In this document: positions 1 to 42,735 of the stretch, in pieces
Position numbering within the stretch: position 1 is the first letter of the stretch
How the letters are laid out: every line of letters begins with the position of its first letter
From: Defluviitaleaceae bacterium
GTDB taxonomy: Bacteria > Bacillota > Clostridia > Lachnospirales > WRAX01
Direction of reading: 5' to 3'
DNA length: 42,735 nt
Assembly (NCBI GenBank): GCA_009785555.1
Contig: WQWB01000008.1
Span: forward strand, 1 to 42,735
Notes under the pieces: model-generated
The model's input: only the letters and a program-made list of their open reading frames with translations
Database searches by the model: none
What the model was told of the DNA's origin: nothing
Position numbers and translations under genes: made by a program

Positions 1-3000
1 AACTCAAGTATCTCTTCCGGCGAAAGCTTTCCGATAAAGCTTGCCCCGTTGTCCTCAATAACCTTGTCAACCATATCTTTTTTAAGCCCTTGAAGAGCCA
101 TGATCTTTTCCTCTATACTATCTTTCGCTACAATGTTAAACACCTGCACCATGCGTGTTTGGCCGAAGCGGTGCGCACGGTCGGCGGCTTGTGCCATTAC
201 AGCCGGGTTCCACCATGGGTCGTAGTGCATCACTACGTCCGCGCCGGTAAGGTTGAGTCCGGAGCCGCCGGCTTTGAGTGATATAAGGAAAACGCCGTAC
301 TCGCCTGCATTGAACCGTTCAACCATGTCCATCCGCTCCCGCGATGGCGTCGCGCCGTCTAAGTAAAAGTATGGAATGCTAAGTTCATCTAACTGTGCGC
401 AAAGTATGGCAAGCATCTTTGTAAATTGTGAGAAAATAAGGGTTCTGTGCCCTCCGGCCAGTGATTGCAAAAGCGTTTCGATTGTTAGGTCCAACTTGCC
501 GCTGCCGCCTGCGTAGTTGTCGATAAAAGTGGACGGGTGGCAGCAAATCTGCCGCAAGCGCGTGAGCATGGATAGAATTTCAATGCGTTTTTCCTTACCC
601 ATTGCCGCTATTTCTTCCAATTCGCCTTTCGTTTTAAGTAAATATGCCTCATATAAAAGTTTCTGTTCATCCGTCATGTCGGCGTAAAGGGTTGTTTCGA
701 CTTTTTCCGGAAGTTCGGTCAGTACTTCGGTTTTTAAGCGTCGCAAGATAAATGGCTGGATCTGGCGGCGCAGGGCGGCGGACGCCTTGGCGCAGTTGTT
801 TTTAAGTATCGGCGACTCATAGGTTTTGGTAAATTTGCTTGCTGAAAATAAATAGCCGGGCATACAGAAATCGAAAATGGACCATAACTCACTAAGCGAG
901 TTTTCTATCGGTGTTCCGGTTAGAGCCAGGCGCACGGCGGCGTTGAGGCGTTTAACGGACTTGGCGTTCTGTGTGCCGGGGTTTTTGATGTTTTGCGCTT
1001 CGTCGGCAATGACATAGCGGAATGGTGCGTCGCCGTAGGCATCTATGTCGCGTTTAAGCATATCGTAGGTGGTGATAAAGACGTCGATGCCGTTTTCCTG
1101 CGAGCGGTATAAATCCTCACGCCTTTTTGCTGCCATTCCGGAGATGATGGCGGTGTTGAGATCCGGTGCGAAGCGAGATATCTCTTTTTCCCAATTATAT
1201 ATAAGCGAAGTCGGCGCAACGACGATGGACGGTAAGCGGTCTTTCTCTGAATAGTTTTCTTTATATAGAAGAAGCAAAGCTATTACCTGTAAGGTTTTGC
1301 CAAGCCCCATATCGTCAGCTAAAATGCCGCCGAAGCCGTATTTGCTGAGGGTAGACAGCCAGCGCACGCCCTCTTTCTGATACGGGCGCAGTATATTTGC
1401 AAGTGACGCCGGTAGGGTAAAATCTTTTTTTGTGCCTTTTGCGGTTATATCAATAAAGTCTTCTACAATACGCCTAACACCCTCGTCAAAGTTAAGTTCA
1501 TTGCCATGTGACTTTACCAAATCCGCCGCATATAATGCGCGGTAATTCTGCACGGTTATCGTATCTTTTTTTATGTCCTTCTTAGAAACATCAAGCCCCG
1601 TAAACAGCTCATCTATTTCGTCAAAAACATATTCGCTGCCGTCAAAGCCGATATACCTGCCATTTGGTAATTTATGGTATGATTTTTTAAGGCGATAGCT
1701 ATCTAACGCTTGCAATAGTTCAGCTGGGGTATAATCGCCGGACACCTCTATTTCCAGCAAGCTACCGTTTATACGTAAGCCAAAGGATGGTGCGGCCGCT
1801 GGGCGGCGGGACACGGCGGAAAAGGCGTCTGTAGCGAAGATTTCTGTTATTTCACGTAGCTTTGCCAAGCCGTTTTCACCGTAATAGAAGTTAAAGATAT
1901 TATCGGAGTTACCCATTGTCAGTACATGTTTATCATTATCCCTTATAAATCCCATTATTTCAAGGGTTTTAAGAAATTCATATTCGCTTATTACATCACG
2001 CGTGGTGCCGCTCGCTTCGTTAAATTTACTTAACGGTCTAATCTCTGAATTACCGTATATAAACGTCGGTTCGCACACGATGTCATCGCCGTCCGCATCT
2101 AAGTATATGCGGCATGACGGTGCGGATGGCAGTAGTGTTTTAGCGGTGGTTTCGTCGCCCTCCAAAGAGCTTAGAAGCCCAAGTTTATTAAGTTGCGGCA
2201 ATACATACGTGTACAGGCGCTGCATTTCTGAGGCGGGGATAACCAATTCTCCCCTGCCGGTGTCTGTAAAGGCACGTCCAAGTTGCTGCAAGGTTTTTAT
2301 ATATTCGCGGTCAACGCGGTACAGGGTGGCATCTTCAAATGAGTCATCTTCCTTTAGAAGGTATCCAAAAACTTCACCGCTAAAAGGTATGATACCGTCA
2401 GCGCCGTCTATGGCAAGTACGGCACCTCCGGCTTTGCGTGGGAATATGGATATGTTTATGTCCGGTAACTTTTCTTCAAGCGTAACATTGCTATATGCAA
2501 AAACCGTTGTATCAGCCGCGACGGTTTGCCCCCTATACAAATCAAAAAAGGAATCAAGGCCGGATGGGGAGAGGGCGGCCGCACGACCTACCGTCTGCAT
2601 GTTATGGTAGCTGGAACCGTAGCGCGGGGTTGGCGGCAGCATTGTGCCATTTTTTAGTATGCGTAACAGTTCTTTGGAAGAATTGTCCAAAAAAGCGGGA
2701 TTGTGGGTTAAGGAAAAATTTTTGCCGTAGCTCACATTTTCTTCTTTTGAAAAGGCATCCAGTAATTTGCTGATATCTTTTACAATGTATTTTCGCCCGG
2801 ATGTGTGGCCAATGCTTATTTCTATGCTAATGGCTCTGCTTTGCCCAAGGGTTATAGTTGGGGTGAGGATGGTAGGATTGTCTGGCAGGATATTGCCAAA
2901 AAGGCGCTCATCTACGGATGTGTAAGCGTTTTTTTCAAACTCATCTAATAGTGATTTTGTTATGCGGCTTGCGCGGGATGCAGTGGCGGCATTTCTGTTA

Positions 3001-3296
3001 TTGTCAAAGATTTCCAAAAGAAGGGCGATAACGTGGCAGCAACCGCCGCGCCATACGCCGAAACCAGCGCAGGAGCAGTAAAAGCGGCGCAGAAGGCCGC
3101 TTTTATCGAACAGTATATTTGCGGATGAAGTAGTTTCGTCTTCATCCACATCGGCGATGACCAAGATGCCGTCATTCTGTGAAACTTGTGTAAGCTCCTG
3201 CACATTGCCGCATTGCTGTAAAGCTAAGCCTTGTGTATAAACCGCGTTGTTTGAGGCCAAACGCTCAATTTGGTTCTTATCTACGTAAAATTTCAT
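1..3296 (-). CDS. SNF2-family DEAD/DEAH helicase with N-terminal SWIM zinc finger (C-terminus runs off the left edge)
   Basis: Minus-strand reading from ATG at 3296 (MKFYVDKNQIERLASNN...) is open to the window edge. It contains a SWIM-like CSC...GGCCHV motif, GGILADDMGLGKTLQ (Walker A), DEAQNIKNP, LTGTPIENSLSELWSIFDF, LIFSQFTKML and AADRAHRFGQTR. It is missing from the ORF track because it has no stop inside the window. Confidence 0.95.
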   Translation of the reverse strand, partial: MKFYVDKNQIERLASNNAVYTQGLALQQCGNVQELTQVSQNDGILVIADVDEDETTSSANILFDKSGLLRRFYCSCAGFGVWRGGCCHVIALLLEIFDNNRNAATASRASRITKSLLDEFEKNAYTSVDERLFGNILPDNPTILTPTITLGQSRAISIEISIGHTSGRKYIVKDISKLLDAFSKEENVSYGKNFSLTHNPAFLDNSSKELLRILKNGTMLPPTPRYGSSYHNMQTVGRAAALSPSGLDSFFDLYRGQTVAADTTVFAYSNVTLEEKLPDINISIFPRKAGGAVLAIDGADGIIPFSGEVFGYLLKEDDSFEDATLYRVDREYIKTLQQLGRAFTDTGRGELVIPASEMQRLYTYVLPQLNKLGLLSSLEGDETTAKTLLPSAPSCRIYLDADGDDIVCEPTFIYGNSEIRPLSKFNEASGTTRDVISEYEFLKTLEIMGFIRDNDKHVLTMGNSDNIFNFYYGENGLAKLREITEIFATDAFSAVSRRPAAAPSFGLRINGSLLEIEVSGDYTPAELLQALDSYRLKKSYHKLPNGRYIGFDGSEYVFDEIDELFTGLDVSKKDIKKDTITVQNYRALYAADLVKSHGNELNFDEGVRRIVEDFIDITAKGTKKDFTLPASLANILRPYQKEGVRWLSTLSKYGFGGILADDMGLGKTLQVIALLLLYKENYSEKDRLPSIVVAPTSLIYNWEKEISRFAPDLNTAIISGMAAKRREDLYRSQENGIDVFITTYDMLKRDIDAYGDAPFRYVIADEAQNIKNPGTQNAKSVKRLNAAVRLALTGTPIENSLSELWSIFDFCMPGYLFSASKFTKTYESPILKNNCAKASAALRRQIQPFILRRLKTEVLTELPEKVETTLYADMTDEQKLLYEAYLLKTKGELEEIAAMGKEKRIEILSMLTRLRQICCHPSTFIDNYAGGSGKLDLTIETLLQSLAGGHRTLIFSQFTKMLAILCAQLDELSIPYFYLDGATPSRERMDMVERFNAGEYGVFLISLKAGGSGLNLTGADVVMHYDPWWNPAVMAQAADRAHRFGQTRMVQVFNIVAKDSIEEKIMALQGLKKDMVDKVIEDNGASFIGKLSPEEILE

Positions 3297-3340
3297 TATC
3301 TAATTTCCCCATACCTAGGTAATTGCCGGTTAATTCATAA

Positions 3341-3377
3341 AGAATAGGCGTGCGGCTTAAACGAACATGCCTATTCT
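3341..3377 (-). terminator. Hairpin between the dehydrogenase/RibU operon and the helicase gene; candidate terminator
   Basis: AGAATAGGCGTG...CATGCCTATTCT, 12-bp arms with one wobble, just after the stop at 3382. The U-tract on the minus strand is weak. Confidence 0.45.
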
Positions 3378-3381
3378 GACT

Positions 3382-4305
3382 TTAATCGGCATTTACCCAG
3401 AAAATTAATATAAATAAAATACATGTTGCCAACACGAATAGTGCCCCCAAGATACTTGCGAGGCTGATTTTGCCTTTTCGTGGCGATGGCGGGATAAGGC
3501 CGGTGCGGCGCAGAGAGTTTATGAGGGGCTTGTATAGAAGCATAGCCGCTGCGGCGTTGAGGCCGCCTTTTATCAGGTTAAATGGCATGAAAACCGGCAA
3601 AAGCATATCGCGTACAACAAAGCGCGGTACACCCATATATACTGGCACGACAATGTAGTTCCAAAGCGTCATGGAGATCGTCATAAATACGACGCCGCCA
3701 ACCAATCCAGTGATTGCGCCAATTATCGTTTTTTTCTTATGGTAGATGAAGGATGCGACGCAGACGAAGGATGCGGTGGAGACAAGGTTCATCAACATGC
3801 CGTAGGGCCCATCCGGAGAGACGGTTACCATCTCGATGAAGCTGACAACGACGGCCATAGTGAACGCTGTAAGCGGCCCGAAGAGGAATCCGCCGAAAAC
3901 GACGAAGATATCTTTAGGGTCGTACGCCAAGAATGGTGCGGTAGGTACGAATCGTATGTTGATGACAAGCGCCGACGCGACGGCGGCGGCGGTGAGGAGA
4001 GCGGCCAAGGTTAGGTGGCGGGTTGCGTCTCTTGAAGAGTGGTGGAAGGTGTTTGGTTTTGCTTTTTTGGCACGATATATTTGCGCGATAATGGCGAAAA
4101 ACGACACCATCATAATAGATAGAATTAAAATCTCGCGTCCAGTAAAAGGTGGAATAAAGGCCGAAGCGGCGATTTCATTAGGGTAGTTTTTCGCAATTAA
4201 AGTACGATCGTTATTAATATCTATAATTATCATTGTTACAGTCAATAAAAGTGAAATAATACTCACGATTAAAATCGACCAAAAAACGACTTTATTGTTT
4301 TTCAT
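3382..4305 (-). CDS. ECF transporter S component, RibU (riboflavin)-like, with a ~90-aa N-terminal membrane extension
   Basis: Multi-TM protein; APFLAYDPKDIFVVFGGFLFGPLTAF resembles the RibU family signature. Confidence 0.75.
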   Translation of the reverse strand: MKNNKVVFWSILIVSIISLLLTVTMIIIDINNDRTLIAKNYPNEIAASAFIPPFTGREILILSIMMVSFFAIIAQIYRAKKAKPNTFHHSSRDATRHLTLAALLTAAAVASALVINIRFVPTAPFLAYDPKDIFVVFGGFLFGPLTAFTMAVVVSFIEMVTVSPDGPYGMLMNLVSTASFVCVASFIYHKKKTIIGAITGLVGGVVFMTISMTLWNYIVVPVYMGVPRFVVRDMLLPVFMPFNLIKGGLNAAAAMLLYKPLINSLRRTGLIPPSPRKGKISLASILGALFVLATCILFILIFWVNAD

Positions 4306-4328
4306 AATTAACTCTTAACGCTCCATTC

Positions 4329-5222
4329 TCAACTTAACATAACTTGCCCGCCGGTAACGGGTATGGCCTGGCCCGTCTCATATTCCTGCTCTACGACGTA
4401 AAGGATTGCTTTGGCAACGTCTTTAACAGTGCAGCCGCGCTTCATGGGTACTTGGTTTTCGTAATGGCGGCGGACGTCGGATATGGTTTGCGCGCCGGGT
4501 ACCTTGCCTTGATCCAAATATTGGCGGAAAAGGCCGCGGATTGGATCCGTCCACAACGGCCCGTCCAATAGGTTTCCTGGGCAGATTGCGTTTACTTTGA
4601 TATTATATCCAACCAACTCCTTCGCAAAGGACTGCGTAAGGCCGATGCCGCCGAACTTTGACCCGGCGTAAGCGAAGTTGCGGTTGCTGCCCTCAAGGCC
4701 TGATTTGGAGTTTATCTCGATTATATCCATTATATGGTTCGGTGCGTATTCGTGCTGGATCTTCATAACTTCGGCAGCGTATTTGGCGCAGAGGAAATAA
4801 CCCGTGTAGTTTACTGATGTGACGAATTCGAAAGCCTCTTTCGTCATATCCTCCAAGCTACCTGCCACAAGCACGCCGGCGTTTGCTACCAATATATCCA
4901 GGCCGCCGAAATGCTCGACGGTTTTGTATACCATGTTCTTGACGGACTCTTCGTTGGTTACGTCCGCTTGGATGCCGATGCACCTGCGCGACAAGCGGTC
5001 GCGCGCTACGATTTCATCTGCAGCCGCAACTGCGCCTGCTTCGTTAAGGTCGGATATTATGGTGTACGCACCCTCGGCAGCAAGCTCTTCCGCGATACCG
5101 CGGCCAAAACCCTGTGCGCCGCCGGTGACGATGGCGATTTTGCCGCCGAGACGGCCGAGGGTGGGCGACTGCGGGTCACCCCTACGAAGCCGTGCTTCTA
5201 TTTTATCTCTTAAGTCTAGCAA
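4329..5222 (-). CDS. SDR family NAD(P)-dependent oxidoreductase, sorbitol-6-phosphate dehydrogenase-like
   Basis: TGGAQGFGRGIA nucleotide-binding motif, NAGV, YAGSKFGG (YxxxK), C-terminal PVTGGQVML. Overlaps the E1 gene by 7 nt. Confidence 0.85.
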   Translation of the reverse strand: MLDLRDKIEARLRRGDPQSPTLGRLGGKIAIVTGGAQGFGRGIAEELAAEGAYTIISDLNEAGAVAAADEIVARDRLSRRCIGIQADVTNEESVKNMVYKTVEHFGGLDILVANAGVLVAGSLEDMTKEAFEFVTSVNYTGYFLCAKYAAEVMKIQHEYAPNHIMDIIEINSKSGLEGSNRNFAYAGSKFGGIGLTQSFAKELVGYNIKVNAICPGNLLDGPLWTDPIRGLFRQYLDQGKVPGAQTISDVRRHYENQVPMKRGCTVKDVAKAILYVVEQEYETGQAIPVTGGQVMLS

Positions 5223-7690
5223 CCTGTTCGCCCCTTTCTGATTTGCTCAACGAACGTGAAGTTTTCCGTAACAATGTGGCCGGGCAGGGGCAGTATATTT
5301 TCGTGTATCGCATCTAAAATCCATGATGCCTGCGGGAAGAAAAACTCGTCAAATTCGAATGGAGGCGTTATCCAGTTTTTAGCGCCCACCACAACGGGTG
5401 GCGCGTCTAAATAATCGAAGCATAGTTCCGTTATATTTCGTGCTATTTCGTTAAGGAAGCTACCGCGTGCGCATGCATCGGACGCAAGCACGACGCGACC
5501 AGTTTTTTTAACGGATTCTATTATCTTTGTATAGTCGAGCGGCGTGAGGGAACAAAGGTTTATGATATCCGCGCTCATGCCATATTTTTCCTGTAAAATA
5601 TCCGCGGCTTCAACGGCTTTGTAAAGCGTCGCGCCTATCGTCAATATGGTAAATTCCGAGCCAACCCTTACTTGGTTGACATCGCCGATCTTAATTTCGT
5701 AGGCGTCGGTTGGTACGCCTTCTTTGTGGAACATTTCGCCCATGTCGTATATACGCTGTGATTCAAAGAAGACGACCGGGTCTGTGCCGTTTAAGGCGGC
5801 CTGCATAAGACCCTTAGCCTCGTAAGGAGTGGCTGGGAAGACGACTTTTAGACCGGGGATGTGTGCGCAAAGCGCTGTCCAATCCTGGCTGTGCTGTGCG
5901 CCATACTTTGCGCCTACAGACACTCGGAGGATTACGGGCATTTTAAGTATACCCGCGCTCATCGCCTGCCATTTGCTGAGTTGGTTAAACACCTCGTCTC
6001 CGGCGCGGCCGATAAAGTCGCAGTACATAAGTTCAACAACGACGCGTCCGCCGCATAAACCGTAGCCAACGGCCGAGCCGACGATCGCCGCCTCGGATAT
6101 GGGCGAGTTAAACAAGCGTGAGTGGGGTAGGGTATCTGCCAACCCCCTGTAAACCGCAAACGCGCCGCCCCAGTCGCGCACGTCTTCACCGTACGTGATA
6201 AGCGTTGAATCCTCATAAAACTTATCCATCATCGGCTCAAAGATAGCGTCGCGGATGTTGAACTGCTTGAGTTTTGATACTGCCTTGCCATCCTTCATGT
6301 AAAAACGTTCTTTTCCGGCGTTTTGCACTACGCGTGGGTTTTCTTCCTTGGGTATTAGCACGGCGGGTTCTTCTGTACCGAATGATTTAATATTGCCGTT
6401 GGAAAACATTATATTTTCAACGAACATTGAGTTTTTCTTAAAGTCGGGATAGGGGGATATATTTACATCTGACGCCCATTCGCAGATATTTGCCATGCGC
6501 TCGCGGGTTTCGTTCCATATCCTATCAAACTCCCCATCTTTTGCCACGCCGGCGTCGACAAGATCTTTGCGGAATGTGATGGTCGGGTCAACTTCCGCCC
6601 AAGCATCCATTTCCTCCTTGCTTCTATACGCGTTTTGGTCGCTTGTTGAATGGCCGGATAGGCGGTACGTAACGACGTCAAGCAACACTGGACCTTGTTT
6701 TTTTGCTAACACATCAAGCTTGCGGCGGTATGCGTCTATAACTGCTAGTGGGTTGTGGCCCCATACACGTTCGGCGTGCATTTGGGATGCGGATACACCG
6801 GCACCGAGGCGTGCAACCATGTCGTAGGCCATCGTTTCACCGCTGGTCTGTCCACCCATACCGTAGCCGTTGTTGAAGATATTAAAGATCAGCGGCAAAC
6901 CGCCAGGCTTATCCGTCCAAAGGTTTTCAAACTGGCCCATTGCGGCAAAGTTCATCGCTTCCCATACAGGACCGCAACCTAAAGACCCGTCGCCGATATT
7001 GCATATAACGACGCCTGGTTTATTGTTGCATTTTTTAAAAAGTGCACCGCCTGCGGCAACGGGTGCGGAGCCGCCAACGATGGCGTTGTTTGGATAAACG
7101 CCGAAAGGCAGGAAAAATGCATGCATAGAGCCACCCATACCCATATGGAAACCATTTTCACGTGCGAAGATTTCTGTAAGCGTACCATACAGGGTAAAAT
7201 AGATCGCCAACTCTTTCGTGCCTTTCGCGTGTTTAGTGATTCCTTGCTTTTCAAGCGCTTTTAGAATCCGGCCGCCAAGGTATCCTTCCATTATATTCAT
7301 CAGCGCACTGTCGTCAAGCTTTTCTATACATGACAATGATTTCGCCAAAATCTCCGAATGGGATCTATGGTTGCCGAAGATAAAATCGTCCGCCCCAAGC
7401 AAATATGCCTGGCCGACGGCGGCAGCCTCTTGCCCAAGGCTAAGGTGTGCAGGCCCCGGGTATGTCGTTTCGACATGGGCGTATTTACCTTGTGTTTTAA
7501 TTAGGTTAAGCATATGTTCGAATTCGCGCAGTATCGTAATGTCGCGGTAGATGCGGACTAGGTTATCGTCGCCGAAATCAGCGCGTACGTCGGCGACGGA
7601 TTTGCTATATGTGTTTATTGGAATGTCGGTAAATTTTATCGACCCGCTTTTGTTTATATCCTGCGGGAAAATGTTCATTGTCTTTGGCAT
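5216..7690 (-). CDS. Fused alpha/beta E1 component of a 2-oxo-acid (pyruvate/acetoin-type) dehydrogenase, TPP-dependent
   Basis: N-terminal half has the TPP motif GDGSLGCGPVWEAMNFAAM...NNGYGMGGQ; C-terminal half is E1-beta-like (YGEDVRDWGGAFAVYRGL, RVSVGAKYGAQHSQDWTALCAHIPGLKVVFPATPYEAKGL). SD AAGGAGG upstream. Confidence 0.92.
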   Translation of the reverse strand: MPKTMNIFPQDINKSGSIKFTDIPINTYSKSVADVRADFGDDNLVRIYRDITILREFEHMLNLIKTQGKYAHVETTYPGPAHLSLGQEAAAVGQAYLLGADDFIFGNHRSHSEILAKSLSCIEKLDDSALMNIMEGYLGGRILKALEKQGITKHAKGTKELAIYFTLYGTLTEIFARENGFHMGMGGSMHAFFLPFGVYPNNAIVGGSAPVAAGGALFKKCNNKPGVVICNIGDGSLGCGPVWEAMNFAAMGQFENLWTDKPGGLPLIFNIFNNGYGMGGQTSGETMAYDMVARLGAGVSASQMHAERVWGHNPLAVIDAYRRKLDVLAKKQGPVLLDVVTYRLSGHSTSDQNAYRSKEEMDAWAEVDPTITFRKDLVDAGVAKDGEFDRIWNETRERMANICEWASDVNISPYPDFKKNSMFVENIMFSNGNIKSFGTEEPAVLIPKEENPRVVQNAGKERFYMKDGKAVSKLKQFNIRDAIFEPMMDKFYEDSTLITYGEDVRDWGGAFAVYRGLADTLPHSRLFNSPISEAAIVGSAVGYGLCGGRVVVELMYCDFIGRAGDEVFNQLSKWQAMSAGILKMPVILRVSVGAKYGAQHSQDWTALCAHIPGLKVVFPATPYEAKGLMQAALNGTDPVVFFESQRIYDMGEMFHKEGVPTDAYEIKIGDVNQVRVGSEFTILTIGATLYKAVEAADILQEKYGMSADIINLCSLTPLDYTKIIESVKKTGRVVLASDACARGSFLNEIARNITELCFDYLDAPPVVVGAKNWITPPFEFDEFFFPQASWILDAIHENILPLPGHIVTENFTFVEQIRKGRTGC

Positions 7691-7714
7691 TATAGTCCTC
7701 CTTATTTTTAACGA

Positions 7715-8275
7715 TCATTTAATGAAATTTCGTTTGGCTAGCCTGTGTATTTTTATGTTAAGGTCAACATCATTTTTATCCCAAAGCTGAAGCTCCCAAG
7801 GGAAATAGAAGTTCGATTTGTTTTTAAAGTAAATATGAAGCCCTCTGTAATCGTCTTTATCGCGGAAATACCAGTTTTTAAGGCCGTAGCTTTCTTGCCA
7901 ACCATCCAACAATCCTTGTACATGCATCATTTCGTCTGTTGATAGAATCATTCGCGCTCCGAATATATCGTTCATCCAGTTGTTTATAGGGTATTTATCC
8001 ATGTTGCGAGAATATCTGTCAATTTTATCCAAGATACTTTCGGATGTCTTAACGCGGTAGTAATAGGTAATATTATCCAAATCCTGCGAAATAAGATAAT
8101 CATTTATGCTTTCATGTAGATTTAATCTGTACTTAAGGATATGCTCCGTCGGTACACTTGTTTTCGAAAGGTTGACTTTCTCTACTTTTCCAGTTTCAAA
8201 ATAATCCTGCGAGTATTGTAAGTGTACATCGTTTATTATATTTATAAGCCTTTCGACTTTGGCGATATTATTCAT
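7715..8275 (-). CDS. RelA/SpoT-domain protein with synthetase fold and no HD domain (small alarmone synthetase-like)
   Basis: RVKTSESILDKI (RxK...S...K), NDIFGARMI (DxxGxR), DYRGLHIYF, WELQLWD. ATG at 8275 preceded by SD GAGGTG; the track start at 8287 is an in-frame GTG. Confidence 0.8.
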   Translation of the reverse strand: MNNIAKVERLINIINDVHLQYSQDYFETGKVEKVNLSKTSVPTEHILKYRLNLHESINDYLISQDLDNITYYYRVKTSESILDKIDRYSRNMDKYPINNWMNDIFGARMILSTDEMMHVQGLLDGWQESYGLKNWYFRDKDDYRGLHIYFKNKSNFYFPWELQLWDKNDVDLNIKIHRLAKRNFIK

Positions 8276-8286
8276 CACACACCTCA

Positions 8287-9843
8287 CTAATCAAACAAAA
8301 CAACCCAATTCGCATCATCGTTCGCGCGGAAGCACATCTCAATTTGCTCCGCGCTGTTCTTTTCAGTCGCAAGTTCCGGTAGGTCGGATAGAGAGAACCA
8401 TGCCGCGTCTGTAGTTTCGTTATTTTTAATAAACCCACTTTCCGAAATCAGTTCACATAGAACAAATGCAGTTATAGCCCCGTATGGGAGCGATGGGTTA
8501 TTTTGCCTTTTTTTATCCAAAAGCGCAATAAGCCGAAGCGGTCTGGCGTCGAACCCGGTTTCTTCTTTAACTTCTTTTATGGAGTTGACGCCAACAGTTT
8601 CTAATACATCTACCCAACCGCCAGGCATGGCCCACCGCTCGCGTTCCTTAACCAGAAGGATTTTACCGCCCTTAAAAATAGCGGCGCGTGTGTCCAGCTT
8701 CGGCGTTTGGTAGCCAACTTCGTTACAGAACAGGTTCTGTACAACGGCAGTGTCTAGCCCGCTCTTTGCCGCCATTATCTCCGCCGCAATCTCGCGCATG
8801 CGTGCGTAGCGTTCCATATCAAAAACGTCTTTAGTGTAAGTAAGGCCGATTTGCGCGATGGCCTGCATCTCGATAGCCCACGACAGCCAAGGCTCGTTGT
8901 TGTTTGCCGTACGCGCCGGATCCTTAATGCTTAGCAATAACTTTAACCCTGTAATTGCAACTTCAATATGCTCAATATCAGGATTTTTCGTTACAAATAG
9001 GTTTTGAAGAAACAGACCGGGCGCGCAAAGCGTATGGATAAAGGCTTTTGCAATGCTTTTCTTTGATCTTAAGGAAATATAGTATATCATAAACGTAATT
9101 ATGAAAGATATGGGTATAATAATTATTCTAATCAGTGAGCGGAGGAAATAGTTGCCAATGTCCGGAAAAACCAACGTAAAAGCCAATACGCTGATTGCGG
9201 TTATAATTAACAGCAGTAGCATGATAAAACTTGTGCCGCACCTAACATCCGTCCGCCGTTGTTTTCTGACATTTTCTATAGTTAGAGGAACACCGGCGTC
9301 CAAGCATTTTATGGCCATATGTTCTGCGCCGTGGTATTTTGCTGGCTGCAACTTTTTGTTTCCTAAAATAAAGATAAAAAACGCCGTAAATACCAATGCA
9401 ACCGGGATGCTTATGGATTCTAATATCCCCATAACAGAGTTATTTAACAGGTTAAAGGGTAAGAGGATAAGCAGAGGTAAAAATACATACGCGGCAAGTG
9501 CAAACAGCGTTCCAAATACACCCGCAAAAAGCTTGTCGGACGTGCCTTCGTTCTCAACGTCGATTTCACCGTTAAACCTGCCGCCATTTTCCTTTAAGTG
9601 TTCATCCACCGCCATTTTATAAGCGAAGTTAAGGCCGGCAAACATTTTATTAATGATGTTAGTTGGCCGTTTGTCCGTTTTAATTATTTTGGTAGTTGTT
9701 GACATCCCGCCGTCCGGCGTACGCACGGCGACGGAATAGTGGAGCGCACTGCCAACGCGCCTATTAAAGATAATACCAGTACTTAGCGCGATGCCTCCGC
9801 ATTTCGCGCCGCTTATTGGCTTCTTTACCTTGTCTTTTGACAT
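8287..9843 (-). CDS. DUF1385 (YqhQ-like) membrane domain fused to a NUDIX hydrolase (with NUDIX N-terminal domain)
   Basis: KYHGAEHMAIKCLDAGVPLTIENVRKQRRTDVRCGTSF (DUF1385 core), then APGLFLQNLFVTKNPDIEHIEVAITGLK, then a NUDIX box GGWVDVLETVGVNSIKEVKEETGF. One continuous reading frame. Confidence 0.85.
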   Translation of the reverse strand: MSKDKVKKPISGAKCGGIALSTGIIFNRRVGSALHYSVAVRTPDGGMSTTTKIIKTDKRPTNIINKMFAGLNFAYKMAVDEHLKENGGRFNGEIDVENEGTSDKLFAGVFGTLFALAAYVFLPLLILLPFNLLNNSVMGILESISIPVALVFTAFFIFILGNKKLQPAKYHGAEHMAIKCLDAGVPLTIENVRKQRRTDVRCGTSFIMLLLLIITAISVLAFTLVFPDIGNYFLRSLIRIIIIPISFIITFMIYYISLRSKKSIAKAFIHTLCAPGLFLQNLFVTKNPDIEHIEVAITGLKLLLSIKDPARTANNNEPWLSWAIEMQAIAQIGLTYTKDVFDMERYARMREIAAEIMAAKSGLDTAVVQNLFCNEVGYQTPKLDTRAAIFKGGKILLVKERERWAMPGGWVDVLETVGVNSIKEVKEETGFDARPLRLIALLDKKRQNNPSLPYGAITAFVLCELISESGFIKNNETTDAAWFSLSDLPELATEKNSAEQIEMCFRANDDANWVVLFD

Positions 9844-11166
9844 TTAGGAAAACAAAACCTCTCTGATTATCTCGCAAACCGTGGGGTGAGGGAAAACGAC
9901 TTGTTTGTAATAGTCCACGTTCCTGCGTGATTCTATCATCATTACGCATATCTGCACAATCTCCGACGCGTAATTGCCGATTATGTGTGCGCCGATAAGC
10001 CGATTGGTCGATTTTTCCATAATCAGCTTGCATAGGCCGTCGGCTCGGTCGGTTTCCGCGACGAATCGGCCGCTGTAGCGCATGGATAACTTTTTGACGG
10101 TTGTGTCGATACCTTTTGCTGCAGCAGACTCCTCCGTCTCGCCAACCCCAGCAACTTCCGGGCTTGTGTAGATAACGGCGGGGATAGCGTCGTACCGCAT
10201 TTCATCCTTAACGCCAAGGATGTGGTTGATGGCAACCTCCGCCTCACGGTACGCTGTATGGGCAAGCATTGATTTGCCGTTGACGTCACCAGCGGCATAT
10301 ATGCCGGGTACGTTTGTGCGTGAGTTGGTGTCCGTAACAACAGCTCCGCGCTCCATGTGTACGTTAAGGCTTTCCAGGCCAAAGCCGGCAGAGACAGGTT
10401 TGCGGCCTATAGCTAAAAGAATCTTATCCGCGTTTATTTCGTCTATGTGTTCTATTTTTGTGTTTAACATGAATTTAATACCTTTTGCCGCAAGCTCCTT
10501 TTGTAACATATCGGCAATTTCGGTATCTAGATAGCCGCCGATGTGGCTTTGCATTTCAATAACCGTAACGCTTACGCCGATCGCGGCGAAGTACGCGGCC
10601 ATTTCAAGCCCAATAACGCCGCCGCCGATGACGGCAAGGGTTTTCGGCGGTTCCGCCAAATCCAAAATCTCGCGGCTGGTAAGTATGAGCCCACTTTCAA
10701 GCCCCTCTTTAAGGCCGGGGATTGGTAAGATAAGCACTTCTGAACCCGTCGCGACAAGGATGTTTCTGCCGGAGTACGTAGCCCCGTCCGCACTTACGGA
10801 AAAGTCACCGGCTGTCCCGCCGATAATTTCCGCCGTATGAGCGACAACCGTGACTCCAGCGCCTTTCATCTTCGCAGAAACTCCGGCGACAAGAGTACGT
10901 ACGATCTTTGTCTTGCGCTTTATTACGGCTTGATGGTTAAACTTAACGCCATCGGACGAAACACCGAATGCCTCGCCGTTTTGGGCCTGGGTATATAGCT
11001 TTGAAGAGTGCAGCAGCGTTTTTGTTGGTATGCAGCCTTCATTAAGGCATACGCCGCCGAGGGCTTTCTTTTCAAACAACAGGACGGACAGGCCGCCTTC
11101 CGCCGCGCGTTCCGCCGCCAAATAACCAGCTGGACCGCCGCCGATAATTATGAGGTCATATGTCAT
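9844..11166 (-). CDS. lpdA: Dihydrolipoyl dehydrogenase (E3)
   Basis: GGGPAGYLAAERAAEGG, redox motif GGVCLNEGCIPTKTLL, AIGRKP, C-terminal HPTVCEIIRE. Confidence 0.93.
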   Translation of the reverse strand: MTYDLIIIGGGPAGYLAAERAAEGGLSVLLFEKKALGGVCLNEGCIPTKTLLHSSKLYTQAQNGEAFGVSSDGVKFNHQAVIKRKTKIVRTLVAGVSAKMKGAGVTVVAHTAEIIGGTAGDFSVSADGATYSGRNILVATGSEVLILPIPGLKEGLESGLILTSREILDLAEPPKTLAVIGGGVIGLEMAAYFAAIGVSVTVIEMQSHIGGYLDTEIADMLQKELAAKGIKFMLNTKIEHIDEINADKILLAIGRKPVSAGFGLESLNVHMERGAVVTDTNSRTNVPGIYAAGDVNGKSMLAHTAYREAEVAINHILGVKDEMRYDAIPAVIYTSPEVAGVGETEESAAAKGIDTTVKKLSMRYSGRFVAETDRADGLCKLIMEKSTNRLIGAHIIGNYASEIVQICVMMIESRRNVDYYKQVVFPHPTVCEIIREVLFS

Positions 11167-11210
11167 ATAAATTATCTCCTAGTTTTGCCTTGTTCGTATT
11201 TTCGTGGTTA

Positions 11211-12497
11211 TTATAACGCCAACAACAAGCCAAACATCTCCAAATTACGGCATAAGTCTGCCGCGAAGCGTGATGCCGGCGCACCATCTACGGCGCGGTG
11301 GTCGTAAGTTATGGATAACCCCATAGACTTGTACAGCTCAAAACTACCGCATCCGCAACTATCCACGCTTTTGGCTGGGCGTATTTTGTCCGTAAGGCCA
11401 CAAACGCCTAAAATAGCGGTTTGCGGCGGGTTTACGATCGGCGTAAACATTTCCACGCCCGTATTACCTAAATTAGAAACCGTAAAGGTTGCGCCTTGCA
11501 GTAAATCCGGGTTGATCGTACCGTTTTTGGCCATTTCACCAAGCAGCTTTACTTCAGACGATATTTGCGATAAAGATTTCGTATCGGCGTTAAAGATTGT
11601 CGGCACGATGAGGCCGCGCGGCGTGTCCATCGCGATGCCGAGGTTGACGGCGGCGAACTTGCGGATAAATAAGTTATCGCCCTCGCCAAGTACGTGCGCG
11701 TTAAGTTCCGTATGGTTCTTAAGCGTTCTGGATACGGCAAAGAGTACTATATCGTTAAGCGTAACACTGGCAAGGCCTGAAACTGTGCCGTTTTCTTTAA
11801 GCAGCTTGCGGTAGGATAAAATCTCCGTAGCGTCAAAGCTATGGTGGTGCGTAAGCTGGGCAAGCTCGGCAAGAGACTTCGTCATCCCCTGCGATATGCG
11901 CTTTCGGATGAGGGTGAACTTTTCGTCGGTATACTTAACCGCCGGAGCGTGGGTAACGTTTTGTTCGGTTGCCGGTATATTTTGAATAACGTCTTGTGTT
12001 TTGGTTTCAGGTTTTTGGTCGCTGGTTTCGGCATTTCTGATATCTCTTTCGATAATACGCCCATTTGGACCGGTACCTTGGGTGGCTTGCGCATCAATAT
12101 CAAGCTTGTGCGCCAAGGTTTTCGCACGTGGTGAGATGCCGACTGACCCGAGCGGCGAAGGGGTAGCTGGTGGAATAGGGGTATCTGACATTATGGGGCT
12201 TTGTGCGGTTGTGTAGGCCTTAGATGCGGCATCACGTACTACGACCGTTGGGGTGCCGCCTTCTTCACCGATTTCGCACACATTTTCTAGGCACGGCACT
12301 TCATCCCCGCTTTCATAAAATATTTGAAGCAACGTTCCGGCTGCGGTAGACTCGCACTCAAATGCGGCCTTGTCCGTCTCATAATCGAAAAGGATATCAC
12401 CAATGGCAACGGCGTCGCCAACGTTTTTGCGCCATGTGCCTATTATACAGCTTTCTACGGATATACCAGCCTTGGGCATGATAACGAAATTAGACAT
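11211..12497 (-). CDS. Dihydrolipoamide acyltransferase (E2)
   Basis: Lipoyl domain with DYETDKAAFE, E3-binding domain ISPRAKTLAHKLDIDAQATQGTGPNGRIIERDI, catalytic TYDHRAVDGAPASRF. Start at 12497 (MSNFVIMPKAGISV) has SD GGAGGTTC; the 28-aa upstream extension in the track is unlikely. Confidence 0.92.
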   Translation of the reverse strand: MSNFVIMPKAGISVESCIIGTWRKNVGDAVAIGDILFDYETDKAAFECESTAAGTLLQIFYESGDEVPCLENVCEIGEEGGTPTVVVRDAASKAYTTAQSPIMSDTPIPPATPSPLGSVGISPRAKTLAHKLDIDAQATQGTGPNGRIIERDIRNAETSDQKPETKTQDVIQNIPATEQNVTHAPAVKYTDEKFTLIRKRISQGMTKSLAELAQLTHHHSFDATEILSYRKLLKENGTVSGLASVTLNDIVLFAVSRTLKNHTELNAHVLGEGDNLFIRKFAAVNLGIAMDTPRGLIVPTIFNADTKSLSQISSEVKLLGEMAKNGTINPDLLQGATFTVSNLGNTGVEMFTPIVNPPQTAILGVCGLTDKIRPAKSVDSCGCGSFELYKSMGLSITYDHRAVDGAPASRFAADLCRNLEMFGLLLAL

Positions 12498-12591
12498 ATA
12501 AAAGAACCTCCAAATAGATGCTCTTCTCATTATATAACATTTTCGCGGAAACCACAAGAAAAAAATGTAAAAGAATTTCAAAAAAGACTAT

Positions 12592-12620
12592 TTGACATGG
12601 ATGGCAAAAAATGTTAATAT
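12592..12620 (+). promoter_or_regulatory. Sigma-A-type promoter upstream of the membrane protein gene
   Basis: TTGACA - 17 nt - TAATAT on the plus strand, 43 nt before the ATG. Confidence 0.75.
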
Positions 12621-12662
12621 TTATAGTAATTAAATAGAGGTTATATAGATTGGCGAACTTGT

Positions 12663-13649
12663 ATGAATTATTTTTTTGGATTTTTACCTACTGTGGAACA
12701 GGGCATTGAGTTTTTTTATAACATAAACCACTTGGTTTTTTTATTTCTTATGCTTGGTGCGTTTGCCGCTCTTTATTTTGGCTTAAACAGTACAAATGAC
12801 AAAAAAACGCGGCGCAGTATGCTTGTGCTGGGCTTGTGTTTCTACGCGCTTGAAGCTGGGCGCATAGCCTGGATCGCGGGGGAAAATGCCCACGCCGGCT
12901 ATGCGTTTGATTTTGGTTTTTGGATAGGCATCATACCGTTTTCATACTGCGGTACGATGAGCCTAGCATCCGGTACGATATTGATAATATCAGCATTTAA
13001 GAAGAATTGCCAAACTTTCACCATGCAGATTTTTTACAACATCCTCTTTGGGTTGGGCATGCTTGGCGGGCTTATAACCTTTTCCGCACCAGGCATTTTT
13101 GACGAAAGGTTCTCTTTTATGCACTTCCGTAATGTCCAAACGATAACCGTTCATTTACTCCTAATCTTTGCGCCGATATACCTTATTAAAACCGGGAGGA
13201 TGAAGATTCGCCTCCGTAATATATGGATGGCGATGTGCGGCTTTCTTGGCACTGCGTCGGTGATGATGGCGGCGTCGCAGCTTAGCGGCGTAAACCGCGG
13301 CTGGGCGTTGTATGTCGACGAAATGGTGGAGTTTGCCAATATCTATATCCCATTTCCGTGGCATTTACCTGTAATATTTCTTGGGTTATTTGTTATACCT
13401 ACAAAATTCTATATAGCGGCGGAAATCCGCTATAGAAAAAAGCGTAAAAATATAAATGACATAAATCCATATGCCGTACACATTCCGACGGTTATGTCCG
13501 GCCTGCTTTTGACGACGGCTGGTATCGTATTAATACCTCTTGCGTTTCAGGAGAGTCCGATAATGAACTGGTGGGCGTTGTTGTGCCTTGTACCGTTATG
13601 TGTGCTGATAGGCAGCGTTGTGGCCGCGCGGTTTATAGGTAAAAATTAA
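12663..13649 (+). CDS. Integral membrane protein, YwaF-like
   Basis: Multi-TM ORF with GFWIGIIPFSYCGTMSLASG and PFPWHLPVIFLGL; family assigned by overall look only. Confidence 0.6.
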   Translation: MNYFFGFLPTVEQGIEFFYNINHLVFLFLMLGAFAALYFGLNSTNDKKTRRSMLVLGLCFYALEAGRIAWIAGENAHAGYAFDFGFWIGIIPFSYCGTMSLASGTILIISAFKKNCQTFTMQIFYNILFGLGMLGGLITFSAPGIFDERFSFMHFRNVQTITVHLLLIFAPIYLIKTGRMKIRLRNIWMAMCGFLGTASVMMAASQLSGVNRGWALYVDEMVEFANIYIPFPWHLPVIFLGLFVIPTKFYIAAEIRYRKKRKNINDINPYAVHIPTVMSGLLLTTAGIVLIPLAFQESPIMNWWALLCLVPLCVLIGSVVAARFIGKN

Positions 13650-13654
13650 GTAAA

Positions 13655-13701
13655 CCACGAAATATACGTAAAGTATTAAACTTATTCCGTGTATTTCGTG
13701 G
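13655..13701. terminator. Hairpin between convergent genes (candidate bidirectional terminator)
   Basis: CCACGAAATATACG / CGTGTATTTCGTGG, 14-bp arms with one mismatch, between the stop at 13649 and the murA stop at 13723. Confidence 0.5.
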
Positions 13702-13722
13702 CTATAGAATATCAGAATAAAA

Positions 13723-14985
13723 TTACGGTTCCAAAGAAATCTCCGCTCCAAGCCAGGACAGTGCAGCCTCTATACTTTCATATCCGCGTTCAACGTGTTC
13801 GGAGTTATTTACGATGGTTTCGCCGCTTGCTGCAAGCCCGGCCAAGATAAGTGCTGCGCCACCGCGCAAGTCTGGAGCGGCAACTGTTGCACCGCGTAAA
13901 CGTGCCATGCCTTTGACGGTTACTTCATCACCGGTGACTTTGATATTTGCCCCCATTTTGGTAAGTTCCGCAAAGTGCTTGTCACGGCTTTCAAAGATGG
14001 TTTCGCGTATAATGCATTCGCCGTCGGCTATGCACTGCATTGCCGCAAACTGAGCCTGCATATCCGTTGGGAAGCCTGGGTATACGTCTGTCGTTAGGTT
14101 TTTTAGGGATTTAAGACGGTCCGGTGACGCAATCCATACGTAGCCGTTGCCATGTTTAATACGGCAGCCAGCATCACGCAGCATATTTAAGGTTGCTGTC
14201 ATATGTGTCGGTATAACGTCGTTAAGGAGGATATCTCCGCCTGTCATAGCCACGGCGCAAAGGTACGTTCCGGCGACAATGCGGTCTGGGATGATCCTGT
14301 GGTTCACACTGCCTAAACCTTTAACACCGGTTACAACGATTTCACCTGTCCCCGCGCCAATTACCTTTGCGCCGGATTTATTAAGGAAATCCGCCAAATC
14401 AACGATTTCCGGCTCTTTCGCCGCATTCGTTATGGTCGTTATACCATCTGCGAGGACGGCGGCGAGCATGATGTTCTCCGTTGCGCCGACGGATGGTGTT
14501 TTAAGCGTTATATCCGCTCCGCTGAGCCTTTTGTTAGGCACATGGCAGATAATGGTGCCGCGTTCTTCGTTCTCCTCGACGACCGCACCCATTTTGCGGA
14601 AAGCGTCTAAGTGGTAGTCGATTTTCCGTGCGCCAAGCTTGCACCCGCCGGGAAGGCCTATCTCAGCTTCGCCGAACCGGCCAAGCATAGACCCTAAAAA
14701 CAGTATGGATGAGCGCATTTTACCCACATGCTTTGTGGGTACGGTGGTTTTATCGGCTTTTACCGAGTTAATCTTGACCTTGCTTCCATCATATCCAACT
14801 ATACAGCCAAGCTGTTCCAAAATATCCAGAGAAAGCGTAACATCGCTTAGGTTAGGTACATTAGTTAAAATACTTTCATCACATAATACGGATGCGGCTA
14901 AAATAGGCAATACGGCGTTTTTCGCGCCGCCGGGGTTTATATGCCCAGCAAGCGTTCTGCCGCCTTTTATGCGATAATTACCCAT
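13723..14985 (-). CDS. murA: UDP-N-acetylglucosamine 1-carboxyvinyltransferase
   Basis: MGNYRIKGGRTLAGHINPGGAKNAVLPILAAS, PGGCKLGARKIDYHLDAF (active-site Cys), DMQAQFAA. Confidence 0.95.
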   Translation of the reverse strand: MGNYRIKGGRTLAGHINPGGAKNAVLPILAASVLCDESILTNVPNLSDVTLSLDILEQLGCIVGYDGSKVKINSVKADKTTVPTKHVGKMRSSILFLGSMLGRFGEAEIGLPGGCKLGARKIDYHLDAFRKMGAVVEENEERGTIICHVPNKRLSGADITLKTPSVGATENIMLAAVLADGITTITNAAKEPEIVDLADFLNKSGAKVIGAGTGEIVVTGVKGLGSVNHRIIPDRIVAGTYLCAVAMTGGDILLNDVIPTHMTATLNMLRDAGCRIKHGNGYVWIASPDRLKSLKNLTTDVYPGFPTDMQAQFAAMQCIADGECIIRETIFESRDKHFAELTKMGANIKVTGDEVTVKGMARLRGATVAAPDLRGGAALILAGLAASGETIVNNSEHVERGYESIEAALSWLGAEISLEP

Positions 14986-15042
14986 ACCTCAATCCCCCCG
15001 CCGGTTTTTGTTATAATATGCGGAGTAATTTTCGTTCGTAAC

Positions 15043-15071
15043 TTGACCTTGGAGGAATGTTTTGGTAGAAT
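15043..15071 (+). promoter_or_regulatory. Candidate promoter reading into an ORF-free intergenic region
   Basis: TTGACC - 17 nt - TAGAAT on the plus strand. Confidence 0.35.
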
Positions 15072-15249
15072 GGTATAGCATAATGAAGTTAAAAATACCA
15101 TTTAATGAGCGGATAAGTTTGAATGGTGGCGTATTTTATCCGAGAATTTAGCGGCAGTTTAGTCTGCACATAGATATATCATGAATAAGATGGGTTATCC
15201 AACATGGATGTATATATTCCATATAATTTCAATGAAGCTTCTTAAAAGG

Positions 15250-15660
15250 TTATAACACTGCCACAACCATACCGTGCGCCGCCTCAAACAGAAGCCCGGC
15301 CGCAAACCACGCCGGCGCATAGTCCAGCCGTATAACGCCCATGACGTTCATCCTGGCATTGGAATAATCCCACGGGCAGGCGTTAAAACTTCGAAGGCCA
15401 AGCCCAGTTGCAAATTCTACGGCGAAAATTATCACGACGTAGATTAATCCGCGTAAAATTAACGGAAATGCGGATAATAACGTAAATACTGGACCGAAAA
15501 ACGCCGCCGAGCCATAGATGAAGAACATCCATACGCCCGTCGTCGCCTTCATGCTGAAATCGCCGCGGAAGAGTGAACCTAGCCCTGTCCACAGGATTTC
15601 TAAGCACCAGCCCAATATACCGAATATAAGGAAACTAAAAAGTAATGTAGTCATATCCAT
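15250..15660 (-). CDS. Small integral membrane protein, putative ABC-transporter-permease (CmpB-like) family
   Basis: MTTLLFSFLIFGILGWCLEILWTGL...FFIYGSAAFFGPVF...ACPWDYS. Start placed near 15660 because the longer track ORF would run into the divergent mntP. Confidence 0.65.
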   Translation of the reverse strand: MDMTTLLFSFLIFGILGWCLEILWTGLGSLFRGDFSMKATTGVWMFFIYGSAAFFGPVFTLLSAFPLILRGLIYVVIIFAVEFATGLGLRSFNACPWDYSNARMNVMGVIRLDYAPAWFAAGLLFEAAHGMVVAVL

Positions 15661-15690
15661 ATTATTTGTACAATAGATTGGTTTATACGG

Positions 15691-16236
15691 ATGAATTTTT
15701 TTGAGCTTGTTATACTCTCTGCAGGGCTTGCGATGGATGCCATGGCCGTTGCGGTGTGCGTAGGCATGGCAGTTTCTGGGTTTCAAATAAAAACAGCTTT
15801 GCGGGTTGGGTTGTGGTTTGGCGTATTCCAGGCGGGGATGCCGGTACTTGGGTATTTTGTTGGCGGCCTCTTTTCCGATTTCGTTAGCGATTACGCGGGG
15901 TATGTTGCTTTTGGCTTATTGGCGTTTCTTGGCATTAAAATGCTGTGGGATGGAGTAAAATCCGATTCTTGCCCTATGGATGCGGACGTATCTGCGGCAA
16001 AACTGTTTCCACTCGCTGTGGCAACCAGTGTGGACGCATTGGCCGTTGGAGTAAGTTTTGCCGTATTATCGGTAAGTCCGTATATTGCGGCGCTTTTGAT
16101 TGGGTTGGTTACGGTTGCCTTATCGGCGGCTGGGGTTTTTATCGGCGGCCTGGCTGGGCGTAAATTTGACAGGTGGGCGCGTATTTTCGGCGGCGTTGTG
16201 TTGATTGCTTTAGGTTTCAGGATTTTATTTACTTAA
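15691..16236 (+). CDS. mntP: Manganese efflux pump MntP
   Basis: AGLAMDAMAVAVCVGM and ATSVDALAVGVSF repeats, ~181 aa, 6 TM segments. Confidence 0.92.
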   Translation: MNFFELVILSAGLAMDAMAVAVCVGMAVSGFQIKTALRVGLWFGVFQAGMPVLGYFVGGLFSDFVSDYAGYVAFGLLAFLGIKMLWDGVKSDSCPMDADVSAAKLFPLAVATSVDALAVGVSFAVLSVSPYIAALLIGLVTVALSAAGVFIGGLAGRKFDRWARIFGGVVLIALGFRILFT

Positions 16237-16416
16237 TAGAGCAAAGTGAAGAAAGCCATGCGAAAGATAAAACCATCAAATAAAAAGATTTATGAATTCT
16301 GAAGATAGAAATTGGTTCGGAACGGTTTAAAAAACAAATAAGAGCTGTATTGCAAAAATGAATGTTGATATAAGAGTTGTGTTAAGAAGGGAATATACCT
16401 GAGCGTTCAAATGATA

Positions 16417-17502
16417 TCAGTTACGGTATGTTGTACCAAGGCAATATACAATGCGGTTGGGTTTTTGGTTTTCAAATTCAGTATCGGTCACGTTAAAGCC
16501 TGCCTTTAATAGTGTTTTGTGCGACGCATTATTTTCTTGGTTAACTGAGGCGTAAACGTTGGTAATGTCATGTGTATTTTTGCACCATACCATAAATGCC
16601 TGCACCGCCTCAGTTGCATAGCTACGCCCCCTGAAGTCTTTATTTATAGCATAGCAAATTTCATAGGCTTTTCCTATGCCCTTTAAATCAGCTTCACCAA
16701 TGCCGATATGGCCGATTAGTGTGTTTGTATCCGTTCTTACGATTGCAAAGTGGCAGGGCATCCGCAAACTGTCATAATTATCTATAAAGGATTTTATTTC
16801 CTCACGTGCGTCATCTTCGCTTATATGAGAATGATCAGACATATAGGCTTTTATCTGTTCATCTTGGTTGTTTAAAAAATATTGCGGTGTGTCATCTAAA
16901 TTAAATTCGCGTATTGTAAGGTTTTTAGTACGAATTAATGCTGGCTCACAAATGATTTGGCTAGATAGGCCTGGATCTGTAAATGCCGCAAGGCTCTCTA
17001 CCCCAAAACGGCGTAAAAATTCCTCTGTTGTCTCAAAAAGAATGGGCCTGCCCGGCGTGTCCTGTCGGCCGCACTCTTGTATGAGACCGAGGTCAACAAG
17101 CGATTTCACGGCATGTTCGGCGGAAAGGCCGCGGATCTCTTCTATCGCCGGTTTTGTTATGGGTTGTTTAAAAGCGATAATCGCAAGTGTTTCTAAAAGG
17201 GTAGGGGAGAGGTTCTTTTTCTCGGGTAGCCGCATTAAGGCGTTTACCGGCTCGTAAAACATTGGGTTTGTACGCATTTGGAACTTATTTTCAAGGCGGA
17301 TAATTTCGATACCCTTACCCACGTTATATTCGTTTATCAATTCACCTAAATAAAATTCAGTATCATCCTCGGAAATGCCTACGGCAGAAGCGAGTTTTTC
17401 AACATCCATGGCGTCGCCGCAAGCAAACAAAAGCGCTTCGAGTGCGCCTTTTATGTATTTCCCGTCAAAAAGACCGTGCGTAATGAAATTTATATTATCC
17501 AT
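16417..17502 (-). CDS. scpB: Segregation and condensation protein B fused to a C-terminal GNAT acetyltransferase domain
   Basis: ALEALLFACGDAMDVEKLA, TLAIIAFKQPITKPAIEEIRG, GRPILFETTEEFLRRFGVESL (ScpB), followed in the same frame by TKNLTIREFNLDD...FRGRSYATEAVQAF...NNASHKTLLKAGF (GNAT). Confidence 0.9.
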   Translation of the reverse strand: MDNINFITHGLFDGKYIKGALEALLFACGDAMDVEKLASAVGISEDDTEFYLGELINEYNVGKGIEIIRLENKFQMRTNPMFYEPVNALMRLPEKKNLSPTLLETLAIIAFKQPITKPAIEEIRGLSAEHAVKSLVDLGLIQECGRQDTPGRPILFETTEEFLRRFGVESLAAFTDPGLSSQIICEPALIRTKNLTIREFNLDDTPQYFLNNQDEQIKAYMSDHSHISEDDAREEIKSFIDNYDSLRMPCHFAIVRTDTNTLIGHIGIGEADLKGIGKAYEICYAINKDFRGRSYATEAVQAFMVWCKNTHDITNVYASVNQENNASHKTLLKAGFNVTDTEFENQKPNRIVYCLGTTYRN

Positions 17503-18068
17503 TGCATCTTTTCATATTTTCCTATAAATTCTTCTTTTGTTATAATAAATGTCAGCGCGTCGTATCGCTCACCATTTAAACGGCGGATACCACGGATGCG
17601 TCCGATTTCTTCAAAGCCTATAGCTTCGGCAAGTTTTATCATCCTATAGTTACCCGACCAGGTTTGCGTGTATAGTTCGCTTATATCTGCTCTGTCAAAT
17701 AAATAAGACATATAGAGAATCAGAGCGGTTTTGCCGTAACCTTTGCCTCGTGCGGCCTGTGGCGGTATGTTTATGCCAACGGCGACCACACCGTCATCAA
17801 CACCATTGATGCGATAACAAGATACCCAGCCGACATGGCCGTCCGGCGTATCAATTTCCATGGGGGAATGATATTTTGGCGCGGTAAGTATGTTTTTGGC
17901 CAATAATTTGCCGCGCCACTCCAGTTGCGTTATTACATCGTCCTCTCCCCACAGTTCCCACGGCGCATCCCACTCACTCCATTCAGTGTCGACAGTAAAC
18001 CAGCGGATAACGTCGCTGAAGTCAGATTCACTAAACGGTCTAAGCGTTACGTTTTTGTATGAGATCAT
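17490..18068 (-). CDS. GNAT family N-acetyltransferase
   Basis: VTLRPFSESDFSDVIRWF, RGKGYGKTAL, MIKLAEAIGFEEIGRIRG. Start at 18068 forms an ATGA overlap with the upstream stop. Confidence 0.85.
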   Translation of the reverse strand: MISYKNVTLRPFSESDFSDVIRWFTVDTEWSEWDAPWELWGEDDVITQLEWRGKLLAKNILTAPKYHSPMEIDTPDGHVGWVSCYRINGVDDGVVAVGINIPPQAARGKGYGKTALILYMSYLFDRADISELYTQTWSGNYRMIKLAEAIGFEEIGRIRGIRRLNGERYDALTFIITKEEFIGKYEKMQWII

Positions 18069-18628
18069 GTTGGCTGATTTCCTTTCTTGGTATAGATCCA
18101 ATTAACCAGCTTAATCGTGCCGAAAGCGAAGGCAGAGCCTGTAAATAGCGCAACGGCAACATCCGTTACGAAGTGCATGTACAGGTAAACCCGCGAAAAG
18201 GCGATTAATGCGGCGAAAACATAAGCGATGATACCCAGCCTCCAATTATAGTAGGCTATTACTAGCGCGGCTGCGAAAGACAGGCTGGCGTGCCCGGAAG
18301 GCATGGAATACCCCATATTTGCGCGCCTTTCCACAAGCAGTTGGATGTAAGGGTTTAAGTCCGTTGGGCGCGGGCGGCGAAAAATGTTTTTAAGAATCAA
18401 CTCGTTGCCGATAATTACGATTACCTGCGATAGAAGCAACGTTATGCCAGCGCGCCTGCATTTAACGAATAAGACCAATATAATGCCTAAAGCAAGCCAT
18501 ATTAAGCCTGCATGCGCAAAATATGTGAACGTTGCCATGAAATTATCCAACCATATCGGGCGTTGGAATCTTTGGACGGCATCAACGACCCTAATATCCC
18601 ATTCATGAATTGATGCGAACATTTTCAA
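18065..18628 (-). CDS. PAP2-family phosphatase (undecaprenyl-diphosphatase-like)
   Basis: KNIFRRPRP, YSMPSGHASLSFA, SRVYLYMHFVTDV: the three PAP2 motifs. Confidence 0.9.
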   Translation of the reverse strand: MKMFASIHEWDIRVVDAVQRFQRPIWLDNFMATFTYFAHAGLIWLALGIILVLFVKCRRAGITLLLSQVIVIIGNELILKNIFRRPRPTDLNPYIQLLVERRANMGYSMPSGHASLSFAAALVIAYYNWRLGIIAYVFAALIAFSRVYLYMHFVTDVAVALFTGSAFAFGTIKLVNWIYTKKGNQPT

Positions 18629-18634
18629 TTTCTC

Positions 18635-19387
18635 CTATAGGTTAACTAGTTCAATTACGGCAAAAGGGTTTTCTTGCCTAGCGGACACTCGTTGCTGCTT
18701 CATAAGCTCGAGAAGGGCTAGAAAGGTTATAACCACTTCTTCCTTATCAGCTGAGGAGTCAAACAGTTCAAAAAAGGTTGTTCTGCTGTTTTTTAATTTC
18801 TGCGTTATGAACAGCATTCTATCTGTAATTGTATATCTTTCTATATGCAAGGTGCCAAAGCCGGCGCGTTGTTTGTCTACACGGCGTTCTTTACGGTTAA
18901 TGACATCTAAAAACATTTGGTGCAGCTTTTCTGGGGTTATGATACCCGTAATTTGGCGTTGTGGCGGATTTACGGCGGCATGTTCCCAATCTACGGTTTC
19001 GTCCAAACCGCGGTATACGGCTAACGCGCCAAATTGGCCGCTTTCAGCAAGCTCGGCGGCCTTTTCTTTATATAAACGGTACTCCAGAATTTGACGTACC
19101 AAGTCTGCTCGCGGGTCGTCTTCCGATTCGATTTCATCAGCCAACGTTATAGGTAAAGGAAGGAGCATGCGTGCCTTGATGGACAAGAGCGTAGCGGCGA
19201 GGACGAGGAAGCCGCTAAGTTCATCCATATCAAGACCTTCGAGCGATTTTACGTGAATAAGATATTGCTCCGTAATTATCGCGATAGGTATATCAAAAAT
19301 ATCCACTTCATGTTTGGAAATAAGTTGGAGAAGCAAATCCATCGGACCGTTAAAGGTATTTACGTTAACGTTAAATGCTGCGTTCAT
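18635..19387 (-). CDS. scpA: Segregation and condensation protein A
   Basis: NVNTFNGPMDLLLQLISKHEVDIFDIPIAIITEQYL, LVLAATLLSIKARMLLP, FLALLELMKQ. Start at 19387 follows the upstream stop at 19389. Confidence 0.93.
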   Translation of the reverse strand: MNAAFNVNVNTFNGPMDLLLQLISKHEVDIFDIPIAIITEQYLIHVKSLEGLDMDELSGFLVLAATLLSIKARMLLPLPITLADEIESEDDPRADLVRQILEYRLYKEKAAELAESGQFGALAVYRGLDETVDWEHAAVNPPQRQITGIITPEKLHQMFLDVINRKERRVDKQRAGFGTLHIERYTITDRMLFITQKLKNSRTTFFELFDSSADKEEVVITFLALLELMKQQRVSARQENPFAVIELVNL

Positions 19388-19388
19388 T

Positions 19389-20006
19389 TTATAACCAACG
19401 TAAAATACCGTATACGATAGGATCAAACAGCCAATTTAGAACTCCGAAGATAATCAGAACGATAAGAACGATCTGCATAACCGGCTCCTTGCCTTGCATA
19501 CGCATCCAGGCGGCCGGGTTGACCGCTTTAACGGCGCGGTTAAGATCCATAGGCCAAATGGGGATGAGGTTGAGTATGGAGAGTAAAAATGTAAGGCGGG
19601 CTGCTTCCGAAAAAATGTAGAAAACAGCATATTGCCCTTGATCCATCATTATTGGTTGAGTGTCCATAAACATCATGTATGAAACTAAGGCAAATATCCC
19701 CGCGAAAATGAACAGCGAAACAAGTGGAATTATGGCAATGGCGAGTGCGGCTTTTTTTCGGTCGTGTCTGAAATAAAGCGGGTTTGTCTCAACCGGACGA
19801 CCCCACCCAAAACCGAAAAAGAAGAAGAAAACTAACCCTATAGGCTCAAGATGCTTGAGTGGGTTAAGTGTAAGGCGTTTGGCGGGTTTGATGGTTTTAT
19901 CTCCGCATACATGTGCGGTTACGGCACGGATTAAACCATGTAGTGTAAAAACGACTATGCCGACAAGAAGCGGTGTGGTTAGTAATAAGATGTTTAATAG
20001 AGTCAT
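19389..20006 (-). CDS. Site-2 protease (M50)-family protein with degenerate catalytic motifs
   Basis: KRLTLNPLKHLEPIGLVFFFFFGFGWGRPVETNPLYFRHDRKKAALAIAIIPL is M50-like, but HExxH reads HGLIR and the C-terminal NxxPxxPLDG reads NLIPIWPMDLN. Confidence 0.8.
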   Translation of the reverse strand: MTLLNILLLTTPLLVGIVVFTLHGLIRAVTAHVCGDKTIKPAKRLTLNPLKHLEPIGLVFFFFFGFGWGRPVETNPLYFRHDRKKAALAIAIIPLVSLFIFAGIFALVSYMMFMDTQPIMMDQGQYAVFYIFSEAARLTFLLSILNLIPIWPMDLNRAVKAVNPAAWMRMQGKEPVMQIVLIVLIIFGVLNWLFDPIVYGILRWL

Positions 20007-21145
20007 CGTCTGTAACGTTCTATTGCTTGGTTGTGACCTGTAAAAGTTGTGTTAAATACGTGTCGTCCAGATGCTGGATCCGCCAATACCATAAAAAGAT
20101 ACCTTGTGTTGGCTGGGTTAAGCGCGGCGTTTATGGCGGCGCGGCCTGGGTTTGTTATCGGGCCGGGAGGAAGGCCTCCTCCATTCCTGTAGGTATTGTA
20201 AGGTGAGCTTGCCGTCGATTCTATATGCCTGTTTAGTACGTGGCCGTCAGCCGGCGTTTCATATCCCATTAAAGCCAGAGCATAGATTACAGTGGAACAC
20301 ATTTCCAACTGCATTGTACCTGTAAAATTTTGTGTGGGGTGGCGGTTAAGGCGGTTAAAGACGATTGCCGAAACAAGTGGACGCTCACTGGCTAGGCGTG
20401 TTTCCATTTCAATAATGCTTGCGATTGTGATAATTTCGTCAATCGTCATCCCAAGCTCCTCTGCGCGCTCTTCCATCTCAAATGTGAATACGCGTTGGAA
20501 TTGGTTAAGCATCCTGTCTATTAAGTCATTGGGCGTGGCGTTGTGCGGTATGCGGTATGTGTCTGGGAAAAGGTAGCCTTCCAAGGGGTTGGCCCGTCCG
20601 GGTATGTTCTGTACGGGTTGTAAAAAGAAAAATTGCGCACCATAGTTGTCTACGGCGTACATCCATTCCTCAAAAGTCCAAAGCCCCATTTCTGCCGTCA
20701 ATTCCCCAATTTCACGGATGGTTAGCCCCTCTCGGATAGTTATGGTTATGTCCGGTGCGGCCACAAATTCGGCATGTTGCATCATCTGCATAATCTCGTT
20801 ATTGCGCATATGCGTGTTAAAAACGTATGTGCCGGGGCGTAGCTGGTTGTGTGTACCGTTAAGCCGGGATTCAAGATAGAAAATCCAGGCAGAGCGTACG
20901 ATCCCCTTATCCTGTAAAACACGCCCAACCTCCAAAGCGTTGGCGCGGTTTGGGTCTGATGTGCCTGCGGTAACTTCGACTGTAAATTCCTGCAGGGGCA
21001 TACTGGTATCGTTATAAAATAAGCCAATACCGAAAGAATATGCCCACGTGCCGACGAAAATAATCGCGACGACGGCGACGATGATAAAAATTACGTTGAA
21101 TATCGCGCCGGTCATGAATTCAAATAAGCTGTTAAACCTCCCCAT
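20003..21145 (-). CDS. mltG: Endolytic transglycosylase MltG (YceG-like)
   Basis: N-terminal TM; EGLTIREIGELTAE, EGYLFPDTYRIP, IASIIEMETR, FNRLN, NTYRNGGGLPPGPITNPG. SD AAAGGAG. Confidence 0.93.
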   Translation of the reverse strand: MGRFNSLFEFMTGAIFNVIFIIVAVVAIIFVGTWAYSFGIGLFYNDTSMPLQEFTVEVTAGTSDPNRANALEVGRVLQDKGIVRSAWIFYLESRLNGTHNQLRPGTYVFNTHMRNNEIMQMMQHAEFVAAPDITITIREGLTIREIGELTAEMGLWTFEEWMYAVDNYGAQFFFLQPVQNIPGRANPLEGYLFPDTYRIPHNATPNDLIDRMLNQFQRVFTFEMEERAEELGMTIDEIITIASIIEMETRLASERPLVSAIVFNRLNRHPTQNFTGTMQLEMCSTVIYALALMGYETPADGHVLNRHIESTASSPYNTYRNGGGLPPGPITNPGRAAINAALNPANTRYLFMVLADPASGRHVFNTTFTGHNQAIERYRR

Positions 21146-21251
21146 GGCGTATACTCCTTTGTAAGATTTTAAAACTCTATCATATCGCCAAACATGTCTA
21201 TATTAGATAAACGATTTTCACGCAAAATGTTTTATGATTATTTCAGGTATA

Positions 21252-22934
21252 TTACACTTCCATAATTACTGGCAAGATCATTGGATTTCTTTTTGTTTTC
21301 TGCCAAACAAAGTCCTTTACCGCGTCGCGTATCTCCGTTTTTATATACGAATATTCGACGATATTGCGTCGCTCGCATTTTTCTAAGGCCTTGCGTGCGG
21401 CGGCGCGCATTTCTTCCATTAGGCTGTCAGATTCCCGTACATATACGAAGCCGCGCGAAATGATGTCTGGGCCGGAGATAATTTGCCCCGTTTCGACCTC
21501 TACGCTTAAAGCGACGATGATGATACCATCTTCACTTAGGATTTTACGGTCACGGATGACGATGTTGCCCACGTCGCCGATGCCAAGACCGTCGACGAAT
21601 ACCTGCCCGTTTGTAACGGTGCCGTTTATTTTCGCGCCTTCATTACCTATTTCAAGAACTTCTCCGAGATTTGTTAAGAATACATTCTCCCGCGGCATAC
21701 CCATGCCGGCGGCAAGTTCGCAGTGGTGCTTGAGGTGCTTATATTCGCCGTGTATCGGCATAAAGTACTTTGGCGCAAGAAGCGCGTGCATCAGCTTTAT
21801 CTCTTCTTGTTTAGCATGTCCGGAAACGTGTATTTCCGCCAAAGATTCATATATAACATCCGCGCCTTTTTTGAACAGGTCATTGATAAGGCGGGTGATA
21901 GATTTTTCATTCCCCGGGATGCTGGACGCAGATATGATAACCCTGTCGCCGTGTTTGATTTCGACTTGCTTATGGTCGTTTGTGGACATGCGAGTCAGCG
22001 CGCTCATTGCTTCGCCTTGGCTGCCGGTGGTGATTGTGACGAGCTGCCCGTCCACGTAATTCTTGATGTCGCCGATATTTATAAGCACTTTGTCCGGGAT
22101 ATTTAAGTATCCCAATTCCGAGGCTACTTTAACCACATTAAGCATGGACCTGCCGACGAACGCGACGCGACGCCCATGCCGCTTGGCCGTATTTACGATT
22201 TGCTGTATCCGTGGGATGTTTGAGCTGAATGTAGCGACGATTATCCTGTTGTTTTGAGTTTTGTTGAAGATATTTTCAAAGGATTCTGCAACCTGCCGCT
22301 CACTGATTGTGTAGCCTTTAAGTTCCACGTTCGTGCTATCGCACATAAACAACAAAACACCGGCTTTGCCAAGTTCAGCAAACCGTTGCAGATCCATCTT
22401 TTCGCCCTGGATGGGTGTATGGTCTATTTTAAAGTCGCCCGTGTGGACGATAACGCCAGCCGGCGTTTTTATCGCCAAAGCAACCGCTCCTGCGATGCTG
22501 TGGGTAACGCTTATAAACTCAATTTCAAAATGTTTGCCAAGTTTGAAGGACTGCCCAGGTTGTATGCAATGGCGCTTAACCGTGTTGAGTAGGCCATGTT
22601 CTTTTAGTTTCAATTCGGAAAGCCCCAAAGTGAGGGTTGTGCCGTAAAGCGGTACGTTCAGCTCCCGCATGAAGTACGGTACGGCCCCAATATGATCCTC
22701 ATGCCCGTGGGTGAGGATCACGCCTTTCACCCTATCGCGGTTCTTAACAAGGTACGAGAAATCGGGGATAACTAGGTCTATGCCCAGCTGGTCGTCCTCC
22801 GGAAAGGCGACACCGCAGTCTACAACTATTATATCTTCGCCAAACTCAAGTACATATAGATTTTTGCCTATTTCGTGGATTCCTCCGAGGGCAAATGCCC
22901 GGAGTTTTAGTTTTGATACTGATTTGGATGCCAT
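21252..22934 (-). CDS. rnj: Ribonuclease J
   Basis: ALGGIHEIGKNLYVLEFGEDIIVVDCG, LTHGHEDHIGAVPYF, GDFKIDHTP, SGHAKQEEIKLMHALLAPKYFMPIHGEY. Confidence 0.95.
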   Translation of the reverse strand: MASKSVSKLKLRAFALGGIHEIGKNLYVLEFGEDIIVVDCGVAFPEDDQLGIDLVIPDFSYLVKNRDRVKGVILTHGHEDHIGAVPYFMRELNVPLYGTTLTLGLSELKLKEHGLLNTVKRHCIQPGQSFKLGKHFEIEFISVTHSIAGAVALAIKTPAGVIVHTGDFKIDHTPIQGEKMDLQRFAELGKAGVLLFMCDSTNVELKGYTISERQVAESFENIFNKTQNNRIIVATFSSNIPRIQQIVNTAKRHGRRVAFVGRSMLNVVKVASELGYLNIPDKVLINIGDIKNYVDGQLVTITTGSQGEAMSALTRMSTNDHKQVEIKHGDRVIISASSIPGNEKSITRLINDLFKKGADVIYESLAEIHVSGHAKQEEIKLMHALLAPKYFMPIHGEYKHLKHHCELAAGMGMPRENVFLTNLGEVLEIGNEGAKINGTVTNGQVFVDGLGIGDVGNIVIRDRKILSEDGIIIVALSVEVETGQIISGPDIISRGFVYVRESDSLMEEMRAAARKALEKCERRNIVEYSYIKTEIRDAVKDFVWQKTKRNPMILPVIMEV

Positions 22935-22952
22935 TAAATCTCCTTAATAAGT

Positions 22953-23675
22953 TTAGAACTCTACTTCATAATCATCCAAACGCTCGTCAAAAAGAGCGGC
23001 GACGGTTTCAAACTCGTCGTCGTCAAGCTCCTCAAAGACCATGTTGTCCGCGTCAGACCCGACTTCTTTGAAGATAACGGCCTCGGCCTCGTCGTCGTCA
23101 ATCAGGTCAGTTTCCACAACCAGCATGTAACGGATGCAGTTATGGGTAAGTTCGTCCAATACGACAAACTCTATCTCCACGCCGTCTTCGTCAGTTATTT
23201 TGATGATCATATCGTCGTTCATTTTTGTATTTTCTCCCTTAGTTTTAATATCCCGCGCCTTTTCGTCCAAAAAATCTTGCAGGATAATAACAGCGGCAAG
23301 TTTGTCAACATGCTCGCCGCGTTTGTGGCGGGGTACGCCTCCTTCGGCTAATACCCGCTCCGCTATAACGCTTGTAAAACGTTCATCTCTCAAATAAATA
23401 TCTTGCAACGGCAGCGCATTTTGCAATTTGTCTTTAAATTCCAAGGTTTTATTGGTCTGCTCGCTTATTTTTGTATCGGTACGTATGGGGTAGCCGACAA
23501 CGATTCTTAAAATATTTTCTCTATCAACAATCTCTTTAATCTGGTTGATGAAAGCCCACTTTTTTTCGGTTGGCTTGCGGATGATACTATTAAGGCCGCG
23601 CGCGGTGATGCCAAGCTCATCGCTGATGGCAAGGCCGACGGAACGGTCCCCAAAATCTATGCTCAAAGTCCTCAT
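22953..23675 (-). CDS. ruvX: YqgF/RuvX Holliday-junction resolvase-like domain fused to a C-terminal DUF1292 domain
   Basis: SIDFGDRSVGLAISDE, VVGYP, YLRDERFTSVIAERVL, KLAAVIILQDFLD (YqgF), then MNDDMIIKITDEDGVEIEFVVLDEL...FKEVGSDADNMVFEELDDDEFETVAALFDE (DUF1292). Confidence 0.9.
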   Translation of the reverse strand: MRTLSIDFGDRSVGLAISDELGITARGLNSIIRKPTEKKWAFINQIKEIVDRENILRIVVGYPIRTDTKISEQTNKTLEFKDKLQNALPLQDIYLRDERFTSVIAERVLAEGGVPRHKRGEHVDKLAAVIILQDFLDEKARDIKTKGENTKMNDDMIIKITDEDGVEIEFVVLDELTHNCIRYMLVVETDLIDDDEAEAVIFKEVGSDADNMVFEELDDDEFETVAALFDERLDDYEVEF

Positions 23676-23684
23676 ATTACCGGT

Positions 23685-23966
23685 TTATTCCTCATAGAGA
23701 TAGAAGCGGACAAGCTCTTCCAGCAATTCGTCCTGCCCGATGCGGGTGATGATTTTGCGTGCGTTGCGGTGGTTAGTGATGTATGTTGGGTCGCCGGAAA
23801 GGATATAGCCCATAATTTGGTTTATAGGATTATAGCCTTTATCAATTAAGGCTTCGCAAATTTCACCCATCATATCCCGTATATTAGTTTCTGTTTTACT
23901 TGCAAGCATTTTTATCTCTGCGGGAGATATTTTTTGGGTTTCGTAAATATCACGTTTTTCGGGCAT
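23685..23966 (-). CDS. IreB-family regulatory phosphoprotein (YrzL/DUF965)
   Basis: [52 protein letters not shown]. Confidence 0.95.
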
Positions 23967-24042
23967 ATGTTTGTCCTCACTTGATTTACAATTTTATCAC
24001 TGTAATTGTTACTATTTTATTACAATCCATGAAGTAAATCAA

Positions 24043-25368
24043 CTATTTTTTTTCTATGTCATTTGATTGACATATAATACCTTTACAAGGAGGGGAAGCG
24101 TGAGAATACCCAATTATCCGTGTATCCAGGATTTGGTACTGTAAATTTATGTCACTTTCCAAATAAACCTCTAAATAATTTGGCGTATAGCCTACGTAGT
24201 TGCCGGTTTTTAACTGTTTTTCGTATAAAACAGGAAAGGTTTTGCCTATATTTAAGTTGATAAAGTCAATCTTTAACCGCTCAGCCAATGTAAGCATTTC
24301 TTGTACGCGCTTTGTTTTAAGGCTGTCCTTCACTTTGCCGGGCATTTCCGCTGCCGCCGTGCCTTTTCTCGGTGAAAATGGGAAAGTGTGGATGGCGGCA
24401 AAGCCGATGCTTTTGGCAAAAGCAAGGCTCTCTTCAAAATCTATGTCCGTCTCCCCAGGGAAGCCGACGATAATGTCTGTCGTGACGGCCATGTCAGGGT
24501 GTACCGTACGTAAAGAGGTCACTGCGCGGCGGTACTCCTCCGTAGTGTAATGCCTGTTCATCGCGCGTAATGTTTTGTCGCAGCCGGATTGTAGCGATAA
24601 ATGTACGTGCGGGCAAAGTTTGGGAACATCTTTAAAAGCCGCGAGCAGGGCAGGGGTGACGCCATTTGGGTTGATGGAGCTTATCCTGATGCGCCGTACA
24701 CCGTCTATAACCGTAACTTTGCGGATTATATCGGATAAAACCGTGTCATCAAAACGATAGGAATCAAGTGAAATACCGGTTAGCACAATTTCCTTACAGC
24801 CGTGATCCGCTAAGTTTTGCACTTCTTTGACGATTTCGATAGGACTACGGCTGGTGCTGCACCCGCGGACATGCGGGATGATACAGTACGCACAATAATT
24901 ATCGCACCCATCTTGCACTTTTATACTTGCGCGTGTGCCAGAAAAGGATATTAATTGCGACAGAAACCTGCCATCTTTAGAGATATAAGCCAAGGTATCC
25001 GTGTTGCCTGCATAATTTTCAACAAGCTCAACGATTTTATCACGCTCATCCATACCTATAACGATATTTACGCCTTCTATGTCCCTCACTTCATCTGCAT
25101 TGTTTTTGGAGTAACAACCCATTACGACGACAATGCTATTTGATGCGTTTGCAGTGCGGGCCGTACGGCGTATTGCTTGGCGGCTTTTCCTGTCACTAAC
25201 GGCGGTAACGGTGCAAGTGTTTACGATGTAAACATCAGCGCCTCTTTCAAAATCAACAATCGTATATCCGGCGGCGGCAAACATGGAAAGGGTTGCCTCG
25301 GTATCGTAGGCGTTCACCTTACACCCAAGCGTACGTGCCGCTATGGTTTTCTTTTGCAATCTATTCAT
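24043..25368 (-). CDS. mtaB: tRNA methylthiotransferase MtaB (radical SAM)
   Basis: TLGCKVNAYDTEA, NTCTVTAVSDRKSRQAIRR, VQDGCDNYCAYCIIPHVRG, HLSLQSGCDKTLRAMNRHYTTEEY. Start at 25368 overlaps the trmD stop. Confidence 0.94.
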   Translation of the reverse strand: MNRLQKKTIAARTLGCKVNAYDTEATLSMFAAAGYTIVDFERGADVYIVNTCTVTAVSDRKSRQAIRRTARTANASNSIVVVMGCYSKNNADEVRDIEGVNIVIGMDERDKIVELVENYAGNTDTLAYISKDGRFLSQLISFSGTRASIKVQDGCDNYCAYCIIPHVRGCSTSRSPIEIVKEVQNLADHGCKEIVLTGISLDSYRFDDTVLSDIIRKVTVIDGVRRIRISSINPNGVTPALLAAFKDVPKLCPHVHLSLQSGCDKTLRAMNRHYTTEEYRRAVTSLRTVHPDMAVTTDIIVGFPGETDIDFEESLAFAKSIGFAAIHTFPFSPRKGTAAAEMPGKVKDSLKTKRVQEMLTLAERLKIDFINLNIGKTFPVLYEKQLKTGNYVGYTPNYLEVYLESDINLQYQILDTRIIGYSHASPPCKGIICQSNDIEKK

Positions 25369-26039
25369 CGCAGTAAATCCGGTCTGTTTTTTAATGTTAG
25401 TTCCAAGGATTTTGATTGCCGCCATTTTTCGATTTCCCCATGGTTACCGGAGAGGAGTACTTCCGGCACTGGCAGTCCTTCTACAAGCGGAGGGCGTGTG
25501 TATTGAGGATATTCAAGCAAATTAAGCGAAAAGCTTTCGTCAATACCAGAATTATCGTTGCCAAGTACACCTGGCAACAAACGCGCGGTTGCGTCGATTA
25601 TAGACAGCGCAACAATCTCTCCGCCCGTAAGGATAAAATCGCCGATAGAGACTGCCTCGGGATTTATAATATCCATCACACGCTCGTCCACACCTTCGTA
25701 ATGGCCGCAGATGATGACTATATCACGTTCGTGCGTAAGTTCCCGTGCGTAGGTCTGATTAAAAACACGTCCACGCGGCGACGTGATAAGCGTACGGGGG
25801 TGTGCTAAGCCCGCCGCAACCTGCTTATAAGCACACAAAACAGGCGGGGCTTGCATAACCATGCCAGGACCTCCGCCGTATGGGTAATCGTCTACCTTGC
25901 GGTGTTTGTTGTTGGAAAAGTTGCGAATGTCAACTAGTTCAACGTTGAATGCCTCGTTACGCAAACCGCGCCCAACGACACTGTGAGAAAGAGCATCACG
26001 CAACATATCGGGGAACAAAGTAAGTACTGTAAACCTCAT
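25365..26039 (-). CDS. trmD: tRNA (guanine37-N1)-methyltransferase
   Basis: LTLFPDM, VDDYPYGGGPGMVM, ICGHYEGVDERV, SIGDFILTGGE. Confidence 0.96.
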   Translation of the reverse strand: MRFTVLTLFPDMLRDALSHSVVGRGLRNEAFNVELVDIRNFSNNKHRKVDDYPYGGGPGMVMQAPPVLCAYKQVAAGLAHPRTLITSPRGRVFNQTYARELTHERDIVIICGHYEGVDERVMDIINPEAVSIGDFILTGGEIVALSIIDATARLLPGVLGNDNSGIDESFSLNLLEYPQYTRPPLVEGLPVPEVLLSGNHGEIEKWRQSKSLELTLKNRPDLLR

Positions 26040-26042
26040 AAA

Positions 26043-26558
26043 TTATAAACCGGGCAACAGCTCTACTACCATACGTTTGGCTGAAACATCTACCTGTTTA
26101 ACACATTGCTTTATCGCGGGAAGCAGAAGCTCCGATTTGTCCGCTTTTCTTATGATGTATACATCGTTTGCGCCTGTTTGAATGATTTTAATTATTTCGC
26201 CAAGTTTGTTATTTTGCATGTCAAAAACTTCCATATCGAGTAAGTCGCGATGGAAGTATTGGTCATCCTCCAAGGGTAGAGCCATTTCCGGCGGGATTCT
26301 AATTTTGGCGTTACGTAAAGCCTCAGCCGCGTTTGTGTCTTCTATACCACGGAACTTTAAGTAAACCAGGTTTTTTTGGAAACGATGCGCTTCAATATCC
26401 ATTTTGCGGCTGATAGCGTCTCCACCCCTTACCATGTCAACGTGAACGGTGGAGAGAAACGCGAAGCGAGCCGGTTCGTCAGTTAAGGGGAAAACCCTAA
26501 CCCAGCCTTTAAGCCCCGTAGGGGCGGTAATAACGCCGATTTCAAAATAATTGTCCAC
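26043..26558 (-). CDS. rimM: 16S rRNA processing protein RimM
   Basis: GVITAPTGLKGWVRVFPLTD, PRC-barrel-like YHRDLLDMEVFD...GAND VY, syntenic with trmD. Confidence 0.93.
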   Translation of the reverse strand: MDNYFEIGVITAPTGLKGWVRVFPLTDEPARFAFLSTVHVDMVRGGDAISRKMDIEAHRFQKNLVYLKFRGIEDTNAAEALRNAKIRIPPEMALPLEDDQYFHRDLLDMEVFDMQNNKLGEIIKIIQTGANDVYIIRKADKSELLLPAIKQCVKQVDVSAKRMVVELLPGL

Positions 26559-26560
26559 GT

Positions 26561-26830
26561 CTATTCGTCGCCGTCTGATTCGCTTGTTTCAGGGGTGGAC
26601 TTGTCTCCGATTTCCACAAAAACATGCTCGTTTTTGTGGATGGCAGATGCCTTGACAACGGCGCGGATGGCCTTGGCGATGCGCCCTTGCCTACCTATAA
26701 CCTTGCCCATATCATCTTTGGCGACGTGTAGGCGCAGGCGGGTTTGCTTGCCGTCCATGGTTTCAGTAACCCTAACTTCATCGGGTTTATCCACTAAACC
26801 CTTGGCAATAATTTCCAGGAGTTCCTTCAC
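26561..26830 (-). CDS. khpA: KH-domain RNA-binding protein KhpA
   Basis: VAKDDMGKVIGRQGRIAKAIRAVVKA, between rpsP and rimM. Confidence 0.93.
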   Translation of the reverse strand: MKELLEIIAKGLVDKPDEVRVTETMDGKQTRLRLHVAKDDMGKVIGRQGRIAKAIRAVVKASAIHKNEHVFVEIGDKSTPETSESDGDE

Positions 26831-26831
26831 T

Positions 26832-27071
26832 TTATATAGCTCCTTGTTTTACCAACAAAGATTTAACGGTATCGGTAGGTTGCGCGCCGTTTTTCAGCCA
26901 TTTTTTAGCAGAGTCAACGTTTAACTTAACTTCTGCCGGGTTTTTAAGTGGGTCGTAGGTACCGATTTCTTCCAATACGTTACCGCTACGGGGTGTACGG
27001 CTGTCTGCTACTACGATGCGGTAGAAGGGTTTTTTCTTTGCGCCCATTCTCTTAAGTCTGATTTTAACCAT
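26832..27071 (-). CDS. rpsP: 30S ribosomal protein S16
   Basis: [30 protein letters not shown]; start at 27071 with SD GGAGG. Confidence 0.96.
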
Positions 27072-27152
27072 TTCTTTTTGTTTCCTCCAATTGATAATAT
27101 ATAGATAGGCAAATTCATATGAAACCAACGAATTAACCATTTCTTTTTGTTT
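27064..27152. repeat. Exact 20-bp direct repeat spanning the rpsP start codon region
   Basis: TTAACCATTTCTTTTTGTTT at 27064-27083 and 27133-27152; the 69-nt offset keeps frame. Confidence 0.9.
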
Positions 27153-27176
27153 TTTGATTTTAATTATATTATTTAT

Positions 27177-28523
27177 CTAGAAAGGCAGGTTCATATTGTT
27201 CATATTAAATTTGCCTTTTTTACCCATTTTCTTAGGATTGCCGGAAAATTGCTTCATCATGTTCTTCATCATTTCGAATTGCTTTAACAGTGCGTTGATA
27301 TCCTGTACGGATTTACCGCTGCCAGCCGCAATGCGCCGCTTGCGTGACGCGTTAAGAAGATCGGGGTTGCGCCGTTCCTTCGGCGTCATGGAGCGTATGA
27401 TAGCTTCTATGCCGGCTGACGCGTTTTCATCTATCTGTGCGTTGCCTACCATTTTATTAAGGCCGGGGATCATGCCTAAAATACTGCTCAGTGAACCCAT
27501 TTTCTTAATTTGTTGGTATTGCGCCAGTAAATCCTCCAGATCGAAGGTGTTTTTACGTAGTTTGGCTTCAAGCGCTTCGGCTTCTTCTTCGTCTAGTGCT
27601 GTTTGGGCTTTGTCTATCAGTGTAAGGATATCACCCATGCCTAGGATGCGGCCGGCCATACGGTCTGGGTGGAAAGGTTCCAACTCGTCCATCTTTTCAC
27701 CCATGCCGACGTATTTAATTGGCTTACCAGTAATCTTGCGTACGCTCAGCACTGCACCGCCACGTGTGTCGCTGTCGAGTTTCGTGACGATAACGCCGTC
27801 CACTCCAATTTTTTCGGAGAAATTATCCGCCACGTTTACCGCGTCTTGCCCTGTCATCGCATCAACAACAAGTAAAATTTCCTGCGGTTTGACCGCTTCG
27901 CGTATTTCGACAAGTTCATTCATCAGTTCGTCGTCGATATGCAGACGGCCGGCCGTGTCGATAATAACGACATCATAACCCATGTGGTTGGCATGGGTTA
28001 TCGCGGATGTGGCGATTTTGACGGGCTTTTCGTCAACACCCATCTCAAATACAGGTACGTTATACCCAGCACCGACAACCTGTAACTGCTTAACAGCAGC
28101 CGGGCGGTAAATATCACAGGCTACAAGGAGTGGCTTTTTGCCTTGTTTGCGTAATTGCCCGGCAATCTTACCGGCCGTCGTCGTCTTGCCAGCGCCCTGA
28201 AGGCCGCAAAGCATGTATACCGTTGGCGGCCTATCGCTAAACGTTAGCTTAGCATTTGTTGTACCCATAAGGGCCGTAAGCTCTTCATTAACTATCTTAA
28301 TAACGTGCTGGCCGGGGTTAAGACCTTTCATGACTTCGTCGCCCAAGGCCTTTTCGCTTACACTTGATACAAATTCCTTAACAATCTTGAAGCTGACATC
28401 CGCTTCCAAAAGGGCAAGACGAACGTGTCGCATGGCTTCGGTAACATCCTTTTCGGACAATTTGCCGACACCGCGCAGCTTCTTAAAAACCTCAGATAGT
28501 TTTGTGGATAGATTGTCAAACAT
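27177..28523 (-). CDS. ffh: Signal recognition particle protein Ffh
   Basis: GLQGAGKTTTAGKIAGQLRKQGKKPLLVACDIYRPAA, DTAGRLHID, TKLDSDTRGG, C-terminal M domain. Confidence 0.97.
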   Translation of the reverse strand: MFDNLSTKLSEVFKKLRGVGKLSEKDVTEAMRHVRLALLEADVSFKIVKEFVSSVSEKALGDEVMKGLNPGQHVIKIVNEELTALMGTTNAKLTFSDRPPTVYMLCGLQGAGKTTTAGKIAGQLRKQGKKPLLVACDIYRPAAVKQLQVVGAGYNVPVFEMGVDEKPVKIATSAITHANHMGYDVVIIDTAGRLHIDDELMNELVEIREAVKPQEILLVVDAMTGQDAVNVADNFSEKIGVDGVIVTKLDSDTRGGAVLSVRKITGKPIKYVGMGEKMDELEPFHPDRMAGRILGMGDILTLIDKAQTALDEEEAEALEAKLRKNTFDLEDLLAQYQQIKKMGSLSSILGMIPGLNKMVGNAQIDENASAGIEAIIRSMTPKERRNPDLLNASRKRRIAAGSGKSVQDINALLKQFEMMKNMMKQFSGNPKKMGKKGKFNMNNMNLPF

Positions 28524-28635
28524 TTTTGATATCGCGGATATGTTGAAACTATGTTCGCAAAATCATCCGCGCTCCTTCGCTGTAAAAAATCCTACTAAAT
28601 ATACAATATATTTGCGCTATTGTCAAACATTATTT

Positions 28636-29715
28636 TTATTCCACAATTTCGAATGTTGTCTTAGCCATTTCATTTCCGTTAATAGTGATTATTAATTCGT
28701 GAAGCCCGGGATATATTCTCCTGGATGAGGTTTCGTTTATTGTGTGTTTACGGGTTATCAGGATTTTACCGGGCGGGCAGTTTCGTTCCGATATACGGTT
28801 TTCTTTAAATTTCAATTGACCGTTTGCCTTAATAAATCCTATGTCATAGCCTATTCGTATTTTCATGCCTTCGGCGGATTCGTTATTTATCTCGAAAGAA
28901 AAAGTTAAATCATCGTTCAAACGAGTTATAGCGGTGCAGGATAGAATTTTTACGGATATGCCCATGGGTTTTGCCAAGCCGAAAAGTTCCAACACAGGGG
29001 GATATGCCTTTTTTAGCATTGTCCTGCATGCGTGCTTAATGATTTTTTCGGTGTTTTTGCTTCCGCCGTTTAGCCACCTCTGCCCGGTAGTAACTACAAG
29101 GTCCGGCGCAATTTTAGACAATTCGTTAAGGTTGTTGGCGACGGATTTACGGACGTACTCCGACGGGTCGTCTTTTATTGCTTCTAAAATGGGTAGAGCG
29201 TAGCCGGGTTTTTTCTTAACTGTTTGCAATCTGCCGCCCCAGGGTATGGCCAGCCTGCTGCCTTCGCTTGCAAGGCGGCGCACATGTTCATCTTCGGACT
29301 TTGTCCAATCCATCATGATGTGAAGCATTTCGTCGGGGTATTTATCTATAAATGGCCTTACCGCAAATTCACCCGTTGTGTGTTTTGTAATATTCGCAAT
29401 CGTCTTCGTTGATTCGTTAAGGTGTTCAAGCCCGCATTCGGATATATAGTGCATTAGAACCATACCTTGCGCAGTATTGCAACTTGGTATAATGGTGTTA
29501 ATACTGCCGAGCGACGTTACGAAATTAACGGGAAGGGTTTGCGAAAGTGCTTTGGCGATATGTGACATCCTTGCAAACATTTCCAAGTTATCCCAATTAT
29601 CGTTAAAAATTTTCTGTATAAAAATATCTGAAGGAAATGTATTGTAAAGAGAAACCAGCTTAGTTGCCAGATCACTCAAAGATGGCTTGGAAAACATGTC
29701 TTTTACATTTGACAT
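28636..29715 (-). CDS. DNA alkylation repair AlkC-like HEAT-repeat protein with C-terminal Ig-like domain
   Basis: DDPSEYVRKSVANNLNELSKIAPDLVV is AlkC-like; C-terminal ~80 aa look beta-rich. Start at 29715 with SD AAGGAG. Confidence 0.7.
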   Translation of the reverse strand: MSNVKDMFSKPSLSDLATKLVSLYNTFPSDIFIQKIFNDNWDNLEMFARMSHIAKALSQTLPVNFVTSLGSINTIIPSCNTAQGMVLMHYISECGLEHLNESTKTIANITKHTTGEFAVRPFIDKYPDEMLHIMMDWTKSEDEHVRRLASEGSRLAIPWGGRLQTVKKKPGYALPILEAIKDDPSEYVRKSVANNLNELSKIAPDLVVTTGQRWLNGGSKNTEKIIKHACRTMLKKAYPPVLELFGLAKPMGISVKILSCTAITRLNDDLTFSFEINNESAEGMKIRIGYDIGFIKANGQLKFKENRISERNCPPGKILITRKHTINETSSRRIYPGLHELIITINGNEMAKTTFEIVE

Positions 29716-29735
29716 TTGTTGGTCTCCTTGCGGTT

Positions 29736-29782
29736 GTAGGGGCACCTGCGGCCGCCAGCAGGCGCACACAGTGCGCCCCTAC
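29736..29782. repeat. Palindromic three-way-junction element between ftsH and the alkC-like gene
   Basis: Outer arms GTAGGGGC...GCCCCTAC enclosing CCTGC-GGCCGCCA-GCAGG and GCGCAC-ACA-GTGCGC. Confidence 0.8.
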
Positions 29783-29783
29783 A

Positions 29784-31745
29784 TTATTGAAAATATATTT
29801 CTTTATCCGGGTCGGCTTCATCGGTTTGCTCATAAACCTCTTCCGGCGCGACAACATTCTTGCTCATCGCGTCTGTCCGGTCTTTTTTTACTAGCCTGCC
29901 TTCCGGGAAGAGGGCGCGGAATTCAGCTCCCGTAATTTTTTCTTTTTTAAGAAGAAGGTCAACGGTTGTGTGCATAATGTCCATGCAGTCCGTCAATACG
30001 GCCATGGCACGCTGGTATCCATCTTCGACGATGCGTTTGATCTCCGTGTCTATAAGCTGTGCCATGTTTTCACTGAAATTGCGGGTTTGACCCCAATCTC
30101 GTCCGATAAACACTTCTTCCGCCTCGCCGCCGAGTTGGATCGGGCCGATGGCATCGCTCATGCCGTAGCGCATGACCATGTTGCGTGCGATTCCCGTAGC
30201 GCGTTCTATATCGTTGGACGCACCCGTGGTGATGTCTCCGATAACTAGCTTTTCCGCTACGCGGCCGCCCAGGAGGACGGCGATTTCCTGCTCCATCTTG
30301 CCTTTAGTCATGCTTAAGCGCTCTTCCATAGGAAGTGGCATTGTGTAGCCGCCGGCTTGGCCTGTGGAAATAATCGAAATCATATGCACAGGATCAGTAT
30401 CCGGAAGCATTTCAAACATAATGGCGTGACCTGCTTCGTGGTACGCGGTGATGCGCCGCTCGCGCTCGGTAACGACGCGGCTCTTTTTCTCCGTGCCAAT
30501 GCCAATCTTGACAAAAGCCTTACGGATATATTCCGCTGAAATTTCTTCTTGGTTATCCCGTGCGGCAAGGAGTGCCGCCTCGTTGAGAAGGTTCTCCAAA
30601 TCCGCGCCGGTAAAACCGGGTGTTGTTTGGGCGACGGCTTTAAAGTCCACGTCATCCGCCATGCGTTTGGTTTCGGCATAGAGGCGTAATATATCCTCCC
30701 TGCCGCCAACGTCTGGGCGGTTTATGACGACGCGCCTGTCAAAACGGCCTGGGCGGAGAATTGCCGGGTCCAAGATATCCGGCCTGTTCGTTGCCGCAAG
30801 CACGATGACGCCAGTGTTTTTGCCAAAGCCGTCCATCTCAACTAAAAGCTGGTTAAGGGTTTGTTCCCTTTCGTCATGGCCGCCGCCAAGGCCCGCGCCT
30901 CTCCTGCGGCCTACGGCGTCTATTTCGTCTATAAATATGATGGCAGGTGCGCCTTTTTTGGCTTGGGAAAACAAATCGCGGACGCGGCTTGCACCAACGC
31001 CGACGAACATTTCCACAAAATCCGAACCGCTGATCGAAAAGAAGTTAACCCCGGCCTCGCCTGCAACGGCGCGTGCGATAAGCGTTTTACCTGTACCCGG
31101 AGGGCCAACAAGAAGTACACCCTTAGGTACGCGGGCTCCAATGTTTTCAAACTTATCTGCATGTTTAAGGAAGGCAACGATTTCGGCCAAATCCTCCTTT
31201 TCCTCAATAAGGCCGCGTACTTTGTCAAACGTAACCTTGTTTGCGTCATCAGGTGGGGTAACCTGAGCCTTTGTGCGTGAAAAAGACATAACCCCGCCGC
31301 GACCGCCGCCGCCGGACATCTGCGATATGATAAAAAAGAGCAGAAATACGCTGATAACGATAAGGATAAGCGTTGGCAAGAACATAAGGAACGACCCGGA
31401 TTGCACAGGTGTGCGAATATCAAGCTCGCGTGCGTCGGGATTGTAAAGCGACCAAGGTTCCGCAAAATTCGTAACGAAGTGCAGGACATTGAAAATACTT
31501 ACTGTAATTTCACGCCCATTATAGAAAGTGACTGTTGCCTCGCCAGCGGAAGCAAACGTGGAGTCGCCTTGTATTACGATAGAGGTGATACTGTCCGGAC
31601 GCTCTGTAATGTCAAGCACCAAATCACCGTAAACATACGCCGGACCTGTATCCGTTGCGTTAAAATTGCTGATAGTGTAAATAACCAATAGTGCAAAACC
31701 AAAAACTATGCCGTACAACAAAAAATGCTTTCCAAACTTACCCAT
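29784..31745 (-). CDS. ftsH: ATP-dependent zinc metalloprotease FtsH
   Basis: [51 protein letters not shown] zinc motif, two N-terminal TM segments. Confidence 0.97.
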
Positions 31746-31777
31746 TCTACTTTCTATTCTCCGTTCTTTGTTTTTAA

Positions 31778-32308
31778 CTAGTCATCAAAAGATAAATATC
31801 CAATATATTGTAATCCGCGGTATTTATGTGCAAAATCCAATCCATAGCCTACAACAAATTTGTTGGGTATAGTGAAGCCAACATAATCCGGGTGAATATT
31901 GTCTAAAATGCGGCCGGACGGCTTGTCCAAAAGCGTACAGAGTTTTACAGATGCCGCTCCGCGCCCGGCAAGGCGCTTGTACACGAAGTCGATGGTACGG
32001 CCTGTGTCTGCGATATCTTCAATAACGAGGACATGCTTGCCTTCGACAGAAGCCTGTAGGTCCAATAAAAGCTCCATATTCGCGCTGCTTTTCATGCCCT
32101 TGCCATAACTGGAAACATCCACAAAATCAATTTCCGTTTCCGGCGGCAAAAGTTTCATCAAGTCTGAAGAAAACATAAATGAGCCATGTAAAACGCATAC
32201 CAAAATAAGTGATTTACCTTCATAATCCAAACGAACCGTTTCAGCAAGCTCCATAACTCGGCGTCTGAGCATCTCTTCTGGAATTAATGGAATTACCTTT
32301 TCCCCCAT
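31778..32308 (-). CDS. hpt: Hypoxanthine phosphoribosyltransferase
   Basis: [30 protein letters not shown] fold; upstream of ftsH as is common in Firmicutes. Confidence 0.93.
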
Positions 32309-32633
32309 TTTATCACCTTAAAAGTTTTTATCTATTCTACCACACTTTTCGTAAATAGTATAGTCTTTTTTTAATTAATGGTAAATTAATTGGAAAAATA
32401 TTTCAAATCAATAATTGCTGCAGAAATAAAATACAAGCCTATATGCTCGCGCTTATGGAGTAAATTAAGGCTATCCCTATGTGTGCTGGGAAAATGGGTA
32501 CTGTGCGGCGGAGTGTCGTGGAGGCTATTAAATTTTGTTTGATTTTGTCGGGGAATTGTTGGTAAATTAAATGTAAAGTACGATTATGATTTGAAATATT
32601 GTACAAAACCGGCGAATATATTAAGATATAAAC

Positions 32634-32679
32634 ACACCTCCATACATACATAGCCACAATTTAGGTTATGCGGAGGTGT
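32634..32679 (+). promoter_or_regulatory. Potential hairpin sequestering the sigK Shine-Dalgarno sequence
   Basis: ACACCTCC (32634-32641) is the exact reverse complement of GGAGGTGT (32672-32679, containing the SD); inner stem CATAGCC/GGTTATG with one G-U. Confidence 0.5.
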
Positions 32680-32681
32680 TT

Positions 32682-33335
32682 ATGTTTTGCCCGGTAATCG
32701 ACGGAAACTCATTCCCGCAAATTCTTGCGGTAGAGGAAGAAAAGAAATACCTTGATAAATATGAAAACGGAAATGAAGAAGAAAAACAAGAAGCAAAAAA
32801 TGTCCTAATCACAAGAAATTTGCGACTTGTGGCGCATGTTGTGAAAAAGTATACGATTAAAGGCGTGGAGCAGGATGACCTAATCTCCATCGGAACTATA
32901 GGTCTTATTAAGGGAATAACGACATATAAAATTTCCCGTGGGACAAAGCTTGCGACTTATGTATCTAGATGTATAGAAAATGAAATCCTAATGGAACTAC
33001 GGCGATTAAAGAGCCGTAGCCGTGAGATGTTTCTGAGCGACCCTGTTGGTGTAGATAAAGAAGGAAACAGCATTACGTTGGAAGATAGGTTAAAAGATGA
33101 GGGATATTCCATTGAAGAATCTGTGGGAATGAAGCTGGATGGCGCGCGTTTATCAAAAATAATGATGAGTGCGTTAACGGAGCGTGAACGCCGTATAATT
33201 ATAACGCGATACGGCCTTATAAACGGCGAAGAAAAAACACAGCGTGAAGTGGCCAAGATGCTAAGTATATCGAGGTCTTACGTGAGCAGGATAGAAAAAA
33301 GAGCACTGGAGAAATTGAGCGTAGAATTTAATTGA
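32682..33335 (+). CDS. sigK: Sporulation sigma factor SigK-type RNA polymerase sigma subunit
   Basis: NSFPQILAVEEEKKYL, NLRLVAHVVKKY, DDLISIGTIGLIKGITTYK, GTKLATYVSRCIENEILM, EKTQREVAKMLSISRSYVSRIEKRAL. ATG at 32682 follows GGAGG. Confidence 0.9.
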   Translation: MFCPVIDGNSFPQILAVEEEKKYLDKYENGNEEEKQEAKNVLITRNLRLVAHVVKKYTIKGVEQDDLISIGTIGLIKGITTYKISRGTKLATYVSRCIENEILMELRRLKSRSREMFLSDPVGVDKEGNSITLEDRLKDEGYSIEESVGMKLDGARLSKIMMSALTERERRIIITRYGLINGEEKTQREVAKMLSISRSYVSRIEKRALEKLSVEFN

Positions 33336-34139
33336 CTATACTAAAGTCATCAGCATACCAACTATAATGCCGGCAAGAACAAAACCTGCAGGCACGCGGT
33401 CTTTGTTTGTTGCTATTGCTTGCGGTATTATTTCCCCAAAGACGACGTAAAGCATTGCGCCGCCAGCAACGGAAAACGCAAGAGCTAATGCGACGTCAGA
33501 AATTCCGCCTATAAGCATACCCAAAGCTGCACCAATTACAGTTGGCACACCGATTAAGAATATTAATAAAACAGCTTTAATTTTTGACATGCCGCCGGAA
33601 ATAAGGGGTGCGGCGACTGCCATGCCCTCGGGTATGCAGTGCAAGCCAATCATAAGCGCGATCGTAAAACCTAGGGATAAATCTACAGTCCCCGCAGCAC
33701 CTATCGCAATCCCTTCTGGAAAATTATGCAGACCGATTGCTATAAGAATGATAATGCCGGACTTTAACATGCTTCTCTTGCCGGCTAAAATATCTTCCGC
33801 GTGGAAAAATTCTGTATACGAATTGTGCATTGTGCTAAGTTTTTCTTTTTTTCTGGTGATTTTGTCAACAATTTTGTTAAGTGTAAATACGAGGCCTACA
33901 CCGATAAGCAGACCAAGGATTGTAATACTCATGCCAAATACTTCTCCACGATTATACCCTGCGTGTTCGATAGATTCAGGTATCAGTTCAAGAAAAACGA
34001 TACATGCCATTATCCCGGCGGCAAATGATAGGAAAATGCTAATCATTCTTTCCGTTTTTGCGCCCCATATGGCAGTGATAATACCACCCAAACCCATGCC
34101 TACCATGCCTGCAAGTACGCTCATTAATATAATCTGCAT
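33336..34139 (-). CDS. ZIP family metal transporter
   Basis: IGLHNFPEGIAIG and IGLHCIPEGMAVAAP ZIP metal-binding TM motifs. Confidence 0.92.
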   Translation of the reverse strand: MQIILMSVLAGMVGMGLGGIITAIWGAKTERMISIFLSFAAGIMACIVFLELIPESIEHAGYNRGEVFGMSITILGLLIGVGLVFTLNKIVDKITRKKEKLSTMHNSYTEFFHAEDILAGKRSMLKSGIIILIAIGLHNFPEGIAIGAAGTVDLSLGFTIALMIGLHCIPEGMAVAAPLISGGMSKIKAVLLIFLIGVPTVIGAALGMLIGGISDVALALAFSVAGGAMLYVVFGEIIPQAIATNKDRVPAGFVLAGIIVGMLMTLV

Positions 34140-34167
34140 AATAAAACCTTCTTTCGTAAGAGTTGAA

Positions 34168-34183
34168 GTTAGCCATAACTAAC
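34168..34183. promoter_or_regulatory. Palindromic operator candidate 1 for the DtxR-family repressor
   Basis: GTTAG-CCATAA-CTAAC. Confidence 0.65.
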
Positions 34184-34190
34184 TGTTAAT

Positions 34191-34219
34191 ATGTTAGCAT
34201 AAGCTAACATATTTGTCAA
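34191..34219 (-). promoter_or_regulatory. ZIP transporter promoter with embedded operator candidate 2
   Basis: Minus strand TTGACA (34219-34214) - 17 nt - TAACAT (34196-34191). The palindrome TGTTAGC-ATAA-GCTAACA at 34192-34209 fills the spacer and most of the -10. Confidence 0.7.
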
Positions 34220-34243
34220 TACTTTTATGTAAATTTATTTGGC

Positions 34244-34272
34244 TTGTGCGTATGTCGTTTTTATGTTATAGT
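34244..34272 (+). promoter_or_regulatory. Candidate promoter for the DtxR-family gene
   Basis: TTGTGC - 17 nt - TATAGT. Confidence 0.5.
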
Positions 34273-34297
34273 TTAGTGTGGGAGTGGGTGTTAGATT

Positions 34298-34666
34298 ATG
34301 AAAACACAGGAATCGTCTGAAAATTATTTAGAAGCGATTTTAATGTTAGGTAAGAATGATGATCCCGTTCGCGCCGTTGATATAGCAAAATTGCTTGACT
34401 TCTCAAAACCAAGCGTTAGCATTGCCTTGAAGGCACTGCGTGAAAACGGGTTTATCACCGTCAATGCAGGCGGTTTAATTTCACTTACTGAAACGGGGCG
34501 GAAAATTGCCGAAAGTGTGTATGAACGGCATACCTTGCTGCATAACTGGCTGATAATGCTGGGGGTAAGTGAGGAGACGGCCCTGCACGACGCCTGCCAT
34601 ATGGAGCACGGAATGAGCGAGGAAAGTTATCTTGCTTTGAAACGTTATATAGAGGAATGTTCGTAG
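34298..34666 (+). CDS. DtxR-family metal-dependent transcriptional regulator
   Basis: SENYLEAILML, AKLLDFSKPSVSIALKALRENGFI (wHTH), LTETGRKIAESVYERHTLL, DACHMEHGMSEES (metal-binding segment). Confidence 0.92.
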   Translation: MKTQESSENYLEAILMLGKNDDPVRAVDIAKLLDFSKPSVSIALKALRENGFITVNAGGLISLTETGRKIAESVYERHTLLHNWLIMLGVSEETALHDACHMEHGMSEESYLALKRYIEECS

Positions 34667-34794
34667 AATAGTTACATACGTAACTGTTCTACGAACAAGC
34701 TGGGACGCTTGCGCGTTGCCAGCTTTACTTTGAAGTAGTATCAAAATTTTAACAAGTTAAATTTTGATACTACTTCAAAGTAATTCCTCTATAT
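34647..34794 (+). repeat. Structured repeat element copy A (terminal inverted repeat plus three hairpins)
   Basis: ATATAGAGGAAT...ATTCCTCTATAT termini; hairpins GTTCGTAGAATAGTTAC/GTAACTGTTCTACGAAC, AAGCTGG/CCAGCTT, ACTTTGAAGTAGTATCAAAATTT/AAATTTTGATACTACTTCAAAGT. Confidence 0.9.
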
Positions 34795-34824
34795 GAGATA
34801 ATAGAAGCCAACAGATAACGAAAA

Positions 34825-34860
34825 AACACCTGCGGCAACATAAAGTGAGCCGCGGGTGTT
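34825..34860. terminator. Bidirectional intrinsic terminator (tRNA-Met on minus; possible plus-strand use)
   Basis: AACACCTGCGGC...GCCGCGGGTGTT, flanked by AAAAAA on the left and TTTTATTT on the right. Confidence 0.8.
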
Positions 34861-34878
34861 TTATTTGAATCGATAAAG

Positions 34879-34952
34879 TAGCGGAATCCGGATTTGAACC
34901 GGAGACCCTACGGGTATGAACCGTATGCTCTAGCCAGCTGAGCTATTCCGCC
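34879..34952 (-). tRNA. tRNA-Met (anticodon CAT, elongator type by sequence)
   Basis: Minus strand GGCGGAATAGCTCAGCTGGCTAGAGCATACGGTTCATACCCGTAGGGTCTCCGGTTCAAATCCGGATTCCGCTA: cloverleaf with loop TTCATAC and TTCAAAT T-loop; CCA not encoded. Confidence 0.95.
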
Positions 34953-34988
34953 ATACATACTGCGACTGCAAAACCAGCCGTGAGATGT

Positions 34989-35017
34989 ATATTACCACAA
35001 ATTTTCTATTAAGTCAA
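34989..35017 (-). promoter_or_regulatory. Promoter for tRNA-Met
   Basis: Minus strand TTGACT - 17 nt - TAATAT. Confidence 0.75.
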
Positions 35018-35078
35018 GATATTTTTTATTGAACGCAAAGAAAATGTACCTTACCGCGTTTGTTGCCTAATATACCTG

Positions 35079-36038
35079 TTAAACGCGTAATTTAATCGGA
35101 ACATACAATAGAAATTGATAGCATTTCAGCCCCTTTTGTATTTCTTCGTCGTCATTGATATTTTCACCCATAATTTGACGCTCGTTATCATAGGTAAAAT
35201 TTGAGTTTTCTATCCAGCGCATAATCTTGCTTGCTCCATTTAGCAAACTTTCGTCGTATCCTTCGTGTGAAATGGAGGTTGCATATAAACCGCCTTTAAA
35301 CTCGATTAACTCATATGGGGCTAAATCGGTTTTGTTAATGTCGTCGTTTACGGCGCATATCATGCTGAACTTGCCATCTTTTGTCAAAATAAAATCCAAT
35401 CCATATTTTGTAAGGTGTTTTTTGAAGGGTATTACATGTTCATTTTTATCTATCCAAGCCCACAAACTCCAGAGCCTGTCTTCATCTGCGGCGGTGTGGT
35501 ATCCGGTTGATACTGCCTTGAATTTTGGTAACCGGACAAGGGTTGGTTCGTGGTGCCATAACCTTAAATTATCGTTGATTTCGATTAAGCGCTTGAAACT
35601 GGATGGGTTGCCTTCATACTCCATGGTTATGATTTGCTGCTCTATTTCCTTCGCTTTTTCGAAAAGTAGCTTAATGTCAGATTCTTTGTTAAAATCAATT
35701 TTCCTAAAATGGTTGACAAATGATGAGATGATATGCTTTAATTCATGAAGTAGTGATATTTCACCGTCAATGTCATCGATTTTTTTGCCAAGGACATCTA
35801 AGACGATATCACTTCCTGACGAATTAAAGATTATATGGATGTCTTTGATGCTGATATTAAGTTTGCGTAGAATTAGGATCTGCTCTAGCTTTTTTACGGC
35901 CGCTTCGTCATAAAGGCGGTAGGCGTATTCGTCCGTGCGTATGCTTGTGATCAGCCCCATGTCTTCGTAGTAGCGGAGCGTTCTTGCCGATATACCGTAC
36001 CTTGCCGACATATCCTTGATTTTTGTGAGATTATTCAT
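35079..36038 (-). CDS. MerR-family transcriptional regulator with C-terminal effector-binding (GyrI-like) domain
   Basis: KIKDMSARYGISARTLRYYEDMGLI, YRLYDEAAVKKLEQILILRKLNISIKDI; long C-terminal domain. Confidence 0.9.
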   Translation of the reverse strand: MNNLTKIKDMSARYGISARTLRYYEDMGLITSIRTDEYAYRLYDEAAVKKLEQILILRKLNISIKDIHIIFNSSGSDIVLDVLGKKIDDIDGEISLLHELKHIISSFVNHFRKIDFNKESDIKLLFEKAKEIEQQIITMEYEGNPSSFKRLIEINDNLRLWHHEPTLVRLPKFKAVSTGYHTAADEDRLWSLWAWIDKNEHVIPFKKHLTKYGLDFILTKDGKFSMICAVNDDINKTDLAPYELIEFKGGLYATSISHEGYDESLLNGASKIMRWIENSNFTYDNERQIMGENINDDEEIQKGLKCYQFLLYVPIKLRV

Positions 36039-36068
36039 GCGTGTCCTCCTGAAAGGTTATTTATATAT

Positions 36069-36099
36069 AGGGTACACGCTTCCCCACGGGCAGAGTCAA
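36069..36099 (-). promoter_or_regulatory. MerR-type promoter/operator with 19-bp spacer upstream of the merR-like gene
   Basis: Minus strand TTGACT - 19 nt (CTGCCCGTGGGGAAGCGTG, imperfect dyad) - TACCCT. Confidence 0.55.
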
Positions 36100-36128
36100 G
36101 GGTTTTTCAACAAAAATTAATAGACTTT

Positions 36129-36971
36129 TTATACGGATCCGGAATCGAAAGTAAACCCGCGCCCATGGACGTCGGACACTACGTTTGTTACCATGAAGCA
36201 TTTATCGTCGTGTTTGTTTACTATATCGATTAATCGTTTGTAATTCTGCTTCTCGAGTGTTATCATAAGCATGGGAATTTTTGTATCCGAATATGCGCCG
36301 GTGGTGGGGATAACCGTAACGCCGCGTCCAAATGCTTCCATGATATCCCTTGCGATCTCTAAATGTTTGGAGCTTATGATGTTGACGCATTTCTTTTTAT
36401 TAAGCCCATTTTCTATTTGCGCCATTACGATAGATGTAATCACGTTTGACAGTATTGCGAAGAAAAACGCGTTTATATCGAAAACAAGCAGGCATAAGGT
36501 TACGACTATCGTGTCGATTAAAAGTAAGCCAACGGACGGCCGTAGGTTAAAATATTTTTTAAAGATAAGCGGCGGGACGGCCGTGCCCCCGCTGGATGCT
36601 TTGTTGTGATATAGGGTACATGCGGCGATGCCGAAGAGCGCAGAGCCGAAAATCATTGAAAGCATCGTGTCTGCAACCAGCATTTCACGCGGGATTATGC
36701 CCAAAAATACCGGTAATGAGAAAGCTCCGATTGCGGTGTTAAGCGTATATTCCTTGCCCAGCAAAAAATACGCCAACACAATGACGACGCCTTGGCCTAT
36801 CCAAACCGTAACCGTCCTATCCCAACCGAAGAATGATTCGGCGATGATAGCCAGGCCCGTAAGCCCACCGGCCGCAATGTCGTGCGGCGCGAGGAACAAG
36901 TTTACGCCGACGGCTATTAAATTTACTGCAATCATAATAAATATAATCTTTTTTACCCAATACTTAACCAT
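36129..36971 (-). CDS. YitT family membrane protein (DUF2179 C-terminus)
   Basis: NLIAVGVNLFLAPHDIAAGGLTGLAII, YHNKASSGGTAVPPLIFKKYF, ...VTVIPTTGAYSDTKIPMLMI. ATG at 36971 preceded by AGGTGGAG. Confidence 0.9.
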   Translation of the reverse strand: MVKYWVKKIIFIMIAVNLIAVGVNLFLAPHDIAAGGLTGLAIIAESFFGWDRTVTVWIGQGVVIVLAYFLLGKEYTLNTAIGAFSLPVFLGIIPREMLVADTMLSMIFGSALFGIAACTLYHNKASSGGTAVPPLIFKKYFNLRPSVGLLLIDTIVVTLCLLVFDINAFFFAILSNVITSIVMAQIENGLNKKKCVNIISSKHLEIARDIMEAFGRGVTVIPTTGAYSDTKIPMLMITLEKQNYKRLIDIVNKHDDKCFMVTNVVSDVHGRGFTFDSGSV

Positions 36972-37052
36972 ACTCCACCTTTTGCTTCCTTCGTTTTTAA
37001 TACTATTATAGTTTGCCACAAACTGCGTTATAAAATCCGTATAAAATCTTTT

Positions 37053-37199
37053 TATAGAGGACTATTCGTAGAATAGTTACATATATAGTTATTCTACGAA
37101 CAGGCTGGGACGCTTACGCTTTGCCCAGCCTTACTTTGAAATAGCAATAAATTTTTAGCAAGCTAAGTTTTGTTGCTATTTTAAAGTAATTCCTCTATA
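37053..37199 (+). repeat. Structured repeat element copy B
   Basis: TATAGAGGA...TCCTCTATA termini; hairpins TTCGTAGAATA/TATTCTACGAA (extended by two G-U pairs), AGGCTGGG/CCCAGCCT, and ACTTTGAAATAGCAATAAA.../...TTTTGTTGCTATTTTAAAGT. Confidence 0.9.
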
Positions 37200-37219
37200 T
37201 AAGTTATTTGCATAACAAT

Positions 37220-38851
37220 TTACCGCCTGCTTATCTCAGTTTTCGTAAACCTCTCCGGCGTAAACATTTGGGTAAAACCGGATGGAGGGTATTCTTCACC
37301 AAAACCCACATCCTCAACGGATCCGCGTACGATGCCGCCTTCCTCCTCCGCAAGGAGGGTAATGTTTAGGCGCGTCTTGCCGCTTGGCCGCTGGGGCAGA
37401 CCGTTTACTTCAACCTCGCCGATTAGTCTGCATTCGTCTATTTTATGTTCCTTGTCAATTCTTTCCAAGATTTTAAGGTAGAACTCAGTCATATCCTTCG
37501 GCTCGTTTCCGGAAAGTGTAAATATCTGGGATTTTTTAGCGAATTCGTACGGCGTGCCGCGGCGTATCATCGGGAAGAATGATTTTTGCGCGTCGCCGAT
37601 CTCTATACCGATATCGTGCGGTATCGTTACCATAAAATCTACGTTTAACTTATCCGTTTGCATATCGCGGCTTTGGCTCAGCCCCATTTTCATTGCCGCA
37701 TAATACGTTGCGCCGAAAGAGATGTCCAAATGCGGCCGCTCCGAACGGTATATCTTGCTTTCGTCATTAAAGATTTCAACGAGCATATTTTTCACCCATG
37801 GCATGAGGGACGATCCACCCTCCAAAAGCACTCTATTCACCTCGTCTGGCGCGATCGCGCCGTTATATGCCTCGCGTAGGGTCTTTATCGTCAGTCTGCG
37901 AGTTTTTGATATGAAATTGTTGATAAGCTCATCAAAATCGTCGCGCGTAAACTGCTCCACAAACGGCGGCACACAGAAGGTGAATGGGATGCGGAACGTT
38001 TTAACGCCGCTAAGCCGCTCCTTCGCTTCGCGCGCTCGTACGGCGATTTCGGCTTGGTTTTCCGGCGCGATATCCGTTACGGCTAACCCGGTTTTGGCTG
38101 TTATAGTCCTATAACAAAACTCCGCCAGCATATCATCTATGTTATCACCCCCGTGTGAGGCTTCTCCGCCTTCGGAAATAACCTGTAGCCGGAGACTGCT
38201 TTCTGTTTTTTCGGTAACGTGGAAGAGGGTGATGTCCAGCGTGCCGCCGCCAAAGTCGAATACGAGGATTCTTTCATCCAAATCAAGCTCACGGCGGAAA
38301 TTGTATGTTAATGCCGCGGCCTTTGGTTCCTCTATTAGGCATATCAGCTTGTCGGAAAGCTCGGCTAGTCTAACCGCGCGCATGGTGGCCTTCTTGGCCG
38401 CGTCGTCAAAATCGTACGGTACGGAAACAACAAGCCCGGCGATCTCTGCTTTGGGGTTTAAGCTGTATATATGGCGTACAAGTTCTTTAAGGATGAGTGC
38501 GGAGATTTCTTCGGGTAAAAAATTCTTGCCATCCAATAAAATCGGCTCGTTAGTACCCATTTTGCGCTTGATGCTGCGGATCGTGGCTTGCGGGTACAGC
38601 TTGATTGACCTATAAGCCTCTTCGCCGACAATCCATTCGCTCCCATCATCGCTGTTTCTGTACTGTACGACGGATGGAAGGGGTATTTTACCGAAGCCGT
38701 TTGAGATGTCGACGGGCACTGGTGTGCGGTTTGCGTTATCCCAATAAGATATAACCGAGTTCGTCGTTCCAAGGTCTATGCCTAAAATATACCAATCTTC
38801 AGGCAAGTTGCCTTTGGATTCGATTTCCTTGCGGTATGCTTCCCAGTTCAT
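37220..38851 (-). CDS. Hsp70 (DnaK)-family protein with intact nucleotide-binding motifs and no evident helical lid
   Basis: GIDLGTTNSVISYW, VFDFGGGTLDITLF, LLEGGSSLMPWV; C-terminal PSGKTRLNITLLAEEEGG beta-type substrate-binding segment, then it ends. Confidence 0.88.
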   Translation of the reverse strand: MNWEAYRKEIESKGNLPEDWYILGIDLGTTNSVISYWDNANRTPVPVDISNGFGKIPLPSVVQYRNSDDGSEWIVGEEAYRSIKLYPQATIRSIKRKMGTNEPILLDGKNFLPEEISALILKELVRHIYSLNPKAEIAGLVVSVPYDFDDAAKKATMRAVRLAELSDKLICLIEEPKAAALTYNFRRELDLDERILVFDFGGGTLDITLFHVTEKTESSLRLQVISEGGEASHGGDNIDDMLAEFCYRTITAKTGLAVTDIAPENQAEIAVRAREAKERLSGVKTFRIPFTFCVPPFVEQFTRDDFDELINNFISKTRRLTIKTLREAYNGAIAPDEVNRVLLEGGSSLMPWVKNMLVEIFNDESKIYRSERPHLDISFGATYYAAMKMGLSQSRDMQTDKLNVDFMVTIPHDIGIEIGDAQKSFFPMIRRGTPYEFAKKSQIFTLSGNEPKDMTEFYLKILERIDKEHKIDECRLIGEVEVNGLPQRPSGKTRLNITLLAEEEGGIVRGSVEDVGFGEEYPPSGFTQMFTPERFTKTEISRR

Positions 38852-38926
38852 ATTGTATGCCTTTCTAGAGTGACTTCGCATGCTGAGTTAGATTTAGAGT
38901 TGCGGATGAAGCCGCGGCTTCTAAAG

Positions 38927-40522
38927 TTATATCATTAAATGTATTTCCTGATTATAATCCGCCATTGGGAAAAGCTCGCCGAAGCCGCAGTCGGATAATT
39001 TAACGGTGCATTCATTCGGATTTTTGAAGTTTACGCTTAGGTTCAGCTTCGTTGTGCCTGGCGGGCGGGTTGGTAAATCACGCAGAGGTATTGTGGCGAG
39101 CTGGCGTATTTCGCCTTCGTCGTTACGGCTGTAGAGTGGTATATCACAATCTGCCGCGCCAGTGCCGCCGAGGTATATAAAATGGAAATTGCCGCGTTCC
39201 TGCCACCAAAAACTACCCATCTCAACGATTGGAAGAAACTTTTCGCGTTTAATGTTTTGGTGCTTATTCTGAACCAGAACTCCAATGTCAATGGTTAGGC
39301 GGTGGCTGTCCTCTATCATAAATTTTGGTATGTCTATAACGCCAAGTGCCGCCGCCGCACGTATGGATGCGCCACTTGCCGCTGCTGCTTTTGGGTTTTT
39401 ATCTATTATTACATTCGCGCGAGGATAAAGCTCCCTTATCGTGTCGCGCACCCAAAGCATCTCAAATCCGCCGCCGCTGCATAAAATGGTATCGATACTG
39501 ACGGCATTATCACCCGCAAGGTTAAAAAGCCGCTTGAGAAATACGGTGAACCGCTCTTTGTATGGGCGCAACGTTTCGTTCATAACTTTGTCTGTAACCG
39601 ATAAAACGACTGGTGGGTAGAGGAAGTTGTAGTATAATTTGACAGGGCGGCCGCCAGGCTGAAATTGGAAAAGTACATCCTTGTGTTGGTATGAAAAGCT
39701 TTTTATCTGTTCATATATCTGCGGATTTATTTTGTCTTTAGATATGGCGGCCTCACTGCAGTAGTGTTCGGTAATGAGTTTGTCCATAGCGGCGTCTATT
39801 GCGTCCGTACCGATGTTTTTATCGAAAAAGGATGAAAGGCATTTTATCATGCATACTCCTTCGTCCTCATCGGCGGGAATGATTTCGTAAATTCCGCCGC
39901 GCAGTTCGCGTGCACCGAAGTCCAGTAAGACGGTATTCTCTTTCTTGGGTTTGATTTTGAGAAAATAATTGGAAAACACACATTCTCTGTCAGAATCCAT
40001 GGATATCAACGGTTTATCGTATCCGGCGAGCTTAAAAACTTGTAAAAGAGCTTCTTTATTTTCTTCGGATGCATATCCGGGAAGAGACAGTACGATACCC
40101 GCAAACTCCGCATTAGGGTTGATGTTTCTGCAGTTTTGGAGCAGCTCACGTAGATAGTATGTCGTGGCTTGTTCAGCACCAATGGGTTTATCGCCAATAT
40201 CTAAGTATTCCTTCCGCAACGTGCGCTCTATAAGCCCGGTGATAATCGCGTCATCGGTCACGCCGCGGTTTAATAGGGCGTATTCGCCAAAGACAAAATC
40301 GCGCGACTCTTTAGCGTATTGCAAAGCCGTAGGCATACTGGGTTTACCGTAGCCGCCGCTCACGTCAATTATCTCGGCACCTCCGCGCCCGTGGTCGAAA
40401 TATGCCAAAGAAGAGCTATGGTTACCTAAATCCACGCCCAGTATAAATAAACTCTCCCTTGACCTTGCGTCAAGTAAATTTTCTTCAAAACGCTTGCGGT
40501 ATATTTTCCAACTGTGGGTCAT
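38927..40522 (-). CDS. Hsp70-like protein with degenerate nucleotide-binding motifs
   Basis: GVDLGNHSSSLAYF, LLDFGARELRGGIYEI and LCSGGGFEMLWV align to the Hsp70 motifs; same ~30-aa N-terminal extension style as the neighbouring Hsp70. Confidence 0.8.
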   Translation of the reverse strand: MTHSWKIYRKRFEENLLDARSRESLFILGVDLGNHSSSLAYFDHGRGGAEIIDVSGGYGKPSMPTALQYAKESRDFVFGEYALLNRGVTDDAIITGLIERTLRKEYLDIGDKPIGAEQATTYYLRELLQNCRNINPNAEFAGIVLSLPGYASEENKEALLQVFKLAGYDKPLISMDSDRECVFSNYFLKIKPKKENTVLLDFGARELRGGIYEIIPADEDEGVCMIKCLSSFFDKNIGTDAIDAAMDKLITEHYCSEAAISKDKINPQIYEQIKSFSYQHKDVLFQFQPGGRPVKLYYNFLYPPVVLSVTDKVMNETLRPYKERFTVFLKRLFNLAGDNAVSIDTILCSGGGFEMLWVRDTIRELYPRANVIIDKNPKAAAASGASIRAAAALGVIDIPKFMIEDSHRLTIDIGVLVQNKHQNIKREKFLPIVEMGSFWWQERGNFHFIYLGGTGAADCDIPLYSRNDEGEIRQLATIPLRDLPTRPPGTTKLNLSVNFKNPNECTVKLSDCGFGELFPMADYNQEIHLMI

Positions 40523-40547
40523 TTGTGGTTTCCTTCAGTGTTTTGCA

Positions 40548-41777
40548 TTATTTTGCAGCTATAACGTTTGCCCTTAAAATTACCCTGTCACCTTGTTTAA
40601 AACCGCTATTAAGCAACTTTATGATTTCACCCTTTTTGAAGTTTCCATCGGTCTCTGCCGTTAAAACCTCGTGATATTGGCCGTTAAACATTGTGCCGGG
40701 GGTAGGCTGTATCGGGGATATACCGAAATGGCCTAAGGCGGACGCAATGGTTGCCGTGGCATCGTCCAACAACGCAACGAATGCGCCGATAGCCTCATTG
40801 CTGTGCGAGGCTTCACGAATACGCGGCGCGGAATGGAGCATTATTTCTTCAAAAGTCGTAATTTCGTATAATGTGTGTTCCTTTTTAAATTTCGTCAACA
40901 GGCCATCGACCTGCTCGGCAATCTTATCGGCAGGTGAATATTTGCTTACGGCGTAGGGAGCGTATATTTCGTTTGCAACGGTAAAGTTTAAGTATTTTTT
41001 GACGGCGGACAGTGCGCGTCTGTCTCCTTTTTGATAAACGGCCATTTCCTGTACCATCGTATTAAATGCTGCCGCCGACACGGTATCAATCCAAGGCGGA
41101 AGAAGTGGGTTAGGCGGCTCGATTGGTTTGTTTATACAAGACGCGATACTCTCTTTTAAAGCGGTAAGCCCCTCGTCCAAAGATTCGGATTTAATTTGCA
41201 TGGTTTCCGCAATGCCTTTAATGATACGATTTTCGGTGCTGTCTACGGAGTATTGAAATTTGTATCGTTCATAAAAATCAGCTATTTTTTTAAAAATAGC
41301 GCGTATCCCGTCTGTCATGCTAATTTCGCTTGCTAATTTATTTCCTGCATTATTATTAGATAAATGCCGGCCGCTTTCAGCCGGGGCATGTTGGTGGTGT
41401 AAAATTTCTTTGTGTAATTCTGCAGTAAAAGCGATGCGGAGAGTCTCGAGCTTTCCGGCAAAATCTGCCGTTGTTTCTTCGATATCAAACTGCGGAATGT
41501 TATTTTCAGAAATATTTTTTAGTTTTGATAAAAAATTATTGTACTGCTCCGTTCCTGGCCTGGCATGAAAAAACAACCGCGTTTCGGTAAAGAAGTTTTC
41601 AGAAAGCTCGGATTTGGGTATATTAAAAATATTTTCCGACAAAATGGCGCAAAAAGTGTCTATTGGCGTGACGGCACGCTGCCAAAGCCGAAGGATCTTG
41701 CTTTCGCGGCTTTGGGTATAAGTTCTCTGTCTATTGCGAGGTTTTGGGTATCTGCTCATAATATCAGCTCTCTGCAT
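40548..41777 (-). CDS. Large protein with a C-terminal GrpE-like (beta-wing) domain
   Basis: C-terminal LGHFGISPIQPTPGTMFNGQYHEVLTAETDGNFKKGEIIKLLNSGFKQGDRVILRANVIAAK matches the GrpE pattern; N-terminal ~300 aa unassigned. ATG directly follows the upstream Hsp70 stop (TAAATG). Confidence 0.65.
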   Translation of the reverse strand: MQRADIMSRYPKPRNRQRTYTQSRESKILRLWQRAVTPIDTFCAILSENIFNIPKSELSENFFTETRLFFHARPGTEQYNNFLSKLKNISENNIPQFDIEETTADFAGKLETLRIAFTAELHKEILHHQHAPAESGRHLSNNNAGNKLASEISMTDGIRAIFKKIADFYERYKFQYSVDSTENRIIKGIAETMQIKSESLDEGLTALKESIASCINKPIEPPNPLLPPWIDTVSAAAFNTMVQEMAVYQKGDRRALSAVKKYLNFTVANEIYAPYAVSKYSPADKIAEQVDGLLTKFKKEHTLYEITTFEEIMLHSAPRIREASHSNEAIGAFVALLDDATATIASALGHFGISPIQPTPGTMFNGQYHEVLTAETDGNFKKGEIIKLLNSGFKQGDRVILRANVIAAK

Positions 41778-42735
41778 TTAATATAAATCGTCTACTGACA
41801 GTTCCGTCACAGCACCGCTTTCGGATGTGGATTGTGCGGTTACCTTTAGCATATTGTCCTGCGCCACATGGAAGATAACTCGCACCTTTTCCTGCCCTTT
41901 GGGACCCGCGGGGATGCCTCGCAATTGCGTGCCGGCGAGGCGCTTCATCCCGTCAGCTGAAACGTTAGTCGACGAAGCAGGCACATCGGGGCTTGGGTTT
42001 GTGTTCTCATAAACGACAATAGCCATGCTTGTTACATTATCAAAGTTGGTCGTAAGTAAGTCAGCGGCTTCGATGACAAGCCCCTCGCGCGGGATATCAA
42101 CGCCCTGGGGCACGATCTGCAGAAAGCGGCGCCCCGCGATCTCAAGACCAAGGGGGTGGATGGTTCGTTCTTGCATAACGGGGCCTTTTAGCGTCGGCAT
42201 CATTATCATATTACAGTAATGCGCTGCACCCTGCGAGATGGACAGTGCCGGCGAAATTCGCGATCTAAACGGTTCTTTGCCGAACTTTTCCAGTATTTTT
42301 TCACCAACCAAGGTAAGAGAGGAAGAGCCGCCGACGAGGAAGACCTCATCCACTTTATTTGGATCAAGCTCCGCAGCCTCCAAGCATTTGTCTATGCAGT
42401 CAAGTGTGATGTCAATTATATCCAAGAGGTTTTTACCGATAAATTTTTCGCATGCGGCTGGAGTGTCGCCAAGCTCGTTTACTCGTTTGTGGCTGATAAA
42501 ATCGTCCCGCGATATTTCCATGTTTATATTCACTATCCGAGGTTCTTGTATGAAAGGCGCAAGGGTGATTTTTGTTGTCTTGGATTGGGATAGGCGTTCT
42601 TTTGCCTGGTTGGCAACCTGCGCAAGGCGTACGAGGGCAACCTTTTTTTGCCGCGCGGACATGCCGTCGTCGGCTTGCCGGTTAAACAGGTCTATTTCGT
42701 TATCCGTTAGTTTGCGGAATTCTTCGTAGATCATA
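41778..42735 (-). CDS. Hsp70 (DnaK)-family protein, N-terminus runs off the right edge
   Basis: VDEVFLVGGSSSLTLVGEKI, LSISQGAAHY, HPLGLEIAGRRFLQIVPQG, LRGIPAGPKGQEKVRVIFHVAQDNMLKVTAQSTSESG. The Met at 42734 is probably internal. Confidence 0.88.
   Translation of the reverse strand, partial: MIYEEFRKLTDNEIDLFNRQADDGMSARQKKVALVRLAQVANQAKERLSQSKTTKITLAPFIQEPRIVNINMEISRDDFISHKRVNELGDTPAACEKFIGKNLLDIIDITLDCIDKCLEAAELDPNKVDEVFLVGGSSSLTLVGEKILEKFGKEPFRSRISPALSISQGAAHYCNMIMMPTLKGPVMQERTIHPLGLEIAGRRFLQIVPQGVDIPREGLVIEAADLLTTNFDNVTSMAIVVYENTNPSPDVPASSTNVSADGMKRLAGTQLRGIPAGPKGQEKVRVIFHVAQDNMLKVTAQSTSESGAVTELSVDDLY

Follow-up and report, generated by a model that had tools for sequence, protein, structure and literature searches.

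What kind of system is encoded at the end of a contig from a Defluviitaleaceae bacterium, where Hsp70-type genes and a GrpE-like gene follow one another on the same strand? The original prediction saw there a dedicated chaperone or signalling complex, separate from the housekeeping DnaK–GrpE–DnaJ system. The window (the whole stretch of DNA that was analyzed, 42,735 nucleotides) is the complete contig C8 of a fragmented 1.69 Mb draft genome that is 84%-complete. Re-reading the window recovered all four predicted minus-strand open reading frames at their coordinates, and the Pfam scores for three Hsp70-type genes and a fourth ending in a GrpE-like domain turned out to be far above chance. In the order of transcription (A → B → C → D) the genes are:

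41778..42735, minus strand: A, 3′ part of an Hsp70 gene, with NBD lobe II and SBD-beta and without a lid (Pfam HSP70, 83.6 bits)
40548..41777, minus strand: B, helical protein with a C-terminal GrpE-type nucleotide exchange domain (Pfam GrpE, 47.7 bits)
38927..40522, minus strand: C, degenerate (pseudo-) Hsp70 of the DUF5716_C family (Pfam DUF5716_C, 80.2 bits; HSP70, 37.9 bits)
37220..38881, minus strand: D, lidless Hsp70, ATPase-competent by sequence (Pfam HSP70, 181 bits)

Gene A is truncated at its 5′-end because the contig stops at 42735 inside it; about 240 N-terminal residues are missing, full-length orthologues being about 560 aa long. What remains is 81% identical to the orthologue in relative locus L066 and 30% identical to the DnaK of the same genome. 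Since the window copy is cut before the catalytic region, the catalytic motifs of A were taken from orthologues. For D, the probable start is at 38851 (MNWEAY, after AGAAAGG), and for B a start at 41759 is possible. A promoter and terminator scan found 19 promoter-like sites, against 9.6 in shuffled sequences, and 9 terminators, which is not above the 7.9 of the shuffles.

Elsewhere in the window, a minus-strand region (4329-12581) of this Clostridia genome encodes a pyruvate-type 2-oxo-acid dehydrogenase complex, consisting of a fused E1 alpha-beta (824 aa), E3 and E2, together with two proteins that have no NCBIfam match. A SigK/SigE-like sporulation sigma factor gene on the plus strand (32676-33335) suggests that the lineage is spore-forming.

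The GrpE-like domain predicted for the 40548-41777 product is present both by HMM and by fold. Residues 304-408 of B align with GrpE positions 58-164, the Pfam cut-off for this family being 25.8 bits, and a profile of B orthologues matches the solved GrpE structure 4ani. Moreover, in Foldseek searches with an AF2 model of B (pLDDT 82), the best 11 PDB fold matches were all GrpE or GrpEL1, at probability 1.00. B thus combines the GrpE profile with the GrpE fold, helices plus a beta-wing, and its predicted role is that of an exchange factor. B is 409 aa long here versus about 500-650 aa in orthologues, with the GrpE part intact. The window copy lacks some 100-240 residues of the N-terminal half that orthologues carry; this could be a true deletion or an assembly problem.

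The four genes are part of a larger operon. In full, the conserved operon has eight genes in the order DUF5717_N (G1), DUF5717 (G2), A, B, C, D, E (an Hsp70 with a vWA domain) and F (a TPR protein), and this order is kept in about 20 genomes of several families, mostly with short gaps. In 20 relative loci plus the window, the adjacent pair A-B occurs 15 times, B-C 19 times and C-D 17 times, with gaps mostly below 60 bases. One relative carries three paralogous open reading frames (cluster c8) between B and C (L080 8114-12904). In the genome of the window, G1 and G2 lie on contig C38, the end of which cuts G2. As C38 ends inside G2 and the window breaks off inside A, the two contigs very probably adjoin. 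E and F are here unlinked from A-D and lie on contig C2, F about 6 kb downstream of E, so that D is followed by an unrelated gene. The position of E is:

G000:C2:47563-49722 (= L012 7564-9723): E, Hsp70 whose C-terminal part is a fused vWA domain carrying metal-site motifs

Of the partners suspected beyond the original locus, TPR and DUF proteins were found, but neither a J-domain nor a kinase turned up among the operon proteins scanned. From this synteny we infer that A-F may act as a physical complex.

What could the upstream genes contribute? They exceed the cut-off of DUF5717_N (DUF5717 comprises PF18984/PF18983). In family f6, where DUF5717 is fused, a model with pLDDT 82 begins with beta-sandwich domains, matched by central-apparatus proteins and titin, and continues as a long TPR-type superhelix that resembles Naa15, Ctr9 and Ski3; TPR was matched by profile as well. 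The model indicates that DUF5717 is an Ig/ASH-like plus TPR scaffold. A membrane gene (X) with three predicted TM helices, a long coiled coil and no confident Pfam family lies upstream of DUF5717 in one relative (L085 4227-5666). Similar genes are adjacent in L066, L068 and L082 too, this adjacency being limited to a minority of genomes.

The Hsp70 paralogues fall into active and inactive members (residues are numbered as in E. coli DnaK). Every orthologue of A (15/15), D (21/21) and E (17/17) carries D8, T11, K70, E171, D194, T199 and D201, so by sequence these three are predicted to be ATPase-competent. C is the degenerate Hsp70 that had been anticipated: K70 and T199 are lost in all 21 orthologues and D201 is replaced by R in 20 of them. 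Nonetheless, a profile of C orthologues matches BiP/DnaK at 2e-22, and C itself exceeds the cut-off of DUF5716_C (PF18980), 80.2 versus 34.7 bits. This indicates that DUF5716, like DUF5717 an uncharacterised Pfam family, is an Hsp70 derivative; no relevant paper on either family was found in the open-licence literature. The absence of an alpha-helical lid, claimed from the visible C-termini, is borne out by what follows the point aligned with the end of DnaK SBD-beta: 11-12 residues in A, 15-25 in D and 14-24 in C (1 in one row). In E, the place of the lid is taken by about 210 residues of a vWA domain, and 17/17 sequences have its metal-site motifs DTTGS and TDAP.

We then considered how this set relates to the housekeeping chaperones. 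A perfect CIRCE operator marks a separate canonical locus, hrcA-grpE-dnaK-(four small genes)-dnaJ, on contig C5 of this genome; such a locus is expected if the Hsp70 set stands apart from DnaK–GrpE–DnaJ. No CIRCE with up to three mismatches was found in the window or on the DUF5717 contig C38. In DnaK, the HPD motif of the J-domain engages R167 and L391, R167 interacts with D393, and the response to J-domains depends on these residues (PMC7289447, PMC8215388). In A, D and E, the J-contact residues R167, N170 and T173 and the conserved linker (VLLLD, around L391/D393) are replaced, each paralogue in its own way. The only J-domain protein of the genome is the canonical housekeeping DnaJ, which might act on A, D or E.

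Features tied to the use of an exchange factor differ among the paralogues. In HscA and HscC, which do not need such a factor, the GrpE-signature loop is gone, as are the K55-E267/R56-E264 cleft bridges (PMC8215388). In D, the loop is shorter by 6 and E267 has become R, and A shows a partial HscA-like loss (loop shorter by one, E264/E267 lost). In E, 17/17 sequences retain K55 and E267, and the length of the loop is exactly preserved in all of them. As E is the only paralogue that retains both the GrpE-signature loop and the K55/E267 pair, this residue conservation makes it the likely partner of B.

The reading that we put forward, with about an even chance of being correct, is a dedicated Hsp70 machine apart from DnaK–DnaJ–GrpE: a J-independent, exchange-factor-gated assembly switch on a TPR/Ig scaffold. 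The anatomy is observed; for the mechanism, as for the complex, we infer the following scheme. ATP turnover would be triggered by fixed partners within the complex rather than by a J-domain. B would reset mainly E, and A and D would release nucleotide unaided, as HscA does. The lidless SBD-beta and vWA domains would grip particular segments, folded or extended, that belong either to the scaffold or to a single client, the trapping of unfolded proteins under a lid not being the mode, and C would serve as a catalytically dead structural member. Such a machine may assemble, remodel or keep ready a single dedicated assembly of proteins, perhaps close to the membrane, given the membrane coiled-coil gene upstream in some genomes.

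The same genes could instead be a general accessory folding or holding system, extra Hsp70s that share the housekeeping DnaJ and add stress capacity like duplicated DnaKs elsewhere. Hsp70 and GrpE domains are present, the genome does encode that DnaJ, and there are known cases of duplicated DnaKs whose roles differ (PMC11019930). However, a lid and CIRCE are missing, all three active paralogues have other residues at the J-contact and linker positions, and the four paralogues are ancient and usually occur together with TPR/DUF partners. We therefore consider it unlikely that general folding is the function.

How widespread is the dedicated machine? The original prediction allowed for similar Hsp70 clusters in other Clostridia. 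They are indeed present in several families, but the system is not general in Clostridia; it is confined to part of one order (Defluviitalea and relatives). C orthologues (E ≤ 2e-54) were found in at least 80 of the 295 sampled genomes of the order, a tally of 190 genomes for C including DnaK-level matches. DUF5717 occurs in 145/290 genomes of the order and in 5/398 across the phylum, all five from the same order, and the B profile matched, among the 398 phylum genomes, that of the window alone. The phylum search with the profile from alignment A2 was dominated by DnaK matches, since that alignment contained the genome's own DnaK; among the matches listed, none exceeded 477 bits except its own D (977) and its own DnaK (549). 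Carriers are gut and sediment bacteria. They include Defluviitalea phaphyphila Alg1, many Defluviitaleaceae MAGs from termite guts and MAGs that bear the name Candidatus Epulonipiscium. In families f24, f12, f17 and f22, complete genomes have DnaK plus A, D and E, the latter three in a single cluster.

In a maximum-likelihood tree, A, C, D and E each formed one clade (support for D was just below the threshold), and E grouped with DnaK. Because the tree included a single DnaK row and has long branches, its deep branching order is uncertain. As for evolutionary rates, A, D and E are slow, being the slowest members, and C is the fastest. In family f6 (probably Lachnospiraceae; L164, L165, L166, L167) the cluster is reduced to DUF5717, a shortened DUF5716 (unrecognised in one locus), an F-like TPR protein and a coiled-coil membrane protein with two predicted TM helices. 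The existence of this cluster without A, B, D and E would fit a scheme in which DUF5717, DUF5716 (C) and F are themselves the working device, the active Hsp70s and B being mere regulators gained or lost by lineage. The rates in full-operon families, where A, D and E are slowest and C is fastest, imply that the Hsp70s are not peripheral there, and we find this scheme improbable.

Next, we compared the presumed J-independent machine with known systems. With DnaK–DnaJ–GrpE the cluster shares the Hsp70 NBD fold, the intact catalytic residues of A, D and E, SBD-beta and a GrpE-type exchange domain. In contrast to that system, it has no lid, tail, operon J-protein or CIRCE, its J-contact and linker residues are replaced, and it comprises several paralogues, one of them dead. 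Like the Hsp70s of HscA–HscB and HscC–DjlB/C, those of the cluster are specialised and divergent from DnaK, and D resembles HscA in that its GrpE-signature loop is shortened and the cleft salt bridges are lacking. Yet HscA and HscC have dedicated J-proteins, keep the lid and use no exchange factor, whereas the cluster lacks both lid and J-protein but has an exchange factor of its own. The cluster inverts their arrangement; judged by the defining features that were tested, it belongs to none of the DnaK, HscA and HscC systems.

A similar set of parts is known from GAP1-N2 GTPase systems: one of their themes combines two HSP70s and GrpE with a beta-sandwich protein to which DnaJ or TPR repeats are fused (PMC7159879). 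The cluster has the same kinds of parts, vWA included, but it differs in its four Hsp70s, the fusion of vWA to Hsp70 and core-like conservation within families; neither a GAP1 domain nor a GTPase was found among the operon proteins scanned. A related conflict, defence or signalling system is decidedly improbable: membership is ruled out by the lack of GAP1-N2 (PF20013) in the genome itself, the two relatives with GAP1-N2 have the gene on other contigs or unlinked, effector domains are absent, PADLOC gave no more than weak HSP70/TPR-level similarity, and A, D and E evolve slowly. A mobile origin was likewise rejected, as plasmid searches with A and E returned nothing beyond DnaK-level matches of 31-39% identity.

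The cluster therefore looks like an apparently undescribed kind of ATP-driven protein machine. With somewhat less than an even chance, in our estimate, it would stand next to DnaK, HscA and HscC as a new type of Hsp70 system in prokaryotes, J-independent and gated by an exchange factor. Three active lidless Hsp70s, one with vWA, and a pseudo-Hsp70 would sit on an Ig/TPR scaffold, and Hsp70 would work stoichiometrically as a switch for assembly, not as a folding chaperone.

To our knowledge, J-proteins are regarded as obligatory partners of Hsp70. Specialised bacterial Hsp70s are known that dispense with the exchange factor and keep the J-protein. The cluster reverses this specialisation, has no lid in any of its Hsp70s and combines active paralogues with dead ones, and it offers a test of how Hsp70 ATPase can be controlled without a J-domain. 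Moreover, two uncharacterised families, DUF5716 and DUF5717, the latter present in half of the genomes sampled from the order, gain a structural identity.
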